A DNA stretch of 64,000 nt from Quadrisphaera granulorum (lineage in GTDB: Bacteria; Actinomycetota; Actinomycetes; Actinomycetales; Quadrisphaeraceae): assembly GCF_003149145.1 (NCBI RefSeq), contig NZ_QGDQ01000008.1, forward strand, positions 62,001 through 126,000, given 5' to 3'. Below, in pieces: positions 1-64,000 of this stretch. How positions within the stretch are numbered: the stretch's first letter is position 1; each line of letters opens with the position of its first letter. The notes under the pieces were generated by a model. It was given only the letters and a program-made list of their open reading frames with translations, did no database searches and was not told the DNA's origin. Position numbers and translations under genes: made by a program.

Positions 1-860
1 GCCGCGCCGATGCCGAGCGCCGTCCCGACCTGCCCCTCCGACAGTCCGAGCTCGCGCACGGCGTAGAGCACCAGCAGCGCGCCCGTGGCGCTGCCGCCGA
101 GGTTGGAGATGCTCGTGGTGGCGACGATGCGGCGCAGCAGCGGCTGACGCACCACGAACGACAGCCCCTCGGCCACCTCGGCGCGCAGCGACCGGCGCGC
201 GGCCGGGTCCGGCGGGGGCTCGACGTGGGAGATCCGCGAGAGCAGCCCGCTGGATGCGGCGAACGCCACAGCCGAGACCGCCACCGCCAGCGGTGCGCCG
301 ACCAGACGCGCCAGCCACCCGCCGACCGCCGGCCCACCCACCTGCGCCACGGACGCAGAGATCTGCAGGAGCGAGTTGCCCTCGCCGAGGCGTTCGGAGC
401 GCACGAGCGAGGGGAGGTAGCTCTGGTAGGCGACGTCGAAGAACAGCGTCGCCACCCCGACGACGAACGCCACCGCCACGACCAGTGGCAACGAGAGCAC
501 CCCGGCCCACCACGCGAGGGGAAGGACGGCGAGGGCCACCGCCCGCACCAGGTTGCCCAGCAGCAGCACGCGGCGCTTGGACCAGCGGTCGACCCACGCC
601 CCGGCCGCCAGGCCCAGCAGGAGGAACGCCGCCGACTGCGCCGCGGAGAGCACGCCCATCTGCAGGGGCGAGGCCGCCAGCACGGTCACCGCGAGGAGGG
701 GGACGACGAGGTCGCCCACCTGCGTGGCGCCCTGCGAGACGGAGTCGCCGGCCCAGAGCCGGCGGAAGTCGCGGCCCTCGGGGGCGCGCAGGAGGCTGCT
801 CGGCTCTGGGCTCGGTTCTGGGACCGGCGCGCTGGTCGGGTCAGTGCTCACGAGACCCAT
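1..860 (-). CDS. MFS transporter, C-terminus cut by window edge
   Basis: Reading the minus strand from ATG at 860 gives an open frame running off the window with no stop (about 286 residues). After a polar head (about 30 residues) come a typical MFS start (RDFRRLWAGDSVSQGATQVG), alternating hydrophobic helices and the loop-2/3 basic motif (WVDRWSKRRVLLLGN), followed by further helices and a central cytoplasmic loop. This is the pattern of the MFS_3 / enterobactin-exporter-like drug efflux branch of the inner membrane. A GTG at 851 is an alternative start; a TTGACA lies upstream on this strand, so the shorter start is possible. It is divergent from the HTH regulator starting about 929, which is its likely regulator. 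Substrate cannot be told from sequence. Confidence 0.85.
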   Translation of the reverse strand, partial: MGLVSTDPTSAPVPEPSPEPSSLLRAPEGRDFRRLWAGDSVSQGATQVGDLVVPLLAVTVLAASPLQMGVLSAAQSAAFLLLGLAAGAWVDRWSKRRVLLLGNLVRAVALAVLPLAWWAGVLSLPLVVAVAFVVGVATLFFDVAYQSYLPSLVRSERLGEGNSLLQISASVAQVGGPAVGGWLARLVGAPLAVAVSAVAFAASSGLLSRISHVEPPPDPAARRSLRAEVAEGLSFVVRQPLLRRIVATTSISNLGGSATGALLVLYAVRELGLSEGQVGTALGIGA

Positions 861-928
861 GCGACGGGAGTGGTTGGGGAATGTCAATCACTGAGCGCGC
901 TGCGTCATCTCGTGTCTACGTTGGGTGC

Positions 929-1474
929 GTGAGTGCACAGACCTGGGAGATCCCGCATCGACGCGTGGCCACCGAGGCGGAGGCCAAGGCGCTGGCGTCG
1001 GCGGTGCGGCTGCGGATCCTGCGGATGTGCCTGGACACGCCCATGACCAACGCGGCCATCGCGGAGCGCCTCGGGCTCAACGCCGCGACGGCCCTGCACC
1101 ACGTGCGCACGCTCGTGAACACCGGCTTCCTCGAGCCGATGCCGTCCACGCGAGGCCGCCGCGGGGCGCGCTCGGTGCCCTACCGCGCCACCGGCAAGTC
1201 CTGGCAGCTCGACGAGCACCGCTCCGCGCGGGCCATGGTGGAGGCGTTTACACAGACGCTGCCGGTGCTGCTCGGTGACGGCACTGAGGAGGCGCCGGCA
1301 GACCCCGACCTGCGCGTCGCGCGGCTCGGGCTGCGCCTCGACCGTGAGGGGCGAGCGGAGCTGGAGCAGCGGCTGGATGCGCTGCTCGACGAGTTCGCCC
1401 AACGTCCTGGGTCTGTGGGCGCAACGCCGCTGTCGCTGTTCGTTGCCTTGCACCGCGACCCCGACCGCGACTAG
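929..1474 (+). CDS. ArsR-type winged-helix transcriptional regulator
   Basis: 181 residues from GTG 929. Residues about 10-95 form a winged helix-turn-helix: ALASAVRLRILRMCLDTPMT, then the recognition helix region (NAAIAERLGLNAATALHHVR) and a wing (FLEPMPSTRGRRGARSVPYRAT). The C-terminal half is a helical effector or dimer domain without recognised ligand residues. An in-frame ATG at 881 would add 16 residues; GTG 929 is preferred because the family consensus begins just after it. The gene is divergent from the MFS exporter with under 70 bp between them, the usual layout of a local efflux repressor. That regulatory link is inference from position. Confidence 0.8.
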   Translation: MSAQTWEIPHRRVATEAEAKALASAVRLRILRMCLDTPMTNAAIAERLGLNAATALHHVRTLVNTGFLEPMPSTRGRRGARSVPYRATGKSWQLDEHRSARAMVEAFTQTLPVLLGDGTEEAPADPDLRVARLGLRLDREGRAELEQRLDALLDEFAQRPGSVGATPLSLFVALHRDPDRD

Positions 1475-1483
1475 CCGCCCTCT

Positions 1484-1517
1484 TGCAGTGTCAGGTTCTG
1501 GTGCAGTGTCAGGTTCT
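1484..1517. repeat. Two direct copies of a 16-bp unit
   Basis: The unit TGCAGTGTCAGGTTCT occurs at 1484-1499 and again at 1502-1517 (period 18) in the gap between the ArsR-type regulator and the DUF1345 gene. Identical tandem sites in a promoter-sized gap suggest a protein-binding site, but no function is proved. Confidence 0.6.
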
Positions 1518-1586
1518 CCAGGCCGGATACGGCCGTGACGTCCTGACGCTGCGCCACGACCTGGGTTCCGGCATAGCCTCCGGCGC

Positions 1587-2282
1587 GTGCCGTCGAAGCC
1601 CGTGGTGAACCGCTCCTCTGCCGAGTCCGCCGAGCCCGCCAGCCGCCCGAAGCGTCGCGCCTCGCGCCGGCTGGCGGCGGCGCTCGTCACGGGCGCGGTG
1701 GTCGCGGCGCTCGCCGTCCTCGCTGGCGCGGGAGCTGCGGCCTTCGCGGCCGGATGGGTCGTGGTGGCGGCAGTGGTGCTGGCGCGCGACCTGCGCCTCA
1801 TCGCCCGCTTCGACGCCGCGGCCACCGCCGTCCACGCCACCCGTGACGACCCCTCTCGCCCGGCCAGCCGCACCGTGCTGCTGCTTGCCTGCCTCGGCAG
1901 CCTGGTCGGGGTCGGTGGCCTGCTCGTCCAGGCGGGTAACGCGCACGGAGCGGCGCAGGACGTGCTCGCCGCGCTCGGGCTGCTCGTGGTGGCGGCGTCG
2001 TGGTTCGTCGTCCACACGACCTTCTGCCTGCACTACGCCTACCTGTACTACGACGGCGACGAGCCCGGCGGCATCCAGTTCGACGGTGGGCCGCCGTCCT
2101 ACCTCGACTTCGCGTACGTGGCGTTCTCGATCGGCATGACCTACCAGGTCTCCGATACGGGTCTGCAGTCGCGAGCCATGCGGGGTGCTGCGCTGCGGCA
2201 CGCCCTGCTGTCGTTCCTGCTGGGTGCGGTGGTGCTCGGCGCCACCATCAACCTGCTGGCCGGTCTCGGCTCCCCGGGCTGA
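1587..2282 (+). CDS. DUF1345 family membrane protein
   Basis: 231 residues. Four or five hydrophobic helices are visible (about residues 30-65, 85-105, 120-140, 160-180 and 205-225). The family signature lies in the C-terminal half: [20 protein letters not shown], then a [23 protein letters not shown] segment broken here as [10 protein letters not shown] / [10 protein letters not shown], matching DUF1345. These are inner-membrane proteins of unknown role. Start GTG 1587 is preceded by TAGCCT at 1574-1579 with 7 nt between, suggesting a leaderless transcript. A strong hairpin follows the stop. Confidence 0.85.
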
Positions 2283-2290
2283 CCCCGCCC

Positions 2291-2326
2291 CCCTTCCCGC
2301 ACTTGCCGCGGAAAGTGCGGGAAGGG
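2291..2326. terminator. Bidirectional terminator hairpin
   Basis: Perfect 14-bp inverted repeat, CCCTTCCCGCACTT at 2291-2304 and its complement at 2313-2326, with an 8-nt loop. It sits exactly between the stop codons of two convergent genes (2282 on + and 2327 on -), the position expected for a shared terminator. Confidence 0.85.
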
Positions 2327-2767
2327 TCAGGCCGGGGCGAGCGTGATGGTCGCCCAGACGCCCTTGCCGGGGCCGCCGCCGGGCCCCTCGTCGCTGACGC
2401 CCCAGTGCACCGACAGGCCCTCGACCAGCTGCATGCCACGGCCGGTCTCGGAGTACCAGGGCACGTCGCCGTCGGCAGGCCGAGGCTCGCTGGTGGAGGA
2501 GTCGTGCACACCCACCACCACCTGTTCCACGTTGCAGATCAGCGTCAGGACGACGGGCGGCTGCCCGTGCTCGACGGCGTTGGTGACGAGTTCACTGACG
2601 ACGACGAGCACCGCGTCCAACGCCTGGCTGGCGTGCGCCGCACAAAGGTGGTTGCGGGTGAAGCGGCGTGCGGCGCCCGGTGTGCTGGTGGCGTGCCGCA
2701 GCACCACCCGGGCGTGCTCACGGTGCACGGCGGGCGCGGCGGGGTCGGCAGGAGCATCAGCGGTCAC
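2327..2767 (-). CDS. RsbW-like GHKL ATP-binding protein
   Basis: 146 residues from GTG 2767. It has the GHKL fold motifs: N-box VVSELVTNAVEHG, a G1-like strand (VVVGVHDSS) and a G2 box (GRGMQLVEGL) ending in WGV....G.GVWATI. Stand-alone proteins of this size (HATPase_c_2) are common in actinobacteria and act as anti-sigma factor kinases or switch partners of anti-anti-sigma proteins. No sigma factor or anti-sigma antagonist gene lies next to it. An upstream in-frame start at 2860 would add 31 residues of unlikely composition, so the shorter start is chosen. Confidence 0.8.
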   Translation of the reverse strand: MTADAPADPAAPAVHREHARVVLRHATSTPGAARRFTRNHLCAAHASQALDAVLVVVSELVTNAVEHGQPPVVLTLICNVEQVVVGVHDSSTSEPRPADGDVPWYSETGRGMQLVEGLSVHWGVSDEGPGGGPGKGVWATITLAPA

Positions 2768-3084
2768 AGCAGTCCCACTGTGACATGGCGTGCCGCGAGT
2801 GGCGCGCCCTGGAGTCCCCCATTCGCCCGCCCTGACCGCTCGCGCATTGACATGCGCCAAGCGTCGCTGGACGCATCTCGGTCCGCGCTGGTGGCCCGAC
2901 GGTGAGGATCGACCTCCCCGAGGAGGGGCACAGGGCTTGCGTCCGCGGCGATCAAGGACGCGGGGACGTGGCCTCGGGTGCCCCCCGGCCCCGCGAGCGT
3001 CCGGATCAGTGAGATGTGACGTGAAGCGAGGTGCGCAACGCCAACCTGTTGCATTTGGTGGATGGCCGTTCTACCGTCCTCCCT
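2768..3084. promoter_or_regulatory. 317-bp divergent gap with leaderless promoter for the salicylate operon
   Basis: No gene is seen here. Just before ATG 3085 is a -35-like TTGCAT (3049-3054), a 17-bp spacer and TACCGT (3072-3077), only 7 nt from the start, so the transcript is probably leaderless. An inverted repeat GCAAC-N8-GTTGC (3035-3052) overlaps the -35 and could be an operator. A second small palindrome, GCGCAT-TGAC-ATGCGC, lies at 2842-2857. Which regulator binds is unknown; the PaaX protein at the operon end is the obvious candidate. Confidence 0.5.
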
Positions 3085-4794
3085 ATGAGCCACGACATCG
3101 CTGTCGTCGGGGGAGGGCCGGGCGGCCTCTTCCTCGCGAGCCTCCTCGCCCGTCAGGTCCCGTCCGCCCGCGTCGTCGTCCACGAGCGCAACCGCCGCGA
3201 GGACGCCTTCGGTTTCGGCGTCGTCTTCTCCGACGCCACCCTGCGCGTCATCGACGAGGCCGACCCGGTGCTCCGCGACGCCCTGCGCGACCACGGCACC
3301 CACTGGGACGCCATCGACGTCCGCGTCGGCGGTGAGAGCCGCACCTTCGCCGGCAACGGCATGGCCGCGGTCCACCGCAGGGTGCTGCTGCGCCGCCTCC
3401 AGGAGGAGGCCGAGGCCGTCGGCGTCGAGATCCGCTTCGGCGAGCAGGCCCCGACCCTGACCGAGCTGCGCCAGCGGTACGACCTCGTGGTCGGCGCCGA
3501 CGGCACCGGCTCCGCGATCCGCCGCCAGCTGGAGGAAGCCGGGCACGACCTCGGCCACACCGTCACCACCGCCACCGCGAAGTTCATCTGGTTCGCCGTG
3601 GAGCACCTCTTCGACGGGCTGACGTTCCTGCACCGCCGCGACGAGCACGGCGCCTTCGCCGTCCACGGCTACCCCATCAGCGACACCCTCAGCACCTTCA
3701 TCGTCGAGACCGACCCGGAGACGTGGAAGCGCGCCGGCCTGGACGCCTTCGACACCGACCAGCCGCCCGGCCCCTCCGACGAGACCAGCCGCGTCTACCT
3801 CGAAGCGCTCTTCGCCGATGACATCGCCGGCGCGCGCCTCGTCGCCAACAACTCGCGCTGGGCGAGCTTCCGCACCCGCGCGACCCGCGACTGGTGGGTC
3901 CCCGGGCAGAGCACCGCCGACGGCGCCCTCGCGCCCGTCGTCCTCCTCGGCGACGCCGTGCACACCGCCCACTTCTCCGTCGGCTCCGGCACGAAGATGG
4001 CCATGGAGGACGCGGTCGTCCTGGCTCGCGAGGTCGCCGCCGCGTCCACGGCCGACCAGCTCAGCACAGCCCTGCCGCACGCGCTGGGCGCCTACCAGGC
4101 GGAGCGGTCCACTGCCGTTGCCAAGATCCAGCGCGCCGCCGTCCCGAGCCTGGCGTGGTGGGAACGCTTCGGCGACTACGCCCGTGACCTCGACACCACC
4201 ACGTTCGCCTTCCATTTCTTCTCGCGCAGCATCGGCATCGACAAGGTCGCGCAGCGAGACCCCGCGCTCGCCGGCCGGGTGCGGTGCCACTGGGCCGTCG
4301 AGCACGGTGCCGCTCCGCTCACCACCCCGCTGACCTTGGTGAGCAGGACGACGACGGCGGACGCGGTCACGGCGCCCGGCCGCCGGCTGCAGGTGGTGAC
4401 CGACGAGCAGGGCACGGCCTGGCTCGCTCACGAGAGCACTGATCACTCCACGAGAACACTGCTCCCTATCGACGGATCCGCCGCTACGGCCGTGACCGCT
4501 CCGGCGAGCGAAGTGGGGCTCGTCGATGTGCTCGCCGCGCTGCCGGCGTCCGGTGTCGTGGTGGTCTCGGGTGGCACGCCACTCACCCGCACGCTCGTCT
4601 GCGAGGAGGCACGGTTGCGCCGCGGGCTTGTGGCGGTGCTCGCCGTCGACGCCCACGACCCCGTCGCCACCGACGCAGGGGTGGAGACCCTGCTGCTGTC
4701 GGGGCGGGCGGACGCCGTCGCCGTCGTCGTGCCCGCAGGCGCCGGCGAGACCGATGCTGCGCAGCAGCCCGAGCTGGCAGGAGCGGCGTCGTGA
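3085..4794 (+). CDS. sdgC: Salicylyl-CoA 5-hydroxylase-type FAD monooxygenase
   Basis: 569 residues. The N-terminus has the FAD dinucleotide fold (IAVVGGGPGGLFLASLLAR) and about residue 285-315 the second FAD motif (LLGDAVHTAHFSVGSGTKMA). The long FGFGVVFSDATL segment and overall order match the salicylyl-CoA 5-hydroxylase / aminobenzoyl-CoA monooxygenase family, which in the Streptomyces WA46 sdg pathway turns salicylyl-CoA into gentisyl-CoA with NADH. Neighbouring ligase and gentisate dioxygenase genes support this. The last 120 or so residues are odd: a short segment (TPLTRTLVCEEARLRRG to LLSGRADAVAVV) resembles the final strands of the Old-Yellow-Enzyme barrel fused in longer relatives. 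ATG 3085 was chosen because the Rossmann strand starts immediately after it; its stop overlaps the next GTG by 4 bp. Confidence 0.85.
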   Translation: MSHDIAVVGGGPGGLFLASLLARQVPSARVVVHERNRREDAFGFGVVFSDATLRVIDEADPVLRDALRDHGTHWDAIDVRVGGESRTFAGNGMAAVHRRVLLRRLQEEAEAVGVEIRFGEQAPTLTELRQRYDLVVGADGTGSAIRRQLEEAGHDLGHTVTTATAKFIWFAVEHLFDGLTFLHRRDEHGAFAVHGYPISDTLSTFIVETDPETWKRAGLDAFDTDQPPGPSDETSRVYLEALFADDIAGARLVANNSRWASFRTRATRDWWVPGQSTADGALAPVVLLGDAVHTAHFSVGSGTKMAMEDAVVLAREVAAASTADQLSTALPHALGAYQAERSTAVAKIQRAAVPSLAWWERFGDYARDLDTTTFAFHFFSRSIGIDKVAQRDPALAGRVRCHWAVEHGAAPLTTPLTLVSRTTTADAVTAPGRRLQVVTDEQGTAWLAHESTDHSTRTLLPIDGSAATAVTAPASEVGLVDVLAALPASGVVVVSGGTPLTRTLVCEEARLRRGLVAVLAVDAHDPVATDAGVETLLLSGRADAVAVVVPAGAGETDAAQQPELAGAAS

Positions 4795-6977
4795 CCGCGC
4801 TCGCGTCACGTCAGGTCGTTCGATCCACGGGCCTCGACGCACTGTTCGCGCCGCGCGGCGTGGTGGTGGTCGGCGCCAGCGGCGACCCCACCAAGCTCGG
4901 CGGGGCGATGGCCGTGGCGCTCAGCGCGGGCGAGCGGCCCGTCGGCCTCGTCAACGCCCGCGGCGCTGCGGGGACGCGCACCACGGTGGCTGAGGCCGCC
5001 GCGGACGTGATCGACGCCGGGGGAGTCCCCGACCTCGCGGTGCTCTGCGTGCCGGCTGCGGCATGCGCCGACGCGGCGGCCGCCTGCGCCGAGGCCGGCG
5101 TGAGCGCGCTGCTGGTCTGCTCCGGCGGGTTCGGCGAGTCGGGCCCGGAGGGCGCCGAGCACGAGCGGCGCCTGCTTGAGGTGGTGCGCAGCACGGGCCT
5201 GCGCCTGCTCGGCCCCAACACCTCCGGGTACTTCGTGCCCGGGGCGCGGCTGCGCGCCAGCTTCGTGCCCGACGCCGCGCAGGTGCTGCCCGGCCACGTG
5301 GCCGTGGTGGCCGCCAGCGGCGGGCTCAACCACGCGCTGTCGTTCGCGCTGCAGCGGTCCGGGGAGGGCGTCGCGCTGGGCGTCGGCATCGGCGCCGGTG
5401 TCGACGTCACCGCTGCCGATGTGCTCGACCACCTCGCCGCCACTGCGGAGAGCGGGCACGGGCCTGTCCGCACTGAGGCATCCCCAGGGGCACGCTCCGT
5501 GGCTCTGCACCTGGAGACCGTGCCCGACGGCCCGGCCCTCCTGTACGCCGTGCACCGCGTCAGCCGCCACCTGCCCGTGGTCGCGCTGGTGGTGGGCGAG
5601 AACGACATCGGCGGATTCGCTGCATCGCACACCGGCGCCCTCGCGACGTCGTGGCGCACCACCCGGGCGCTGCTGCGCCAGGCCGGCGCCGTCGTCGTCG
5701 ACCGTGAGGACGACCTGCTCACCGCCGCCAGCGCGCTCGCCCGCGGACGCCTGCGTCCCGGTGACGCAGGCGTGGGACTCGTGACGGCGCAGGCCGGCCC
5801 GGGTCTGCTCGTGGCCGACGCGCTGCACCGCGCCGGCGTGTCGCTCCCGGAGCTGAGCCCCACCACGCGCGAGCGCCTCGGCGAGCTCCTGCCGCCGATG
5901 ACCTACCAGGCCAACCCCGTCGACACCGGCCGCCCCGGACCGCAGCACCGCGACGTCGTCGCGGCGGTCGCAGCCGACCCAGCGATCAGCGCTGTCGGCG
6001 TGTACGCCCTCGCTGAGCCCGTGGTCGACCTGCCGCGCGCGATCGCCGAAGCGGACCTCGGGGGGACGGTGGCCGTCGTCGGGCTCGACGGAACGTCGGG
6101 CGAGGTCGACAGGGCCCGAGCCGCCGGGCACGCGGCGGGGCTGCCCGTGGCCGTCGGTCCGGGGGCTCTGGCGACGGCGCTCACCGCGCTCGTGCATGAC
6201 GCCCGCGCGCAGGCCGCGCTGCACCGCGACGAGACCCCCACGGCGATGCTCGCGGCGGCGGAACCGGCCGTCGTCCCCGTGGTCGAGGCGGGCCCATGGG
6301 ACGAGGCCCGTGCCAAGGACCTCCTCGGTCAGCTCGGCATCGCCACGCCACCGCGTCGCGTCTGCCACAGCCGGTCCGAGGCCCACGCGGCGCTTGCCGA
6401 CCTCGCCCCGCTGGGCGACGGCGGCCGCGTCGTGGTCAAGGTCAGCGACGCGGCGATCCTCCACAAGAGCGACGTCGGCGGCGTGCACGTGGGCGTCCGT
6501 GACGGTGCCGGCTTGGACGTGGCGCTCGACGCGCTCGCACGCCTGGGTGACCAGCCGTGCCTTGTCGAGGCGATGGCCGCTCCGGGGGTCGACCTCGTGG
6601 TCGGGGCGCGTCGTGACCCCGTCTTCGGGCCCGTCGTCGTGCTGGGAGCGGGTGGCATCGCCACGGAGGTGCTGGCCGACGTGGCCATCGCTGCCGCCGA
6701 CCCGGCGCTGCTCACCCGCGCGCAGCTGCTGGCCCTGCCCGACCAGCTCCGCACCCGCGCGCTGCTCGACGGGCACCGCGGCGCCCCCGCCGTCGACCGC
6801 GAGCAGCTGGCCGACGTGCTCGCCGCGCTGGCCGCCCTCCTGGCGAGCAACCCCGCGCTGGAGGAGGTCGAGGTCAACCCGCTGCGCGCTACTGCGGACG
6901 GGCTGCTGGCCCTCGACGCCGTGATCGTGACCACCGAAGCTCACCGCACCACGCAGACTCGAGAGGACCGAGCATGA
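4791..6977 (+). CDS. ADP-forming acyl-CoA synthetase, fused alpha-beta
   Basis: 728 residues. Order of domains: CoA-binding Rossmann domain (FAPRGVVVVGASGDPTKLGG), succinyl-CoA-ligase-like domains with the phosphohistidine loop (AASHTGALATSWRTT, near residue 280), then an ATP-grasp domain from about residue 500 (KDLLGQLGIATPP, VVKVSDAAILHKSDVGGVHV, ALEEVEVNPL). This is the acetate-CoA ligase (ADP-forming)/ Pat-less Acs layout. It starts with a GTG overlapping the hydroxylase stop and ends overlapping the next ATG, so it belongs to the salicylate operon. Its exact job there is unclear: it could activate an aromatic acid or recover energy from a CoA thioester. A true acetyltransferase domain is absent. 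Confidence 0.85.
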   Translation: MTALASRQVVRSTGLDALFAPRGVVVVGASGDPTKLGGAMAVALSAGERPVGLVNARGAAGTRTTVAEAAADVIDAGGVPDLAVLCVPAAACADAAAACAEAGVSALLVCSGGFGESGPEGAEHERRLLEVVRSTGLRLLGPNTSGYFVPGARLRASFVPDAAQVLPGHVAVVAASGGLNHALSFALQRSGEGVALGVGIGAGVDVTAADVLDHLAATAESGHGPVRTEASPGARSVALHLETVPDGPALLYAVHRVSRHLPVVALVVGENDIGGFAASHTGALATSWRTTRALLRQAGAVVVDREDDLLTAASALARGRLRPGDAGVGLVTAQAGPGLLVADALHRAGVSLPELSPTTRERLGELLPPMTYQANPVDTGRPGPQHRDVVAAVAADPAISAVGVYALAEPVVDLPRAIAEADLGGTVAVVGLDGTSGEVDRARAAGHAAGLPVAVGPGALATALTALVHDARAQAALHRDETPTAMLAAAEPAVVPVVEAGPWDEARAKDLLGQLGIATPPRRVCHSRSEAHAALADLAPLGDGGRVVVKVSDAAILHKSDVGGVHVGVRDGAGLDVALDALARLGDQPCLVEAMAAPGVDLVVGARRDPVFGPVVVLGAGGIATEVLADVAIAAADPALLTRAQLLALPDQLRTRALLDGHRGAPAVDREQLADVLAALAALLASNPALEEVEVNPLRATADGLLALDAVIVTTEAHRTTQTREDRA

Positions 6978-8728
6978 GCTGCCCGAGCCGGGACGGCGTT
7001 GTCCCGTGGCCCGCTGACGTCGCTGTCCGTTACCGCGCTGCCGGCTACTGGGAGGGTCGGCCGCTGGGCGACCTGCTGTGGGAGGTCGCCGATGCCCACC
7101 CCGACGAGGTCGCCGTCGTCGACGCCGGCCCCGCGCAGGTCCGCCTGACCCGCCGCGAGCTGTCGCAGCGCGCCGACGCCGCGGCCCGTCGCCTGCTCGA
7201 CCTGGGCCTGCGCCCCGACGACCGGCTGCTCGTCCAGCTGCCCAACGGCTGGGAGTTCGTGGTGCTGACGCTGGCCTGCCTGCGCAGCGGCGTCATCCCC
7301 GTCATGGCCCTGCCCGCACACCGCAAGCACGAGCTGACCCATCTCGCATCGCTGTCGCAGGCCCGCGCCATCGCGGTGCCGTCGGTGCTGCGCGGTTTCG
7401 ACCACGAGGCCCTCGCGCACGAGCTGGCCGACGAGCTCGGCGACCTCGAGCACGTCCTCGTGCTGGGCGCTCCGGACCAGGACGACGACGCCCCGCGCGA
7501 CGCCCGCTCCCACGACCTCGGCGCGCTGCTCGCGCCTCCCACGGACGACGACGAGGCCGCCACGGACCGCGTCGTCGCCGACGGGCTCGCGCCGGCCGCG
7601 GACGCCGTCGCCGTCCTCCTCATCTCCGGGGGGACGACCGGGCTGCCCAAGCTCATCGTGAGGACCCACGACGACTACGCGCTCAACCTGCGCGCCACCG
7701 CCGCGGCGGTCGAGCTGGGCCGTGACGACGTGTACCTCGGCACGCTGCCCGCGAGCCACAACTTCCCGCTGGCGTGCCCGGGCGTGCTCGGCGTGCTGCT
7801 GGTCGGCGGTCGGGCGGTGATGCTGCCCAGCCCCGAGCCGGTGCGCGCCTTCGCGACCATCGAGAGTGAGGGCGTCACGGTCTCCGCCGCCGTCCCCGCG
7901 GTGGCGCAGCGGTGGGTCGACCACGCCACCGAGCTGGGCGAGGAGGCCAGGCGCCAGCTGCGCACGCTCCGGGCGCTGCAGGTGGGCGGATCCCGGCTGC
8001 CCGACGAGTACGCCGCGCGCGTGAAGCCCGCTCTCGGCGCCACGCTCCAGCAGGTGTTCGGGATGGCCGAGGGCCTCATCAACACCACGCGCCTGGACGA
8101 CCCGGACGACGTCGTCACCACCACGCAGGGCCGCCCGGTGCACGAGGCCGACGAGGTGCGCGTGGTCGACGCCTGGGACCGCGACGTGCCCGACGGCACC
8201 CCGGGGGCGCTGCTCACCCGCGGCCCGTACACGCCGCGCGGCTACTACAGCCCGCCCGGATCGCCCGCGGAGCAGTACGCCACGGCGTTCACGGACGACG
8301 GCTGGTACGGCAGCGGCGACGTCGTGGTGCGCCGCCCGGACGGAAACCTCGTCGTCCACGGCCGCGACAAGGACATGATCAATCGAGGCGGGGAGAAGAT
8401 CTCCGCGGAGGAGGTCGAGGACCTCGTCTACCGCGCCGGCGGGGTCGACTTGGCCGCCGCCGTCGCCATGCCCGACCCGGTGCTCGGCGAGCGCGTCTGC
8501 GTCTACGTCGTCCCCAGTGCGGGGTCCGGGGTGATGAGCCTGGAGCAGCTCAAGGCCGCGTTCACTGACCTCGGTGTGGCCGCCTACAAGACCCCTGAGC
8601 GGCTCGAGGTGGTGGCCGAGCTGCCCATGAGCAAGGTCGGGAAGATCGACAAGAAGGCGCTGCGGGCCGATGTCGCCACGCGGCTCCAGCACGCCCAGTC
8701 CGCACAGACCGTTGGGAGCGGAGCATGA
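6974..8728 (+). CDS. sdgA: Salicylate-CoA ligase (AMP-ligase family)
   Basis: 584 residues of the ANL adenylating family, closest in motifs to 2,3-dihydroxybenzoate/salicylate-AMP ligases. Visible are the P-loop-like ISGGTTGLPKLIVRTHDDY (near residue 217), the GMAEGLINTTRLDDP segment, YGSGDVVVRRPDGN, the hinge GRDKDMINRGGEKISAEEVE, and the catalytic lysine region (PMSKVGKIDKKALR) at the C-terminus. In Streptomyces WA46, SdgA looks like an AMP ligase yet makes salicylyl-CoA from ATP and CoA; the same role is inferred here from the hydroxylase and dioxygenase genes flanking it. It overlaps both neighbours by 4 bp. Confidence 0.85.
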   Translation: MSCPSRDGVVPWPADVAVRYRAAGYWEGRPLGDLLWEVADAHPDEVAVVDAGPAQVRLTRRELSQRADAAARRLLDLGLRPDDRLLVQLPNGWEFVVLTLACLRSGVIPVMALPAHRKHELTHLASLSQARAIAVPSVLRGFDHEALAHELADELGDLEHVLVLGAPDQDDDAPRDARSHDLGALLAPPTDDDEAATDRVVADGLAPAADAVAVLLISGGTTGLPKLIVRTHDDYALNLRATAAAVELGRDDVYLGTLPASHNFPLACPGVLGVLLVGGRAVMLPSPEPVRAFATIESEGVTVSAAVPAVAQRWVDHATELGEEARRQLRTLRALQVGGSRLPDEYAARVKPALGATLQQVFGMAEGLINTTRLDDPDDVVTTTQGRPVHEADEVRVVDAWDRDVPDGTPGALLTRGPYTPRGYYSPPGSPAEQYATAFTDDGWYGSGDVVVRRPDGNLVVHGRDKDMINRGGEKISAEEVEDLVYRAGGVDLAAAVAMPDPVLGERVCVYVVPSAGSGVMSLEQLKAAFTDLGVAAYKTPERLEVVAELPMSKVGKIDKKALRADVATRLQHAQSAQTVGSGA

Positions 8729-9891
8729 CCACCCTCGAGCACCAGACCCCCGCGACGGACCACCTCGAGGACAACGAGGACCTCGTCGCCGGGACCCCCG
8801 TCCCGCCGCCGCCCACGCCGGAGGAGCAGCGGCGCCTGGAGGAGCTGTACACCGACTTCGGCAGCGAGAACCTCATCCCGCTGTGGACGCAGATCGGCGA
8901 CCTCATGCCGTCGTCGCCCCGGCCGAAGGCCGTGCCGCACGTGTGGCGCTGGAACACGCTGCTGCCGCTGGCCCAGCGTGCCGGTGACCTCGTGCCCGTG
9001 GGGCGTGGCGGCGAGCGCCGCGCGATCGCGCTGGCCAACCCCGGCCTGGGCGGGCAGCCGTTCGCCACGCCCACGCTGTGGGCGGCCATCCAGTACCTCG
9101 GCGGCCACGAGGTGGCACCGGAGCACCGGCACAGCCAGAATGCGTTCCGCTTCGTGGTGGAGGGCGAGGGCGTGTGGACCGTCGTCGACGGCGACCCCGT
9201 CCGCATGAGCCGCGGTGACTTCCTCCTCACGCCGGGGTGGCGCTTCCACGGCCACCACAACGAGACCGATCAGCCGATGGCGTGGATCGACGGGCTCGAC
9301 ATCCCGCTGGTCCACTACACCGACACGTCCTTCTTCGAGTTCGGTGCGGACCGGGTCACCGACTCCTCGACCCCGCGGTTGTCGCGCTCGGAGGAGCTGT
9401 GGTGCCACCCCGGCCTGCGGCCGCTCTCGCAGCTGCAAAACACGGTCTCCTCGCCCATCGGCGCCTACCGGTGGGAGCACACCGACGCCGCGCTGCGCGC
9501 GCAGCTCGAGCTGGAGGCCGCCGGGCACCCGGCCACGGTGGAGCGCGGCCACGCCGCCGTCCGGTACGTCAACCCCACCACCGGCGGCGACGTCATGCCG
9601 ACCATCCGTGCGGAGTTCCACCGGCTCACCGCCGGCACCGCCACGCGCACGCGCCGCGAGGTCGGCTCCAGCGTGTTCCAGGTGTTCGACGGCACCGGCA
9701 CGGTGGTGCTCGGCGGCCCAGAACACGGCACCGAGCACCAGGTGGGCAAGGGCGACCTCGTCGTCGTCCCGTCCTGGGTGCCGTACCAGGTCGTGGCCGA
9801 CGGCGCCGGGCTCGATCTGTTCACCTTCAGCGACCACCCCGTGGTGGAGAAGCTCGCCCTCGCCCGCACGCACATCGAGGACAACGCATGA
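8725..9891 (+). CDS. sdgD: Gentisate 1,2-dioxygenase
   Basis: 388 residues with the double-cupin layout of gentisate 1,2-dioxygenases. The N-terminal half has WRWNTLLPLA and the iron-binding cupin motif (HRHSQNAFRFVVEGEGVWTV around residues 132-152, with GWRFHGHHNE later); the C-terminal cupin is degenerate (SSVFQVFDGTGTVVLGG). The enzyme opens gentisate with O2 to maleylpyruvate using Fe(II). It is translationally coupled to the ligase gene before it and to the hydrolase gene after it. Length and motif order fit the family well. Confidence 0.92.
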   Translation: MTTLEHQTPATDHLEDNEDLVAGTPVPPPPTPEEQRRLEELYTDFGSENLIPLWTQIGDLMPSSPRPKAVPHVWRWNTLLPLAQRAGDLVPVGRGGERRAIALANPGLGGQPFATPTLWAAIQYLGGHEVAPEHRHSQNAFRFVVEGEGVWTVVDGDPVRMSRGDFLLTPGWRFHGHHNETDQPMAWIDGLDIPLVHYTDTSFFEFGADRVTDSSTPRLSRSEELWCHPGLRPLSQLQNTVSSPIGAYRWEHTDAALRAQLELEAAGHPATVERGHAAVRYVNPTTGGDVMPTIRAEFHRLTAGTATRTRREVGSSVFQVFDGTGTVVLGGPEHGTEHQVGKGDLVVVPSWVPYQVVADGAGLDLFTFSDHPVVEKLALARTHIEDNA

Positions 9892-10802
9892 AGCTCTTGA
9901 CCCTGCGCCGCGCCGACGGGACGACCCGCGTCGGCCGGCTCGACGGTCCTCAGGACGACGACGAAGCGCGCGTCGTCGAGCTGGACCCCGCTGCGCTGGA
10001 CCCGACCGGCGGGGGCGGCGCCACCGACGTCGGGGCGCTGCTCGCCGTCGACGGGTGGCAACAGCTCGCCACCCGCGGCGGCCCGGCAGACGGGCCCACC
10101 CACCGCTACGGCGACCTCGACCTCGCCCCGCTGGTGCCGAACCCGGCCAAGGTCGTGTGCGTGGGGCTCAACTACAAGGCCCACATCCTGGAGATGGGCC
10201 GCGACCTGCCCGACCACCCGACGCTGTTCGCCAAGTGGGCCTCCACGCTCACCGGCCCCCGCGACGACGTGCCGCTGCCACCCGAGGACGACGCGCTCGA
10301 CTGGGAGGGCGAGCTCGTCGTCGTCGTCGGCCAGCGCGTGCGTCGCGCGTCCGTCGCCGCGGCCGCCGAGGCGATCGCGGGCTACGCCGTCGCCAACGAC
10401 GTGTCGATGCGCACCTGGCAGTTCCGCACCAAGGAGTGGCTGCAGGGCAAGGTGTGGGACTCCTCCACGCCCGTCGGCCCGGTGCTCACCACCGCTGACT
10501 CCTGGCAGCCGGGCCCGACCATCTCCACACGGGTCAACGGCGAGGAGGTGCAGTCGGCCCCGACCGACGACCTGCTCTTCGGCCCCATCGAGCTGGTCGC
10601 CTACGTGTCGACCATGCTGGAACTGGCTCCCGGTGACCTCATCCTCACCGGCACGCCCGGCGGGGTGGGCAGGGCGCGCAAGCCTCCGCGGTACCTCGTG
10701 GACGGCGACGTCGTGGAGGTGTCGGTGGACGGGCTCGGCACGCTGCGCAACGTCGTCGTCGCTGAGCCAATCGCCGAGCGGCTGGCAGGGGAGGTGGACT
10801 GA
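9888..10802 (+). CDS. Fumarylpyruvate hydrolase (FAH family)
   Basis: 304 residues. FAH-fold motifs: CVGLNYKAHILEMGRDLPDH, the metal-binding acidic cluster DWEGELVVVVG, GYAVANDVSMRTWQ, GKVWDSSTPVGP, and the closing DLILTGTPGGVG. FAH-family hydrolases split fumarylpyruvate to fumarate and pyruvate in gentisate pathways; the position between the dioxygenase and the isomerase points to that step. The N-terminal 70 residues are the less conserved cap region. ATG 9888 overlaps the preceding stop. Confidence 0.9.
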   Translation: MKLLTLRRADGTTRVGRLDGPQDDDEARVVELDPAALDPTGGGGATDVGALLAVDGWQQLATRGGPADGPTHRYGDLDLAPLVPNPAKVVCVGLNYKAHILEMGRDLPDHPTLFAKWASTLTGPRDDVPLPPEDDALDWEGELVVVVGQRVRRASVAAAAEAIAGYAVANDVSMRTWQFRTKEWLQGKVWDSSTPVGPVLTTADSWQPGPTISTRVNGEEVQSAPTDDLLFGPIELVAYVSTMLELAPGDLILTGTPGGVGRARKPPRYLVDGDVVEVSVDGLGTLRNVVVAEPIAERLAGEVD

Positions 10803-10803
10803 C

Positions 10804-11559
10804 GTGGTCGCCCGCCAGGTGCTCGCAGCCGACCCCGCCGTCCTCGCCGACCTGGCCGCGGTGCGGCTGGGGGAGTCTGCGTTCCGCCGGGAGCTCTCCC
10901 GTGTGGACGACGCCGGCTTTGACGCGCCGACGCTGCTGCCCGGCTGGACGCGCCGCCACCTCGTGGCGCACGTCGGTTACAACGCCCGGGCACTCTCCCG
11001 ACTCGTGGTGTGGGCGGACACCGGCGTGGAGACACCCATGTACGCCTCGGCGGAGGCGCGCAACGCCGAGATCGAGATGGGCGCCACCCTGCGGCCTCAG
11101 GCGCTGCGCAGCCTCGCCGAGCACGCCGCCATCGAGCTCGACGTGCGCTGGCGCGACCTCCCCGACGACCGGTGGGCGGCGCCCGTGCGCACCGCGCAGG
11201 GCCGGGAGCTGCCGGTGAGCGAGACGCTGTGGTTGCGCCAGCGCGAGGTGTGGCTGCACGCCGTCGACCTGTGCACCGGGCTGCGGATGCGCGACCTCCC
11301 GGCGGACTTCCTCGAGAGGCTGGTGCCCGACGTCCTCGGGGCCTGGGCGCGTCGTGGCGAGGGCGCCGGGCTGCGGCTCGTGAGTGGTGACCTGAGCTCC
11401 GGCCGGGCCTGGGGTGCCGACGCCGACTCCGCGACAGCCGTGGCTTCGGGCGCCCTGCCCGACCTCGTGGCGTGGGCGACGGGCCGCTCCGCTGACCCGT
11501 ACGGTGATGGGTTGTCCTGGTCGGGGGAGGGGCCGCAGGTGGCGCCGCTCTGGGTATGA
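10804..11559 (+). CDS. Mycothiol-dependent maleylpyruvate isomerase
   Basis: 251 residues from GTG 10804, one base after the preceding stop. The DinB-like N-terminal half carries LLPGWTRRHLVAHVGYNARAL and, about 95 residues later, LRQREVWLHAVDL; H56, E148 and H152 match in spacing the three zinc ligands known from the Corynebacterium enzyme. It isomerises maleylpyruvate to fumarylpyruvate with mycothiol as cofactor, filling the step between the dioxygenase and the hydrolase. Use of mycothiol is itself evidence for an actinobacterial host. Confidence 0.9.
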   Translation: MVARQVLAADPAVLADLAAVRLGESAFRRELSRVDDAGFDAPTLLPGWTRRHLVAHVGYNARALSRLVVWADTGVETPMYASAEARNAEIEMGATLRPQALRSLAEHAAIELDVRWRDLPDDRWAAPVRTAQGRELPVSETLWLRQREVWLHAVDLCTGLRMRDLPADFLERLVPDVLGAWARRGEGAGLRLVSGDLSSGRAWGADADSATAVASGALPDLVAWATGRSADPYGDGLSWSGEGPQVAPLWV

Positions 11560-12476
11560 CCGCCCTCGTTGCTCCCCCTGCCGCGCCGCTGACGTCACTG
11601 CCCGCAGCCGTCACCGGACGCCGTGGCGAGAATGGGCAGGTGTCGCCTGCTCCACGCTCGCTCGTGCTCGACCTGTTCGGTGACTACCTGCGTTACACCG
11701 GGCAGGAGGTCCGCCTGGGGCACATGACCGAGCTGCTGGGCGCCTTCGACGTCGCCCCCGCCACCGTCCGGATGACGCTGTCGCGGTTGCGCCGCGAAGA
11801 CTGGTTCACCACCCGCCGCGTCGGCCGCGAGACCGTCTACCGACTCTCCGACGAGATGCTCTCGCTGCTGGAGCAGGGGCGGCGGCGCATCTTCGCGCCA
11901 CCGCCGGGGAGCTGGGACCGCACCTGGACCATGCTCATCTACGGGCTGGCGGAGTCCGAGCGCAGCGGCCGCGACGAGCTGCGGCGCACCCTCGCTTGGC
12001 ACGGCTTCGGGCAGATGGCGACGTCGACATGGCTGGCTCCCGGTGACCGGCGTGCGGAGATCGAGGCAGCCACGGCCGAGCTCCTCGACGGCGACCTGGT
12101 GGAGCGTACCGACGTGTTCACCTGCGCCGCGCGCGACACCGAGCACGACCGCGCGCTCGCGGCCCGCTGCTGGGACCTGCCGGCGCTCGCGGCCGAGTAC
12201 CAGGAGTTCGTCGACGCGAACGCCGCGCTCGCCGCGCACCCGGAGAAGCTGGAGGGCACGGCGGCGCTCGTGGCCCGCACCGAGTTGATCTCTACCTACC
12301 GGCACTTCCCCTTCAAGGACCCGCGGCTGCCCCCCGACCTGTGTCCTGACGGCTGGCCGGGGCAGCGCGCGTGGGAGCTGTTCACGCAGACCCACGCGGC
12401 GCTGGGGCCGGCTGCGCGCGCCCACGTGGCCTCTGTGCTGCAGACCGACGTGCCGGAGCCTCCCGCCGTCGCGTGA
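11556..12476 (+). CDS. PaaX-family transcriptional regulator
   Basis: 306 residues from ATG 11556, which overlaps the isomerase stop; GTG 11640 would remove a 28-residue head and give the usual family length. PRSLVLDLFGDYLRYTG and LLGAFDVAPATVRMTLSRLR form the PaaX N-terminal HTH; GRETVYRLSDEMLSLLEQGRRRIF and WTMLIYGL the central part; the C-terminal domain follows to DPRLPPDLCPDGWPG. PaaX proteins repress aromatic-acid catabolic operons and are released by the aryl-CoA intermediate. Here salicylyl-CoA or gentisyl-CoA is the likely signal (inference). Confidence 0.88.
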   Translation: MTALVAPPAAPLTSLPAAVTGRRGENGQVSPAPRSLVLDLFGDYLRYTGQEVRLGHMTELLGAFDVAPATVRMTLSRLRREDWFTTRRVGRETVYRLSDEMLSLLEQGRRRIFAPPPGSWDRTWTMLIYGLAESERSGRDELRRTLAWHGFGQMATSTWLAPGDRRAEIEAATAELLDGDLVERTDVFTCAARDTEHDRALAARCWDLPALAAEYQEFVDANAALAAHPEKLEGTAALVARTELISTYRHFPFKDPRLPPDLCPDGWPGQRAWELFTQTHAALGPAARAHVASVLQTDVPEPPAVA

Positions 12477-12493
12477 TCGGCAATCATGCAGTG

Positions 12494-12832
12494 ATGCGTC
12501 GAGTCCTGACGAGCGACCATCAGGCCCCCGACCGGCCTCCGCTGAGCGTCGCGCCAGGCGAGCAGGTCGCGGTGGGGGAGCGAGACACCCAGTGGCCCGC
12601 GTTCGTGTTCGTCACCTCGTCGAGCGGTTCGGGGTGGGTACCAGCGAGGTACCTGGCCATCTCTGGAGCATCCGCGACGGTGGTGACCGGCTACGACACC
12701 ACTGAGCTGACCGCTTCTGCGGGCACCGAGGTCGACGTGCTCGTCGACGACGCGGAGAGCGAATGGTCGTGGTGCCGCTCCGACGAGGGCGCGGAGGGTT
12801 GGGTGCCCCACCGTGCGCTCGGAGATCTCTGA
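12494..12832 (+). CDS. Small SH3-like domain protein
   Basis: 112 residues. It appears as two SH3-like repeats: PLSVAPGEQVAVGERDTQWPAF...GWVPARYL and TELTASAGTEVDVLVDD..WSWCRSDEGAEGWVPHRAL. No signal peptide, so it is cytoplasmic. A GTG at 12473 would overlap the PaaX stop by 4 bp and add seven residues; either start is possible. Function is not known. Confidence 0.75.
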   Translation: MRRVLTSDHQAPDRPPLSVAPGEQVAVGERDTQWPAFVFVTSSSGSGWVPARYLAISGASATVVTGYDTTELTASAGTEVDVLVDDAESEWSWCRSDEGAEGWVPHRALGDL

Positions 12833-12975
12833 CCGCCCCGGACCGGGGACCCCGATGCGCAGATCATCGCGATTTCCGGGCGGAAGAGTTGCCGGTGATG
12901 GCATGGTTCGGGGCGCCGCTTCACCCTCGGCGTGGCGGGCTCACAGCACTGGCGCTGGCGTGAGGAGGTGTCGCG

Positions 12976-13416
12976 GTGCGTCGTCTGGTGGTCGCCGAGG
13001 TCGACGCGAGCGACCTCACTACGTGCCGCCTGCTCGCCGCGTTCGAGCAGCGGCGCGATGCGCTCCTGCCTGTCGCCTTCCTCGCCTTCGACGACGAGGT
13101 CGAGCTCATCCACACCGCGCCGAGCCACCGACGCCGGGGCATCGGATCGGCGCTGCTCGCGCTCGCGCGTCAGGAGGTCCCAGCGCTGCGCTACTCCGGT
13201 GAGCAGACCGAGGACGGCGCCGCGTGGGCACGGGCTCGCGGCCTCGACGTGCCACACGCCGACACCTTCACGCCCGACGCCGAGGTCGCCTGGATGGCGT
13301 CCGCTGTCTACCTCTTCCTGACGCACACCGAGGCCGAGGAGCTGCAGCAGCTCCGGCCGCTGCGCCTGCCCCGCCGCTTGTCGATGAGGTTCCCAGGACG
13401 ACGACGGTCGCGCTGA
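12976..13416 (+). CDS. GNAT-like acetyltransferase
   Basis: 146 residues from GTG 12976. The acetyl-CoA loop is recognisable: ELIHTAPSHRRRGIGSALLALARQE (the RRGIGSALL part is the GNAT motif A), with a short beta-rich N-terminus. The C-terminal 40 residues are basic and leucine-rich and not typical. The fold is small for a GNAT, and part of the N-terminal helix pair is short. Substrate unknown. Confidence 0.65.
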   Translation: MRRLVVAEVDASDLTTCRLLAAFEQRRDALLPVAFLAFDDEVELIHTAPSHRRRGIGSALLALARQEVPALRYSGEQTEDGAAWARARGLDVPHADTFTPDAEVAWMASAVYLFLTHTEAEELQQLRPLRLPRRLSMRFPGRRRSR

Positions 13417-13521
13417 CGCCCACTCTGTGAGCGGGCGGAAGCGTTCATCCGTGAGGTGACGGTGTGACACGGAGGACGCCGTGTCCAGCCCTGTGTCCAG
13501 CCGAACGATCGCGAGCGTCGG

Positions 13522-13655
13522 TAGGGTCCGGGACGTGTTCGCTGACTTCGGCTACTGACCTTCCTTCGGTTCAGCTCCGTCACCGCCGGTGACGGAGCCC
13601 TCCGTCGTGCCGCTGCGGCGCGTGGCCGGCAGCGGTCTGAGCCGAAGGAAGCTCT
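13522..13655 (+). promoter_or_regulatory. Leader with mini-ORF and hairpin hiding the ribosome site
   Basis: A -10-like TAGGGT (13522-13527) precedes GTG 13535 by 7 nt. Two bases after the mini-ORF stop begins TTCCTTCGGTTCAG (13561-13574), which can pair over 14 bp (one G-U) with CTGAGCCGAAGGAA (13637-13650). That right arm contains the AAGGAAG ribosome site of the gene at 13656. Between the arms a perfect 10-bp hairpin (CTCCGTCACC / GGTGACGGAG, 13575-13597) can form. The layout resembles a translational attenuator; the inducing signal is unknown. Confidence 0.55.
13535..13558 (+). CDS. Candidate 7-residue leader peptide (VFADFGY)
   Basis: GTG TTC GCT GAC TTC GGC TAC TGA. The start is 7 nt from a TAGGGT box, so it would be read from a leaderless transcript, and the stop is 2 nt before the left arm of the stem that covers the next gene's ribosome site. 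A ribosome stalled or terminating here would keep that arm open. Reality of translation is inference from layout only. Confidence 0.4.
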   Translation: MFADFGY

Positions 13656-13931
13656 GTGTCCATCTCAGACATCGCGAACGTGCTCGGGCTGGTCGGAGTC
13701 AGCCTCGTGGTCACCACCTACTACCTGCTCCAGTCAGGGCGACTCCAGGTGCAGCATCTGCGGTACTCGGCGACCAACGCGGTCGCCTCGGTGCTCGTCC
13801 TGTTCTCCCTGGCGTTCCACTGGAACCTGTCCTCGGCGGTGATCGAGGGGTTCTGGCTGCTCATCAGCCTGTACGGCTGCGCCCAGTGGTGGCGCGCTCG
13901 CCGTGCGGGAGGAGCGTCGACCGCCGGGTGA
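13656..13931 (+). CDS. Small membrane protein, CBU_0592-like
   Basis: 91 residues from GTG 13656, with a good ribosome site (AAGGAAG, 13645-13651). Three hydrophobic segments (about 5-25, 40-60, 62-80) with SDIANVLGLVGVSLVVTTYY at the start and AVIEGFWLLISLYG near the end fit the CBU_0592-type small integral membrane family, whose role is unknown. The ribosome site lies inside a long stem (see leader entry), so expression is probably controlled at translation. A terminator follows. Confidence 0.75.
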   Translation: MSISDIANVLGLVGVSLVVTTYYLLQSGRLQVQHLRYSATNAVASVLVLFSLAFHWNLSSAVIEGFWLLISLYGCAQWWRARRAGGASTAG

Positions 13932-13939
13932 GGGTCCGG

Positions 13940-13969
13940 GGTGGGGGTCACCTCAGGGTGACCCCCACC
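13940..13969. terminator. Terminator hairpin
   Basis: GGTGGGGGTCACC (13940-13952) and its exact complement (13957-13969) flank a 4-nt loop, 9 bp after the stop of the small membrane protein. Confidence 0.8.
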
Positions 13970-14282
13970 TTCGCGACTCGTCTCCCCGGCGGGGTGTGAG
14001 GCGGCGCTGACACGGTGCGAGAAGGCGTGAACGACCTGACGCTGCTCGACGCCTGGGCCTTGTGCACCTCCCCGCTCTCACTGTGCTCTGCGTGTTGGCT
14101 GCTCCCAGCGGCGCCCGTCCCGCCGTGTCGGAGTCGCGAGAGTGCGGAGGGCGGCGTCGCGGTGAGGTCGATGTGACCGTCACCGCCAGTCGGATGTCCA
14201 CACACGCACTGACCTGCAACGACGACTCATTAGTGCAGGTCAGAGGCTTGCGTGTCCGACAGGTGTTCGATAGTCTTGTCGG
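13970..14282 (+). promoter_or_regulatory. Gene-free gap ending in a leaderless promoter
   Basis: No convincing gene lies in these 313 bp; short frames exist on both strands but lack coding pattern. At its end TTGCGT (14248-14253), a 17-bp spacer and TAGTCT (14271-14276) stand 6 nt before GTG 14283, a clear leaderless promoter for the HNH protein. Confidence 0.65.
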
Positions 14283-16880
14283 GTGCAGGACGTCGACTTC
14301 GAAGCTGTGAAGGCCTGGCGTCGTGACGCGCAGGCGCAGCAGCGCCGCCGTGGCGGCGGGCGTCGTCGTCCGCGGCCGTTGGCGTCGGATGCGGCGGCGT
14401 TGCTGGAGTTGCCCGGTCCGCACGGGTGGTCGGCTGAGCAGAAGGAAGCCGCCTACGTAGCGCTGGACCGCCTCGAGGGATGCGCGGGGGCAGCCGACTC
14501 TGCCCTGTCACCGGAGGAGCAGCGCGAGGCGTGGTGCGCTGAGGTCGTTGCTCGTGCTGAGCGGGCTCGGCGCGCTGGGGTGAACATCAGCGAGTCCGAC
14601 TTGGGGGTGTGGGCCGAGGAGTGGACCTCGGTGCTGGCCGGCGCGGCCCGTCATCGCCAGCGCGCGGTACTGGCGGAGCAGTTCACGGCCTGGCTGGCCA
14701 TGACCCCGGAGCGTGAGCGTGCCGCGGTGGAGCGTGCTCGTCGGGAGCGGCGGGAGGTGCGTGAGGCCCAGGGGCGGCTGGCGGCGTTGCGGTCGGGGTT
14801 GGGCGCCCTGGGGCGGGTGCACGTCGCTCAGCTGGAGGAGGTGGCGGCGATGGCGGGGTTGTACCGGCGTGCGGAGCAGCCGGGCCGCCGCGTGCGCGAC
14901 GACAACGACAGCGGTGACGACGACGGCGACCTCGGTGCCGGTGGTGGTGATGACGCCTCGCCGCGGCAGCGGGCTCGGCGTGGTGTGGAGGAGCTGACCG
15001 AGGGGCTGGAGTCGTTGCTGGCGGAGGTCGCCACGTCGTTGGGGTGGACCAACGCTTCGGCGCGGCGGGTGCTGGCCACGGCGTTGGTGGCGACGACGGC
15101 GATGCCGCGGGCGATGGGGCGTCTTCGCGCCGGGGAGCTGCAGCTGGCGCAGCTGCAGGTGGTGGTGGAGAGGTTGTCCCAGGCTGAGGCGGTGGTGGCT
15201 GAGCAGGTCGATGAGGTCCTGTTCGGTCACGACGGCACCGGGGTGGGTTTGAGCACCGCTGAGCTGCGTCACGAGGCCGATGCGGTGCTGCATCACCTGG
15301 ACGCCGCGGCGGTGAAGGCCCGCGCCAAGCGGCGGGTGCGGGCGCGGGAGGTGGTGTACCGCCCGTTGGGTGACGGGATCGCTCAGTTGAGTTTCACGGG
15401 GCCGGCGCCGGCGTTGGCGGCGGCGCACGCGCAGATCAGTGCGGCGGCGCGGGCGAACCTGTCGCAGTCGCGGGCTGCGGCCCGGCAGGGGCGTGAGGCT
15501 GCTGACGGTGGTGATCCGTATGCGGACCCGTTGGAGGGTCGTGACCCGGTGACGGGTCTGCTGCCCGATGAGCGTGGGATCGATGCGCACCGCTTCGATG
15601 CGGGGTTGGCCGCGCTGGGTGGTGTCCGTCCGGCGTCGTTGACTGAGCATGCGGCGGGCTGGACGGGTGCCACCGTGGAGATGCACGTGAGCTTGCCGGG
15701 GGCGGTGGGGGTGGAGGATGAGCCGGGCTACCTGGAGGGGTATGGGTGGGTGCCGGCGTTCTTGGTCCGTCAGGGTCTGACCTGGCGTGGGTGCCGGTTG
15801 CGGCGGGTGCTGACTGATCCGTTCACCGGTGATCTGATCACCGTGGACGGGCACACCTATCCCGCGTCCTGGCTCACCGCAGAGGACCCGAACCCTGACC
15901 CGGACCCCGACTCTGATGCCGGCCCGGACACCGGTCCGAGCAACGGTCCGGACACCGGGCCCGACGCCGGCCCCCACGGCGGTCCGAGTAACGGGCCGAG
16001 TAACGGGCCGAGTAACGGGCCCAGTAGAGGTCCCAACAATGGGCCGGGTGGCGGGACGGACGGCGGGCCGAGCAACAGCCCGGACAGCGGCCCGGACAGC
16101 GGGCCGGGTGGCGGGCCAGCGCCCGGGCCAGGCGCTGGCCGTCCCGCGCCAGGTGCCTCACAGGGCTCTTCGGCGGGTTCCTCGCCGGGGTCGTTCCGCG
16201 GCATGCCGATACAGATCCTTCCCCCGACGCGCACCGAGGAGGACGTCCTCGGTGACCCCATCGACGACCCCGTCGACGTCTCCCTCGACGGCGCTGACGA
16301 CGCCGACCTCCCTCTGGCCGGTCTGGCTGGTCTGGAGGTGGGTGATCCCTGCCGCGATGGCACCTGCCGTCCGCTGGACCCCAACGACTGCCCCGCTCCT
16401 AATGGTCCCTACCGGCCACCGGCGGCGTTGGACCGATGGGTGCGGCGGGCCTGGGCACGGTGCACGGGTCCGGGGTCCACCGTGCGTGCCTCCGACAGTG
16501 ACCTCGACCACGTGATCCCTTGGCGCCCGGATGGGCGTGGGGGTCCCACGTGCTCGTGCAACCTGGAACCCAAGAGCCGGCGGGTGCATCTGCTCAAGCA
16601 CGCCACCGACCGGCAGACCTGGCGCAATCACGACGATGATCCCGCCGCGGTCCCTTGGACTCAGCGCTGGCAGCAGTACCGGTGCACTCATGGTTCCTCG
16701 CACTACCGCTCACCCCTCGGCGTGGACCACGTGATCAAGCCGAGGCGTCCCGGGCTGCCCGTGCCGAAGTTCCGTGTCGGGGTGTGGCCCCCGTTGCCAC
16801 CGCAGATACCTGAGCCGGACCCGAGGCCGCGACCCCGCCGAGAGATCGCGGAGTCGTTCCCCGACGAGCCCACCTTCTGA
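14283..16880 (+). CDS. 13E12/DUF222 HNH endonuclease-family protein
   Basis: 865 residues. The N-terminal two thirds is the helical DUF222 region typical of the actinobacterial 13E12 repeat family (TTAMPRAMGRLRAGELQLAQ, TAELRHEADAVLHHLDA). Residues about 540-625 are a low-complexity linker of GPSNGP/GPDSGP repeats. The HNH centre follows: SDLDHVIPWRPDGRGGPTCSCNLEP with HLLKHATDRQTW. Known members are multicopy mobile-like genes of unknown biological role with an intact HNH pattern. This member is longer than usual (about 400-600) because of the linker and a C-terminal tail that repeats a VDHVIKPRRPG segment. GTG 14283 is fixed by the promoter 6 nt upstream. Confidence 0.88.
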   Translation: MQDVDFEAVKAWRRDAQAQQRRRGGGRRRPRPLASDAAALLELPGPHGWSAEQKEAAYVALDRLEGCAGAADSALSPEEQREAWCAEVVARAERARRAGVNISESDLGVWAEEWTSVLAGAARHRQRAVLAEQFTAWLAMTPERERAAVERARRERREVREAQGRLAALRSGLGALGRVHVAQLEEVAAMAGLYRRAEQPGRRVRDDNDSGDDDGDLGAGGGDDASPRQRARRGVEELTEGLESLLAEVATSLGWTNASARRVLATALVATTAMPRAMGRLRAGELQLAQLQVVVERLSQAEAVVAEQVDEVLFGHDGTGVGLSTAELRHEADAVLHHLDAAAVKARAKRRVRAREVVYRPLGDGIAQLSFTGPAPALAAAHAQISAAARANLSQSRAAARQGREAADGGDPYADPLEGRDPVTGLLPDERGIDAHRFDAGLAALGGVRPASLTEHAAGWTGATVEMHVSLPGAVGVEDEPGYLEGYGWVPAFLVRQGLTWRGCRLRRVLTDPFTGDLITVDGHTYPASWLTAEDPNPDPDPDSDAGPDTGPSNGPDTGPDAGPHGGPSNGPSNGPSNGPSRGPNNGPGGGTDGGPSNSPDSGPDSGPGGGPAPGPGAGRPAPGASQGSSAGSSPGSFRGMPIQILPPTRTEEDVLGDPIDDPVDVSLDGADDADLPLAGLAGLEVGDPCRDGTCRPLDPNDCPAPNGPYRPPAALDRWVRRAWARCTGPGSTVRASDSDLDHVIPWRPDGRGGPTCSCNLEPKSRRVHLLKHATDRQTWRNHDDDPAAVPWTQRWQQYRCTHGSSHYRSPLGVDHVIKPRRPGLPVPKFRVGVWPPLPPQIPEPDPRPRPRREIAESFPDEPTF
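15919..16134 (+). repeat. 12-bp coding tandem repeats (Gly-Pro-Ser/Asp linker)
   Basis: Units of the form GGGCCGAGTAAC / GGCCCGGACAGC repeat with a 12-bp period inside the HNH gene, including three near-identical copies around 15988-16023. They encode GPSN/GPDS steps of a flexible linker, a site likely to vary in length between strains. Confidence 0.8.
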
Positions 16881-17102
16881 AAGAGCAGCTGAGCTTGAGG
16901 CGGTCCTTTGGGCGCGGGGGCAGTCTCGTCGTTCGCCTCGCGCGCAGGGCTGATCGTCCCTGGTTCGTCTCGCCATGAACGTGAGCGTCGCGTTTCCGAC
17001 CCTTCTGTCGGGGGAGTGACGCTCCGTCGTTATGTGAGGGATGTGCCGCTGGCCCTCGTCGTCGTCCGCCTCCTCCTCGCCCTGCGCGGACAGGGCGGCG
17101 GC

Positions 17103-17594
17103 TCAGTGCGGGGGAACGACATCTGGCGTCGAGTCGACGGAGCGGACCCCGCTGGAGGTGAGGGCGGTGCTGACACTCCGCAGGAAGGCGTGGATGACGT
17201 GGCGGTGCTCGTCGTCCAGTGCGTCGAGCACCTCTGCCAGGCGCACGTTGAGTGGCCGGTACATGTCCGTCAACGTCTGCACGGTGCTGCTCGTGATGGT
17301 GATGAGGGATGAGCGGCCGTCGGACGGGTGCGATGAGCGATGCACGTGGCCCCCGCGCTGGAGCCGCTGCAGGGTGGAGGCGAGCGTCGTCGTCGTGATG
17401 CCGGTGCGGTCGGCGAGTTCGGTGGGGGTTGCCGGGCCATGGGCATGGAGCACGTCGAGCACGCTGAGGTCGCGCGGGTTGACCCCCAGAGAGCGAGCGA
17501 CCCGCTCGGTGACCGTGTCCATGTCGATGCGCAGGTCTTGCAGGGCGCGCTGAACGGCGGTCGCGTCCGGCGCCGGGGCGGGTAGCTGCGTCAC
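17103..17594 (-). CDS. MarR-family transcriptional regulator
   Basis: 163 residues from GTG 17594, which overlaps the stop of the reductase gene by 4 bp. The winged HTH is seen at LSVLDVLHAHGPATPTELAD, the recognition helix at GITTTTLASTLQRLQ, and the wing at HVHRSSHPSDGRSSLITI. Helices before and after would form the dimer interface. As second gene of the pair it most likely represses its own operon at the 13-bp-arm palindrome 11 bp upstream of the reductase start. A larger frame extends upstream but lies over the reductase gene and is not used. Confidence 0.88.
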   Translation of the reverse strand: MTQLPAPAPDATAVQRALQDLRIDMDTVTERVARSLGVNPRDLSVLDVLHAHGPATPTELADRTGITTTTLASTLQRLQRGGHVHRSSHPSDGRSSLITITSSTVQTLTDMYRPLNVRLAEVLDALDDEHRHVIHAFLRSVSTALTSSGVRSVDSTPDVVPPH

Positions 17595-18244
17595 CGGCGT
17601 GCGGTGGTGGGTGCTACCGCCTGGTGGACGTGCGCGGTGGCGGGTTCGAGCTCCGCGACCATGGCGGCGGCCAGGTCGATGCGGGCGGTGGACGTCTGAG
17701 TGGGGTGGTCGAGGTCGAGTCGGTAGGTCGACGGCGCGGGCGCGTCGATGAGTCGGCCGGGCAGCATGACCGTCCAGTCGACGTCGGGGCGGTCGCGCAG
17801 CAGCTCCTCCATACGGCGCATGTCGGCGTAGAGACTCCTTCCGATGATGCCGCGCAGGAGCGGGAAGACGACCTTGTCGGCGAGGAACCCGAACGCCGGC
17901 GGCGGGGGATAGGTCAGCCCCGAGCTGACCACGACCAGCCGTCGGCCGTCGCCGACGGCGGTGAGCGCGTCGAGGATGGCTCGGGTTCCGACGGAGTACA
18001 CCGAGATGGGGTGCCGCGAGTAGGCGGTGCCCAGCGCGGAGAGGACGGCGTCGGCGCCGCGGATGGCCTCCTCGACGCCCCGGCCGGTGCTGACATCGGC
18101 GCTGACTGTGGTCAACGACGTCGAGGCTGGCGCGGGCCAGTCGGTGCGACGGCTCGCGGCGCGCACCTCGTGACCGGCTTCCAGGGCCAGTCGGCAGACC
18201 AGCTGACCGGTGGGCCCGCTGGCACCGAACACCGTGACGCGCAT
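17591..18244 (-). CDS. NAD(P)-binding atypical SDR reductase
   Basis: 217 residues. The Rossmann motif is at the very start (VTVFGASGPTGQLVCRLALE), followed by ADVSTGRGVEEAIRGADAVLSALG and the VVSSG / LYADMRRMEELLRD segments of the NAD(P)H-binding (NmrA/SDR_a5) family. The catalytic Tyr-x-x-x-Lys is not evident, as is usual for this group, which act as flavin reductases or redox-sensing proteins. A ribosome site (GGAGGAG) lies just upstream, at the edge of the operator palindrome. Confidence 0.85.
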   Translation of the reverse strand: MRVTVFGASGPTGQLVCRLALEAGHEVRAASRRTDWPAPASTSLTTVSADVSTGRGVEEAIRGADAVLSALGTAYSRHPISVYSVGTRAILDALTAVGDGRRLVVVSSGLTYPPPPAFGFLADKVVFPLLRGIIGRSLYADMRRMEELLRDRPDVDWTVMLPGRLIDAPAPSTYRLDLDHPTQTSTARIDLAAAMVAELEPATAHVHQAVAPTTARR

Positions 18245-18254
18245 GAGGCTCCTC

Positions 18255-18283
18255 CAAGATGCTGCGAATATCGCAGCATCTTG
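18255..18283. promoter_or_regulatory. Palindromic operator of the MarR/reductase operon
   Basis: CAAGATGCTGCGA (18255-18267), a 3-bp centre ATA and the exact complement (18271-18283). It abuts the ribosome site of the minus-strand reductase gene, the place for a repressor site of the co-transcribed MarR protein. Binding is inferred. Confidence 0.7.
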
Positions 18284-18321
18284 CCACTCGATGAAGGGGG
18301 TTGTGGGTGGGCGTGTCGACC

Positions 18322-18372
18322 TTGACTCGACCCCTCAACTCTTATGTACTTCTGTCCCGATACAGAAGTGCA
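18322..18372 (+). promoter_or_regulatory. Promoter with overlapping GntR-type operator
   Basis: TTGACT (18322-18327), 17-bp spacer and TGTACT (18345-18350) form a promoter. A 28-bp palindrome (18345-18372; arms TGTACTTCTG and CAGAAGTGCA, one mismatch, 8-bp centre) covers the -10 and start point. A YtrA-type GntR gene is second in the operon, so self-repression is likely (inference). Confidence 0.65.
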
Positions 18373-18385
18373 AAAGGGGATGAGA

Positions 18386-19285
18386 GTGCTGGATATGGTG
18401 GCTGCTCTGGAAGTGCCGGTGATCTACGCCTCCGGCCTGGCGGGTCTCCTCGCCATCGTGATCGCCGCGCGTCCTCCGCTCTGGAGCGTTGTGGAGAGCT
18501 GGGCTGCCGCTGTCGCCGGCCAGGACGTCGAAGACGTCCGAACCAGCCAGGTTCGAGGCCTCCTGACGCGCACCTGCCTGGTCACGCTGGTGATCTTCGT
18601 GGTGGTCCTCATCCCCGCGCTCGCTGTGCAGCTCAAGGCCGCCGCGCCCGCGTGGGGTCTGGGGCTGGCCGTCCTGCTGGGGGCGGCGACGGGTGCCGAC
18701 GGCGGCCGCACCCGGCGGGTCGACCTGCTGCAGCTGACCACCAGGTCTGCCTCTCGCAGATCCGTGACCGTGCTGGCCAGCGCGGCGGTGGTGATAGCGG
18801 TGGCGACCATGGCGTGGTGGGGAGCGATCACCGCCCACATGGACATGGGCTGGCCCTACAACGGGCCGGACACGGCGATGCCGGAGTCCGAGCAGTGGAT
18901 CCTGCCCGTGACCGCAGGCTGCTCGCTGCTCACCGGCCTCGCTCTGCTGGGCGTAGACCGCAGGATCCGCCTGCGCCGGGCCCTCCCGGGCGTCGAACCC
19001 GCCGTCGACGCCGCACTGCGCGAGGTCAGCCGCCGGCGCGCCCTCCTCGGCGCGGGTGCCGCCCTCGTGACGCTCGCCGCGGTGCTGCTCTCCCTGTCAC
19101 CGACGCTCACCGTGGCCGTCGGCGCGCCCGAGATCCTGAACCCTGTAGTCGGGCAGACCGCCGGGCTCGTGGGGACCGTCGCGGTGGGAGCAGCGATGGT
19201 GTGGCTGACCGTCGGACTGCTGCGCTGGTCGCACCGCGCCAAGGTGCCCGCCGACGCCGACGCTGACGCTGACTCGGAGGTGTGA
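18386..19285 (+). CDS. Membrane protein of a YtrA-type ABC operon
   Basis: About 299 residues with roughly six hydrophobic segments (around residues 12-32, 72-92, 95-110, 140-165, 190-205, 230-250, 260-285 from this start). No enzymatic motif is seen; the acidic tail repeats ADADADAD. The start is uncertain: GTG 18386 lies 6 nt after the ribosome site AAAGGGG; ATG 18380 or 18392 are alternatives. It is first gene of an operon with a GntR regulator 3 bp downstream and an ABC-2 transporter, and may be a sensor or accessory membrane subunit (inference). Confidence 0.7.
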   Translation: MLDMVAALEVPVIYASGLAGLLAIVIAARPPLWSVVESWAAAVAGQDVEDVRTSQVRGLLTRTCLVTLVIFVVVLIPALAVQLKAAAPAWGLGLAVLLGAATGADGGRTRRVDLLQLTTRSASRRSVTVLASAAVVIAVATMAWWGAITAHMDMGWPYNGPDTAMPESEQWILPVTAGCSLLTGLALLGVDRRIRLRRALPGVEPAVDAALREVSRRRALLGAGAALVTLAAVLLSLSPTLTVAVGAPEILNPVVGQTAGLVGTVAVGAAMVWLTVGLLRWSHRAKVPADADADADSEV

Positions 19286-19288
19286 GCT

Positions 19289-19714
19289 GTGCAGCTCCAG
19301 GTCGACGTCCGCAGCCCCACCCCGCACTACGAGCAGATCCGCGCCCAGGTGACTCGGCTGGTGCTCACCGGCGCCCTTCCCGCCGGTACGCGCCTGCCCC
19401 CGATCCGTCAGCTCGCCGGGCACCTGGGCCTGTCCAACGGCGCTGTGGCCAGGGCCTACCGGGAGCTGGAGCGTGAAGGCACCGTCGTCACCGCGGGCAA
19501 GAAGGGGACCATCGTCGCGGACCACCCCACAGGTGCTCCTGAGCAGGACGACGACGTCGGCTCCCCGCTCGCTGCGGAGCGCGAACGGGCGCTGGCCGCT
19601 GCGGCTGCTGAGTACGCCGCCACTGCCCACCGCCTGGGCTGTACCCCCGAGCAGACCCGAGCCGCTCTCGACGCCGTGTTGACCGCCGAGCTCACTGCAG
19701 GCCTGGCACGGTAG
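19289..19714 (+). CDS. GntR-family (YtrA subfamily) regulator
   Basis: 141 residues, the short YtrA form. The HTH is complete: PHYEQIRAQVTRLVLTGALP, TRLPPIRQLAGHLGLSNGAV and ARAYRELEREGTV, followed by a short helical tail only. YtrA-type regulators control ABC transporters answering cell-envelope antibiotics, and the next three genes are such a transporter. GTG 19289 follows the preceding stop by 3 nt. It ends with three TAG codons in a row. Confidence 0.9.
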   Translation: MQLQVDVRSPTPHYEQIRAQVTRLVLTGALPAGTRLPPIRQLAGHLGLSNGAVARAYRELEREGTVVTAGKKGTIVADHPTGAPEQDDDVGSPLAAERERALAAAAAEYAATAHRLGCTPEQTRAALDAVLTAELTAGLAR

Positions 19715-19798
19715 TAGTAGCCCGCTCCCTTCTCCCCTACCTGGACCGCACAGCCACCAGCCGGTGGCTGGCTTTGCCGACCCTTGGAACGGAGCGCC

Positions 19799-20704
19799 AT
19801 GTCCTCCACCGCCACCTCAACCCACGAACCCACCGCGCCGCGACGCCCGGCCCACCTCACCCTCACCTCCCCTCGCAGGGGACTGGCCAGTGACGTGCGC
19901 CGCGAGATCCGCGTTCTGCTGCGCTGGCCTCAGCTGACCCTCGCGGCCGCGGTGGTGGCGTTGCCGAGTGCGGTGGGGCTGCTGTTCGTCGTCCCTGGCT
20001 ACGCGCTCATCGACGAGCTGGACCTGTCCTCGCTGCTCGTCGGAAGCGCCGTCCCGATGGCTTTCCCCTTGCTCGCAGCGGCCTTGGCCGCCCCCTCGAT
20101 GGCCTCAGAACTGCGACACCACTTCCTGGCCAGTACCCGCACTCGCACCCCGGTGCGGCGCTACCTGCTGGCCAAGGTCGTCGCCGGGGGGCTGCTGGGC
20201 TTCGTCGTCTTCGCGCTCGCCGCATTGGTGCCGATCGTCGTCTCCTTCGGCGTGGTCCCTCACATGGGGTTGGTTCAGTTCCACCCTGACACCGTGCTAC
20301 TGACGGCTGAGCAGGTGGTCGGCACCAGGCCCGGTCGCTACACCTTCAGCCAGGTGTTCGCAGCCGGTCCGAGCCTGGGGCCGTGGCTCTACGCCCTCCT
20401 CCACGCCGGCTGGGCCGGGCTCAACGGCGCGCTCTACACGGTGCTGCCCATGGTCCTGCTCGTGGTCCTCCGCAGTCCACTGCTGGCTCTCAGCGCACCG
20501 CTCCTCGGGTACCACCTCGGCTCCTTCGCTACCGCCCTCGCCGGGTGGGACATCTTCGGCCCTCTCACGAGCGTCTTCCCCTTCACCCTCGCGCAGCAGC
20601 CGATGTGGACGGTGCTCGTGCCGTTCACGGTGCTGCTCACGCTGACCGCGGTGCTGCTCGTCTCCGTGCTGCGCAGTGCGCCCCACCGTGACGTGCTCTC
20701 GTGA
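19799..20704 (+). CDS. ABC-2 type transporter permease
   Basis: 301 residues from ATG 19799 (ribosome site GGAG 8 nt before). After a polar head of about 35 residues come six hydrophobic segments, with VGSAVPMAFPLLAAALAAPSMASELRHH and RYLLAKVVAGGLLGFVVF typical of ABC-2 membrane subunits (TSR-RYL.AK step after helix 2). It overlaps the next permease gene by 4 bp. The pair of different permeases plus one ATPase gives a heterodimeric exporter or flippase; cargo unknown. Confidence 0.82.
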   Translation: MSSTATSTHEPTAPRRPAHLTLTSPRRGLASDVRREIRVLLRWPQLTLAAAVVALPSAVGLLFVVPGYALIDELDLSSLLVGSAVPMAFPLLAAALAAPSMASELRHHFLASTRTRTPVRRYLLAKVVAGGLLGFVVFALAALVPIVVSFGVVPHMGLVQFHPDTVLLTAEQVVGTRPGRYTFSQVFAAGPSLGPWLYALLHAGWAGLNGALYTVLPMVLLVVLRSPLLALSAPLLGYHLGSFATALAGWDIFGPLTSVFPFTLAQQPMWTVLVPFTVLLTLTAVLLVSVLRSAPHRDVLS

Positions 20705-22395
20705 GCGGCACTCAGGCTCCGGGGGTCGGCCGCCCGGCGCTGGTGCTGACAGGGCTCCTGCTGGGCACGGTCGCCCTGAGCGCCGGCTCCGGATGGACGG
20801 TGCGACGTGACCTCGAGGGTTTGGTGGGTCGTCAAGGTGGTGACCTCGACGGGTGGGCTGTCTTCCTCAGCTGCCTGGCTGACCCCTACAGCACGATCTT
20901 CGTGTTGCTGCCTGTGGCGGCCGGCCTCGCGGCCGAGCACGTCACCCGCCGTGGTGACCACGCCGAGCTCATCCGCCACGGCTCGCGGGCGCGCTGGCTG
21001 GCATCCACCACCCGCAGCAGCCTGGGCCGCATCGGAGCCCTGGTTTTCGCCTGGACACTGGCGGCGCTCATGCCCACGGCGGGCCTGCCGTGGTTCGCCG
21101 CTTTCCAGCCCACCGCAGGCCAGATGCCGGGGTCGGGGTACCTGCTGCCGCACCTGGCGACCAGCGGCCTGTCCCCGCAGGCCCTCGCTGGGGCAGGGGT
21201 GATCCTGCTGAGCACCGCGTTGCTGACCGGGCAGGTGCTGCTGGCTACCCTCGTCGCCCTGGTCGGGGAGCACCGCCAGCAGGGCGCCCTCGTCGTGGCC
21301 GGCGCGATGGCAGGCCCGGTCGCGATCCTGGTCAACTTCAAGCTCGCGGTGCTGCCCGAGTGGCTTGACCCCGCCTGTTTGCTGCTGCTCACTCCTGCTG
21401 CTCATCTGCCCGGCGGCCCGTGGAGCGCCGTCGCAATCTGGATCCTGCTGGCGGTCTGTTGCTGGGCACTGTTGCGCTGGCAGCACGTGCTGCTCGACAC
21501 GGCCGCGGCCCTGAGCCGCGTGGCCGATCGGCTGCCGCGCGTGCCCTCCGGATGGCTGACCTACGCCGCCGCGGTGGTCCTCGGACTGCTCGGCCTGCGC
21601 ACTGTCGCCGCGTCGTGGCAGCCAGCGACCCCGACGCTGTGGGACTGCTCGGTGACCGCCCTCTACACCGCCTCACCCGAGGGCGCCGGCCCCCTGCTGT
21701 GGGCGTTCTCCTCAATCGCCACCCTCGGCTACGGCTACCTCGTCCTGACCCACCTCGACCGCGCCTTCGGACCCCAGTCCTTGCACGCACTGCTGCGCCA
21801 CGGCACCCCGCGCCGCTGGGTGGCCCGTCAGGTCACCGGCCCCCTGCTGGGCGCAGCAGCGCTCCCCGTCGTCCTTCTCGCCGCGACGACGACACTGCAG
21901 GCGGTACAGATGGCAGCAGCCGGCCAGCCCCTGCGCCTGACCACCGCCGACGGCGCAGCGAGCGAGCTGCTGCCCGGCGTCACCCCCGGCGCGCTGGCCT
22001 ACCAGCTGCTGGTCAACGGAGCGCTGCAGCAGCTCGTCGTCGTCCTCGCCGTCGTCCTGGTCTGCCTGCTCACCGCAGCCAGCGGCTCGGCGCTCAGCAG
22101 CGACACCAGCCGGACCAGCCTGTGGCCGCTGGCGGTGCTCGCCGCGTTCCTGGTCGCCTCTTCACCGGGTATCGCCGACCATGCCGTCCTGCCCGCGGGC
22201 CTGGGCGGCGCCGGACACGCCATCGGCGGGTGGCCCGCGGCGATGGGGCACACCGCCCTGCTCGGCGGCAGCGCGGCGGGGCTGACGGTCGCCGTCGTCG
22301 TCGCCGTGCGGTCCCTCAGGCCCCGTCACCTCTGCTCACCGGACCGCGCGACCGCGACGGCCCTCCACCCCGCCCCTGTCAGGAGCTCCCTGTGA
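20701..22395 (+). CDS. Large membrane subunit of ABC-2 transporter
   Basis: 564 residues with about twelve hydrophobic segments and a duplicated plan: both halves contain a basic step of the type LIRHGSRARWLASTTRSSLGRIGALVF and LLRHGTPRRWVARQVTGPLLGAAAL, the pattern expected at the cytoplasmic face of ABC-2 permeases. It starts and ends in 4-bp overlaps with the neighbouring permease and ATPase genes. No known substrate. Confidence 0.78.
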   Translation: MSGTQAPGVGRPALVLTGLLLGTVALSAGSGWTVRRDLEGLVGRQGGDLDGWAVFLSCLADPYSTIFVLLPVAAGLAAEHVTRRGDHAELIRHGSRARWLASTTRSSLGRIGALVFAWTLAALMPTAGLPWFAAFQPTAGQMPGSGYLLPHLATSGLSPQALAGAGVILLSTALLTGQVLLATLVALVGEHRQQGALVVAGAMAGPVAILVNFKLAVLPEWLDPACLLLLTPAAHLPGGPWSAVAIWILLAVCCWALLRWQHVLLDTAAALSRVADRLPRVPSGWLTYAAAVVLGLLGLRTVAASWQPATPTLWDCSVTALYTASPEGAGPLLWAFSSIATLGYGYLVLTHLDRAFGPQSLHALLRHGTPRRWVARQVTGPLLGAAALPVVLLAATTTLQAVQMAAAGQPLRLTTADGAASELLPGVTPGALAYQLLVNGALQQLVVVLAVVLVCLLTAASGSALSSDTSRTSLWPLAVLAAFLVASSPGIADHAVLPAGLGGAGHAIGGWPAAMGHTALLGGSAAGLTVAVVVAVRSLRPRHLCSPDRATATALHPAPVRSSL

Positions 22396-23039
22396 CCAGC
22401 GACAACGTCATCACCCTGCGCGGCATCACCAAGGCCTACCGCGGCCAGCAGCTCTTCGACGGCCTGGGTGCCGACTTCGGCGCCGGGCGTATCCACGGCA
22501 TCGTCGGTCACAACGGCGCCGGCAAGTCGGTGCTGTTCAAGGTGATCTGCGGGTTCGTGCGCCCCGACGCCGGCACGGTGGAACTCGCCGACGCCCACCG
22601 CCCTGAGCCGGGTGGTTACCCGCGTGACGTCGGCGTCGTCATCGACAGGCCCGGGTACCTACCCGACCGCACCGGGTTCCAGAACCTGCAGCAGCTGGCC
22701 GCGATCCGCGGGGTCATCTCCGCGGAGAAGATCCGCGCCACGATGAGCGAGGTGGGCTTGTCACCGGACCTACGCCAGAAGGTGCGCCACTACTCCCTGG
22801 GCATGAAGCAGAAGCTGGCCCTGGCGCAGGCGGTTATGGAGGACCAGCGCCTGCTGATCCTCGATGAGCCGTTCAACGCCCTCGACCCCGACAGCGTCCA
22901 GGCGATGCATGCGCTGCTGCGCCGCTACCGCGACCAGGGCCGGACGATCCTGTTCACCAGCCACCAGCGCGAGGACATCGAAGCGCTCAGCGACCACGTC
23001 TACCTGCTGAATCGCCAGCGCCTGGAGCGGACGCGCTGA
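22392..23039 (+). CDS. ABC transporter ATP-binding protein
   Basis: 215 residues. Walker A GHNGAGKS, Q-loop region, a variant signature YSLGMKQKLALAQAV in place of LSGGQ, Walker B LLILDEP, D-loop NALDPDS and H-loop FTSHQ are all visible. The LGMKQ signature is that of ABC-2 exporters of the bacitracin/antibiotic type. GTG 22392 overlaps the permease stop. It powers the two permeases before it. Confidence 0.92.
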   Translation: MTSDNVITLRGITKAYRGQQLFDGLGADFGAGRIHGIVGHNGAGKSVLFKVICGFVRPDAGTVELADAHRPEPGGYPRDVGVVIDRPGYLPDRTGFQNLQQLAAIRGVISAEKIRATMSEVGLSPDLRQKVRHYSLGMKQKLALAQAVMEDQRLLILDEPFNALDPDSVQAMHALLRRYRDQGRTILFTSHQREDIEALSDHVYLLNRQRLERTR

Positions 23040-23096
23040 GGCCACACAGAACACCGAAGATGACGGCCTGTCGGTGGCGGGGTGCAGGATCACTCC

Positions 23097-23654
23097 GTGT
23101 CCTCAGCCGCCGACAACGCCTATTGGGGCGACTTCGGCGAGCAGTGGGTACAGGTGGTGGCCTCGGGAGCTAAGATCCTCCACGGTCGGCCGCTCACGCT
23201 GGACTTCGAGAAGGCCGACGTCGAGCTGGTCCTGAGAGAGCTGACACCTGGCACGGCCTATCCGACCGTCAAGGCTCAGGTGAAGACGACAGTCACCGCT
23301 CGGATGACCGACGCTGGCGACCTCGTCTACGACCTCGACGTGACGACGTACGAGCTCCTGAGAAGGACTGACCACGCTGTGCGCCGCGTGCTGGTGGTCG
23401 TGTCCCTGCCGGAAGGCGAGGCAGCCAAAGTTCGCGTCACCGAGGACGGGACCCTGCTCGTGGGGAGGGCTCATTGGATCTCACTTGAAGGTGCGCCCCC
23501 GACGACCAACACCTCCACCGTCAGCGTGACACTGCCTGCCTCGCAGGCCGTCGATCCGGAGGGACTGCGAAGGTTGCTGTTGCAGCACGGCGTGCGGACA
23601 CCGACCCCCGTCGCCGATGTCGACCCGTGGAGTGGAGGTGCCGACGATGTCTGA
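23097..23654 (+). CDS. DUF4365-like, PD-(D/E)xK nuclease-type protein
   Basis: 185 residues from GTG 23097 (GTG 23082 would add five). The N-terminal half matches the DUF4365 pattern: GDFGEQWVQ, then D41 in KADVELVL and Q61-V-K63 in TVKAQVKTT, followed by YDLDVTTYELLRR and RRVLVVVSLP. E15-D41-QxK is the spacing of a restriction-endonuclease-like active site (established for related folds; not proved here). It overlaps by 8 bp the unknown gene at 23647, so they are made together. No methylase or helicase is nearby. Confidence 0.72.
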   Translation: MSSAADNAYWGDFGEQWVQVVASGAKILHGRPLTLDFEKADVELVLRELTPGTAYPTVKAQVKTTVTARMTDAGDLVYDLDVTTYELLRRTDHAVRRVLVVVSLPEGEAAKVRVTEDGTLLVGRAHWISLEGAPPTTNTSTVSVTLPASQAVDPEGLRRLLLQHGVRTPTPVADVDPWSGGADDV

Positions 23655-24780
23655 GGTCTCGCAGGGGTTTGAGGCACTCGTCCGCTACCTCAAGCGCACC
23701 TCGTGGCGCCCCGTCGATGCCGACCACCGCACCTCGCTCTGGCTGCCACCGGAAGCCGTGACGGAGCAGCACGGTCTGCAGGCCGTCCTTCCCGCGGATC
23801 CGTCGATGACGGATGCGTCAGAGCTCATCGAGAAGTCGCTGAAGGTCGTCGCGTGGGCTGAGAAGCGCGGCCTCGACGAGGTCCGCCACGACGTCGTCAC
23901 CGGTGGCGCCGACCGCCTCTCCGTCCGCCTGCCTGCCGATGCCTTCGACGGTCAGGTCTCCCTGGCAACGGCACCGGACCTCCTGGTCGCGGTCCGCAAC
24001 CTCGTGGTCGGCGCTGCGGTTGGGGTGGAGACCGAAGACCCGTTGGTGCTGCCGCCTCGCCGCCCGCAACACGTCGAGGCCTACGTCAGCCGCGCTCAGG
24101 TCAGCACACGGCCCGGCAGCTTCGTCGTCGACGTCGAACTGCCGGGTGATGAACTCTCCGCAGACGCGCTAGAGCTGGAAGCTGGCACCCCGCTCGGCCG
24201 TCGTATCACCGACCGGGTGCGGGCGGTTGCCACCGGGGCAACGGCTCTCGCTGCGCAGATCGGTGACGGAGACCGCGACGTGACGCAGTTTGCGCAGAGC
24301 GCGGCGGTGACAGGCAACGCGACCGAGCTTGATGCCCTCGCGCAGCTCGGCCGAGGCCAGGGCCGAGCCCACCGCTACCAGCTTCGCGTCGCGCAGACCC
24401 CGCTGTGGGGGAAAGAAGCGGTGCGGCCCTCCGTGCTCACGATCACGCCTGCGCACCAGGCAGTGCTCGCTGAGGCCGCAACCTACCTGCGCGAGCGCCG
24501 ATCTCGTGACGGTGTGACGGTCACAGGCCTCGTCGTCCGGCTCGCACGCTCGGGAGCTCACGGCGCGGGGGATGTGACAGTGGAGGGCGTCGATGACGAC
24601 AGCGGCGTCACCCGGCGCTATGCCGTCAACCTGTCCGAGGACGACTACGCTGACGCGCTCCGCGCACACCGGGAGGGGTATCGCGTCGTCGTCGTGGGTG
24701 ACTTGGACGTGCGGGGCACTCGCCTGACGTTGCGGCGCATCAAGAGCTTCGACGTGCTCGCAGACCCCTCCGCCGTCTGA
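23647..24780 (+). CDS. Unknown protein paired with the DUF4365 gene
   Basis: 377 residues. I recognise no family with confidence. The N-terminal 90 residues are acidic with SLWLPPEAVTEQHGLQAVLP; the middle has long beta-rich stretches; the C-terminus (TVTGLVVRLARSGAHGAGDV, NLSEDDYADALRAHREGYRV, LRRIKSFDVL) looks like a beta-barrel/OB-type domain. No signal peptide or membrane segment. The 8-bp overlap with the nuclease-like gene suggests the two products work as a pair, perhaps as binding subunit and effector (inference). Confidence 0.7.
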   Translation: MSEVSQGFEALVRYLKRTSWRPVDADHRTSLWLPPEAVTEQHGLQAVLPADPSMTDASELIEKSLKVVAWAEKRGLDEVRHDVVTGGADRLSVRLPADAFDGQVSLATAPDLLVAVRNLVVGAAVGVETEDPLVLPPRRPQHVEAYVSRAQVSTRPGSFVVDVELPGDELSADALELEAGTPLGRRITDRVRAVATGATALAAQIGDGDRDVTQFAQSAAVTGNATELDALAQLGRGQGRAHRYQLRVAQTPLWGKEAVRPSVLTITPAHQAVLAEAATYLRERRSRDGVTVTGLVVRLARSGAHGAGDVTVEGVDDDSGVTRRYAVNLSEDDYADALRAHREGYRVVVVGDLDVRGTRLTLRRIKSFDVLADPSAV

Positions 24781-24794
24781 CGACCGCTTCACGT

Positions 24795-24986
24795 TCAGCC
24801 GCTGACGAAGGGGCCGTCCCAGTTCTCGTCGCCCCGCGCCCGTGGCGGCCGCGGCGATGTTGCAGGGCGGGCCTCGGCGTCGTCGTCGTGGTGCACACAC
24901 CTGTGGATCTGCTCAGCGACGGCGGGATTGTGCGACCAGAGGCCGCCTCCAAAGCCGGTGACGCGACGCCGGTAAGAGGAGGGCAT
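24795..24986 (-). CDS. Possible small hypothetical protein
   Basis: 63 residues from ATG 24986 (MPSSYRRRVTGFGGGLWSHN...). Third-position GC is high and composition is protein-like, but no homologue is recalled and the ribosome site is weak. It occupies the gap between the unknown protein and the sigma factor. It may be a chance frame. Confidence 0.35.
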   Translation of the reverse strand: MPSSYRRRVTGFGGGLWSHNPAVAEQIHRCVHHDDDAEARPATSPRPPRARGDENWDGPFVSG

Positions 24987-25029
24987 CTGGCGGACAGATG
25001 AGGGTGTGCAGACCAGAGCGGAGGTGCTA

Positions 25030-25548
25030 GTGAGTCGCAGCAGCGACCCCGAGGTGACCTTCGCCGCGTTCTACCGCCAGCACTACCCGGCGGTGCTGGC
25101 GTACGCGCGGCGTCGCGCGGTGGAGCACGTGGCCCGTGACGTCACCGCCGAGGTGTTCACCACCGCCTGGCGACGCCGCGACATCGCCGAGCAGCGCGGC
25201 CTGCCGTGGCTGTACGCCACCGCGGCCCTGGTGCTGCGCAACCACCAGCGCAGCGAGCGCCGCGCTGCCGCCGCGGCCGACCGGCTCAGCGAGCACCCAC
25301 CACCCGCCCCAGACGACCACGCGACCGATCACGCCGCCCGCGACTCCGTGCGCCGCGCCCTCGCGCAACTGTCCGACGCCGACCGCGAGGTGCTCGCGCT
25401 CATCGCCTGGGAGGAGCTCGACGTCCCCGCCGCCGCCCGCGTCATGGGCTGCTCCACCCCCACCGCCCATGTGCGACTGCACCGGGCGCGCAAGCGACTC
25501 CGCGCCGCCCTCGAGCAGATCGAGAGCCACGAGCAGGAGGAGGACTGA
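25030..25548 (+). CDS. ECF-type RNA polymerase sigma factor
   Basis: 172 residues from GTG 25030, which has the ribosome site GGAGGT 5 nt before it. Region 2: FAAFYRQHYPAVLAYARRR, ARDVTAEVFTTAWRRR, LPWLYATAALVLRNHQRSER. Region 4: LSDADREVLALIAWEELDVP and MGCSTPTAHVRLHRARKRLR. This is a group-4 (ECF) factor of SigE-like type. The next gene, overlapping by one base (TGATG), encodes a single-span membrane protein that is the likely anti-sigma partner. Confidence 0.9.
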   Translation: MSRSSDPEVTFAAFYRQHYPAVLAYARRRAVEHVARDVTAEVFTTAWRRRDIAEQRGLPWLYATAALVLRNHQRSERRAAAAADRLSEHPPPAPDDHATDHAARDSVRRALAQLSDADREVLALIAWEELDVPAAARVMGCSTPTAHVRLHRARKRLRAALEQIESHEQEED

Positions 25549-26357
25549 TGGCCCGCTCGCCCGACGCCGACGCGGCGCTCATGGCCAGGCTCCGCGCTGC
25601 CAACCCCGCACGGCCGACCGCTCTCGACGAGCGCGCCGAAGCCGACCTGCAGGCAGCCCTCGCCACCCAGGTCGGTGCTGCTGCGCCGTCGCGACGGCGA
25701 CCGCTGGTGCTGGCCGTGGCGGCGGCCGTCGTCGTCCTCGGAGCTGTCGGGGTCGGTGTCACGGTGGTTCAGCACGACGACGACGGCGACCGTCGCGGCC
25801 CGACCTTCGCTGCCGCTGGCACGCCGGGCGCTCCCAGTGCCCGGGCCAGCAGTCCCCCCGTGAGGCTGCCACCGGTCGACGCCCCAGCGCTGCTCACCGC
25901 GTGGGGACCGCAGCCCGCCTACGACTACCCCCCAGTGACGACACCGACCGAGCTCGCTTCCGAGGCGGACCTCGTGGCCGTCGGCGAGCTCGTCGCCATG
26001 GCACCGGAAGGTGGAGGGAGCGAATGCCCTGATGGACAGACAGCCCCCATCCCCGAGGTGGTGATGCGCCTCGACCGCCTCCAGGTCGTGAAGGGGCAGC
26101 AGGAGATGTTCACGGTGCTCGTCGTCGTGCCCCGTGAAGGCGGCGGGGCTCCGAGGGGGCTGCCACTGGGGACGCGCGTGCTGATCTACGCCTCGGCGGG
26201 CCAGTCGGCTGACTGCCAGGACGTTTACCGCGTCACCAGCCCGCAGGGCATCGCCCTGCAGGCCGCTGATGGCCAGGTGGTCTGGCCGCTGCTCGGCCAG
26301 GTCCGCGACGGCGACCTGTCGCAGGCGCTGCCCGGCGGCTCCCTCATCGCCCAGTGA
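25548..26357 (+). CDS. Single-span membrane protein, candidate anti-sigma partner
   Basis: 269 residues. The cytoplasmic head (1-50, MARSPDADAALMARLRAANP...) is followed by one membrane helix (about 53-74) and a long extracellular domain with EADLVAVGELVAMAP and VVMRLDRLQVVKGQQ. No zinc-binding HxxxCxxC motif of ZAS anti-sigma factors is present. The outer domain resembles that of the lipoprotein gene next to it (same VxxVLKG pattern). The position makes an anti-sigma or signal-sensing role likely but unproved. Confidence 0.7.
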   Translation: MARSPDADAALMARLRAANPARPTALDERAEADLQAALATQVGAAAPSRRRPLVLAVAAAVVVLGAVGVGVTVVQHDDDGDRRGPTFAAAGTPGAPSARASSPPVRLPPVDAPALLTAWGPQPAYDYPPVTTPTELASEADLVAVGELVAMAPEGGGSECPDGQTAPIPEVVMRLDRLQVVKGQQEMFTVLVVVPREGGGAPRGLPLGTRVLIYASAGQSADCQDVYRVTSPQGIALQAADGQVVWPLLGQVRDGDLSQALPGGSLIAQ

Positions 26358-26404
26358 TTCTTCCCCGCGCTGCCCCTCACACCTCGATGACAGGAGCCAC
26401 TCCG

Positions 26405-27073
26405 ATGCCACGTCACCCGCGAACAGTCCTGGGATGGACGGCGGCAGCGGTCCTCGTCGTCCTTCTCTCCGGCTGTGGTCAGAGCGTGGTGGGCGCAGCC
26501 GCCGTGTTGCCGACAGGCCCGACGGCTGACGCGTCCGTGCCTGAGATCCCCGTCGTCGAGCCTCACTGCTTCGCCGAGTACCACTGGTACTCCGACGCTG
26601 CCGAGCTCGTGGCGGACGCCGATGCCGTCGTGAGGGTGACTGCCGTCGGGCCGTCGAGGGACTACGAGATCCGCCCGCTGCCGCCGACCGACAACCCGAA
26701 TCCGGCGGTGAACCCGCAGTACGGGATGTCGCAGGAGGAGATCGACAAGCTGCCCGGCATTGCTGCCACGGCCATCACCGTGCGCGTCACCCAGGTGCTC
26801 AAGGGCGACCTCGCCATCGGCGACACCATCGAGGTCAACCAGGGCACCTGCACCGATCGGCCGCTGCCGATCGGACCGGACACCGACTACGTGCTCGCCG
26901 TCAGCGGTCAGCGAGGGGCGCCGTGGGGTCAGCTCAACGAAGACCAGGCGGCGTGGCAGGTCGACGCGACCGGCGGCCTGCACCCGGTGAGCCCGGACAA
27001 CGAGCTTGGTGTCCGCACTCTCGATGAGCTCGCCGCGGCGGTCGCTGCCGCTCGCCTGCCGACGCGTCCGTGA
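26405..27073 (+). CDS. Lipoprotein of unknown function
   Basis: 222 residues from ATG 26405 (AGGAG 8 nt before). The signal peptide ends in the lipobox LLSGC with C24 as the lipid-attached cysteine. The mature part has HCFAEYHWYSDAAELVADAD and ITVRVTQVLKGDLAIGDTIE, a beta domain shared in pattern with the outer part of the preceding protein. It is a secreted, membrane-tethered partner of the sigma-factor locus; ligand unknown. Confidence 0.75.
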   Translation: MPRHPRTVLGWTAAAVLVVLLSGCGQSVVGAAAVLPTGPTADASVPEIPVVEPHCFAEYHWYSDAAELVADADAVVRVTAVGPSRDYEIRPLPPTDNPNPAVNPQYGMSQEEIDKLPGIAATAITVRVTQVLKGDLAIGDTIEVNQGTCTDRPLPIGPDTDYVLAVSGQRGAPWGQLNEDQAAWQVDATGGLHPVSPDNELGVRTLDELAAAVAAARLPTRP

Positions 27074-27146
27074 TCAGCGGTCACGGGCCCAAGCTGTGGC
27101 GCACGGCGGCGTTGGTGCTATCGCCCACCCACCATTAACCACACTG

Positions 27147-27176
27147 TTGCGTTGCCCGACGCTTAGCCGTTACATT
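27147..27176 (+). promoter_or_regulatory. Promoter of the alpha/beta hydrolase gene
   Basis: TTGCGT (27147-27152), an 18-bp spacer and TACATT (27171-27176). The block CTGTTGCGTTG around the -35 resembles CTGTTGCATTT at the same place in the salicylate operon promoter (3046-3056). Confidence 0.5.
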
Positions 27177-27221
27177 TCATGGGTCGTGATCCCAATGACG
27201 AGATCCCACCCGGAGGTCCCC

Positions 27222-27953
27222 GTGTCCCGCACCTTCGTCCTGGTCCCCGGCGCCTGTCACGGCGGCTGGGCCTGGCAGCCCGTCGCCAGCCACCTGCGCG
27301 CCGCCGGCCACACCGTGCACGCCTACACCCCGCCCGGCCTCGGTGCCGACGACGACCGCCGCGGCATCGGCCTCGACGACGTCGCCCGTGACCTCATCGC
27401 CTACGTCAAGGAGTGCGACCTCCACGACGTCTCCCTCGTCGGCCACTCCTGGGGTGGCATGGTCCTGTCCGCCGTCGCGCACGACCTCGAGCCGCGCCTG
27501 TCGCACCTGGTCTACTTCGGCGCCTTCGTGCCGCTGGAGGGTGAGTCGCTGCGCGACCTGTGCCCGCCGCCGTACCGCGAGATGTTTGACGGGCTCGCCG
27601 GCGCCAGCGACGACAACTCCCTCACCTTCCCGCTGCCGGTGCTGCAGGGCGGCTTCATCCAGGACGCGACCGAGGCGGTGCAGCTGCTCACGCACTCCCT
27701 GCTCACCCCGCAGCCGTACGCGACGATGACCGACCCCGTGGGGCGCATCGACTACGCCGCTCTCGACGTCGCACAGTCCTATGTCATCTCCCCGGACGAC
27801 CTCGCCCTCCCACCCGGCGAGTTCGGTTGGGCGCCGCGCTTCCCGGAGCGCCTCTCCAGCCCGACCGTCATCACCAGCGAGGGCAGCCACGAGGCGATGT
27901 TCACTCGCCCCGACGTCGTCGCCCGCGACCTTCTCGCTGCCGTCGGGGCCTGA
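27222..27953 (+). CDS. Alpha/beta hydrolase, methylesterase-like
   Basis: 243 residues from GTG 27222 (ribosome site GGAGGT 4 nt before). The oxyanion strand is VLVPGACHGGWAW, the nucleophile elbow GHSWGGMVL (S76), and the late His is in SEGSHEAMF. The ACHGGW start is that of the plant methyl-ester hydrolases such as salicylic-acid-binding protein 2 and of bacterial EstC-like esterases. A role in releasing salicylate from its methyl ester would suit the salicylate operon 15 kb away, but this is only a guess. Confidence 0.85.
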   Translation: MSRTFVLVPGACHGGWAWQPVASHLRAAGHTVHAYTPPGLGADDDRRGIGLDDVARDLIAYVKECDLHDVSLVGHSWGGMVLSAVAHDLEPRLSHLVYFGAFVPLEGESLRDLCPPPYREMFDGLAGASDDNSLTFPLPVLQGGFIQDATEAVQLLTHSLLTPQPYATMTDPVGRIDYAALDVAQSYVISPDDLALPPGEFGWAPRFPERLSSPTVITSEGSHEAMFTRPDVVARDLLAAVGA

Positions 27954-27965
27954 CGCTCAGCGCCC

Positions 27966-28018
27966 AGGGCGCTCGTTCTGATCGACCCAGGCGCCTGGGT
28001 GATCGGAACGGGCGCCCT
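27966..28018. terminator. Long terminator hairpin
   Basis: A 26-27-bp stem (AGGGCGCTCGTTC... with GAACGGGCGCCCT on the other side; two G-U pairs and one bulge) begins 12 bp after the hydrolase stop and ends in CTTC. Confidence 0.8.
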
Positions 28019-28093
28019 TCGTGCTGCTCGCCGAGGTTAGCGTCGTCGGTGCCGATCGTGGTCGGCTCCCGCCCCCGATGAAAGGAACCCACC

Positions 28094-28738
28094 GTGCTCC
28101 TGCGCAGCGACGACTTCTCCGACGGAGCCCCTCTGCCTGCGGAACTGGCCTTCGCCGTCCCACATGCGACCGCGCACCTGGCGCTGTCGGACAACCGCAA
28201 CCCGCACCTGGCGTGGGACGACGTCCCCGCGGACACGCTGTCCTTCGTGCTGGTCTGCCACGACCCGGACGTGCCCAGCAGCGGCGAGGACGTCAACCAG
28301 GAGGGTCGCGAGGTGCCGTCCGCGCTGCCTCGGGTCGACTTCGTGCACTGGGCGTTGCTCGACATCCCCGCGCAGGTCCGCGCGATCGAGACGGGTTCGC
28401 ACTCCGACGGCGTCGTGCCCCGCGGCAAGCCCGGCCCGGAAGCTCCCGGTGGTCTGCGCCACGCGACCAACGACTACACGGGCTGGTTCGCTGCGGACCC
28501 CGCGATGGCCGGCAGCTACTACGGCTACGACGGTCCCTGCCCGCCGTGGAACGACTCTCTGATCCACCACTACGTGTTCACGCTGTACGCGCTCGCGGTC
28601 CCGTCCCTACCGGTGGTGGAGGAGCCGGGGACGACGCTGGACGGCGCGGCGGTGCGTGCCGCACTCAGCGCGGCGCCGGTCCTGGCGACGGCTGCGCTGA
28701 CCGGCACCTACACGCTGAACCCCCGTCTGCGCCGGTGA
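28094..28738 (+). CDS. YbhB/YbcL-type PEBP (Raf kinase inhibitor-like) protein
   Basis: 214 residues from GTG 28094 (ribosome site AAAGGAA). PEBP landmarks: FVLVCHDPDVPS, DFVHWALLDIP, and YGYDGPCPPWNDSLIHHYVF. The family binds anionic ligands; bacterial members have no agreed role. There is no signal peptide, so it is cytoplasmic. Its stop overlaps the AraC gene start by 4 bp. Confidence 0.88.
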   Translation: MLLRSDDFSDGAPLPAELAFAVPHATAHLALSDNRNPHLAWDDVPADTLSFVLVCHDPDVPSSGEDVNQEGREVPSALPRVDFVHWALLDIPAQVRAIETGSHSDGVVPRGKPGPEAPGGLRHATNDYTGWFAADPAMAGSYYGYDGPCPPWNDSLIHHYVFTLYALAVPSLPVVEEPGTTLDGAAVRAALSAAPVLATAALTGTYTLNPRLRR

Positions 28739-29607
28739 GTGCTCTCCGCGCCGTCGGGGCGGCGCCAGACCCGCCGACGTGGCAGCTGCCTTCCGGCCCG
28801 CCGGTCTCGCGGGCGGGGGTGTGCCGCCTGGCCCAGCCGCGCCTGCAGCAGCCCCAGACCACGCCCCGGTTTCGTTTCCAGGCGGCCACCGTGCTCCTCC
28901 TCCTCAGCGGTGAGCTGCGGCTCGGCGCGGACCCGGCGCAGCACCTCGGCATGACGGGCAGGGAAACGCCGGCACTGCTGCTGGTGGAGGCCGGCACCAC
29001 GGCTGACCTGGTCAAACTCCCCGGAGGGCCGGAGGGCTGCTTCCGGTCTGTGTTCCTCGATGTCGCTCCGCGGCAGATCAGTGCTCTGGTTCGAGAGCAC
29101 CCCGCGGTCCTAGCCGGGGCGTCCACCGGCGGGAGCAGTGACGTACGCCAGGTGGACCTCGATGACGATCTCAGCGCCGCCCTCACCCACGTGGCCCTCA
29201 GCGTTGCCGACGAGCGAGTCAGTGACGCCAGGGCGCGGTACCGGATCCTGGACCTGCTGCTGGCCCTCGCTGAGCGCGGCCATACCTTCAGGCCTCCCGG
29301 CGAACCCACCACGGCCGACCGGGTGCGCGAGCTGGTGGCCGATGCTCCGGAACTGCGCTGGACCGCCCCGCAGGCTGGCCGGGCGCTGTCCGTGAGCGAA
29401 GCGACCCTGCGCCGTCATCTCGCCCGCGAGGGGACCAGCTTCGAAGCGCTGCTGCTGGACGTGCGCATGCACCACGCGGTGATGCTGCTGCAGACCACCG
29501 GGTGGAGCCTGTCCCACATCGCCCAGGCCTGCGGCTACCTCTCGCGCAGCCGGTTCTCCGAGCGCTTCCGGCAGCGATTCGGCACCTCACCGGTGGCGGT
29601 GCGGTGA
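28735..29607 (+). CDS. AraC-family transcriptional regulator
   Basis: 290 residues from GTG 28735, overlapping the PEBP stop. The N-terminal 150 residues are a cupin-like ligand domain (FQAATVLLLLSGELRLG). The C-terminal double HTH is clear: LRWTAPQAGRALSVSEATLRR and LQTTGWSLSHIAQACGYLSRSRFSERFRQRFG, written here in parts: WSLSHIAQACGYLSRSRF and SERFRQRFGTSP. It may regulate its own operon. Effector unknown. Confidence 0.88.
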   Translation: MSALRAVGAAPDPPTWQLPSGPPVSRAGVCRLAQPRLQQPQTTPRFRFQAATVLLLLSGELRLGADPAQHLGMTGRETPALLLVEAGTTADLVKLPGGPEGCFRSVFLDVAPRQISALVREHPAVLAGASTGGSSDVRQVDLDDDLSAALTHVALSVADERVSDARARYRILDLLLALAERGHTFRPPGEPTTADRVRELVADAPELRWTAPQAGRALSVSEATLRRHLAREGTSFEALLLDVRMHHAVMLLQTTGWSLSHIAQACGYLSRSRFSERFRQRFGTSPVAVR

Positions 29608-30044
29608 GTGGCGGTGCGGTGAGTGACTGCGTCCGGCTCGCGCCACCTACGCCTCGGTGGCTGCGGGCCGTCGCGACCTGGTTGGTGATCTTCCCCAGCG
29701 TCGCTGCCGGCCAGTGGCTGCTCGCGCCGATGACCGCCATCGGGCCGGTGGGACGGGCTGCCGTCCTGACCGCCGTCGTCGTCCCGCTGTCGATCTACCT
29801 CGGGACACCGGCGGTGCTGCGAGCCATCTCCGTGGCCACGAGCCTCGCGGGGCGGGCACACGGGCATCGGGCACGATGCGCCGGTGACACGACGCGTGGG
29901 CCTGCTCCTGTTCGACGAGGTCGAGGTGCTCGACGCCTGCGGCCCCTTCGAGGTGTTCTCCGTGGCGAACCGGGTGGTAGCCCGGTCGGGGGCGCAGCCG
30001 CCCTTCGAGGTGCTGCTCGTCAGCGCCCGTCCCGAGGCTGCTGA
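29604..30044 (+). CDS. Small membrane protein, ABM tail-like, with long overlap
   Basis: 146 residues from GTG 29604, overlapping the AraC stop. Two hydrophobic segments (WLVIFPSVAAGQWLLAPM, AAVLTAVVVPLSIYLGTPAV) resemble the membrane tail of antibiotic-biosynthesis-monooxygenase proteins. The last 50 residues are arginine-rich and overlap the DJ-1 gene by 161 bp in another frame, so the real end may be earlier through a frameshift or the tail may be an overlong read. The two-helix part is the believable portion. Confidence 0.45.
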   Translation: MSGGAVSDCVRLAPPTPRWLRAVATWLVIFPSVAAGQWLLAPMTAIGPVGRAAVLTAVVVPLSIYLGTPAVLRAISVATSLAGRAHGHRARCAGDTTRGPAPVRRGRGARRLRPLRGVLRGEPGGSPVGGAAALRGAARQRPSRGC

Positions 30045-30507
30045 GGACGACGACGCCGCGCCGCGTGTGCGCGCCCGAGGCGGGCTGCGCCTCGGCGCGG
30101 ACGTGCGCGTGGATGACGCCCCGACCTGCGACGTCGTCCTCGTTCCCGGGGGAGTGGTCGACGTCGTTGCTGCCAACACCGCGGTACTGGCGTGGTTGCA
30201 GCGGTGCCGCCCGGGAGCCGAAGTGGTCGCGTCGGTGTGCACCGGTGCGTTCGTGCTCGCGGCCGCGGGACTGCTCGACGAGCGGCCCGTCACCACCCAC
30301 TGGGAGGACCTCGACGACCTGCGCACCGCCCACCCTGACCTGCACGTGGTCGGCGACGTCCGCTATCTCGACCATGGCGACCTCGCCACCAGCGCCGGCA
30401 TCAGCGCCGGCCTCGACCTGGCACTGCACCTCGTGGCGCGGCTGGAGAGCCCGGAGCTGGCGACGGCGACGGCCCGGCAGATGGACTACGCCTGGCGCGA
30501 CGCCTGA
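29884..30507 (+). CDS. DJ-1/PfpI family protein
   Basis: 207 residues from GTG 29884. VGLLLFDEVEVLDACGPFEVF is the class I glutamine-amidotransferase-like start; the nucleophile elbow is ASVCTGAFVLAAAGLL with C119; the following THWEDLDDL is the usual active-site His segment (ThiJ/PfpI, transcription-factor-like branch without HTH). Possible roles include isonitrile hydratase (InhA-like) chemistry. It is downstream of the AraC and small membrane protein genes. Confidence 0.87.
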   Translation: MTRRVGLLLFDEVEVLDACGPFEVFSVANRVVARSGAQPPFEVLLVSARPEAAEDDDAAPRVRARGGLRLGADVRVDDAPTCDVVLVPGGVVDVVAANTAVLAWLQRCRPGAEVVASVCTGAFVLAAAGLLDERPVTTHWEDLDDLRTAHPDLHVVGDVRYLDHGDLATSAGISAGLDLALHLVARLESPELATATARQMDYAWRDA

Positions 30508-30696
30508 ACCCGCCGCGCCCTCGTGCCCGGTGGGGCCCGTGGCGCTGTGGCTTTCCGGGCGATCACTGCCGTGTTTCGACCGTGAGGTCTTCACTGTCGC
30601 AGCGCCGCTGACGGTGATCCGGTGTCGTTGTCGGTCCCTCCTGCCGCGGAAAGACTCCCTGTCAGGCCGAGACCCGCTCGCCGGAAGGACCAGGTC

Positions 30697-31698
30697 ATGA
30701 GCAGCCAGACCGTGGGCGTCGTGCCCGTCATCGACATCAGCCCGCTCTTCGGAGACGACCTCGAGGCGCGCCGCGCCGTCGGCAAGGAGCTCGACGCGGC
30801 GTGCCGCGAGATCGGCTTCTTCCAGATCACCGGCCACGGCCTCTCCGACGCGGTGATCAAGGAGGTCTACGACACCGCCAAGGAGTTCTTCGCCCAGCCC
30901 CTGGCCGAGAAGCGCAAGGTCGCCCAGCCCAACCCCAAGACCGTCCGCGGGTACACCGCCGTCGGCGAGCAGGCCTTCGCCTACAACGAGGACACCTCCG
31001 CCCCCGGTGACCTGCACGAGAAGTTCGACGTCGGCCCGTTCGTGGAGTCCGACGACCCGTACTTCTCCGTGGACGTGGCCGGCCCCCACTTCATCCCCAA
31101 CCAGTGGCCCGAGCACCCCGCGCGCATGCAGCTGGCGTGGGAGGACTACTTCGAGGCGGCCGACGCGCTGTGCCGCACGATCATGCGCGGCTTCGCGCTC
31201 GGCCTCGACCTGCCCGAGGACTTCTTCGAGGACAAGATTGACAAGGACATCTCGATGCTGCGGGCCATCCACTACCCGCACCGCGACGAGCCGCCGCTGC
31301 CGGGGCAGATGCGCGCTGGAGCCCACACCGACTACGGCAGCCTCACCATCGTGCGGCCGGAGGAGGCCCCGGGTGGTCTGCAGGTCTTCACCCAGGACGG
31401 CGACTGGAAGGACGTCCCGGTGATCCCCGGGGCGCTCGTGGTGAACATCGGCGACCTCATGGCGCAGTGGACCAACGACCAGTGGATCTCCACCCGCCAC
31501 CGGGTGGCCAACCCGCCCCGTGACGTGGTGGCCAACACCGAGCGCATGTCCATCGTCTTCTTCCACCAACCCAACTACGACGCCGTCATCGAGGTGCTCC
31601 CCACCTGCGTCGAACCCGGCGTGGCCCCGAAGTACGCCCCGATCACTTCGGGCGACCACCTCACCATGAAGTTCGAGAAGACCCACCAGAGGGTCTGA
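30697..31698 (+). CDS. Isopenicillin-N-synthase-like Fe(II) oxygenase (1)
   Basis: 333 residues from ATG 30697 (GGAAGGA 9 nt before). N-terminal DIOX_N part VPVIDISPLF and EIGFFQITGHG; iron ligands H210 and D212 (AHTDYGS) and H268 (STRHRV); R283-x-S285 for the 2-oxoglutarate or substrate carboxylate. It is a 2-oxoglutarate/Fe(II) type hydroxylase; substrate unknown. First gene of a run: ferredoxin follows after 4 bp, then an ABC importer. A second family member lies at 36215-37207 and a third at 61710. Confidence 0.88.
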   Translation: MSSQTVGVVPVIDISPLFGDDLEARRAVGKELDAACREIGFFQITGHGLSDAVIKEVYDTAKEFFAQPLAEKRKVAQPNPKTVRGYTAVGEQAFAYNEDTSAPGDLHEKFDVGPFVESDDPYFSVDVAGPHFIPNQWPEHPARMQLAWEDYFEAADALCRTIMRGFALGLDLPEDFFEDKIDKDISMLRAIHYPHRDEPPLPGQMRAGAHTDYGSLTIVRPEEAPGGLQVFTQDGDWKDVPVIPGALVVNIGDLMAQWTNDQWISTRHRVANPPRDVVANTERMSIVFFHQPNYDAVIEVLPTCVEPGVAPKYAPITSGDHLTMKFEKTHQRV

Positions 31699-31702
31699 GC
31701 CG

Positions 31703-31996
31703 ATGGGTCCCGACCAGCCGGCACCCGCACGCGGCACCTTCAGCGTGGTCCTGCAGCGGACCGGTCGGGTGCTCGACGTGCCCGACGACCGCTCGATCCT
31801 CGACGTGGTCGAGCAGGTGGTGGACGTGCCCTTCACCTGCCGCGCGGGCGACTGCGGGTCGTGCGTGACCACGCTGCTGGCCGGGACCCCCGACTACCGC
31901 AACACCGTCCTGTCACCGCGGGCCCGAGCCGCCGGCCGGCGCATCGCGCTGTGCGTCGACAGGTCACTCACCCCGACCCTGGAGCTGGACCTGTGA
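31703..31996 (+). CDS. Stand-alone plant-type 2Fe-2S ferredoxin
   Basis: 97 residues. Cluster ligands CRAGDCGSC and a fourth cysteine in RIALCVDRS fit the 2Fe-2S domain that usually ends class IA reductases (VanB-like), but here no flavin or NAD domain is attached. It could pass electrons to a monooxygenase of this locus; the reductase is not in the window. The stop overlaps the ABC ATPase start by 4 bp. Confidence 0.85.
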   Translation: MGPDQPAPARGTFSVVLQRTGRVLDVPDDRSILDVVEQVVDVPFTCRAGDCGSCVTTLLAGTPDYRNTVLSPRARAAGRRIALCVDRSLTPTLELDL

Positions 31997-33522
31997 CCGA
32001 CAGCAACGACCAGAGCGGGAAGACGGCAGCCATCGACTGCCGCGGCGTGTCCAAGGCCTACCCGGGCGTCACCGCGCTCACGGATGTGTCCCTGCGTCTG
32101 GTCCCCGGGGAAGTGCACGCCCTGCTGGGGGAGAACGGCGCCGGAAAGTCGACCCTCGTCAAGATCCTTACGGGCGTCGAGCGGCCTGACCGAGGCCACG
32201 TCAGGGTGGCCGGTCGGGACCTGCACCCGCACACCCCCGTCACTGCCCGCAGGCTGGGGGTGCGGCTGCTCCCGCAGGAGCGGCATGTGGCGCCCGACCT
32301 GTCCGTGGCCGAGAACGTCATGCTCGGCGGCCTGCCCCGCACCGGGCTCGGGCTCGTCTCCGGTCGGGCCGTACGCTCGGCCGCTCAGCAGCATCTCGAC
32401 ACCCTCGGCGTGGACGTCGACGCCTCCTATCGTGCCGGCGACCTCACCGCCGCCCAGCAGCAGCTGGTCGAGCTGGCGCGGGTGACCGCCCGCCCGGCCC
32501 GGGTGCTCGTGCTCGACGAGCCGACGGCCTCCCTGGCGGGAGATGAGGTGGAGGTGCTCTTCGGCGTTGTCCGGCGCCTGCGCGCCACCGGCACGTCGGT
32601 CCTCTACATTTCCCACCACCTGCACGAGGTCTTCGCCCTCGCCGACCAGGTGACCGTGCTCCGCAACGGCTCGCTGGTCCACCAGACGTCCGTGGCCGAC
32701 ACGGACGCCGAGACCCTCCTCTCCCACGTCTTCGCCGCCGACCTCGACCGCGGCCGCCTCGACCGGGCACCCCGGGCCGCCCGCACCGAGCCGGTCATGG
32801 CCCTGCGGGGCGTGACGGCCCCCGGGCTCAGTGCGCCGGTCAATCTGGAGGTCCACCCCGGGGAGGTGCTGGCGCTGTCTGGCCCTGCAGGCTCGGGTAC
32901 CACCGCGGTGGCCGAGCTGCTGGCGGGTGCCCGTAGACCCGTCACTGGCCAGGTCCTGCTGCGCGGAGCGCCCGCGCCGCGCACCCGCAGCGGGGCGGCG
33001 AGCGCCGGCATCGGGTTCGTGCCGGCCGACCGCAAGCGCGACGGCCTCCTGCTCGAGCGCTCGATCAGCGAGAACGTCTGGCTGGGACCGGCGGCGACGT
33101 CGTGGCTGCACCGCCCGCGCCGCGCCCACGAGGGCGCATGCAGGGTGCTCGCGGCCGCCCGGGCCTCCACCACCGACAGCACCCGGCCGGTCCGCTCCCT
33201 CTCGGGTGGCAACCAGCAGCGCGTCGTCTTCGGGCGATGGCTCGCGACCTCCTGCAGCGTCCTCGTGCTCGACCAGCCGACGGCGGGCGTCGACATCGGC
33301 GCCAAGTTCGCCATCTACCGCCAACTGCTGGATCTGACGGCGCAGGGCATGGCCGTGGTGGTCGTCTCCAGCGACTACGAGGAAATCTCCGCCCTGGCCG
33401 ACCGCGTGGTCGTCATGACCGCGGGCCGCACGTCCGCGGAGGTGGACGGGGCGAGCACCACTCCCGAGGAGCTCTTTGCCCTCGAGTCCCCCACCGAGCG
33501 CGACCTCCAGGAGGCCTTGTGA
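31993..33522 (+). CDS. RbsA-like double ATPase of ribose-type ABC importer
   Basis: 509 residues with two ATPase halves. First: Walker A GENGAGKST, signature LTAAQQQLVELARV (degenerate), Walker B VLVLDEPTASL. Second: weak Walker A GPAGSGTTAV (lysine lost), signature LSGGNQQRVVFGRW, and VLVLDQPTAGVDIGAK. The mixed pattern with one defective site is normal for RbsA/XylG/MglA proteins. It starts and ends in 4-bp overlaps, so it is in one unit with the ferredoxin and the permease. Confidence 0.92.
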   Translation: MTDSNDQSGKTAAIDCRGVSKAYPGVTALTDVSLRLVPGEVHALLGENGAGKSTLVKILTGVERPDRGHVRVAGRDLHPHTPVTARRLGVRLLPQERHVAPDLSVAENVMLGGLPRTGLGLVSGRAVRSAAQQHLDTLGVDVDASYRAGDLTAAQQQLVELARVTARPARVLVLDEPTASLAGDEVEVLFGVVRRLRATGTSVLYISHHLHEVFALADQVTVLRNGSLVHQTSVADTDAETLLSHVFAADLDRGRLDRAPRAARTEPVMALRGVTAPGLSAPVNLEVHPGEVLALSGPAGSGTTAVAELLAGARRPVTGQVLLRGAPAPRTRSGAASAGIGFVPADRKRDGLLLERSISENVWLGPAATSWLHRPRRAHEGACRVLAAARASTTDSTRPVRSLSGGNQQRVVFGRWLATSCSVLVLDQPTAGVDIGAKFAIYRQLLDLTAQGMAVVVVSSDYEEISALADRVVVMTAGRTSAEVDGASTTPEELFALESPTERDLQEAL

Positions 33523-34616
33523 GCAGCAACTCCCTCACCCGAGCGAGCTCGACGGAGACGGGGACCGCAGCCGAGGCCGGCGTCGCCGTCCCGACTCGCA
33601 CCCCGGCGCGGCTGCAGTTCACCACCGTCGCGGCTGCCCGCTCGATCGTGCCGCTGCTCGTGGTCGTCGTGGTGCTCTCCTGGGTCACTGGAAGCCAGAA
33701 CCCGGCGTTCCTCACCTCCGTCAACGCGCAGAACGTGCTCGCTCAGGTGGCCGTGCTCGGCATCCTCGCCGTCGGGCAGACCTTCCTCGTGGTGGGAGGC
33801 CAGATCGACCTGTCGGTCGGCAGCCTGGTCAGCCTCGTTGGGGTGGTCGCCGCGCGGTGCTTCGCCGACGGGTGGAGCACGCCCGCCGTCGTGGTCCTCG
33901 CCCTGGCGATCGGCGCCGCGACGGGTCTCGTCTGGGGGACCGCCGTCGCCCTGCTCGACGTGCCACCCTTCATCCTCACCCTCGGCGGGCTCAGCGTGCT
34001 GGGCTCGCTCGCCCTGGTCCTGTCAGACAACACCCCGGTGCCAGTGCGCGACGGCCTGTCGTCCTGGGGGTTCGGTACCTGGGGGCCCCTGCGCACACCG
34101 GTCGCGATGCTCCTGCTTGTCGTGGTGCTCGGCGCGCTCCTGCTGCACTTCACCCGCTTCGGCCGGACCACCTTCGCCCTCGGCTCCAGCCGCTCGACCA
34201 CCTTCCTCGCCGGCGTCCCCGTGAAGCGCCACCTCGTGCTCCTGTACGTCGGCAACAGCACGCTCGCCGCCTTCGCCGGTCTCCTCATGATGGCCCGCAT
34301 CGCCTCCGGAGACCCTCGCGCGGGACTCGGCCTGGAGCTGTCCGTCATCGCCGTCGTGGTGCTCGGAGGGGCGACGCTCGCCGGGGGCCGCGGCACCGTG
34401 GTGGGCACCTTCGCCGGCGTGCTCGTGCTCGGTGTGGTCAGCGCCTCCCTGACGTTCCTGCAGGTTCCGGGCGCGTTCCAGTCGCTCGTCTCCGGAGGCA
34501 TCCTCGTGCTCGCCGTCGTCGCCACCGCGCTCGCGGAGCGCCGCGCAGGCGGCTCGGGGACGGCGGGATGGGCCGGCGCCCTGCGCCGGTCGCTGCCGCG
34601 CCTGAAGCGCACCTGA
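33519..34616 (+). CDS. RbsC-like permease
   Basis: 365 residues. About nine membrane segments; the family fingerprints are GILAVGQTFLVVGGQIDLSV (with GSLVSLVGVVAA following), PPFILTLGGLSVLGSLALV, and AVVVLGGATLAGGRGTV. It forms the pore with the RbsA-like ATPase before it and the binding protein after it. Ribose-type importers carry pentoses, autoinducers or nucleosides; here the cargo is unknown. Confidence 0.92.
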   Translation: MSSNSLTRASSTETGTAAEAGVAVPTRTPARLQFTTVAAARSIVPLLVVVVVLSWVTGSQNPAFLTSVNAQNVLAQVAVLGILAVGQTFLVVGGQIDLSVGSLVSLVGVVAARCFADGWSTPAVVVLALAIGAATGLVWGTAVALLDVPPFILTLGGLSVLGSLALVLSDNTPVPVRDGLSSWGFGTWGPLRTPVAMLLLVVVLGALLLHFTRFGRTTFALGSSRSTTFLAGVPVKRHLVLLYVGNSTLAAFAGLLMMARIASGDPRAGLGLELSVIAVVVLGGATLAGGRGTVVGTFAGVLVLGVVSASLTFLQVPGAFQSLVSGGILVLAVVATALAERRAGGSGTAGWAGALRRSLPRLKRT

Positions 34617-34758
34617 CACCTCAGGCAGGGGCCTTTCGCTGCAGCTCGCAGCGGCTCTCTGCCGTCGTCGTCCTCAGTTCCATCACTCCCTCCTGCTCCC
34701 GGGTGGCACCGCCACCCGGTCATCGCCGCACGCCCGCTCCCGACCCCGGAGGTCCCCC

Positions 34759-35829
34759 GTGTCCGAGCACCGCCCCGCCCCCACCGCGCCGCGCTCCGGT
34801 CTGACCGCCCAGCCCAGCCGGCGCTCGCTCCTGCTCGCCGGCGGCCTGCTGACCACGAGCGGCCTGCTCGCTGCCTGCGGCTCCTCGTCCACCGCCAGCG
34901 CAGGAGCCAGCAGCGGCAGCGTTGCCGGCAGCGGCGGGGGGACCGGCGTGATCGGCATCTCACTCAACGGCAACAACGCTTATTCGAGCTACGTCGCCGA
35001 GGGCGTCTACAAGGTGCTCGACGGCACCGGCTTCACCGCCACCGGCGTGCAGAACAACTTCAGCTCCGCCACCGAGCTCAGCAACGTGCAGAACCTCCTG
35101 GCCCAGGGCATCAAGGGCCTCGTGGTGCTGCCCGCTGACGCCACCACCATCGCCAAGGCGGCCCAGCTCTGCGTTCAGCAGCAGGTACCTGTGGGCAACG
35201 CCCTGTGGCCTGGCAGTGGCGAGGGCGCGGACGACTTCGCCGGCAAGGCCACGCTCGACAGCGTGGAGGGCGGCAAGATGATCGGCGAGTGGCTCAAGGC
35301 CAACGCCAAGCCCGGCCCGGTGGTGGTTGTCCAGGGGATCGTGGGACAGGGCTTCTCCGAGAAGATCGACGAGGGCCTCGACGCGGCCCTCGCCGGGTCG
35401 GGCTTCTCCGTGGTGGTGCGCGAGCAGGGCTTCTTCGCCCGGGACAAGGCCACTCAGATCGTCCAGACGGCCCTACAGGCCCATCCGGACGTGACGGCGA
35501 TCGTGGCCTACTCGGCCTCGATGTCCAACGGCATCGCAGCCTTCCTCAAGGGGCAGGGGACCACCACCATCACCCACGTCTCCAGCGACGCCGACGATGA
35601 GATGATCACGTGGCTCAAGACGCCGTACCTGGCGGCCACCCGGTACTACTCCGCCGCCCAGACCGGCGTGGTGGCGGCCCAGGCCGTGCTGGCGAAGATC
35701 CAGGGGACGACGTCGAGCATGCCCGACACCATCGACCAGGTCATGGCCACGAAGGACACCATCGACGACGTCGTCGCCAAGAACCCCTACCGCTACGAGC
35801 AGTACGCGGCGCTGGCCGCGAAGATCTGA
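34759..35829 (+). CDS. RbsB-like substrate-binding lipoprotein
   Basis: 356 residues from GTG 34759. Tat-type signal SRRSLLLAGGL with a lipobox ending LLAAC (C40). Periplasmic-binding fold type I: GVIGISLNGNNAYSS, NLLAQGIKGLVVLPADATTI, ADDFAGKATLDSVEGGKMIGEW, DVTAIVAYSASMSNGIAAFL, and VSSDADDEM. Export by Tat suggests folding with a cofactor or simply lineage habit. It is the recognition subunit of the importer. Confidence 0.9.
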   Translation: MSEHRPAPTAPRSGLTAQPSRRSLLLAGGLLTTSGLLAACGSSSTASAGASSGSVAGSGGGTGVIGISLNGNNAYSSYVAEGVYKVLDGTGFTATGVQNNFSSATELSNVQNLLAQGIKGLVVLPADATTIAKAAQLCVQQQVPVGNALWPGSGEGADDFAGKATLDSVEGGKMIGEWLKANAKPGPVVVVQGIVGQGFSEKIDEGLDAALAGSGFSVVVREQGFFARDKATQIVQTALQAHPDVTAIVAYSASMSNGIAAFLKGQGTTTITHVSSDADDEMITWLKTPYLAATRYYSAAQTGVVAAQAVLAKIQGTTSSMPDTIDQVMATKDTIDDVVAKNPYRYEQYAALAAKI

Positions 35830-35837
35830 GCCCTGCC

Positions 35838-36236
35838 GTGGTCACCCTGTCGTTCACCAGCCTCGTGGTGCCCGACCCCGTGCGCTCCTCCGCCTTCTAC
35901 GAGGACGTGTTCGGCCTGGCCGAGGTCACCGAGCTGACCTCGGCGTGGTTCCGCGGCCTCCACCTGGGAGGCATCGTCCTCGGGTTCAGCCACCCCCACG
36001 CCTACGAGCTCCTGGGGCTGGCCGAGCCGCCGCCCGGGACTGACGCCGTCAGGACCTTCCTCACGTTCGAGGCCGCGTCCGAGGCCGAGGTCGACGCCCT
36101 CACGCGCAGGGCCACCGACCGCGGAGCTGTGCTGGCCGCAGGACCCGGGCGCACGTACTACGGCGCCTGGCAGTCGGTGCTGCTGGACCCCGACGGGCAC
36201 GCGTTCCGCATCAATCACCTGCGGCTGGGGTCGTGA
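35838..36236 (+). CDS. VOC-family (glyoxalase-like) protein
   Basis: 132 residues from GTG 35838. One VOC unit with LSFTSLVVPDPVRSSAFYED, VLGFSHPHAYELLGL and LLDPDGHAFRINHL (paired beta-alpha-beta-beta-beta modules). A metal site is possible but the ligands are not certain. Its 3' end overlaps the 3' end of the convergent oxygenase gene by 22 bp. It could be a lyase, epimerase or dioxygenase in the same pathway. Confidence 0.8.
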   Translation: MVTLSFTSLVVPDPVRSSAFYEDVFGLAEVTELTSAWFRGLHLGGIVLGFSHPHAYELLGLAEPPPGTDAVRTFLTFEAASEAEVDALTRRATDRGAVLAAGPGRTYYGAWQSVLLDPDGHAFRINHLRLGS

Positions 36237-37207
36237 GGAGACCCCACCGAGGTCTGCCGCAGGTACTTCTCCCTCAGGTGCTCGGCAGCGGTGGGGGCGT
36301 CGGGCCAGCCGGACGCGTCCCCGGCCAGCTCGGGCAGCACGTCGACGGGCTCCTCGGCGTTCGGGTGCGCGTAGAAGGCGACCGCAAGCCGGTCGCTGTC
36401 CCACGCCACGTCCCGGCGGGGGTTTACCACCCGGTGCAACGTCGCCGGCCACCGGTGGTCGGTCCACTCCGTCCACAGGTCACCGACCATGACCACCACC
36501 GCGCCGGGGATCACCGGGACGTCGACCCACTCGCCCCCGGAGTCGAGCACCTGCAGAGCACCCGGCCGCGGCTCCGCCACGCTCAGCGTGAACGCCCCGT
36601 AGTCGGAGTGCACCCCCGCCCTCAGCTGCCCGGGCAGGGGCGGCTCGGGCTGGCTCGGGTAGTACAGGGCCCGCAGCATGCTGATCTCCCGGTCGAACCG
36701 CGCCGCCATCGCCTCGGGGGAGACGCCCAGGCCCTGCGCTGCGGCGCGGGTCAGAGCGAGGTTGGTCTCGGCGAAGGCGCGGTACGCCCGGACCCACACC
36801 TCCCGAAAGCCGGGGAGTGCCGGCCACCGGTTCGGCGCGTGCTCGGGCGTGCCGTCTGCCCATCCCTCGCCGAGGCCGACCTCCGGCCCGATGTCGAACT
36901 TCTCCTTGAGGTCGGCGGGCGACTCCTCGTCCAGGGAGAACGTGATGCTCTCGCTGCCCACGGGCGCCCAGCCGCGCACCTGGTCCGGTGCCGGCTGCGC
37001 GACGGTCGCCTTCACCGGGGTTGGCATCGCGAAGAACCGGCGGGTCGCGCGGAACAGGTCCTCCACGAGCGCGGCGGAGATGTCATGACCCGTCACCTGG
37101 AAGAAGCCGACCTCTTCGCACGCCCCGCTCACCGCCCGCGCGACCCCGCGGTCGCCGCCGGACCCACGGCGAGCAGCCGAGATGTCAATGACCGGGATCG
37201 TCCGCAC
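36215..37207 (-). CDS. Isopenicillin-N-synthase-like Fe(II) oxygenase (2)
   Basis: 330 residues from GTG 37207. IPVIDISAARR, EVGFFQVTGHD; iron ligands H200 and D202 (VHSDYGA) and H258 (ATLHRV). The usual Arg-x-Ser is R273-L-A275, so the serine is lost. It is about as long as, and clearly a paralogue of, oxygenase 1 (shared WRTEPPLPGQLRAG-type loop: PPLPGQLRAGVHSDYGAF). It is divergent from the PucR gene, 69 bp away, and probably controlled by it. Confidence 0.88.
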   Translation of the reverse strand: MRTIPVIDISAARRGSGGDRGVARAVSGACEEVGFFQVTGHDISAALVEDLFRATRRFFAMPTPVKATVAQPAPDQVRGWAPVGSESITFSLDEESPADLKEKFDIGPEVGLGEGWADGTPEHAPNRWPALPGFREVWVRAYRAFAETNLALTRAAAQGLGVSPEAMAARFDREISMLRALYYPSQPEPPLPGQLRAGVHSDYGAFTLSVAEPRPGALQVLDSGGEWVDVPVIPGAVVVMVGDLWTEWTDHRWPATLHRVVNPRRDVAWDSDRLAVAFYAHPNAEEPVDVLPELAGDASGWPDAPTAAEHLREKYLRQTSVGSPHDPSRR

Positions 37208-37276
37208 CGTCCGGAGCCTAAGGTGCCCGCACCCCTGAACACCGGGGGTGAGCCAGGGATCCCAGGAGGCCTCCGG

Positions 37277-38821
37277 GTGCCGATGTCGATCAGCGGTCTG
37301 GCGGCCGCTGCTGGTTTGACGGTGGTCAGCACGGGGGCTGGCGCCGACCGGCCGGTCACCGGCGTGCGCGTCGAAGGGAAACCGGGTCGGGACGACGGTC
37401 CCACCGTCCTGGTGCTCCCCTGGAAGCCGGTGCGCCGTGGAGCTCCGCTTCCACCACTGGCCGACCGCTTAGAGGGCGTGCTGCGCACGGCCGCTACCGC
37501 CGTCGTCGTCGTGCCAGCGGACCGCTCGGTCCACCCGCCAGCGGAGCTGACCGCGTTGTTCGCAGGATCACCGACCGCGGTGCTGTGGGGCCCGCCGCAG
37601 GAGCCGGAGGCACTGGCCGCCCGTCTCCTCTCCCTCATGGGGCGCGCGAGCGCGACGGGTCGGGAAGCCGACGACATGGTCTTAACCCTGCTGGAAGGGG
37701 ACCTCGATGTCGCCAGTCTCACCGCCGCGCTAGCTGACGCGCTGGGGGCTGACGTGACGGTGACCGCCGCGTCGAGGGGGCAGGGCACGTCTGACGGCGT
37801 GGAGGTGGCGCACGCGCGCGGTGCCGGGTTCAGCGGCGCAGAGCCGTCATTCGACACGGCCAGCCCCCTCGTGGACGCGCCTGACGGCGCCGAGCCACCT
37901 GCTGCCACCGACGTCGTGCTGGACCTGCGGCACGCCGGGCGCCTGATCGGTGCGGTGCGCCTCGCCCGCGCTGCGCCGCTGTCCGCTCCGGAGCTCCACC
38001 ACGCGGGGCTGACCGCGCGGCTGCTCGCTCTGAGCCTCAGCGCCCACGAGGGTGACCACCGCCACCGGGCCGCCGCTCGGCCGGCCCTGGCCGCCATCCT
38101 CAACGACGACCTCGCAGCCCGGGAGAACGAGATCCGCCGCAGCCGCAGGCTCGGCACCTTCCCCGTGCGCTCCGCCGTCTTCCTGGCCGTCGTCCCGTTC
38201 GGCACCAGCTTGGGCAGCACCGGCCTGCAGCGGCTCTCGCGGGAGGTCGAGGCCGCGGTGCTGCGCATCGATCCCAGGGCGGTCGTGATCGAGCACGAGG
38301 GCTACGTGGTGCTCGTCGTCGGGGCCGACCTCGACCTCGACCGGGTGCAGCGGACCGTGTACCGGGGGGTGAGCCTGCCGCTGTGCGTGGGTGCCAGCAG
38401 GCCCGTCGACGACGTCCGCCGCTTCGCCGGGGCCTTCCGCCAGGCGCAGCGCGCCGTGGTCATCGCCAAGGCGCTCGGCTGGGCCAACCGCGTGGCCACC
38501 TACGACTCCCTGGGCGTGACCCGCCTGCTCCACCAGCTGCCGGAGTACGAGCGGCGCGAGTTCACCCGCGAGGTGCTGGGCGCCGTCGCTGGCACGGGGG
38601 ATGTGGCCGCCGAGGGGCGCCGGGTGCTCCGCAGCTACCGGGCCGCGAACGGCAACTTCAGCGAGGCCGCACGGCAGGTGTTCCTGCACCACAACACCTA
38701 TCGGCAGCGCATCGTGCGCCTGCAGGAGCAGCTGGGCGACTTCGTCAACGACCCGGAGGTGCGGCTGTCGGTGTTCGTGGCCCTCGACCTGCACCGCCTC
38801 GACAACGACCGCGACGCCTGA
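37277..38821 (+). CDS. PucR-family transcriptional regulator
   Basis: 514 residues from GTG 37277 (GGAGG at 37264, 8 nt before); ATG 37283 is the alternative. The N-terminal PucR-like ligand domain (SISGLAAAAGLTVVSTGAGA) is followed by a GGDEF-like central domain (CVGASRPVDDVRRFAGAFRQ) and the C-terminal HTH_30 region (VLRSYRAANGNFSEAARQVF, LHHNTYRQRIVRLQEQLG). PucR regulators control purine, allantoin and related nitrogen-compound catabolism. Here it probably controls the surrounding oxygenase, importer and urease-like genes (inference). Confidence 0.85.
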   Translation: MPMSISGLAAAAGLTVVSTGAGADRPVTGVRVEGKPGRDDGPTVLVLPWKPVRRGAPLPPLADRLEGVLRTAATAVVVVPADRSVHPPAELTALFAGSPTAVLWGPPQEPEALAARLLSLMGRASATGREADDMVLTLLEGDLDVASLTAALADALGADVTVTAASRGQGTSDGVEVAHARGAGFSGAEPSFDTASPLVDAPDGAEPPAATDVVLDLRHAGRLIGAVRLARAAPLSAPELHHAGLTARLLALSLSAHEGDHRHRAAARPALAAILNDDLAARENEIRRSRRLGTFPVRSAVFLAVVPFGTSLGSTGLQRLSREVEAAVLRIDPRAVVIEHEGYVVLVVGADLDLDRVQRTVYRGVSLPLCVGASRPVDDVRRFAGAFRQAQRAVVIAKALGWANRVATYDSLGVTRLLHQLPEYERREFTREVLGAVAGTGDVAAEGRRVLRSYRAANGNFSEAARQVFLHHNTYRQRIVRLQEQLGDFVNDPEVRLSVFVALDLHRLDNDRDA

Positions 38822-38887
38822 CCGCCGTCGCCGTCCCGTCGCTACGAGCGCGGGCACCACTGACCAACACCGTCAAGGAGACCCTCC

Positions 38888-39931
38888 ATGGACTTCGGCG
38901 TCGTCCTCCAGCTCACGCCTCCGTCCTCGCGCGCCGTCGAGCTCGTGCGGCAGGCGGAGACCCACGGCTTCACCCACGCGTGGACCTTCGACTCCCACCT
39001 GCTGTGGCAGGAGCCGTACGTCGTGCACAGCCAGATGCTCGCGGCCACCCGCAAGATCGTGGTCGGCCCGATGGTGACTAACCCCGCCACACGGGACTGG
39101 ACGGTCACGGCTTCCACCTACGCCACGCTCAACGAGATGTACGGCAATCGCACCGTCTGCGGCATCGGCCGCGGCGACTCGGCCGTGCGCACGCTCGCGG
39201 GGAAGCCGACCACGGTCGCGGCCCTGCGCGACGCGGTCCACGTGATCCGGGAGCTGGGCAACGGGCGCAGCGTCGACCACAACGGGCGCACGCTGACCCT
39301 GCCCTGGACGGCCGGGCTGAGTCCCGCGCCGTCGCTGGAGGTGTGGGTGGCCGCCTACGGGCCCAAGATGCTGGAGCTCACCGGTCAGGTGGCTGACGGG
39401 TTCATCCTCCAGCTCGCCGACCCCGACATCGCCCGCTGGATGATCGCCGCGGTCCGCGAGGCCGCCGAGCGCGCCGGCCGGGACCCGATGTCCATCACGT
39501 TCTGCGTGGCGGCGCCCGCCTACGTGGGGCCGGAGGAGGAGCGGGCCCACATGCTCGACCAGTGCCGCTGGTTCGGCGGGATGGTGGGCAACCACGTCGC
39601 CGACATCGTGGGGCGCTACGGAGTCGAGGGGGCTGACGGCGGCGTGCCCAGGGCCCTCACCGACTACATCGAGGGTCGGCAGGGGTACGACTACAACGAG
39701 CACGGCAAGGCGGGCAACAGCCACGTCGACTTTGTGCCCGACGCCATCGTCGACAGGTTCTGCCTGGTCGGGCCCGTCGAACGCCACGTCGAGCGCCTGC
39801 GCGAGCTGGAGGAGCTGGGCGTGGACCAGTTCGCCCTCTATCTCCAGCACGATGCCCGGGAGTCGACGCTCGAGGCCTACGGCACCCGTGTGCTGCCCCA
39901 GATGCGGCGTACGGTCACCGCCATCCGCTGA
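38888..39931 (+). CDS. LLM-class F420/flavin-dependent oxidoreductase
   Basis: 347 residues from ATG 38888. Luciferase-like fold: VELVRQAETHGFTHAWTFDS, RKIVVGPMVTNPATRDW, GIGRGDSAVRTLAGKP and the DPDIARWMIAAVREAAERAG helix. The pattern fits F420-dependent relatives of the CPS_4043 type, sometimes found beside amidohydrolases. It stands directly before the urease-like genes in the same direction, 28 bp upstream. A monooxygenase attack on a C-N or C-S bond before hydrolysis is conceivable. Confidence 0.85.
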   Translation: MDFGVVLQLTPPSSRAVELVRQAETHGFTHAWTFDSHLLWQEPYVVHSQMLAATRKIVVGPMVTNPATRDWTVTASTYATLNEMYGNRTVCGIGRGDSAVRTLAGKPTTVAALRDAVHVIRELGNGRSVDHNGRTLTLPWTAGLSPAPSLEVWVAAYGPKMLELTGQVADGFILQLADPDIARWMIAAVREAAERAGRDPMSITFCVAAPAYVGPEEERAHMLDQCRWFGGMVGNHVADIVGRYGVEGADGGVPRALTDYIEGRQGYDYNEHGKAGNSHVDFVPDAIVDRFCLVGPVERHVERLRELEELGVDQFALYLQHDARESTLEAYGTRVLPQMRRTVTAIR

Positions 39932-39959
39932 GGCCGACACGACAGGCAGAGGACGCTTG

Positions 39960-40787
39960 ATGACGCTGACACCCCGCGACCTCGACAGGCTGACCGTGTT
40001 CAGCCTCGCGGAGCTCGCCCGCCGCCGCCGGGGGCGGGGCACGCTGCTTGGCCAGGTCGAGGCCGTGGGCCTCATCTGCGACGAGATGCACGAGGCCGCG
40101 CGCGACGGCGCCTCCTACGAGGAGGTCACCGAGCTGGGATCGCGGTGCGTGACGACGGCGGACGTCATGCCCGGCGTTGCGGAGATGGTGCCGATCATCT
40201 ACCTGGAGGTGTCCTTCGCGGACGGCACCAAGCTGGTGACGGTCCGCCGGCCCATCCGCGAACCCGCCGAGCCGGCGCGCCCCGAGTCGGCTGGCTCCGG
40301 CACCACCAGCCCCGACACCACGGGCACCGTGCCGATCTCGCCCCTCGACGGCCCTGTGGGTCAGGTGCTCCCTGCTGCCGGGACCCTGCAGAGCCCGCAG
40401 GCGCCGACGCGGGAGGTGGAGGTCACCAACACCTCCGCGTGGCCCGTGGTCATCACGTCGCACTTCCACTTCTTCGAGGCCAACAAGCAGCTCGCCTTCG
40501 ACAGGGAGAAAGCGTTTGGGCTGCACCTCGACATCCCCGCCGGGGCATCGGCGCGCTTCGAGCCAGGGGAGACCAAGCTGGTGCGCCTCACGCCCTACCG
40601 CGGCGACCGGGCGGTCTTCGGCTTCAACGACCTCACCAACTGCGTGCTCGGCGACGGCGAGGAGCTGGAGGCGCAGCGCGTCGCGGCCCTGGAACGCGCT
40701 CGGTCGCAGGGGTACCTCGACACCGCAGCCACCGCCCACACCGACAGCACCGACAGCACCGACAGCGCTGAGGGGAGCCGGCCGTGA
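39960..40787 (+). CDS. Fused urease-like gamma-beta subunit
   Basis: 275 residues from ATG 39960. Residues 1-100 match the gamma subunit (LTPRDLDRLTVFSLAELARR, DVMPGVAEMVPIIYLEVSFADGTKLVTV); a 50-residue Ser/Thr/Pro linker follows; residues 155-245 match the beta subunit (VVITSHFHFFEANKQLAFDR, GLHLDIPAGASARFEPGETK, RAVFGFN). The tail repeats TDSTDSTDS. Gamma-beta fusions are known in Helicobacter and actinobacteria. It overlaps the alpha-like gene by 4 bp. Confidence 0.9.
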   Translation: MTLTPRDLDRLTVFSLAELARRRRGRGTLLGQVEAVGLICDEMHEAARDGASYEEVTELGSRCVTTADVMPGVAEMVPIIYLEVSFADGTKLVTVRRPIREPAEPARPESAGSGTTSPDTTGTVPISPLDGPVGQVLPAAGTLQSPQAPTREVEVTNTSAWPVVITSHFHFFEANKQLAFDREKAFGLHLDIPAGASARFEPGETKLVRLTPYRGDRAVFGFNDLTNCVLGDGEELEAQRVAALERARSQGYLDTAATAHTDSTDSTDSAEGSRP

Positions 40788-42529
40788 GCTGGACGATGGA
40801 CCACTCCGAGTACCACCGGCTGTACGGGCCCACCACGGGCGACCGGATCCGCCTGGCCGACACCAACCTCGTCGCGCAAGTGGAGTCCGACCACACCGCC
40901 TACGGCGACGAGCCCCTGTGGGGGTTCGGGAAGACCATCCGCGACTCGATGGGCATGTCCAGCCACCTCGAGCGCCAGTCAGCGCGCCTGCCCGACAGGC
41001 GAGCGAGCGACAGCACGATGGACCTCATCATCGCCAACGTCGTGGTGGTGGATCCGCTGCTGGGCGTCATCAAGACGAACATCGGCATCAAGGACGGGCG
41101 CATCGCCGGCATCGGCCGCGCCGGCAACCCCGACATCACCGACGACATCGAGCTGGTCGCCGGAGCCAACACCGGCTGGATCATGGGCGAGGGGATGATC
41201 GCCACCCCCGGCATCGTCGACCCCCACGTGCACCTGGCGACCACGAGCCTCATCCCCGCCGCGCTCTCGGCGGGCACCACGACGATCGTGGGGATGGGCT
41301 ACGGCCACGTCTCCGACCTGGGCGTCAACCCGCAGCGCCACTTCCACCTCATGATGCAGGCGTGGGAGGGCTACCCCCTCAACGTCTCGCTGCTCGCCCG
41401 CGGCAGCGCCTCCGACCGCGCGTCGCTGGAGCGCAACGTCGAGATGGGCTGCGGCGGGCTGAAGATCCACGAAGACACCGCCAGCTTCACCTCGGTCATC
41501 GACAGGGCGCTGTCGGTGGCGGACGACGTCGACATCCCGGTGTGCGTCCACACCGACTCCAACCAGGAGGGTGGGGAGCTCGCGGACACTCTCGACGCCA
41601 TCGCCGGGCGGACCATCCACGCGTACCACATCGAAGGCCTCGGGGGTGGTCACCCCAACGTGCTGGAGCTGGCCTCGCAGCACGCGGTGCTGGGCAGCTC
41701 GACGACGCCGACCATCCCCTACTCGACCAACTCCTACGCCGAGTACGGCGAGATGAAGATGGCGGTGCACCGCATGCACAGCCACCTCGAGGAGGATCTC
41801 GCCTCGCTGGCCTGGCGCGGCCGGGGCAGCACGGTGGCCGCCGAGTCCGTGCTCCACGACCTCGGGGCGATCGCGATGATGTCGAGCGATTCCCAGGGCA
41901 TGGGCCGCATCGGCGAGGTGTCCCTGCGGACCTGGCAGATGGCTCACCGCATGAAGGAGGCCACCGGCGCCACCGACCCGGTGACGGGGGAGTCACCGGG
42001 GCACGACAACGCACGGATCCTGCGCTACCTCGCCAAGCTGACGATCAACCCCGCGATCGCGCAGGGACTGGCGCACGAGGTCGGCTCGCTGGCGGTCGGC
42101 AAGCTCGCCGACGTCGTCCTGTGGCGGCCGGAGTCGTTCGGCGTCAAGCCGCAGCTCGTGGTGAAGAGCGGTTTCGTCGTGTGGGGCCCGGTCGGTGGCG
42201 GCAACGACTCCACGCGGCTCGGGCAGCCGCAGGTCTACCGGCCGATGTTCGGCTCCTACGGCGTCGCCCCCAGCAGCCTGGGCGTGGCGTTCGTCGGGCA
42301 GCCGGCGCTCGATGCCGGGGTGGAGGGGAAGCTGCGCGCCGAGGGGGTGCGGCGTCGCCTGTCCGCGGTGCGCGACTCCCGCGGCCTGACCAAGTCCGAC
42401 TTCGTGCGCAACAACGCCTCACCCCAGGTGCGGGTCTCCCCGGACTCCCTGGAGGTCGAGGTGGACGGCCGCATGGTCGACCTCCCGCCCGCCGAGACCC
42501 TGCCGCTGACCAACCGCTACTTCCTGTGA
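40784..42529 (+). CDS. Urease-like alpha subunit with altered active site
   Basis: 581 residues, usual length about 567. All metal ligands of urease align: H148 and H150 (DPHVH), K227 (GLKIHED, carbamylated in urease), H256, H282 and D369 (SSDSQ). The flap His is kept (H329) but the flap Cys, nearly universal, is V328, and the GGTGPAAGTxATTCTPG pocket motif is replaced by GMGYGHVSDLGVNPQRH; SQAMGR is SQGMGR. R345 is kept. So the metal centre should form, but the substrate pocket differs. No ureD/E/F/G genes are in the window. The product may act on urea, or on another urea-like amide. Confidence 0.88.
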   Translation: MSWTMDHSEYHRLYGPTTGDRIRLADTNLVAQVESDHTAYGDEPLWGFGKTIRDSMGMSSHLERQSARLPDRRASDSTMDLIIANVVVVDPLLGVIKTNIGIKDGRIAGIGRAGNPDITDDIELVAGANTGWIMGEGMIATPGIVDPHVHLATTSLIPAALSAGTTTIVGMGYGHVSDLGVNPQRHFHLMMQAWEGYPLNVSLLARGSASDRASLERNVEMGCGGLKIHEDTASFTSVIDRALSVADDVDIPVCVHTDSNQEGGELADTLDAIAGRTIHAYHIEGLGGGHPNVLELASQHAVLGSSTTPTIPYSTNSYAEYGEMKMAVHRMHSHLEEDLASLAWRGRGSTVAAESVLHDLGAIAMMSSDSQGMGRIGEVSLRTWQMAHRMKEATGATDPVTGESPGHDNARILRYLAKLTINPAIAQGLAHEVGSLAVGKLADVVLWRPESFGVKPQLVVKSGFVVWGPVGGGNDSTRLGQPQVYRPMFGSYGVAPSSLGVAFVGQPALDAGVEGKLRAEGVRRRLSAVRDSRGLTKSDFVRNNASPQVRVSPDSLEVEVDGRMVDLPPAETLPLTNRYFL

Positions 42530-42540
42530 CCGGTCCGGAG

Positions 42541-42608
42541 AGCTGCAGAGTGTTGGCCCCTTGAGCGTGACCGCCTGCTCACTCCCAAGGGGCCAACGCG
42601 TCACAGCT
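42541..42608. repeat. Palindromic intergenic repeat, family B, copy 1
   Basis: Just after the urease-like gene: AGCTG...TTGGCCCCTTG (42553-42563) pairs with CAAGGGGCCAA (42586-42596), with outer AGCTG / AGCT ends. The same block, reversed, is found at 51795-51854. It may also terminate transcription. Confidence 0.65.
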
Positions 42609-42762
42609 CCTCGCGATGACTCGGCCCCACCTGTCCTGCGAGATCGGTGAAGGACGACGACGACGTCGGTCAGCCGGCCGACGCCGTCCAGGCGGAGCCG
42701 GCGCGTGAGGTCGTCAGCGGTGTCCGGGGAGAGCGTTCGCCGAGGGAAGACAGCCCTCGCTG

Positions 42763-43146
42763 ATGCCGGTGCCGACGAGGCAGGGTGCCGGGAGGCATCT
42801 CCTCTCGGCCGAACGTGCTCTCCAGACCGCCCAGCGCAGCGCTGACGTCGACGCGCTCGACGCACTGCTTCACCCCCGGTCGGTGGCAGCCGGTCCCGAC
42901 GGATCGGTCTTCACCAAGGACGACGACCTGCGCAGCCACCGCTCCGGCGCGCTGCGCATCACCAGCCTGGTGGAGGAGCACCTCGAGGTAGAGGAGGCAG
43001 CGTCTACGGGTGTGACGCGACTGCTGGCTGCTGTGGAGGCGCTACAGGATGGCTCGCCCGTCAGCGTTCGCCTGCGCTACACCCGGCTCTGGGTGCGCGA
43101 TGGCGACCGGTGGCGCGTGCTCGCCGCCACGCTCGCCCCGGCGTGA
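42763..43146 (+). CDS. NTF2-like/DUF4440 protein
   Basis: 127 residues. ERALQTAQRSADVDALDALLHPRSVAAGP and VRLRYTRLWVRDGDRWRVLAATLAP mark a SnoaL/DUF4440 cone-shaped fold. No obvious active-site residue is apparent. GTG 42769 is an alternative start. Role unknown. Confidence 0.75.
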   Translation: MPVPTRQGAGRHLLSAERALQTAQRSADVDALDALLHPRSVAAGPDGSVFTKDDDLRSHRSGALRITSLVEEHLEVEEAASTGVTRLLAAVEALQDGSPVSVRLRYTRLWVRDGDRWRVLAATLAPA

Positions 43147-43191
43147 GCCTGGGGCGGGAAGTCCCGCGGTGCCCGGCGGGGTTGGACGGGC

Positions 43192-43620
43192 ATGAGCACC
43201 GACGAGGAGCTGCACGCACTGCTGGCGTCGTCTCGACTGGGGGTGCTCGCCACCCTCAAGCGAGACGGGATGCCACAACTGTCACCCGTGACCCCGTTCT
43301 ACGACCGCGACCGCGGCGTCGTCCTGGTCTCGGTGACCGAGGGGCGGGCCAAGACGGCCAACCTGCGGCGAGACCCGCGCGCGGCACTGGAGGTGACGAG
43401 TGCCGACGGCTGGTCGTGGGCGACGGTCGAGGGGACGGTGGAGCTCATCGGACCCGGTGTCGCCCCGGACTCCCCGGAGGTCGAAGCGCTGGTCGACTAC
43501 TACCGGCGGGCAGCCGGGGAGCACCCCGACTGGGACGAGTACCGCGCGGTGATGGTGTCCGACCGCCGCGTCCTGGTCACCCTGCGTGTGCACAAGGTCT
43601 ATGGCGCGACCGTGCGCTGA
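43192..43620 (+). CDS. PPOX-class F420-dependent oxidoreductase
   Basis: 142 residues from ATG 43192. The split-barrel flavin/F420 fold shows LLASSRLGVLATLKRDGMPQ, LSPVTPFYDRDRGVVLVSVT, GRAKTANLRRDPRAALEV and DEYRAVMVSDRRVLVTL. This is the pyridoxamine-phosphate-oxidase-like F420 reductase family of actinobacteria, acting on quinones or other electrophiles. It stands alone between two plus-strand genes. Confidence 0.85.
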   Translation: MSTDEELHALLASSRLGVLATLKRDGMPQLSPVTPFYDRDRGVVLVSVTEGRAKTANLRRDPRAALEVTSADGWSWATVEGTVELIGPGVAPDSPEVEALVDYYRRAAGEHPDWDEYRAVMVSDRRVLVTLRVHKVYGATVR

Positions 43621-43698
43621 TGTCTGTCCGAGCGGGCGCGTTCGGCGGCAGTGAACGGTGCGGGTGCTGCACGAGCGGCTGCTCCTAGCGTCGCTGCC

Positions 43699-44469
43699 AT
43701 GACCGCACACGCACCCGACTCACCATCGGCCTGGGAGTACGACGAGGTCATTCCGGGCCTGCACCGAGTGCGGTGCGGCATCAGCAACGCCTACCTGTGG
43801 CGCCCGGCGGGAGATGAGCGGGCGACTCTCGTCGACACCGGCCCGGTCGGCACCTTTCCCCGGCTCCGCCGCACGCTCACCGATCTCGGCGTCGCTCCGC
43901 ACCAGCTCGAGCGGGTGGTGCTGACCCACTTCCACGACGACCACACCGCCGCCGCCGCGGAGGTCGTGGCATGGAGCGGCGCCCGCGTCGTCGCGGGTCG
44001 CGCGGACGCGCCGCACATCCGCGGTGAGACACCGGGACCGGTGCCGGTGCTCACCGCAGCGGAGGTCCGACTGCACGCCGCCGTTACCTCCTCCGCTGTG
44101 GCTGAGGCCCTCGAGCCCGTGGCGGCGTGCCCGGTAGATGTCGAGGTCGACGACGGCGACCTGCTCGATCTGGGAGACCTCGCTGGCGGCCCGAGCGTTG
44201 CCGCGCACGTCCTGGTCCTCCCGGGTCACACACCGGGCAGCATCGCGCTGCACCTGCCGGCGGTGGGAGTGGTGCTGACGGGCGACGCCGTGGCCGAGCA
44301 CGAGGGGCGCATCGTGCTCGGCCCGTTCGGCATTGACAGGGAGCAGGCGTGGCGAGACGCCGCGCGCCTCGCGAGTCTCGAGGTGGACGTTGCCTGCTTC
44401 GGCCACGGAGAGCCTGTCATCGGACGTGCCGCACAGGCACTGCGCTCGCTGACCGACGCCTTCGCGTGA
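43699..44469 (+). CDS. Metallo-beta-lactamase-fold hydrolase
   Basis: 256 residues from ATG 43699. The two-metal motif is H77-x-H79-x-D81-H82 (THFHDDHTA), with VLVLPGHTPGSIAL and LTGDAVAEHEGR giving the later His and Asp ligands, and a terminal CFGHGEPV. This is the glyoxalase-II-like branch; substrate unknown. It is convergent with the chemoreceptor operon. Confidence 0.88.
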   Translation: MTAHAPDSPSAWEYDEVIPGLHRVRCGISNAYLWRPAGDERATLVDTGPVGTFPRLRRTLTDLGVAPHQLERVVLTHFHDDHTAAAAEVVAWSGARVVAGRADAPHIRGETPGPVPVLTAAEVRLHAAVTSSAVAEALEPVAACPVDVEVDDGDLLDLGDLAGGPSVAAHVLVLPGHTPGSIALHLPAVGVVLTGDAVAEHEGRIVLGPFGIDREQAWRDAARLASLEVDVACFGHGEPVIGRAAQALRSLTDAFA

Positions 44470-44514
44470 TCCACGCCCCTCACCCTCCGGCGCTGGTCCC
44501 GGTGGTGCTCGCGC

Positions 44515-44889
44515 TCAGCTCGCGAACCAGTAGCGCCACGTGCAGGAGCAGAGCACGTCGGGATCGTCGAGGTGCCTGCCGAGCCGCGCCACGGCCGCGC
44601 AGAGGTGCTGCCGGCTGGTGTCGGTGGCCGGCGCCAGCCGGGTCTTGGAGCCCCGGACACCGACGACCGCCCTCAGCAGAGCCAGGTCTGCTCCGGCTCT
44701 GCCGGTGGTCACGACCAGCCTGGTGCGGTCCAGGGCGACCTCGCTCGCCGGGCACAACCAGGCCGAGCGCTCCTCCTGGTGCGCGTCGGCGCCGAGGAGG
44801 TCGCGCTGTCGGAGACGATCCCCGCTGGGGAGGAGGTCGCCTCGGGCGAGCCCACCGCGCGGTACCCGCGGCTGCCCTGACGTCGTCAC
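44515..44889 (-). CDS. Hypothetical protein coupled to the soluble chemoreceptor
   Basis: 124 residues from GTG 44889, which overlaps the chemoreceptor stop by 4 bp (GTGA), with high third-position [22 protein letters not shown] and [20 protein letters not shown] are its best-ordered parts. No family is recognised. The overlap argues that it is a real gene serving the chemoreceptor locus. Confidence 0.55.
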
Positions 44890-46454
44890 CCGAGGATGGC
44901 GCGGGTGACGGCGACCTGCTCGGTCAGGACGCCGGCGATGACGTTCTGGGTCTCGTTGATCTCGTCGACGACGGCGGTGATCGCCGAGAGGCGCTCGATG
45001 ACGTCGGTGACCTGGGTCTGGATGCGCCGGACCCGCTCGTCGACTTCGGTGGTGGCCTTGGCGGTGCCGTTGGCCAGTTCCTTGACCTCCCCGGCGACCA
45101 CGGCGAAGCCCTTGCCGGCCTGTCCGGCGCGGGCGGCTTCGATGGTGGCGTTCAGTGCCAGGAGGTTGGTCTGGGCTGCGATGGCCTGAATGGTGGAGAC
45201 CACCTTGGAGATCTGCGCGCTGGACTCACCCAGGCCGGAGACGTCGGCGTTGGCCTCTTCGGTCAGCGCCCGTCCCCGCTCGGCCACGGTGGAGGCTGCG
45301 ATGACGTTGCGCTCGACCTCCTCGATGGAGACCACCAGCTCGCGCCCAGCCACGGTGAGCTTCTCCCGCGCGGAGATGCGTTCCAGCGCCTGCCCCAGCA
45401 GGTAGGCGGTGTTACGCAGCGCAGACTCTCGGCTGGGGGACATCACCAGGGTGCGGGTGGCGAAGAAGTCCATCGTCCCCACGACGTCACCGTCGACGAC
45501 GATCGGCAGGCAGATTCCGGACTTGACGCCGGCGTTGCGGGCGGCGGGGGCGCGCACGCAGTCGGTGACCTCGGCGAGGTCTTCGACGAAGAGCATGTCG
45601 CGGGCGGCCCAGGTGCGTCCGGCCACACCCACCCCTCTGGCGAAGGAGGCGGTCATGGTGACGCGTCGGAACTCCTCCCCGACCTGGCCGACCTCTTGGT
45701 CGAAGGCGAGGGCTTTGCCGGTGGAGTCGACCTTCCAGAACGAGCCGTAGTCCCACCCGAATCCGGTCTTGATGGTGTCCAGGGCGAAGCGGACGGCGCG
45801 GGTGGGGTCTGCGGCGCCGGACAGTTCGCGCAGGACGGCGTTGACGGCCTCGACGTCCTGGGCGGCCTTGGCTTGGCGCTCGGCCTCGTGGACGCGTTCG
45901 AGGGCTTGGGAGACGATCACACCGATGGAGCGCAGCACGTCGAGGCGGCGGGGCGAGGGGTTCAGGGTGTGATCGGTGAAGAAGTCCATGGTGCCGATCA
46001 CGGTGCCGGCTTCGATGATGGGGAAGCAGACCCCTGAGCGCACGCCGGAGCGCTGGGCGACGGGGGCGCGGACGCAGTCGGTGAGCTCGGCGATGTCCTG
46101 GACGAAGACGAGGTCGCGGGCTTTCCAGGCGCGTCCTGACAGGCCGACGCCTTCGCCGAAAGCGGCGGTGCGGGTGACCTGGGCGAACTCCTGGCTGGTG
46201 TGGCCGGATTCCTGGGTGAAGCGCAGCTGGGCCGGTGAGGAGGGGGTGCCCTTGCCTTCGACCTGCCAGTAGGAGCCGTAGAGCCAGCCGAACTGGGTGC
46301 GGACGGCGTCCAGGGCAGTGGCGACGGCCTGGACGGAGGTGGTGGCGGTAGCGACGGCCTTGACGACCTCCACCACCGCACGCACGTCAGCCTCAGCCTC
46401 GGCCACGATTCCCGCAGCTGTTGCCGTCGCCGTAGGGCCCCTGGCGGGCTTCAT
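44886..46454 (-). CDS. Soluble methyl-accepting chemotaxis-type protein with two GAF domains
   Basis: 522 residues from ATG 46454, with GGAGGAG about 8 nt before. Two GAF-like domains with near-duplicate motifs (about 60-200 and 225-365): [22 protein letters not shown]...[11 protein letters not shown] and [22 protein letters not shown]...[11 protein letters not shown]. The signalling hairpin is [37 protein letters not shown]. No membrane span, so it is a cytoplasmic receptor. The upstream frame is open for 94 more codons over the repeat region but is not expected to be translated. Confidence 0.88.
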
Positions 46455-46625
46455 CACGAGCTCCTCCTCACTCCGGCGGACCGTCGTCGGTGCCGCTCCT
46501 GGTGTCTCCTCCTGTCTGTCGGTCATGGGGAGGTTGATGATGGGACCAAAGTCCCCCATGGCCCCATGATCCGTCTCTCGATCGGAAGACGCTCCGACGG
46601 CTGAGCTGCCCTTGACGTGGTTGTC

Positions 46626-46670
46626 GTTGATTCGTCGCGGGTTGATACGGCGCGGGTTGATACGGTGCGC
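46626..46670. repeat. Three 15-bp tandem repeats in a 376-bp divergent gap
   Basis: GTTGATTCGTCGCGG, GTTGATACGGCGCGG and GTTGATACGGTGCGC stand end to end at 46626-46670, in the gap (46455-46830) between the divergent chemoreceptor and methyltransferase genes. They look like an iterated protein-binding site. Nothing else is evident in that gap beyond the receptor's ribosome site. Confidence 0.7.
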
Positions 46671-46830
46671 CGGTGATCTCCGCTGCTCGCCGTCTGTGGT
46701 GGCCGCCCTCGTAGGGCGGGCACTGACGCAGCGCACTGGCGCATCGCAGTCCCTCTGCCCTCACCGGCTGACGGACTCGCGCTAGCGGTGTTCCAGGCCG
46801 GTTCAACCGCCGGAACCCCTGGAGCGCACC

Positions 46831-47568
46831 GTGACCACACCCCAGCCCACCACTCCCCGGCAAGGCACGTCCGGCTTCGGCGACGTGCTTGTCAGCGCCC
46901 GGTCCCTCGCCGAGTACCGCGCGATGTTCGACCTGTCCGACACCGACCTGTCCGGCAGCGTGCTCGACTGCCCCGGCGGAGCCGCGTCGTTCACGGCTGA
47001 GGCATGCGAGCTCGGCGCTGACGTCGTCGCCGTCGACCCGACCTACCCCGCCGCGGGTCCGGCGGCACTCCGTGCCGAGGGGCTCCGGCAGCTGGGGAAG
47101 CGCGCGTCGGTGGAGGCCGAGCGCGGGCATGACTGGACCCGCACCCACCCTGAGGGCTTCGTCTGGACGTTCTTCGCCACTCCTGAGGACCACCTCGCCC
47201 AGCGCCGTCGCGCCGCGGCGGCTTTCACCACTCACGCTGCCGCGGAGCCGGAGCACTACGTGCAGGCGTCCCTTCCGCGGCTGCCGTTCGACGACGGCGC
47301 CTTCGACCTCGTACTGAGCTCGCACCTGCTGTTCACCTACGCCGACCGCCTCGACGACGCCTTCCACCTCGCGGCCCTGAGGGAGCTCGTGCGTGTCGCG
47401 CGGGGTGAGGTGCGGGTGTACCCGCTCGTCGTCGTCGGCGGAGACCGAGAGCACGAGGGTCTGGCGGAGCTGCTTTCGCTGCTGGCTGCGGACGGCGTCG
47501 TCGCCGAGCTGCGGCCTACGGCCTACCGTTTTCAGCGTGGAGCGGACCGGATGCTGGTGCTGCGATGA
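46831..47568 (+). CDS. Class I SAM-dependent methyltransferase
   Basis: 245 residues from GTG 46831. Motif I is DLSGSVLDCPGGAASFTAEA, motif II VVAVDPTYP, and FDDGAFDLVLSSHLLF the post-II strand. GDREHEGLAELLSLLAADGV and AELRPTAYRFQRGADRML close it. It lacks CheR domain features, so it is not the receptor methylase. Divergent from the receptor gene. Confidence 0.8.
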   Translation: MTTPQPTTPRQGTSGFGDVLVSARSLAEYRAMFDLSDTDLSGSVLDCPGGAASFTAEACELGADVVAVDPTYPAAGPAALRAEGLRQLGKRASVEAERGHDWTRTHPEGFVWTFFATPEDHLAQRRRAAAAFTTHAAAEPEHYVQASLPRLPFDDGAFDLVLSSHLLFTYADRLDDAFHLAALRELVRVARGEVRVYPLVVVGGDREHEGLAELLSLLAADGVVAELRPTAYRFQRGADRMLVLR

Positions 47569-47732
47569 CCAGCTCGTCCGGGTGCTGCATCGCATCGGCA
47601 TGGAGCCGACCGGCCCCCGCGAGTTGGCGGAGTTTCTTCGGCGACCCTCGCGGTACCTGGGCTTCGAGATGTGCCGAGAGCGATGGCTCCGCGGCGCGAC
47701 CGGGTCGGAGCGCCCTGCGTAGGGTCGATCTC

Positions 47733-48140
47733 GTGGCCAACGCTGTGACCCTCGTCCGCTCCCAGACCTTGTCCGATGTCGCCGAGTACGCCTACGCCTC
47801 GGTCACCGCGCCGGGAGCGCGCACGGTCTTCCTGGCTGGGGCGTGTCCGCTGAACCCCGATGGGACGACGGCGCACCCCGGTGACTACCGCGGTCAGGCT
47901 GCCGTCGCCGTCGAGAACCTCCTCACCGCCCTACGCGACACCGGCGCGGAGCTGCGCGACGTCGCGTACACGCGCGTGCTCGTCGCCTCCAGCCGGCAGG
48001 CAGATCTCGTGGCCGCGTGGGAGGTCGTCCGTGACGCGTTCGGCGAGCACGACGTCCCCAGCACCCTGTTCGGCGTGACGGTCCTCGGCTACGACGGCCA
48101 GCTGGTGGAGATCGAGGCGGTCGCCGCACTGGGTCCCTGA
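47733..48140 (+). CDS. RidA/YjgF family protein
   Basis: 135 residues from GTG 47733. [29 protein letters not shown], the RidA fold landmark [18 protein letters not shown] and the C-terminal [15 protein letters not shown] are seen in parts ([30 protein letters not shown]). RidA proteins hydrolyse reactive enamine intermediates; the catalytic Arg of true RidA (here near [10 protein letters not shown]) is uncertain, so it may be another subfamily (Rid4-7). Confidence 0.82.
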
Positions 48141-48303
48141 GCGGAGGGGGCGGCGTAGGCCGCTCGTGCGGGCGATGAATCCGCCGCTCGTCATGGCTAA
48201 AGGTCCCCTTGCGATGGACGACGCACTATGGGCGGGCGTCGTGGGCCCGCAGCCCATCAGCTCCTGCGCCGTGCGGGGCTTCGAGGACCACCATGGAGTA
48301 GCC

Positions 48304-49902
48304 GTGGCATTGCCCTCCCTCACCATCGGCCGGCGCATCAGCCTCGGATTCCTTGTCGTCATCCTGATGTTGGGGGCCGTGACCGCGCTTGGCGTCGTCC
48401 AGGTCGGCAAGGTCCAGGCGAGCCTGGTGCAGATCAACGACCACAACAGCGTCAAGCAGCGGTACGCCATCAACTTCCGCGGCAGCGTCCACAACCGCGC
48501 CATCGCCCTGCGCGATGTGCTGCTGGACCCGACCGATGCGGAGAAGCAGCAGGACATCGCGCTCATCTCCACACTTGCTGCCGACTACACGGACTCCGAG
48601 AAGAAGCTCGACGCGATGTTCGCCGCCGACGACGGCATCACGGAGCAGGAGAGGAACGCCCGCGCAGCCATCGCCGAGGTGCAGCAGCGGACCCTGCCTC
48701 TCATCCAGCAGGTGCTCGACCTCCACGCCCGGGGCCGCGACGCCGAGGCGCAGACCGTGCTCATGACCCAGGCGAAGCCGGCCTTCAACGATTGGCTGGA
48801 CTCCATCAACGTGTTCATCGACCTCGAGGAGTCGATGAACAAGACCGCCAGCGACCAGGCCCGCAGCATCGTCGACGGCTTCCTCACCCTGATGGTCGCC
48901 GCTTTCGTGCTCGCGGCCGTCGTGGCGACCTTCGTCGCGTGGCGCACCACGCGGGCCGTCGTCCGCCCGCTGTCTCAGGTCGTCGACGTGATGTTGGGAG
49001 TCGCTGAGGGGCGGCTCGACCGGCGTGTCGGGCTCACCTCATCGGACGAGGTTGGACAGCTGGCCGCCTCGACTGACGCCTCGCTGGACGCGCTGTCCAC
49101 CGCCATGCGTGAGATCACCCAGGAGGCTCATGCCCTGGTGGCGACCTCCGAGGGACTGGCCGGCGTTTCTACGCAGATGGCGTCCGGTGCGCAGGAGTCC
49201 GCCGCGCAGACGATGATCGTGTCCGCCGCCTCGGACGAGGTCACCGGATCCATTGCCACGGTGGCCGCGGCTGGTGAGGAGATGACAGCGGCAATTGCTC
49301 AGATCGCCACCGCCACCAGCGAGGCATCCCAGATGGCGTCCTCCGCGGTATCCGCGGCGGGCTCGGCCGGCGGGGCGATCGAGCGGCTCGGGGTCTCCTC
49401 GCAGGAGATCGGGGACGTCGTCAAGCTCATCACGTCCATCGCCGAGCAGACCAACCTGCTGGCACTGAACGCCACGATCGAGGCTGCCCGCGCCGGCGAG
49501 CTGGGCAAGGGCTTTGCGGTCGTCGCCGGGGAGGTCAAAGAGCTCGCCCGCCAGACGGCGCAGGCCACGGACGAGATCGTCGCGAAGGTGTCCGCGACCC
49601 AGGGTGATGCCGCTGCGGCCGCCTCCGCGGTCACCGAGATCAGTGCCGTCATCGCCCGTATCGACGAGGTCCAGGCCACCATCGCCGCGGCCGTGGAGCA
49701 GCAGTCCGCCACCACCTCCGAGATGGTGCGTAACGTCACCGAGATCTCGGCCGGGTCCTCGCAGATCTCCGCCAACGTCTCCGACATCGCCCGCGGCACC
49801 GACCTCAACCGCGCCAGCGCGGGGCAGACCGCCTCGACCGCCACCGAACTGGCGACGTCGGCGGCGCGCCTGCGGGAGCTCACAGGCCGCTTCACCGTCT
49901 GA
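48304..49902 (+). CDS. Membrane methyl-accepting chemotaxis protein
   Basis: 532 residues from GTG 48304 (GGAG 5 nt before). Two membrane segments (about 8-30 and 193-215) bound an extracellular 4-helix sensor domain (4HB_MCP type). HAMP follows ([20 protein letters not shown]), then the signalling hairpin [40 protein letters not shown]. Ligand unknown. Motility or chemotaxis genes are not in the window. Confidence 0.92.
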
Positions 49903-49974
49903 GCCACCCACCCTGAGGCGCATGCCGCGGCGGTCCGCTCACGGAGCCGGCGCGGTGTGGGGCGTCCCCCGCTG

Positions 49975-50970
49975 TCAGGAAATGAGGACGAGCCGCTCGT
50001 CGGGGTCGCCCGGCGCGGCCCACACCTTCTCCACGCGGGAGAGCGGCTCGGTGCGCGTCGTCAGTTGGAAGCCGCCGGAGGTAACGAGCGCGGCCAGCTC
50101 ACCGAGCTCGTCGACGATGTCGCGCGTGCTCACCGAACCCTGTCCGCTCCCGAGCAGTGCGAGGTTCGTGGCGCGTAGCGCCGCCGAGGGGATCGGGCTG
50201 GTGGCGCCGGCGACGGAGCCCACCTGGACCCAGGTGAGGCGCTGGTCGTCGTCGGCTCGCGCGGGGATCACGGCGCGCAGCGCCTGCGCTGTCGGCTGCC
50301 CCCACAGGTAGTCGACGACGACGTCGACGCGCGAGCAGGCAAGACCCAGCTGCGCGGCGCCGTCGTCGTCCCCGTCGCCCTGGTCGCCGGTGAACGTGAC
50401 GGTCTCCACGCGTGCGGCGGTCCCGCTGCTGGTGAAGGCCGCGGTCAGGGCGTCGAGGCGCTCGGCGTTGCGGGCGACGGCGACGACACGGGAGGCACCC
50501 AGGTGCAGGGCCATCTGCACCGCCAGGCGGCCGGCGCTGCCCGTGGCGCCGAGCACCGCCACGCTCTGGCCGGCGCGGAAGTCGGCGCGACGACGCAGCG
50601 CGACCCAGGACGACATCGCGGGGTTCATCGTCGCGGCGATGGCGACCGGGTCGGCGTGGTCGGGGAGTAGCACGCTGCGACGCGGATCGATGAGGGTTCG
50701 CTCGGCGAGCGAACCCAGAGCGGTGTCCGGCAGCACGAAGTAGCGCAGCTGGCCCTGCGGGTCGCGTCCGACGCCGTCGATGCCGGGGACGAACGGCAGC
50801 TGGTCCGTGCTCGTGTAGTGCGAGCCGGAGGCCTGCGACCGCACCCGGGGGTGGAGCCCAACGGCGAGCACGTTGACGATCACTTCGCGACCGGCGGGTG
50901 CTGCGCTCGGTTCGGGCAAGTCGCGGTACTGCGGGGCCTCGTTGAAGCGGAGGACCACTGCTGCCTTCAT
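49975..50970 (-). CDS. Zinc-free quinone oxidoreductase-like MDR protein
   Basis: 331 residues from ATG 50970. N-terminal GroES-like domain (AVVLRFNEAPQYRDLPEPSA, HPRVRSQASGSHYTS, VPGIDGVGRD), then the nucleotide motif AVLGATGSAGRLAVQMALHL and VVVDYLWG. No zinc ligands, so it belongs to the quinone-oxidoreductase branch. It is divergent from a MarR gene and shares a long palindrome with it, a common redox-stress arrangement. Confidence 0.9.
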   Translation of the reverse strand: MKAAVVLRFNEAPQYRDLPEPSAAPAGREVIVNVLAVGLHPRVRSQASGSHYTSTDQLPFVPGIDGVGRDPQGQLRYFVLPDTALGSLAERTLIDPRRSVLLPDHADPVAIAATMNPAMSSWVALRRRADFRAGQSVAVLGATGSAGRLAVQMALHLGASRVVAVARNAERLDALTAAFTSSGTAARVETVTFTGDQGDGDDDGAAQLGLACSRVDVVVDYLWGQPTAQALRAVIPARADDDQRLTWVQVGSVAGATSPIPSAALRATNLALLGSGQGSVSTRDIVDELGELAALVTSGGFQLTTRTEPLSRVEKVWAAPGDPDERLVLIS

Positions 50971-50995
50971 GACGGCTCCAACAGCGAGGGAGGGA

Positions 50996-51036
50996 TACTA
51001 CGTGGCACGAACGAATATGGTTCGTGCCACGTAGTA
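50996..51036. promoter_or_regulatory. 17-bp-arm palindrome between quinone reductase and MarR genes
   Basis: TACTACGTGGCACGAAC (50996-51012), 7-bp centre, exact complement at 51020-51036. It covers TAGTAT (minus -10 for the reductase) at 50995-51000 and touches TACTGT (51035-51040), 6 nt before the MarR GTG at 51047. The MarR protein is the evident candidate to bind. Confidence 0.78.
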
Positions 51037-51046
51037 CTGTCAAGTC

Positions 51047-51508
51047 GTGGCCTCAGATCCCGGCTCCGCAGAGGGTGTTGCGGATGGCGACGTCGTCGAC
51101 GCGCTCGTCCAGCTGTCGTTCGAGGTGCAGGCGGCCCTGACTCGTGCCACCGACGGGCACGACCTGTCCCTCACGCAGGTGCGGATGCTCGGCGTGCTGC
51201 GTGACCGGACACCCGGTGCTCGTGAGCTGGCCGACCACCTGGGGCTCACCGCGTCCAGCACCACCGGTCTCCTGGATCGCGCCGAGCGTCGAGGGCTGGT
51301 CGCTCGGGCACCGGATCTTCGCGACAAGCGCGCGGTCACCGTGTCGCTCACCACCGGCGGGCGCGAGGTGGCTCTCGACGTGGAGGAGCGGATGGCGCGC
51401 GAGGTTGGCGGGTTGACGGCAGAGTTGGACGAGTCGCAGCGCCGTCAGCTGGTGCAGCTGCTGCGCAAGCTGCTGTCCGGCGTCGGGGCTTCAGGCTCCA
51501 CCGGGTGA
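51047..51508 (+). CDS. MarR-family transcriptional regulator
   Basis: 153 residues from GTG 51047; the start is fixed by TACTGT ending 6 nt before it. HTH at LSLTQVRMLGVLRDRTPGAR, ELADHLGLTASSTTGLLDRA and wing RRGLVARAPDLRDKRAVTVS. The N- and C-terminal helices form the dimer. No conserved sensing cysteine is present in the protein, unlike OhrR. It most likely represses the divergent reductase. Confidence 0.88.
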   Translation: MASDPGSAEGVADGDVVDALVQLSFEVQAALTRATDGHDLSLTQVRMLGVLRDRTPGARELADHLGLTASSTTGLLDRAERRGLVARAPDLRDKRAVTVSLTTGGREVALDVEERMAREVGGLTAELDESQRRQLVQLLRKLLSGVGASGSTG

Positions 51509-52042
51509 GGTGGTCGCCAGCTCGTGGGGCCGGCCGCCCGTGGTCGGAGTCCCCGGCAAGTCCGCGCGGTACAGCGTGACGGCGAGCACCGACGTGCCCG
51601 CCCACCCGCCCGTGAGCTCCACGAGGGGGCCGGGAACGCCGAGTGGTTCCGGTCCCACAGCCAGCGCGATCGCGAGGCGGCGGCGGAGCTGGTCGAGGTC
51701 CACGCGGTCCACCCTGGTGGTCCTTCGCGAAGCTCGCGTCCCGCAGACCGCGGTGAGGGGTGAGATCCCTGCGCGTGCGCCGCACTCGCTGTACTGAAGG
51801 TGCCCCTTCGGTGTGACGGGGTGACTACTCGCAAGGGGCCAACACTCCACAGCTGCCCCGCCGGGACTCCAGGGACGTCGCGCTCGAGTCGTGTGGCCGC
51901 CGACCTGGGTCCACCGCGTGTCGACGCGGCAGAGCAGCATGCCCTCGTCGTCGCCTCGGGTCACCCGTGCCACGCGGTCATGCAGCCGCTCGATGCGATC
52001 GTCTGGCGGTGGCTGCTCAGGGAAGGGCGGGTTCCACGGCAC
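51491..52042 (-). other. Possible degraded coding region interrupted by a repeat
   Basis: A minus-strand frame (183 codons) with protein-like ends, MPWNPPFPEQPPPDDRIERL and DQLRRRLAIALAVGPEPLGV, but a middle that runs through the family B repeat (51795-51854) with poor codon pattern. Either one short gene carries the repeat, or two fragments are fused by it. The rest of the 51509-52239 gap shows no gene. Confidence 0.3.
51795..51854. repeat. Palindromic intergenic repeat, family B, copy 2
   Basis: GCCCCTT (51802-51808) and AAGGGGC (51833-51839), with CAACACTCCACAGCT to the right. In reverse this reads AGCTGTGGAGTGTTGGCCCC, nearly the same as the block at 42541-42560 (AGCTGCAGAGTGTTGGCCCC). 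Confidence 0.65.
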
Positions 52043-52239
52043 GGTGCCAGTTTGTCCGGTCGCTGCGAGAGGGGCGGGTGCGCAGATCAGGGGCCTGACG
52101 GGCGGCGGGACGTCCCTGAACTGCGCAGGCGCGGCGGGGAGGTGGCGTGGAATCGCGTGATCGTCGCGGTGGACGGGAGGGCAGAGGGGAGTGGCGAGCC
52201 GGGGCAGCGCCGCCGCGGGGGGTGCGAGAAGGTGGGGGC

Positions 52240-53025
52240 GTGGTGCGCATCGCCGTCGTCTCGGACGTCCACGGCAACCTCACCGCCTACCGCGCGGTGC
52301 TCGAGGACGCCGACCGCCGCGGCGCCGACGTCGTCCTCAACCTCGGTGACGTCGCCGGCAAGGGGCCCCGGGGCTCGGAGTGCGTGCAGCTCACGCGCGA
52401 GCGGTGCGCGCTGACGGTGATGGGGAATTGGGAGGTCGTGCTCTCGGACCTGTCTCGCCGCATGACGCACCCGGGCATGCAGTGGTGGCGCGCGGAGCTG
52501 TCCGACGACGACCGTGCCTGGATGCGCACCCTGCCCCTGGCGCACCACCTGCTGCTGTCGGGGCGGCAGGTGCGGTTCGTGCACGCCTCCACCGACAGCC
52601 CGTTCACGCGCATCTGGCGGCATCACTCGCAGGAGGAGTTCGACTCCTTCTTCGCCGCGACGCCGCTCACGGAGCGCGACGGGCCGACGCCCACGCCCGA
52701 CGTCGTCGTCTACGGAGACCTCCACCACGCGTACAGCGAGGTCATCGACGGGCGCACGCTCATCAACTGCGGCTCGGCGGGCAACCCCCTCGACGAGGAC
52801 CCCCAGCTCAGCTACCTCCTGCTGGAGGGCGAGCTCGACTCCCCGGAACGCGCCCCCTTCAGCTACCAGTTCGTGCGGGTGCCGTACGACGTCGACGCCG
52901 AGGTCGCCGTGGCGCGAGACCTGGCGATGCCCCTGGCGCTGGAGTACGAGGTGGAGCTGCGCACGGGCGTGTATCGCTCGCTGCACGTGGAGCGGGGCCT
53001 GCGGACCCCTCCCGCGGAGCACTGA
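52240..53025 (+). CDS. Calcineurin-type metallophosphoesterase
   Basis: 261 residues from GTG 52240 (GTG 52243 is an alternative). Motifs in order: DVHGN near the start, GDVAGKGP, GNWE (MGNWEVVLSD), a HAS(T)D segment and YGDLHHA with final NCGSAGNPLDEDP. The D-x-H, GD-x-x, GN-H/W-E pattern is that of the YfcE/DR1281-type phosphodiesterases. GNH is altered to GNW, as in some relatives. Substrate unknown. Confidence 0.85.
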   Translation: MVRIAVVSDVHGNLTAYRAVLEDADRRGADVVLNLGDVAGKGPRGSECVQLTRERCALTVMGNWEVVLSDLSRRMTHPGMQWWRAELSDDDRAWMRTLPLAHHLLLSGRQVRFVHASTDSPFTRIWRHHSQEEFDSFFAATPLTERDGPTPTPDVVVYGDLHHAYSEVIDGRTLINCGSAGNPLDEDPQLSYLLLEGELDSPERAPFSYQFVRVPYDVDAEVAVARDLAMPLALEYEVELRTGVYRSLHVERGLRTPPAEH

Positions 53026-53062
53026 CGGGGCGCTGTGCGGTCGGTCCCCGATCGGCTCTAGG

Positions 53063-53081
53063 TTAGGCTTGCCTCACCTAA
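53063..53081. promoter_or_regulatory. DtxR/IdeR-type iron box
   Basis: TTAGGCTTGCCTCACCTAA at 53063-53081 agrees with the actinobacterial iron-box consensus at 16 of 19 positions. It precedes the siderophore-binding protein gene by 16 bp, so the operon should be repressed by iron (inference from the known regulon). Confidence 0.85.
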
Positions 53082-53097
53082 CTATCGGGAGAATGCT

Positions 53098-54048
53098 GTG
53101 ACCACCCCTGCCCTCTTCCGCCCGGCCGCCCTCGCGACCGCGCTCCTCTCCGCGGCCCTCCTGGCGGGCTGCTCCGCCGCAGGTGCCAGCTCGTCGAGCG
53201 CCGGATCGGCATCCGAGGCCGCACCTGCCGTGAGCGAGTCCGGCGTCCACGCCGTGACGCACGCCCGCGGCACCACCGAGGTGCCCGATGCCCCGCAGCG
53301 CGTGGTGGTGCTCGAGCCCGTGCAGCTCGACACCGCGGTGGCGCTCGATGTCGTGCCGGTCGGCGCGGCCGTCGTCAACGCGACTGCCGGCGTGCCTGCC
53401 TACCTGGGCGTCGGTGACCGCGTGAAGCCGGTCGGCACGGTCTCCGAGCCCGACCTGGAGGCCATCGCCGCGCTCGCGCCCGACCTCATCCTGGGCACGG
53501 AGGCGCGGCACTCCAAGCTCTACGACCAGCTGTCGCAGATCGCCCCGACGGTCTTCCAGACGTCGCAGACCGACCCCTGGCAGGACAGCGTCCGTCTCGT
53601 CGGCGAGGCCCTTGGCAAGCCCGAGGCGGCCACGGCCGCGCTCGGGACGTACACCCAGCGGTGCGAGCAGGTCCGCAGTGCCCATCCCACGAGCGGCATG
53701 ACCGCGCAGCTGGTGCGCCCCCGCGACGAGACCACGCTCAGCCTCTACAGCCCGACGTCGTTCGCCGGCAGCACCATGGAGTGCGCGGGCCTGACCATCC
53801 CGCCGCGCGAGTGGGCGCAGGGCATCCAGACGGACATCTCCCCGGAGCAGATCGCCCAGGCCAAGGCCGACCTCGTGCTCGTCACCGCGGCCGACCCGGC
53901 CGCGATCCCCGCAGCCATCACCGCCAACCCCGCCGACTTCCCCCGCGTGGTCGCCGTCGACACGAGCTGGTGGATCTCCGGGGTGGGGCCGCTCGGCGGG
54001 CAGAAGGTCCTCGACGACCTCGACAGGATCCTCAGCGCCGGTTCCTGA
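53098..54048 (+). CDS. Iron-siderophore ABC substrate-binding lipoprotein
   Basis: 316 residues from GTG 53098. Lipobox LLAGC with C25. The FecB/FepB fold shows VVVLEPVQLDTAVAL, VGTVSEPDLEAIAALAPDLI and LGTEARHSKLYDQLSQIAPT. The long central part and GVGPLGGQKVLDDLDRIL end are usual. The iron box upstream and two FecCD permeases downstream define an iron-siderophore importer. Confidence 0.9.
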   Translation: MTTPALFRPAALATALLSAALLAGCSAAGASSSSAGSASEAAPAVSESGVHAVTHARGTTEVPDAPQRVVVLEPVQLDTAVALDVVPVGAAVVNATAGVPAYLGVGDRVKPVGTVSEPDLEAIAALAPDLILGTEARHSKLYDQLSQIAPTVFQTSQTDPWQDSVRLVGEALGKPEAATAALGTYTQRCEQVRSAHPTSGMTAQLVRPRDETTLSLYSPTSFAGSTMECAGLTIPPREWAQGIQTDISPEQIAQAKADLVLVTAADPAAIPAAITANPADFPRVVAVDTSWWISGVGPLGGQKVLDDLDRILSAGS

Positions 54049-55181
54049 TGCCACCTCGCTCGCTGGAAGCCGCTGCGCCGTCGTCGTCGTCTTCGCCCGA
54101 GGTCGGATCAGGACGACGACGACGGCGGGCGCCGCTGACCGTCGGTCTGCCCGTCGTCCTGCTCGCGGGGTTTGCCGCGCTGGTGGCGGCCGTGGTGCTG
54201 TCGCTGGCCGTCGGCGCCAAACCGCTGGCGCCGGCAGCGGTGCTGGACGCCCTCGCCGGGCGCGGCAGCGCCGACGCCCAGTACGTCATGGGACTGCGGC
54301 TGCCCCGCACCGCCGCGGCCGTGCTCGCCGGCGCCGCGCTCGCGGTGGCCGGTGCGCTCGTGCAGGGCCTCACCCGCAACCCGCTGGCCGACCCCGGCCT
54401 GCTGGGCGTCAACGCCGGGGCGGCCTTCGCCGTCGCGCTCGGCGTGGCGCTGCTGGGGCTCCACGACCCGTGGTCGGTGCTGTGGCTCGCGCTCTCCGGG
54501 GCGCTCGTGCTCAGTGCGGCCGTCATCGTGGTCGGCGGAGCGGTCGGCGGGGCAGGCAGCGCCGGCAGGTCCGGCGGATCCGGTGCCGCCGGGTCAGTGG
54601 GCGGCGGGTCAGTCGGCGGCGGCGCACTGCGGTTGGTGCTCGCTGGGGTGGCGCTCGGCGCCGCGCTGTCCGGCATCACCACGGGCCTCGTGCTCAGCGA
54701 CCCGGACGCCTTCGACGCGATGCGCAGCTGGAACGCCGGCTCGGTGCTCGGCCGCGGCTGGGACGTGCTGGGGCCGGCGCTGCCGTTCGTGCTGGCGGGT
54801 CTGCTGATCGCCGTCGTGTGCGCCCGCGGCCTCGACGCGCTCTCCCTCGGCGACGACCTCGCCCGCTCCCAGGGCGTCCGCGTCGCACGGCTGCGCCTGG
54901 CGGTGGTGGCCGCGGTGACGCTGCTGGCCGGTGCCGCCACCGCCGTCGCGGGACCGCTCGTGTTCGTGGGGCTGGTGGCGCCGCGCGTGGCGCGGTGGCT
55001 GGTCGGCCCGTCGCTCGGGCGGCTCCTGCCGACCTGCCTGCTGCTCGGTCCGGTGCTCGTGCTCCTCGCCGACGTGATCGGCCGGGTGCTCATCGCCCCC
55101 GCCGAGGTCCCCGTGGGTGTGGTGATCGGCGTGGTCGGCGCCCCGCTGCTCATCGCCGTGGCGCGGCGGAGCACCCGGTGA
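54048..55181 (+). CDS. FecCD-family permease 1
   Basis: 377 residues, one-base overlap with the binding protein. LRLPRTAAAVLAGAALAVAG, QGLTRNPLADPGLLGVNAGA, GITTGLVLSDPDAFDAMRSW and a C-terminal GLVAPRVARWLVGPSLGRLL-type segment are family hallmarks. A glycine-rich loop (about residues 165-195: GGAGSAGRSGGSG...) sits where other members have only a short link. Confidence 0.9.
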   Translation: MPPRSLEAAAPSSSSSPEVGSGRRRRRAPLTVGLPVVLLAGFAALVAAVVLSLAVGAKPLAPAAVLDALAGRGSADAQYVMGLRLPRTAAAVLAGAALAVAGALVQGLTRNPLADPGLLGVNAGAAFAVALGVALLGLHDPWSVLWLALSGALVLSAAVIVVGGAVGGAGSAGRSGGSGAAGSVGGGSVGGGALRLVLAGVALGAALSGITTGLVLSDPDAFDAMRSWNAGSVLGRGWDVLGPALPFVLAGLLIAVVCARGLDALSLGDDLARSQGVRVARLRLAVVAAVTLLAGAATAVAGPLVFVGLVAPRVARWLVGPSLGRLLPTCLLLGPVLVLLADVIGRVLIAPAEVPVGVVIGVVGAPLLIAVARRSTR

Positions 55182-56200
55182 GCGCGCTGACGGGTGCTGT
55201 AGTGAGGGCGCTGAGGCCGCAGCGCCGGCGATCGCGCGGAGCGGTGGTGGGCGCCGCGCTCGTCGTCGTCGTCCTCGTCCTGCTGGTGGTGAGCCTCGGG
55301 CTGGGGCAGTTCCGGCTGTCGCCGGCGCAGGTGGTCGCGGCGCTGACCGGAGACGGGCTCGGGCACGTGGTGGTGGTGCAGTGGCGGCTGCCGCGGGCGC
55401 TAGCGGCGGTGGTGCTGGGGTTCGGGCTGGCGGTGGCCGGGGCGCTGTTCCAGACCGTGACGCGCAACCCGCTGGCCAGCCCCGACGTGGTCGGGCTCGC
55501 GCACGGGGCGTTCACCGGCGTGCTCGTGGCGCTGGTGCTCGGTGCCGGGAGCTGGCTGACCCTCACGGCGAGCGCCGTGGCCGGCGGGCTGTCGGCGGCG
55601 CTGGCGGTATGGCTGCTGGCCAGCGGGGGAGCGGTCGGAGGGCTGCGGCTGGTGGTGGTCGGCATCGGGGTCTCGGCGCTGCTCGCGTCGGTGAACACGT
55701 GGCTGCTGCTCCAGGTGGAGCTCGACGTGGCGATGTTCGCCTCCGCGTGGGGCGCCGGGTCGCTCAACGGTGTGACCGCCGTGCAGACCACTCCCGCCGC
55801 GGTGGTGACGGCCCTGCTGGTGGTCGGCGCGCTGACGCTGACGACGTCCCTACGACAGCTGGACCTCGGAGACGACGTGGCCGCCGCCACCGGCGTGCGC
55901 GTGGCGCTGGTGCGAGGGGTGGCGCTGCTGCTCGGCGTGCTGCTCGTGTGCGTGGCCACGGCCGTGGTCGGGCCGGTGGCGTTCGTGGCGCTGGTGTCAC
56001 CGCACGTCGCGCGGCGCCTCGCCCGCACGCCTCACCAGCCGCTGCTGCTGTCCGGGCTGGTGGGGGCGCTGCTGCTGCTCGCCTCCGACGTGGTGGCGCA
56101 GCACGTGCTGCCCGTGCCGCTGCCCGCGGGCGTGGTGACGGTGTCGCTGGGCGGCGCCTACCTCGTGCACCTCGTGGCGCGGGAGGTGCGGCGGCGTTGA
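55178..56200 (+). CDS. FecCD-family permease 2
   Basis: 340 residues from GTG 55178 (4-bp overlap). WRLPRALAAVVLGFGLAVAG, QTVTRNPLASPDVVGLAHGA and ALVSPHVARRLARTPHQPLL. It pairs with permease 1. No ATPase of the FecE/FepC type follows in the window; one must be supplied elsewhere. A hairpin follows the stop. Confidence 0.9.
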   Translation: MSALTGAVVRALRPQRRRSRGAVVGAALVVVVLVLLVVSLGLGQFRLSPAQVVAALTGDGLGHVVVVQWRLPRALAAVVLGFGLAVAGALFQTVTRNPLASPDVVGLAHGAFTGVLVALVLGAGSWLTLTASAVAGGLSAALAVWLLASGGAVGGLRLVVVGIGVSALLASVNTWLLLQVELDVAMFASAWGAGSLNGVTAVQTTPAAVVTALLVVGALTLTTSLRQLDLGDDVAAATGVRVALVRGVALLLGVLLVCVATAVVGPVAFVALVSPHVARRLARTPHQPLLLSGLVGALLLLASDVVAQHVLPVPLPAGVVTVSLGGAYLVHLVAREVRRR

Positions 56201-56226
56201 CGTCTCGCGCAACGGCGGGGTGGTCA

Positions 56227-56293
56227 CAGCGGCGTGCAGAAGTCCCGGATCGGGCCCCCTGAGGCGGTCTGCGGCGACTTCTGCACGCCGCTG
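56227..56293. terminator. Long inverted repeat after the iron operon
   Basis: CAGCGGCGTGCAGAAGTC (56227-56244) and its exact complement (56276-56293) enclose a 31-nt loop. It can act as a terminator, 27 bp after the permease stop; the long loop is not typical of a simple terminator. Confidence 0.65.
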
Positions 56294-56341
56294 CTACCAG
56301 GGTCTGGCTCTGGCCGCTGGTTGGATCGGCGCGTGATCGGA

Positions 56342-56842
56342 ATGGACAGCTCGGACAGCTCAGGTAGCTCAGACAGCACGGACAGCTCGGAAGCGTGGCG
56401 TGGGGACAAGGTGGGCGCGGCACTCCGCGGGGAGAACCCCCGCGTCTTCGCGCGGCTCCCGGCCTCCTTCGCCGCCATGGGTGACACGCAGTTCCTGCCC
56501 GGGTACTGCGTGCTGCTCACCGACGACCCGGCGGCCACGCGCCTGTCGGACCTGAGCACGGCAGCACGTCGCGACTACATGGACAGCGTCGCCGCGCTCG
56601 CCGCAGCGGTGGAAGGCGCCTGCGCCGCTGCTGATCCTGCCTTCCGGCGCGTCAACATCGAGATCCTCGGCAACGCCAGCCCGTACCTGCACACCCACAT
56701 CTGGCCCCGCTACGAGTGGGAGCCGGCCGACGTGGTCCGGCGCCCGGTCTGGGTCTACCCGATCGAGCGGTGGCACGAGCCCGCCACCGCGCTCGGACCC
56801 CAGCACGACCCACTCCGGCGGGCCATCGCGGAGCGCCTGTGA
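56342..56842 (+). CDS. HIT-superfamily hydrolase
   Basis: 166 residues from ATG 56342. The HIT motif is YLHTHIWPRYEWEP (H-x-H-x-x-P), preceded by RRVNIEILGNASP. The first 20 residues are a Ser/Asp repeat (DSSDSSGSSDSTDSSE), coded by near-9-bp repeats. It is like diadenosine tetraphosphate hydrolases; the third His of the triad is not evident as the motif is H-T-H-I-W. Confidence 0.75.
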   Translation: MDSSDSSGSSDSTDSSEAWRGDKVGAALRGENPRVFARLPASFAAMGDTQFLPGYCVLLTDDPAATRLSDLSTAARRDYMDSVAALAAAVEGACAAADPAFRRVNIEILGNASPYLHTHIWPRYEWEPADVVRRPVWVYPIERWHEPATALGPQHDPLRRAIAERL

Positions 56843-56886
56843 TCGTGACGGCGCTCGCCGTCGTCGTCCTCAGGTGAGGTCCGAGC

Positions 56887-57528
56887 TCATGCGCCGAGCA
56901 GGAGCGAGGTCGCCAGTGCGGCCATCATCACGGCGATGATCCCGTCCAGCACCCGCCACGCCACGGGCTTGGCGAACAGCGGCCGCAGCAGTCGCGCGCC
57001 GAAGCCCAGCGCGGTGAACCAGATGACGCTGCCGGCGCCAGCGCCCGCGCCGAACCACCAGCGCTCGTCGCCGTGGGTGCTGGCGATGGAACCCAGCAGC
57101 ACCACCGTGTCGAGGTACACGTGCGGGTTGAGCCACGTCAGCGCCAGGCACGTGACGAGCGCGGCGGTCAGCGCGGTCCCGCTGCCGGTGGTGTCGGCGC
57201 GCAGCGCAGCCGCCTCACCGTCGGCGGGGCGCAGCGCGCGGCGGGCGGCGAGCACGGCGTAGCCGGCGAGCACCACCGCCCCCAGCACCCTGACGACGAC
57301 GAGCGCCGCAGGCCACGCCTGCAGCGCCTCTCCCGCTCCGGCGACCCCGGCGAGGATGAGCACGAGGTCGGACAGGGCACAGATGGCGACGACGCCCAGC
57401 ACGTGCTCCCCGCGCAGCCCCTGGCGCAGCACGAAGGCGTTCTGTGCGCCGATCGCCACGATGAGCGACAGGCCCAGGCCGAGGCCGGAGGCCGCGGCGA
57501 TGAGGTGGGGGTCGGACGTCTGGATCAC
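56887..57528 (-). CDS. LysE/ArgO-type amino-acid exporter
   Basis: 213 residues. Six hydrophobic segments; [20 protein letters not shown] and [20 protein letters not shown] are the LysE signatures. It exports basic amino acids (lysine or arginine) out of the cytoplasm. It is divergent from a LysR-type gene 80 bp away, the LysG/ArgP layout. Confidence 0.9.
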
Positions 57529-57579
57529 GCTGTCGACGCTAGGCAGAGCCGGTGTTGCAGTCCATCGACATCTTCTGCA

Positions 57580-57608
57580 GTTGGTGAAGCATTGCTTAAC
57601 ATCAGGGC
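57580..57608 (+). promoter_or_regulatory. Leaderless promoter with GAAGCATTGCTT motif
   Basis: TAACAT (57597-57602) is 6 nt from ATG 57609. Overlapping it is the near-palindrome TGAAGCATTGCTTAA (57585-57599), a candidate LysR-type binding site for the exporter and its regulator. Confidence 0.55.
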
Positions 57609-58559
57609 ATGGACCTGGACCTCGGGCAGCTGCGGGCGCTGGCCGCCGTCGTCGACGCGGGCACCCTGGAAGCGGGAGCGCGCCATCTGCACATCACCAC
57701 CTCGGCGGTCAGTCAGCGGCTGCGGGCGCTGGAGCAGGCCACCGGGCGGGTGCTGCTCGTGCGCTCGCGGCCGGTGCGGCCGACGGCGTCGGGGGAGCGG
57801 GTGCTGCAGCTGGCGCGGCAGGTGTCTCTGCTCGTGGCCGACACGACGGCGGCGCTGGGAGGCGCCGCCGACGACGAGCCGGGCCGTGGCGGGGCGGACG
57901 ACGGGCGCTGGGTGCGGCCGCCGGTGCTGCCGATCGCCGTGAACGCCGACTCCCTCGCCACCTGGGTGCTGCCCGCGCTCGCGCACCTCGCCGGGCCCGA
58001 GGCCGAGGTGTGCCTGGACCTGCGCCGGGAGGACCAGTCGTACACGGCCCGGTTGCTGCGCGACGGGTCCGTAGTGGGTGCCATCACCTCCGACGCGGAG
58101 GTGGTACCCGGCTGCTCGGTGCAGCCGCTGGGCGCGCTGCGCTACCTCGCGGTGGCGACACCCGAGGTGGTGGACCGCTGGTTCGCCGATGGCGTCACGG
58201 GGGAGGCGTTGCGGCGGGCCCCCGTCGTCGTCTTCGACCGCGACGACGAACTGCAGGACGTCTGGCTTGCCGCGCGAGCCTCGGCTGCCGGTGCGGGGGA
58301 GCGACTCGATCCGCCGCGCCACCACGTGCCGGCGTCCATCGACTTCTCCGAGGCCGTGAAGCTCGGGTGGGGGTGGGCGCTGCTGCCGCAGGCGCACGCG
58401 AGCGGCGACCTGGCGTCCGGGCGGCTCGTGCAGCTCGACGAGGCCCCGGTGGACGTGCCGCTGTACTGGCAGCAGTGGAAGCTGCGCAGCCCCGCACTCG
58501 ATGCCGTGGCGTCGGCGCTTGTCACGGCAGCCCGCGCCGCCCTGGTCCCCATTTCGTGA
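57609..58559 (+). CDS. LysR-family regulator, LysG/ArgP type
   Basis: 316 residues. [43 protein letters not shown]; effector domain with [20 protein letters not shown] and [20 protein letters not shown]. These are the marks of ArgP/LysG, which activate the LysE-type exporter when lysine or arginine rises. The exporter is divergent here. The stop codon is part of a REP-like repeat. Confidence 0.9.
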
Positions 58560-58668
58560 TCATGGACGCTGTGCGTAAACCCGGCCGTGATCATGGGCGA
58601 TCGGCCACCGTCGAGTGGCCAATCGCCCATGATCACGGTGGGAAAGTGCTTCGGAGGTCCATGATCAC
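58556..58668. repeat. Palindromic intergenic repeat, family A, copy 1
   Basis: GTGATCATGGAC (58556-) and GTCCATGATCAC (-58668) bound a nested structure: CGTGATCATGGGCGAT-c-GGCCAC pairs with GTGGCC-a-ATCGCCCATGATCACG across 6 nt. Related pieces are at 62783-62843 and 63424-63453. Confidence 0.75.
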
Positions 58669-58704
58669 CGAGGGGTGTCGGGGACGCCTCTAGGGTTGAC
58701 CCCT

Positions 58705-60075
58705 GTGAGCAGCACGACCTCCTCGACGAGCGCCCCCGTGACGATGCGACGCCTCGACCTGCGCGGCCAGCACGTCGACGCGCGCGAGCTGCGCAGCCGC
58801 ATGCCGCGCGCCGAGGTCGACGTCGAGGCGGCGCTCGCCGTCGTCCGTCCCGTGGTCGAGCAGGTCCGCGAGGGTGGCGCGGACGCCGTCCGCGCGCTGG
58901 GCGAGAAGTTCGACGGCGTCCGCGTCACCGACCTGCGCGTCCCGGCGGCGGCGCTGACCGAGGCGCTGGACGCCCTCACCGCCGAGCGGCCGGCCGTCCG
59001 CGCCGCCCTCGAGGAGTCGATCCGCCGCGCACGGCGCGTGCACGCCGACCAGCGCCGCACCGACGTGGTGACGAAGGTGGTCGAGGGTGGCACCGTCACC
59101 GAGCGCTTCGTGCCCGTTCAGCGCGTGGGGCTGTACGTGCCCGGTGGTGTCGCGCCGCTGCCCAGCAGCGTGGTGATGAACGTCGTCCCGGCGCAGGAGG
59201 CCGGCGTGGAGAGCCTCGCCGTCGCTACCCCACCCCGCCGCGGCAACGGCCCTGACGCTGCCCTGCCCGACCCGACCATCCTCGCCGCGTGCGCTCTGCT
59301 CGGCGTCGAGGAGGTCTACGCCGTCGGGGGGGCGCAGGCCGTGGCGATGTTCGCCCTCGGCGCGCGCGAGGTCGACGGCTCGCAGAGCTGCCCCCCGGTC
59401 GACCTCGTCACCGGCCCCGGCAACATCTACGTCACCGCCGCCAAGCGCCTGCTGCGCGGGGTCATCGGCACCGACGCCGAGGCCGGCCCCTCGGAGGTCG
59501 CCGTCCTCGCTGACGACACGGCCGACCCCGAGCACGTCGCCGCCGACCTCATCAGCCAGGCCGAGCACGGTGAGGCCTCCGCCGCGGTGCTCGTCACCGA
59601 TAGCGCGGACCTGGCCGACGCCGTCGACGAGGCCCTCGCCCGCCGCGTCCCGGCGACGCGCCACGGCGAGCGGATCGCCGTGGCCCTGGCCGGCCCGCAG
59701 TCGCTGGTGGTGCTGGTCGACGACGTCGAGGCGGGCCTTGCCGTCGTCGATGCGTACGGCAGCGAGCACCTGGAGATCCAGACGCGTGACGCCGCGCGCG
59801 TGGCGGCGCGGGTGAGCAACGCCGGCGCCGTCTTCGTGGGGCCGTACGCCCCCGTCTCGCTCGGCGACTACTGCGCCGGGTCCAACCACGTGCTGCCCAC
59901 CGGCGGCACGTGCGCGCACACCGCTGGTCTGAGCGTCGCGACGTTCCTGCGCGGCATCCACGTGGTCGAGTACACACGGGAGGCGCTGGCCGACGTCGCC
60001 CCCCACGTGCTGGCCCTCGCGAACGCCGAGGACCTGCCCGCCCACGGCGAGGCCGTCTCCGCCCGACTCACCTGA
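58705..60075 (+). CDS. hisD: Histidinol dehydrogenase
   Basis: 456 residues from GTG 58705; TAGGGT ends 8 nt before it. ATG 58744 is the alternative. [59 protein letters not shown] (His of the zinc site) and [19 protein letters not shown] are family hallmarks. It oxidises histidinol to histidine with NAD. No other his genes follow; a toxin gene lies next to it on the other strand. Confidence 0.93.
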
Positions 60076-60102
60076 CAGGCGCCTGCGGGTGGTCGTGCGC
60101 GG

Positions 60103-60507
60103 TCAGGGCGTCTCCCACCCGGGACTCAGCGTCGGGAGTCCCAGCCGGGTCGCCGCGGCGAGCAGCCGAACGTCGTAGGCCACTACGACGTCCGCGCTGA
60201 GCCTCAGTGCGGTCGCGAGGTGCAGGGCGTCCAGGCTGCGCAGGGAGGCGTCGGGCAGCAACCCGGCCTCCGTGAACAGTGCGCGGTCGGGCTCGGCCAG
60301 GTCGACGCGCTGCAGCAGGGCGGTCACACGTGTCTGTTCCACGCCCCGGCGCACGGCGAGTCGCCGCAGCTCCGTCTCTGCCAGGCTGCTCGAGGAGATG
60401 CTGCCCCCGGCGCTGACCACGGCGTTGAGGTGGTCGGCGAGCTGGCTCGACTCCGCCTCGGCCACCAGCAGCTTCGCGAGAGCAGAGGTGTCTGCGTAGG
60501 TGCTCAC
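60103..60507 (-). CDS. vapC: PIN-domain toxin (VapC type)
   Basis: 134 residues from GTG 60507. The acidic site D6 (YADTSAL), E44 (LAETELR), D93 (SLDALHLATA) and D112 (YDVRL) is complete. VapC proteins cut RNA and are held inactive by a partner antitoxin; the partner gene overlaps by 4 bp upstream. Targets unknown. Confidence 0.88.
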   Translation of the reverse strand: MSTYADTSALAKLLVAEAESSQLADHLNAVVSAGGSISSSSLAETELRRLAVRRGVEQTRVTALLQRVDLAEPDRALFTEAGLLPDASLRSLDALHLATALRLSADVVVAYDVRLLAAATRLGLPTLSPGWETP

Positions 60508-60779
60508 CTGTCGGCGCGGAGCTCGTCGAGGTCCTCGAGGACGCCCCGAGCGTCGTCACCCTCCGGCGCTGGACGGGTCGAGGCAGGAGGGGGGGAGAAG
60601 GGCTCGCGGGAGATGGCGCGTCGCACCGTCAGACCGGGAGCCGACTCCGGACGACCCGCGGGGACGAGGCGCGCTACCACAGCACCGAAGTTGGTCACCT
60701 GGAAGCTCTCGCCCGCCGCCACCCGGCGGAGCACCTCGCTGCTGTTGTTGCGGAGGTCCCGGTGAGCGATGTTCTCCAC
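60504..60779 (-). CDS. Phd/YefM-type antitoxin
   Basis: 91 residues from GTG 60779 (GAGGAG 5 nt before). ENIAHRDLRNNSSEVLRRVA and GESFQVTNFGAVVARLVP mark the Phd DNA-binding head; the tail is disordered and Pro-rich (PPPASTRPAPEGDD), the toxin-binding part. It and its toxin likely repress their promoter at the three 13-bp repeats 27-64 bp upstream. Confidence 0.88.
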   Translation of the reverse strand: MENIAHRDLRNNSSEVLRRVAAGESFQVTNFGAVVARLVPAGRPESAPGLTVRRAISREPFSPPPASTRPAPEGDDARGVLEDLDELRADR

Positions 60780-60805
60780 GTCAGCTCCTCGACCGCTCGT
60801 CACGA

Positions 60806-60843
60806 CCGTGTGCAACGCCCGTGTGCAACGCCCGTGTGCAACG
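60806..60843. repeat. Three 13-bp tandem repeats before the toxin-antitoxin pair
   Basis: CCGTGTGCAACGC twice (60806-60818, 60819-60831) and CCGTGTGCAACG (60832-60843). They lie just upstream of the antitoxin start, where Phd-type proteins bind. Confidence 0.75.
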
Positions 60844-61039
60844 GTCGTGCATCCTGTAGCAAACGTAGCAGGATGCCGGTCTCGACGGGTGTCGGTGGCG
60901 GGTGCTGGGATCGGGGCATGAGCCGCCGCTCCCATCCGTGGCCCGCGGGCCTGCCGTGCTGGACCGACCTCGCCACCGACGACGCGGCGCCCACCGCGTC
61001 AAGCGGCGGCGTGGCCAGCGCGCCGCAGCCCGACAGGTC

Positions 61040-61663
61040 GTGACGGCTCCCGGAGGGTCGCCGGACACCCAGGACGACCCCGGCGCGCTGGTCGGCGCTG
61101 CCGTGCGCGCCCGGCGCACGGCCGCGGGGCTGTCGGTGGCTGAGCTCGCCCGGCGCGCGCAGGTGTCGGGACCGTTCGTCAGCCAGCTCGAGGGCGGCCG
61201 CTCGTCGGTGAGCATCCCGGTGCTCTACCGGCTCGCCTCGGCGCTCGGCTGCGCCGCCAACGACCTCCTGCCGCTCACCGGGGAGGTCCGCCGCACCACG
61301 CGCGCGGGCGAGGGCCCCCGCTACCGGGTCAGCGACGACGACGACGAGGGGCGTCCGCCCCAGCGCTCCCGCCTGCTGACGCGCACTGGGGAGGGCGTGC
61401 TGCTGGAGGCGCACCACTACGTCATCCACCCCGGCGACGCCGAGCAGGACTGGTTCTCCCAGTCGGGGGAGGTGTTCGTGCACGTGCTGCGCGGTGCGCT
61501 GACCGTCGAGTTCGCCGACGGCACGAGCACCGACCTCGGCGCGGGCGACTCGCTGCACCACGAGGGCGACGTCCCGCACCGCTGGGTGCTGCGCCCGGGC
61601 CCCGACGGCGACGTCCAGCCGGTCGAGGCCCTCGCCGTCGTCACCGCGGCGAGGAAGCCGTAA
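61040..61663 (+). CDS. XRE-family regulator with C-terminal cupin
   Basis: 207 residues from GTG 61040. HTH AAVRARRTAAGLSVAELARR, VSGPFVSQLEGGRSSVSIPV; C-terminal cupin DWFSQSGEVFVHVLRGALTV and GDSLHHEGDVPHRW. PuuR-like regulators of this design control small-molecule oxidation genes. The next gene is an oxygenase with a palindrome at its start, its probable target. No ribosome site is obvious before GTG 61040, so the start is uncertain. Confidence 0.88.
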   Translation: MTAPGGSPDTQDDPGALVGAAVRARRTAAGLSVAELARRAQVSGPFVSQLEGGRSSVSIPVLYRLASALGCAANDLLPLTGEVRRTTRAGEGPRYRVSDDDDEGRPPQRSRLLTRTGEGVLLEAHHYVIHPGDAEQDWFSQSGEVFVHVLRGALTVEFADGTSTDLGAGDSLHHEGDVPHRWVLRPGPDGDVQPVEALAVVTAARKP

Positions 61664-61682
61664 CGCTGGTGTCACCCATAGG

Positions 61683-61702
61683 TCGTAAGTAGCACTTACG
61701 AT
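61683..61702. promoter_or_regulatory. Operator and leaderless promoter of oxygenase 3
   Basis: TCGTAAGT-AGC-ACTTACGA (61683-61701) is a perfect 8-bp-arm palindrome. TACGAT (61697-61702) is 7 nt from ATG 61710, so a protein on the palindrome would block the promoter. The XRE-cupin regulator is adjacent upstream. Confidence 0.65.
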
Positions 61703-61709
61703 CAGGGTC

Positions 61710-62768
61710 ATGAGCGCAGCATTCGAGGTGCCTGTCGTCGACATCTCCTCCTACGTCACGGGGGGCACACCGCAGGAGCGCGCCGCCACCGCCGCCGCGA
61801 TGGACGCCGCCTGTCGCACCGTCGGCTTCGTGCAGGTCACCGGGCACGGCGTGCCGGATGACGTCGCCGCCGGGCTGGCGTCCGCCATCGACGATCTCTT
61901 CTCCCTGCCCCTCGACACCAAGAAGCAGCTGCGCGCACCCAAGGGCGTCAATCGCGGCTACACCCCGCCCAAGAGCGAGAACCTCTCGCTGTCGCTGGGG
62001 GTCGAGTCCGCCAGCCGCATGAATGACTTCTTCGAGGCGTTCAACACGGGCGCAGCGGTCAGCGACTACCCGGACGCGCCCGTACCGCTCGACCCGGCGC
62101 ACTACCCGGAGAACCTCTGGCCGTCGGAGGAGCTCGTCCCCGGCTTCCGTCAGCGGGTGCAGGCCTGGGAGGCCGAGGCCGGCCGGGTCGCCCGGACCCT
62201 GACCGACGTCTTCGCCGACGCCCTCGGCCTCGAGCCCGGCTGGTTCCGCGGCGTCACCGGCCACAGCCTCGACGTGCTGCGGATGAACAACTACGCGCTG
62301 CCGCCGGGCACCGTCGACCTCGACGGCGACCTCACCGGCATGGGCGAGCACACCGACTTCGGCATCGTCACCGTGCTGTGGGCCGACCAGGTGCCCGGCC
62401 TGCAGGTGCTCGGCGCCGACGGCGGCTGGCACGACGTCATGCCCGCCGACGGTGCCCTGCTCGTCAACCTCGGCGACGTCATGGCCCGTTGGACCAACGA
62501 GCGCTGGATGTCGACGCTGCACCGGGTGAAGCCGCCGATCGTCGACGGCACCATCGAGCGGCGCCGCTCCGCGGCGTTCTTCCACGACGGCGACGTCGAC
62601 GCCGTCATCACCGCCCTGCCGGGCACCGTCGACGACGGCGAGGAGCCGCTCTATCCGCCCATGACCGTCGGTGAGCACATCGCGGCCAAGCTCGCGGGAT
62701 CGCGTGACTTGCAGAAGAACGCCGACGCCGCCCGCGAGGCCGCTCGGGTGCTGGCCTCCACCCGCTGA
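61710..62768 (+). CDS. Isopenicillin-N-synthase-like Fe(II) oxygenase (3)
   Basis: 352 residues. VPVVDISSYVTGG, TVGFVQVTGHGVP; iron ligands H214 and D216 (EHTDFGI) and H271 (STLHRV); R285-R-S287 for the carboxylate. It has an extra N-terminal SRMNDFFEAFN loop and differs more from the other two. Not in the 30-42 kb locus, so it is a separate use of the family under its own regulator. Confidence 0.88.
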   Translation: MSAAFEVPVVDISSYVTGGTPQERAATAAAMDAACRTVGFVQVTGHGVPDDVAAGLASAIDDLFSLPLDTKKQLRAPKGVNRGYTPPKSENLSLSLGVESASRMNDFFEAFNTGAAVSDYPDAPVPLDPAHYPENLWPSEELVPGFRQRVQAWEAEAGRVARTLTDVFADALGLEPGWFRGVTGHSLDVLRMNNYALPPGTVDLDGDLTGMGEHTDFGIVTVLWADQVPGLQVLGADGGWHDVMPADGALLVNLGDVMARWTNERWMSTLHRVKPPIVDGTIERRRSAAFFHDGDVDAVITALPGTVDDGEEPLYPPMTVGEHIAAKLAGSRDLQKNADAAREAARVLASTR

Positions 62769-62782
62769 CCCCCCACCCCACC

Positions 62783-62843
62783 GCGATCATGGACTTCCGA
62801 AGCACGTTCAGACCGTGATCATGGGACAGGCTGTGATCATGGG
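62783..62843. repeat. Palindromic intergenic repeat, family A, copy 2
   Basis: Three GATCATGG sites within 60 bp (GATCATGGACTTCCGAAGCA, CGTGATCATGGG, TGTGATCATGGG), matching parts of copy 1. They lie between oxygenase 3 and thpR. Confidence 0.7.
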
Positions 62844-62857
62844 AGTTGTGCACAGCC

Positions 62858-63412
62858 ATGCGGCTTTTCGTCTCCCTCGAGCCTCCTGCCGAGGCACTGC
62901 AGCAGGTGGCCGAAGCTGTCACCGAGCTCGGCCACGTGCCCGGCGTGCGCTGGTCGCCGCCGTCCCGCTGGCACGTGACGCTCGCCTTCCTCGGTGAGCT
63001 CGACGACGACGTCGTCGACCCTCTCGTGCCGCTGCTGCGCTGGGCGGCAGCATCGACCGGGCCGGTGAGGCTCCGGCTGAGTGGCGCCGGGTGCTTCGGG
63101 AGTAGCGTGCTGTGGACGGGGGTGGCCGGCGACCTCGAGCGACTGTCAGCCCTGGCTGCCGCTGTGGCCCGTGCGGCGAGGGCGGGCGGGGTGGCGCTCG
63201 AAGAGCGTCCCTATCGGCCGCACGTCACGCTGGCTCGCGCGACAGGCCGAGGTGGCTCCGGTGCGCTGGGACGACTCGCCGACCAGCTGGCCGAACTGCG
63301 GGGGCCGACGTGGACCGCCACCGAGGCGCGGTTGGTGCGCAGCCACACCTCCACCGGGCGCTACGAGGTGCTGGAGCACCTCCAGCTGGTGGCGCCTTCC
63401 GCTCCTGGGTAG
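62858..63412 (+). CDS. thpR: RNA 2',3'-cyclic phosphodiesterase
   Basis: 184 residues from ATG 62858. Two H-x-T motifs of the 2H phosphoesterase fold: H39-V-T41 (RWHVTLAFLG) and H122-V-T124 (RPHVTLARA). Length and spacing fit the ThpR/LigT family, which opens 2',3'-cyclic ends of RNA. Confidence 0.92.
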   Translation: MRLFVSLEPPAEALQQVAEAVTELGHVPGVRWSPPSRWHVTLAFLGELDDDVVDPLVPLLRWAAASTGPVRLRLSGAGCFGSSVLWTGVAGDLERLSALAAAVARAARAGGVALEERPYRPHVTLARATGRGGSGALGRLADQLAELRGPTWTATEARLVRSHTSTGRYEVLEHLQLVAPSAPG

Positions 63413-63423
63413 CGAGGATGGCG

Positions 63424-63453
63424 AAAGGAAAGTGCACGGGAAGTCCATGATCA
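63424..63453. repeat. Palindromic intergenic repeat, family A, partial copy 3
   Basis: AAGTGCACGGGAAGTCCATG with ATCA, the reverse of TGATCATGGACTTCC seen in copy 2. It sits between the convergent thpR and ABC genes. Confidence 0.6.
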
Positions 63454-63460
63454 GGGAGGG

Positions 63461-64000
63461 TCAGCGGCCGCGGGACTGGTAGACGCGACGGACGACGTCC
63501 TCCACGTCGGGCTCCTCCACGGACAGGTCGCGCACCTGCACGCGCTCGCTCACGGCGGCCAGCACCGCCGCGGCGGTGGTCGCCGCGTCATCGAAGGCCA
63601 GTCGCTGGCGCAGCCCGCCACCCTCGCTGCCAAGGTGTTCCGCGTGCGGCACCTCCACCAGATCCGGGGTCGGCGCCGCCAGGTCGACCACGAGCACGCG
63701 ACGCGCCCCGACTTCCCTCGACAACCCCGCCAGCGACCCGTCGTAGGCGAGGCGGCCGTGGTCGACGAGCAGCACCCGCTCGCAGAGCCGGGAGACGTCG
63801 CCCATGTCGTGCGTGGTGAGCAGCAGCGTGGTGCCGTGCGCGGCCCGCTCGGCCAGGAGGAACTCCCGCAGCCGCTGCTTGCTCAGCACGTCCAGGCCGA
63901 TGGTCGGCTCGTCGAGCACCAGCAGGGCGGGGGAGTGCAGCAGTGCCGCCGCCACTTCCCCGCGCATCCGCTGCCCCAGTGACAGCTGCCGCACCGGCGT
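63461..64000 (-). CDS. ABC transporter ATP-binding protein, N-terminus outside window
   Basis: 180 codons are present; the start lies beyond 64000. Visible: signature LSLGQRMRGEVAAALLHSPA, Walker B LLVLDEPTIGLD, H-loop LLLTTHDM, then a DUF4162-type tail (VLVVDLAAPTPDLVEVPHAE). The LSLGQRMR signature belongs to the ABC-2 exporter branch of actinobacterial multidrug or viologen exporters. Substrate unknown. Confidence 0.88.
   Translation of the reverse strand, partial: TPVRQLSLGQRMRGEVAAALLHSPALLVLDEPTIGLDVLSKQRLREFLLAERAAHGTTLLLTTHDMGDVSRLCERVLLVDHGRLAYDGSLAGLSREVGARRVLVVDLAAPTPDLVEVPHAEHLGSEGGGLRQRLAFDDAATTAAAVLAAVSERVQVRDLSVEEPDVEDVVRRVYQSRGR

Follow-up and report, generated by a model that had tools for sequence, protein, structure and literature searches.

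A urease-like protein of Quadrisphaera granulorum in a separate branch of the urease family, with a predicted metal core and an altered substrate pocket

Urease, the textbook nickel enzyme, depends on dedicated helpers and acts on essentially a single substrate. The urease UreA2B2 of Helicobacter mustelae is accessory-independent, and the urease of Bacillus subtilis has been reported to be active without accessory genes. The H. mustelae enzyme is described as an iron urease, and represents a precedent for another metal. The window considered here, that is, the whole 64,000-nucleotide stretch of Quadrisphaera granulorum DNA that was analysed, contains a ureC-like gene and a fused ureA-ureB partner (Table 1). 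The original prediction held that the encoded UreC keeps the metal centre of urease and has lost its substrate pocket; it was silent on the UreAB partner, on the wider branch to which the protein belongs and on the accessory genes that are missing from some of the genomes with branch members.

The gene pair, its metal site and its pocket

From the perspective of its architecture, the window UreC carries the domains PF00449 and PF01979, both above their cut-offs, is accompanied by UreA and UreB partners, as expected of the urease structural family, and aligns end to end with solved ureases. Its reading frame has no internal stops and retains all active-site residues. The markers shared with its closest relatives (class A, defined below), together with dN/dS ratios of about 0.18-0.33 across ten class A pairs (a simple count that strong GC bias may disturb), indicate that the gene is neither a chance frame nor an error. 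Structure prediction of the window UreC gave mean pLDDT values of 32.3 from the single sequence and 35.8 from an eight-row alignment, and both models were discarded. The ureA-ureB fusion of the window does not seem to extend to two class A loci (L007:9259-9989 and L009:16-674), in which the two genes look like distinct frames that overlap.

Table 1. Genes and sequence features of the ureC-like locus, in window coordinates
Feature	Position	Strand	Remarks
2-oxoglutarate/Fe(II) oxygenase	30622..31698	+	true start possibly further in; putative cluster member
ABC ATPase, sugar type	31993..33522	+	putative cluster member
ABC permease, sugar type	33519..34616	+	putative cluster member
ABC substrate-binding protein, sugar type	34759..35829	+	putative cluster member
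Glyoxalase-family protein	35841..36236	+	putative cluster member
2-oxoglutarate/Fe(II) oxygenase	36215..37207	-	divergent from regulator; putative cluster member
PucR-type regulator	37283..38821	+	HTH_30 and GGDEF_2; 66 bases upstream of LLM gene
LLM class F420-type oxidoreductase	38888..39931	+	TIGR03842 over cut-off; 28 bases upstream of ureAB
Fused ureA-ureB partner gene	39960..40787	+	Pfam Urease_gamma and Urease_beta, NCBIfam; 4-base overlap with ureC
ureC-like gene	40784..42529	+	581 aa, urease alpha type; GTG start
Remodelled pocket loop, residues 170-182 (GMGYGHVSDLGVN)	41291..41329	+	replaces GGGTGPA...TTCTPG; four residues shorter
Flap codons V328 (Cys in most ureases) and H329 (flap His, kept)	41765..41770	+	from alignment
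D369 (metal ligand) to G372 (Ala366 in S. pasteurii numbering)	41888..41899	+	from alignment

The predicted two-metal ligand set and the lysine that would be carbamylated (H148, H150, K227, H256, H282 and D369) occupy columns that are invariant in all 38 rows of the alignment, so that, at the level of sequence, this part of the original prediction holds. The columns of His222, Asp224, His323, Arg339 and Gly280 (S. pasteurii numbers) are likewise invariant in the 38 rows, and besides the six metal-site residues the window protein keeps His229, Asp231, His329 and Arg345. According to a review (PMC7433671), the side chains of His222, Asp224, His323 and Arg339 of urease take part in hydrogen bonding to the substrate and in locking the flap; Ala170, Ala366 and Gly280 work through their backbone carbonyls, largely so in the case of Ala170 and Ala366.

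On the substrate side, GMGYGHVSDLGVNP stands where ordinary ureases have GGGTGPA...TTCTPG, with four residues fewer, and the TTCTPG stretch is gone, as had been proposed. The alignment likewise bears out the other two marker changes: V328 falls in the column of the flap cysteine (Cys in nine of 11 ordinary rows), next to H329 in that of the flap histidine, and SQAMGR reads SQGMGR. Additional differences are R330 at the second His of the CHH motif, T232 at the position of a Trp and one residue fewer after GGGH. The earlier view of an intact metal centre and altered substrate-side segments is thus upheld, but the claim that the substrate pocket is not intact was overstated, as His222, Asp224, His323, Arg339 and Gly280 are all kept. 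Since the contribution of Ala170 and Ala366 comes largely from backbone carbonyls and the urea-binding side chains are kept, the pocket changes alone do not exclude urea as a substrate.

Relatives of the window protein and their place in the urease family

Searches with tblastn reveal five relatives at 71-79% identity (class A), from Kineococcus rubinsiae, three Pseudonocardia and one Chloroflexi MAG; these values depend on the method, the Kineococcus copy reaching 82% in genome sampling and 79% by tblastn. The four long class A relatives have GMGYGHV, the flap Val and QGMGR in common. The fifth, in Pseudonocardia sp. 73-21 (L010:10001-10303), comprises only the last 104 residues of ureC; it adjoins genes in common with locus L008, ureAB was not found with it, and the pair was apparently lost at this site. 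Identity falls to about 46-54% in further members, which come from sampled genomes and plasmids and form classes B and C. Three partly overlapping scans, of 396, 394 and 396 genomes, made up the sampling, and within it class A appears only in the window genome and in G148; two of the scans used E <= 1e-155, and weaker class C members and ordinary ureases are unlisted there.

In a 51-row tree, 23 ordinary ureases separate from 28 branch members with a support of 100/100, and every one of 200 bootstrap trees (100%) recovers the split. Support is also 100/100 for each of classes A, B and C, and 94/87 for the union of A and B; in a 38-row tree the ordinary side receives 100/99. Neither tree includes the L010 remnant or L012, which comes from the same genome as L006. 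Both trees were rooted at the midpoint, and the branch could be either sister to, or nested in, the ordinary ureases. The scores against family models point in the same direction. The window UreC reaches 625.2 bits against TIGR01792, the curated NCBI equivalog model for urease, and stays below its cut-off of 680 bits. The class B and class C proteins scored, one of each, also miss it (582 and 616.6), whereas the second, canonical UreC of the window genome passes with 880.7 bits. The broader subfamily model PRK13207 is passed by all four proteins scored, with 695.8 for the window UreC against a cut-off of 354. The phylogeny and alignment proposed as a check on the original prediction hence do not place the window UreC among ordinary ureases: judged by its sequence, it belongs to a separate branch of the family, in which the metal core is kept and the substrate pocket is rebuilt.

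One UreC with a long branch (L056), whose placement is unsure, shows a different pocket loop again (TAGFEEP and a larger deletion) and is possibly a further class; it lies at L068:9456-11168 in G775, a genome without UreD, UreF and UreG.

Every one of the 26 rows from classes A-C carries the shortened loop with Gly180, and none of the 11 ordinary rows does. Taken one at a time, the other markers are less clear-cut. The exact TTCTPG occurs in only three of 11 ordinary rows, others having variants such as TTVTPG and TTITPG, and L057 and L070 lack it; the flap Cys is found in 20 of 23 (the exceptions being L014 with Thr, L046 with Ala and L085 with Ser); and QGMGR is present in three of 23 (L057, L070 and L085). 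Some of these ureases are linked to accessory genes. L070, on a Methylobacterium radiotolerans plasmid, has SQGMGR and no TTCTPG, yet is surrounded by ureE, ureF, ureG, ureD and urtA, and L014 and L046, which lack the flap Cys, have UreD, UreF and UreG close by on the same contig. The use of any single marker as diagnostic of the branch was rejected, given that accessory-linked ureases carry one or two of them, and for the same reason the markers of the original prediction do not by themselves exclude a urease. It is jointly, and not singly, that the markers define a branch.

Accessory genes and genomic neighbourhoods

Two ureC genes are present in the window genome: contig C8 carries the branch copy and contig C16 a canonical one. 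The tests for accessory genes covered UreD, UreF and UreG, and in this genome all three were found only on C16, beside the canonical ureC, and none on C8. Of the 22 distinct genomes whose branch member is complete and which entered the UreD test (G148 and G396, with identical places and scores, were counted once), UreD is present in 15 and absent from seven, and in none of the 22 does it lie within 19 kb of the branch member. In 13 of the 15 positive genomes UreD is on another contig than the branch member; the two in which they share a contig are G078, at a distance of about 19 kb and with a canonical UreC beside UreD, and G728, at about 475 kb. Kineococcus rubinsiae has two UreD for four ureC genes, half of which are branch members. 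G400, which carries the L010 remnant and stands outside the count of 22, has one UreD on another contig and no UreF or UreG over the cut-off. As for the ordinary ureases, UreD was seen nearby in eight of 23 rows (L003, L014, L046, L070, L072, L073, L083 and L084); of the remainder, the record of L071 lists only ureG, L085 is at a record end, L087 is unannotated and the other 12 were outside this check.

In each of the seven genomes without UreD (G064, G092, G106, G048, G653, G775 and the MAG G399), the sole UreC is the branch member. UreF is absent from all seven, the window genome giving a match as a positive control, and UreG is absent from the five to which its test extended (all but G106 and G048). 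Completeness is at least 90% in six of the seven, with no figure for G399. The absence of UreD and UreF from these seven genomes is the firmest new fact of the analysis. Within class A, the MAG is the only member whose genome lacks UreD, the other class A genomes having it elsewhere, so the accessory independence of class A is deduced from the branch as a whole. As the window genome itself has UreD, UreF and UreG on another contig, the window copy would be independent of them only by extension.

Regarding the window locus, the gaps of 66 and 28 bases followed by an overlap suggest that the genes from the regulator to ureC constitute one operon. A conserved neighbourhood was not found for the window copy: of the window genes, only the UreAB-UreC pair recurs in the loci of Kineococcus and Pseudonocardia (the L009 contig, of 3.9 kb, says little). 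Relatives of the individual neighbours occur in other settings: a 60% relative of the LLM protein adjoins a D-hydantoinase gene, and relatives of the oxygenase at 30622 are found in Tistrella (54%), with a glyoxalase relative and a PnrA-type importer, and in Rhizobium (39%), near nucleoside hydrolase and pseudouridine-5'-phosphate glycosidase genes. The TIGR03842 LLM genes of Paracoccus (L075:9001-10002) and Leisingera (L076:9001-10002) come right after the F420 biosynthesis genes cofG, cofH, cofC, cofE and npdG, an arrangement that speaks for F420 use by this family.

The neighbourhoods of classes B and C are of other kinds. In unannotated loci, genes were called with a GC-position script, which misplaces starts and at times calls the antisense frame, and the class A, B and C neighbours named here were re-searched with tblastn. 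Class B stretches contain matches to a PF07969 amidohydrolase and an MFS transporter in seven of seven cases (the amidohydrolase match in L043 spans 73 residues at a contig end) and a PucR-type regulator in six of the seven. Outside the plasmid clusters, six of eight class C stretches (L042, L064, L065, L066, L067 and L069) have a PF04371 deiminase that adjoins ureAB or lies about 3 kb away, which suggests a guanidino-to-ureido-to-amine route; the one class C deiminase scanned does not reach the cut-off of the agmatine deiminase equivalog. A class C pair is also present on four Streptomycetaceae plasmids (L047:9264-11644, L049:7300-9665, L074:9285-11665 and L086:7291-9677). In the three that are annotated, the class C genes come after adenylation- and condensation-domain genes, and the unannotated fourth has the same gene families. 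The order is adenylation, condensation, phosphotransferase, B12-binding-like protein, ureAB and ureC, with an oxygenase-family gene next in the three compared, and the setting looks like a non-ribosomal peptide cluster.

Proposed function and comparison with known systems

The explanation that we tentatively favour is that UreAB-UreC is a urease-fold two-metal hydrolase of a distinct branch, whose natural substrate would most likely be a substituted urea (a ureido compound) from the surrounding catabolic cluster and not free urea, and whose metal, probably inserted without the nickel-loading machinery, may not be nickel. The kept residues point to urease-type chemistry, in which a carbamylated lysine would bridge two metals and a metal-bound hydroxide would attack the C(=O)-N bond. 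The rebuilt Ala170 loop and the missing flap Cys suggest another substrate shape. The substituted urea could be made by the cluster, with its importer, two 2-oxoglutarate oxygenases, F420-type oxidoreductase and PucR regulator; both this pathway and the joint action of the whole cluster are what we infer. A substituted urea is the best single guess because neighbour families make ureido compounds (the class C deiminase, and the hydantoinase beside the LLM relative). The existence of branch members in genomes without UreD and UreF argues for metal loading without nickel machinery, possibly of a metal other than nickel. Against this explanation stand the UreD, UreF and UreG of the window genome, window neighbours that are not common to other class A loci, the kept urea-binding residues and the sub-threshold score of the scanned deiminase.

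A rival explanation is a true urease isozyme. Such an enzyme would hydrolyse urea, its altered pocket would do no more than adjust affinity or metal use, and it would mature either unaided or by means of the canonical accessory set that the genome encodes elsewhere. We regard this as quite possible, though on the unlikely side. The full-length match to solved ureases, the retention of all urea-binding and flap-locking side chains and the accessory-linked ureases with single marker changes are all consistent with it, and the B. subtilis control genome, with a UreC match and no UreD or UreF match, offers a precedent without accessory genes. The fully supported separate branch, the second, canonical urease that the genome already has with its accessory genes, and the lack of a urea transporter among the window neighbours argue in the opposite direction. 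A hydantoinase-like role, in which a cyclic ureide or another amide, and not an open-chain urea, is opened or hydrolysed, is improbable: the D-hydantoinase gene adjoining the LLM relative and the importer (PnrA-type), nucleoside and pseudouridine genes near the oxygenase relatives speak for it, but the flap-lock and urea-side residues are kept and the window holds no linked hydantoinase. A decaying or non-catalytic paralogue, for which the 104-residue remnant without detected ureAB might be cited, is very hard to reconcile with the dN/dS ratios, the stop-free frame and the complete active-site residues.

Extended to the whole branch, the substituted-urea reading would mean that the urease family has a second branch, free of accessory proteins and non-urease in function, with a self-loaded and probably non-nickel metal pair. 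Its members would hydrolyse substituted ureas in different pathways: nucleobase-like catabolism in the window, the PucR/amidohydrolase/MFS group in class B, deiminase-linked clusters in class C and the non-ribosomal peptide cluster in the Streptomycetaceae plasmids. This generalisation is speculative and rather doubtful as a whole. Irrespective of it, a conserved branch with a kept core in genomes lacking UreD and UreF provides natural test objects for the helper-free formation of a two-metal, carbamylated-lysine site and for what restricts urease to urea. The public annotation of branch genes as 'urease subunit alpha' should not count as evidence of urea use. A description of such a branch was not found in searches of an open-licence library, a scope that leaves most subscription papers aside and makes this weak evidence of novelty.

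Compared with the nickel urease UreABC (EC 3.5.1.5) of Klebsiella aerogenes and Sporosarcina pasteurii, the window pair is alike in its metal ligands, in His222, Asp224, His323, Arg339 and Gly280 and in its UreA and UreB partners, and differs in its separate branch, the Val at the flap Cys, the rebuilt Ala170 loop and the lack of adjoining accessory genes. The H. mustelae UreA2B2 (3qga, 3qgk) has the urease fold in common with the window protein, but the alignment shows the flap CHH, SQAMGR and GGGTGP of ordinary ureases unchanged in its sequence. The B. subtilis control genome resembles the branch genomes without UreD and UreF in gene presence, the one respect in which they were likened. Finally, D-hydantoinase and dihydropyrimidinase belong to the same amidohydrolase superfamily, and the window UreC gives a weak, short match to 1nfg and weak model scores; these enzymes are, however, without a UreAB partner, and the window UreC falls far below their cut-offs.
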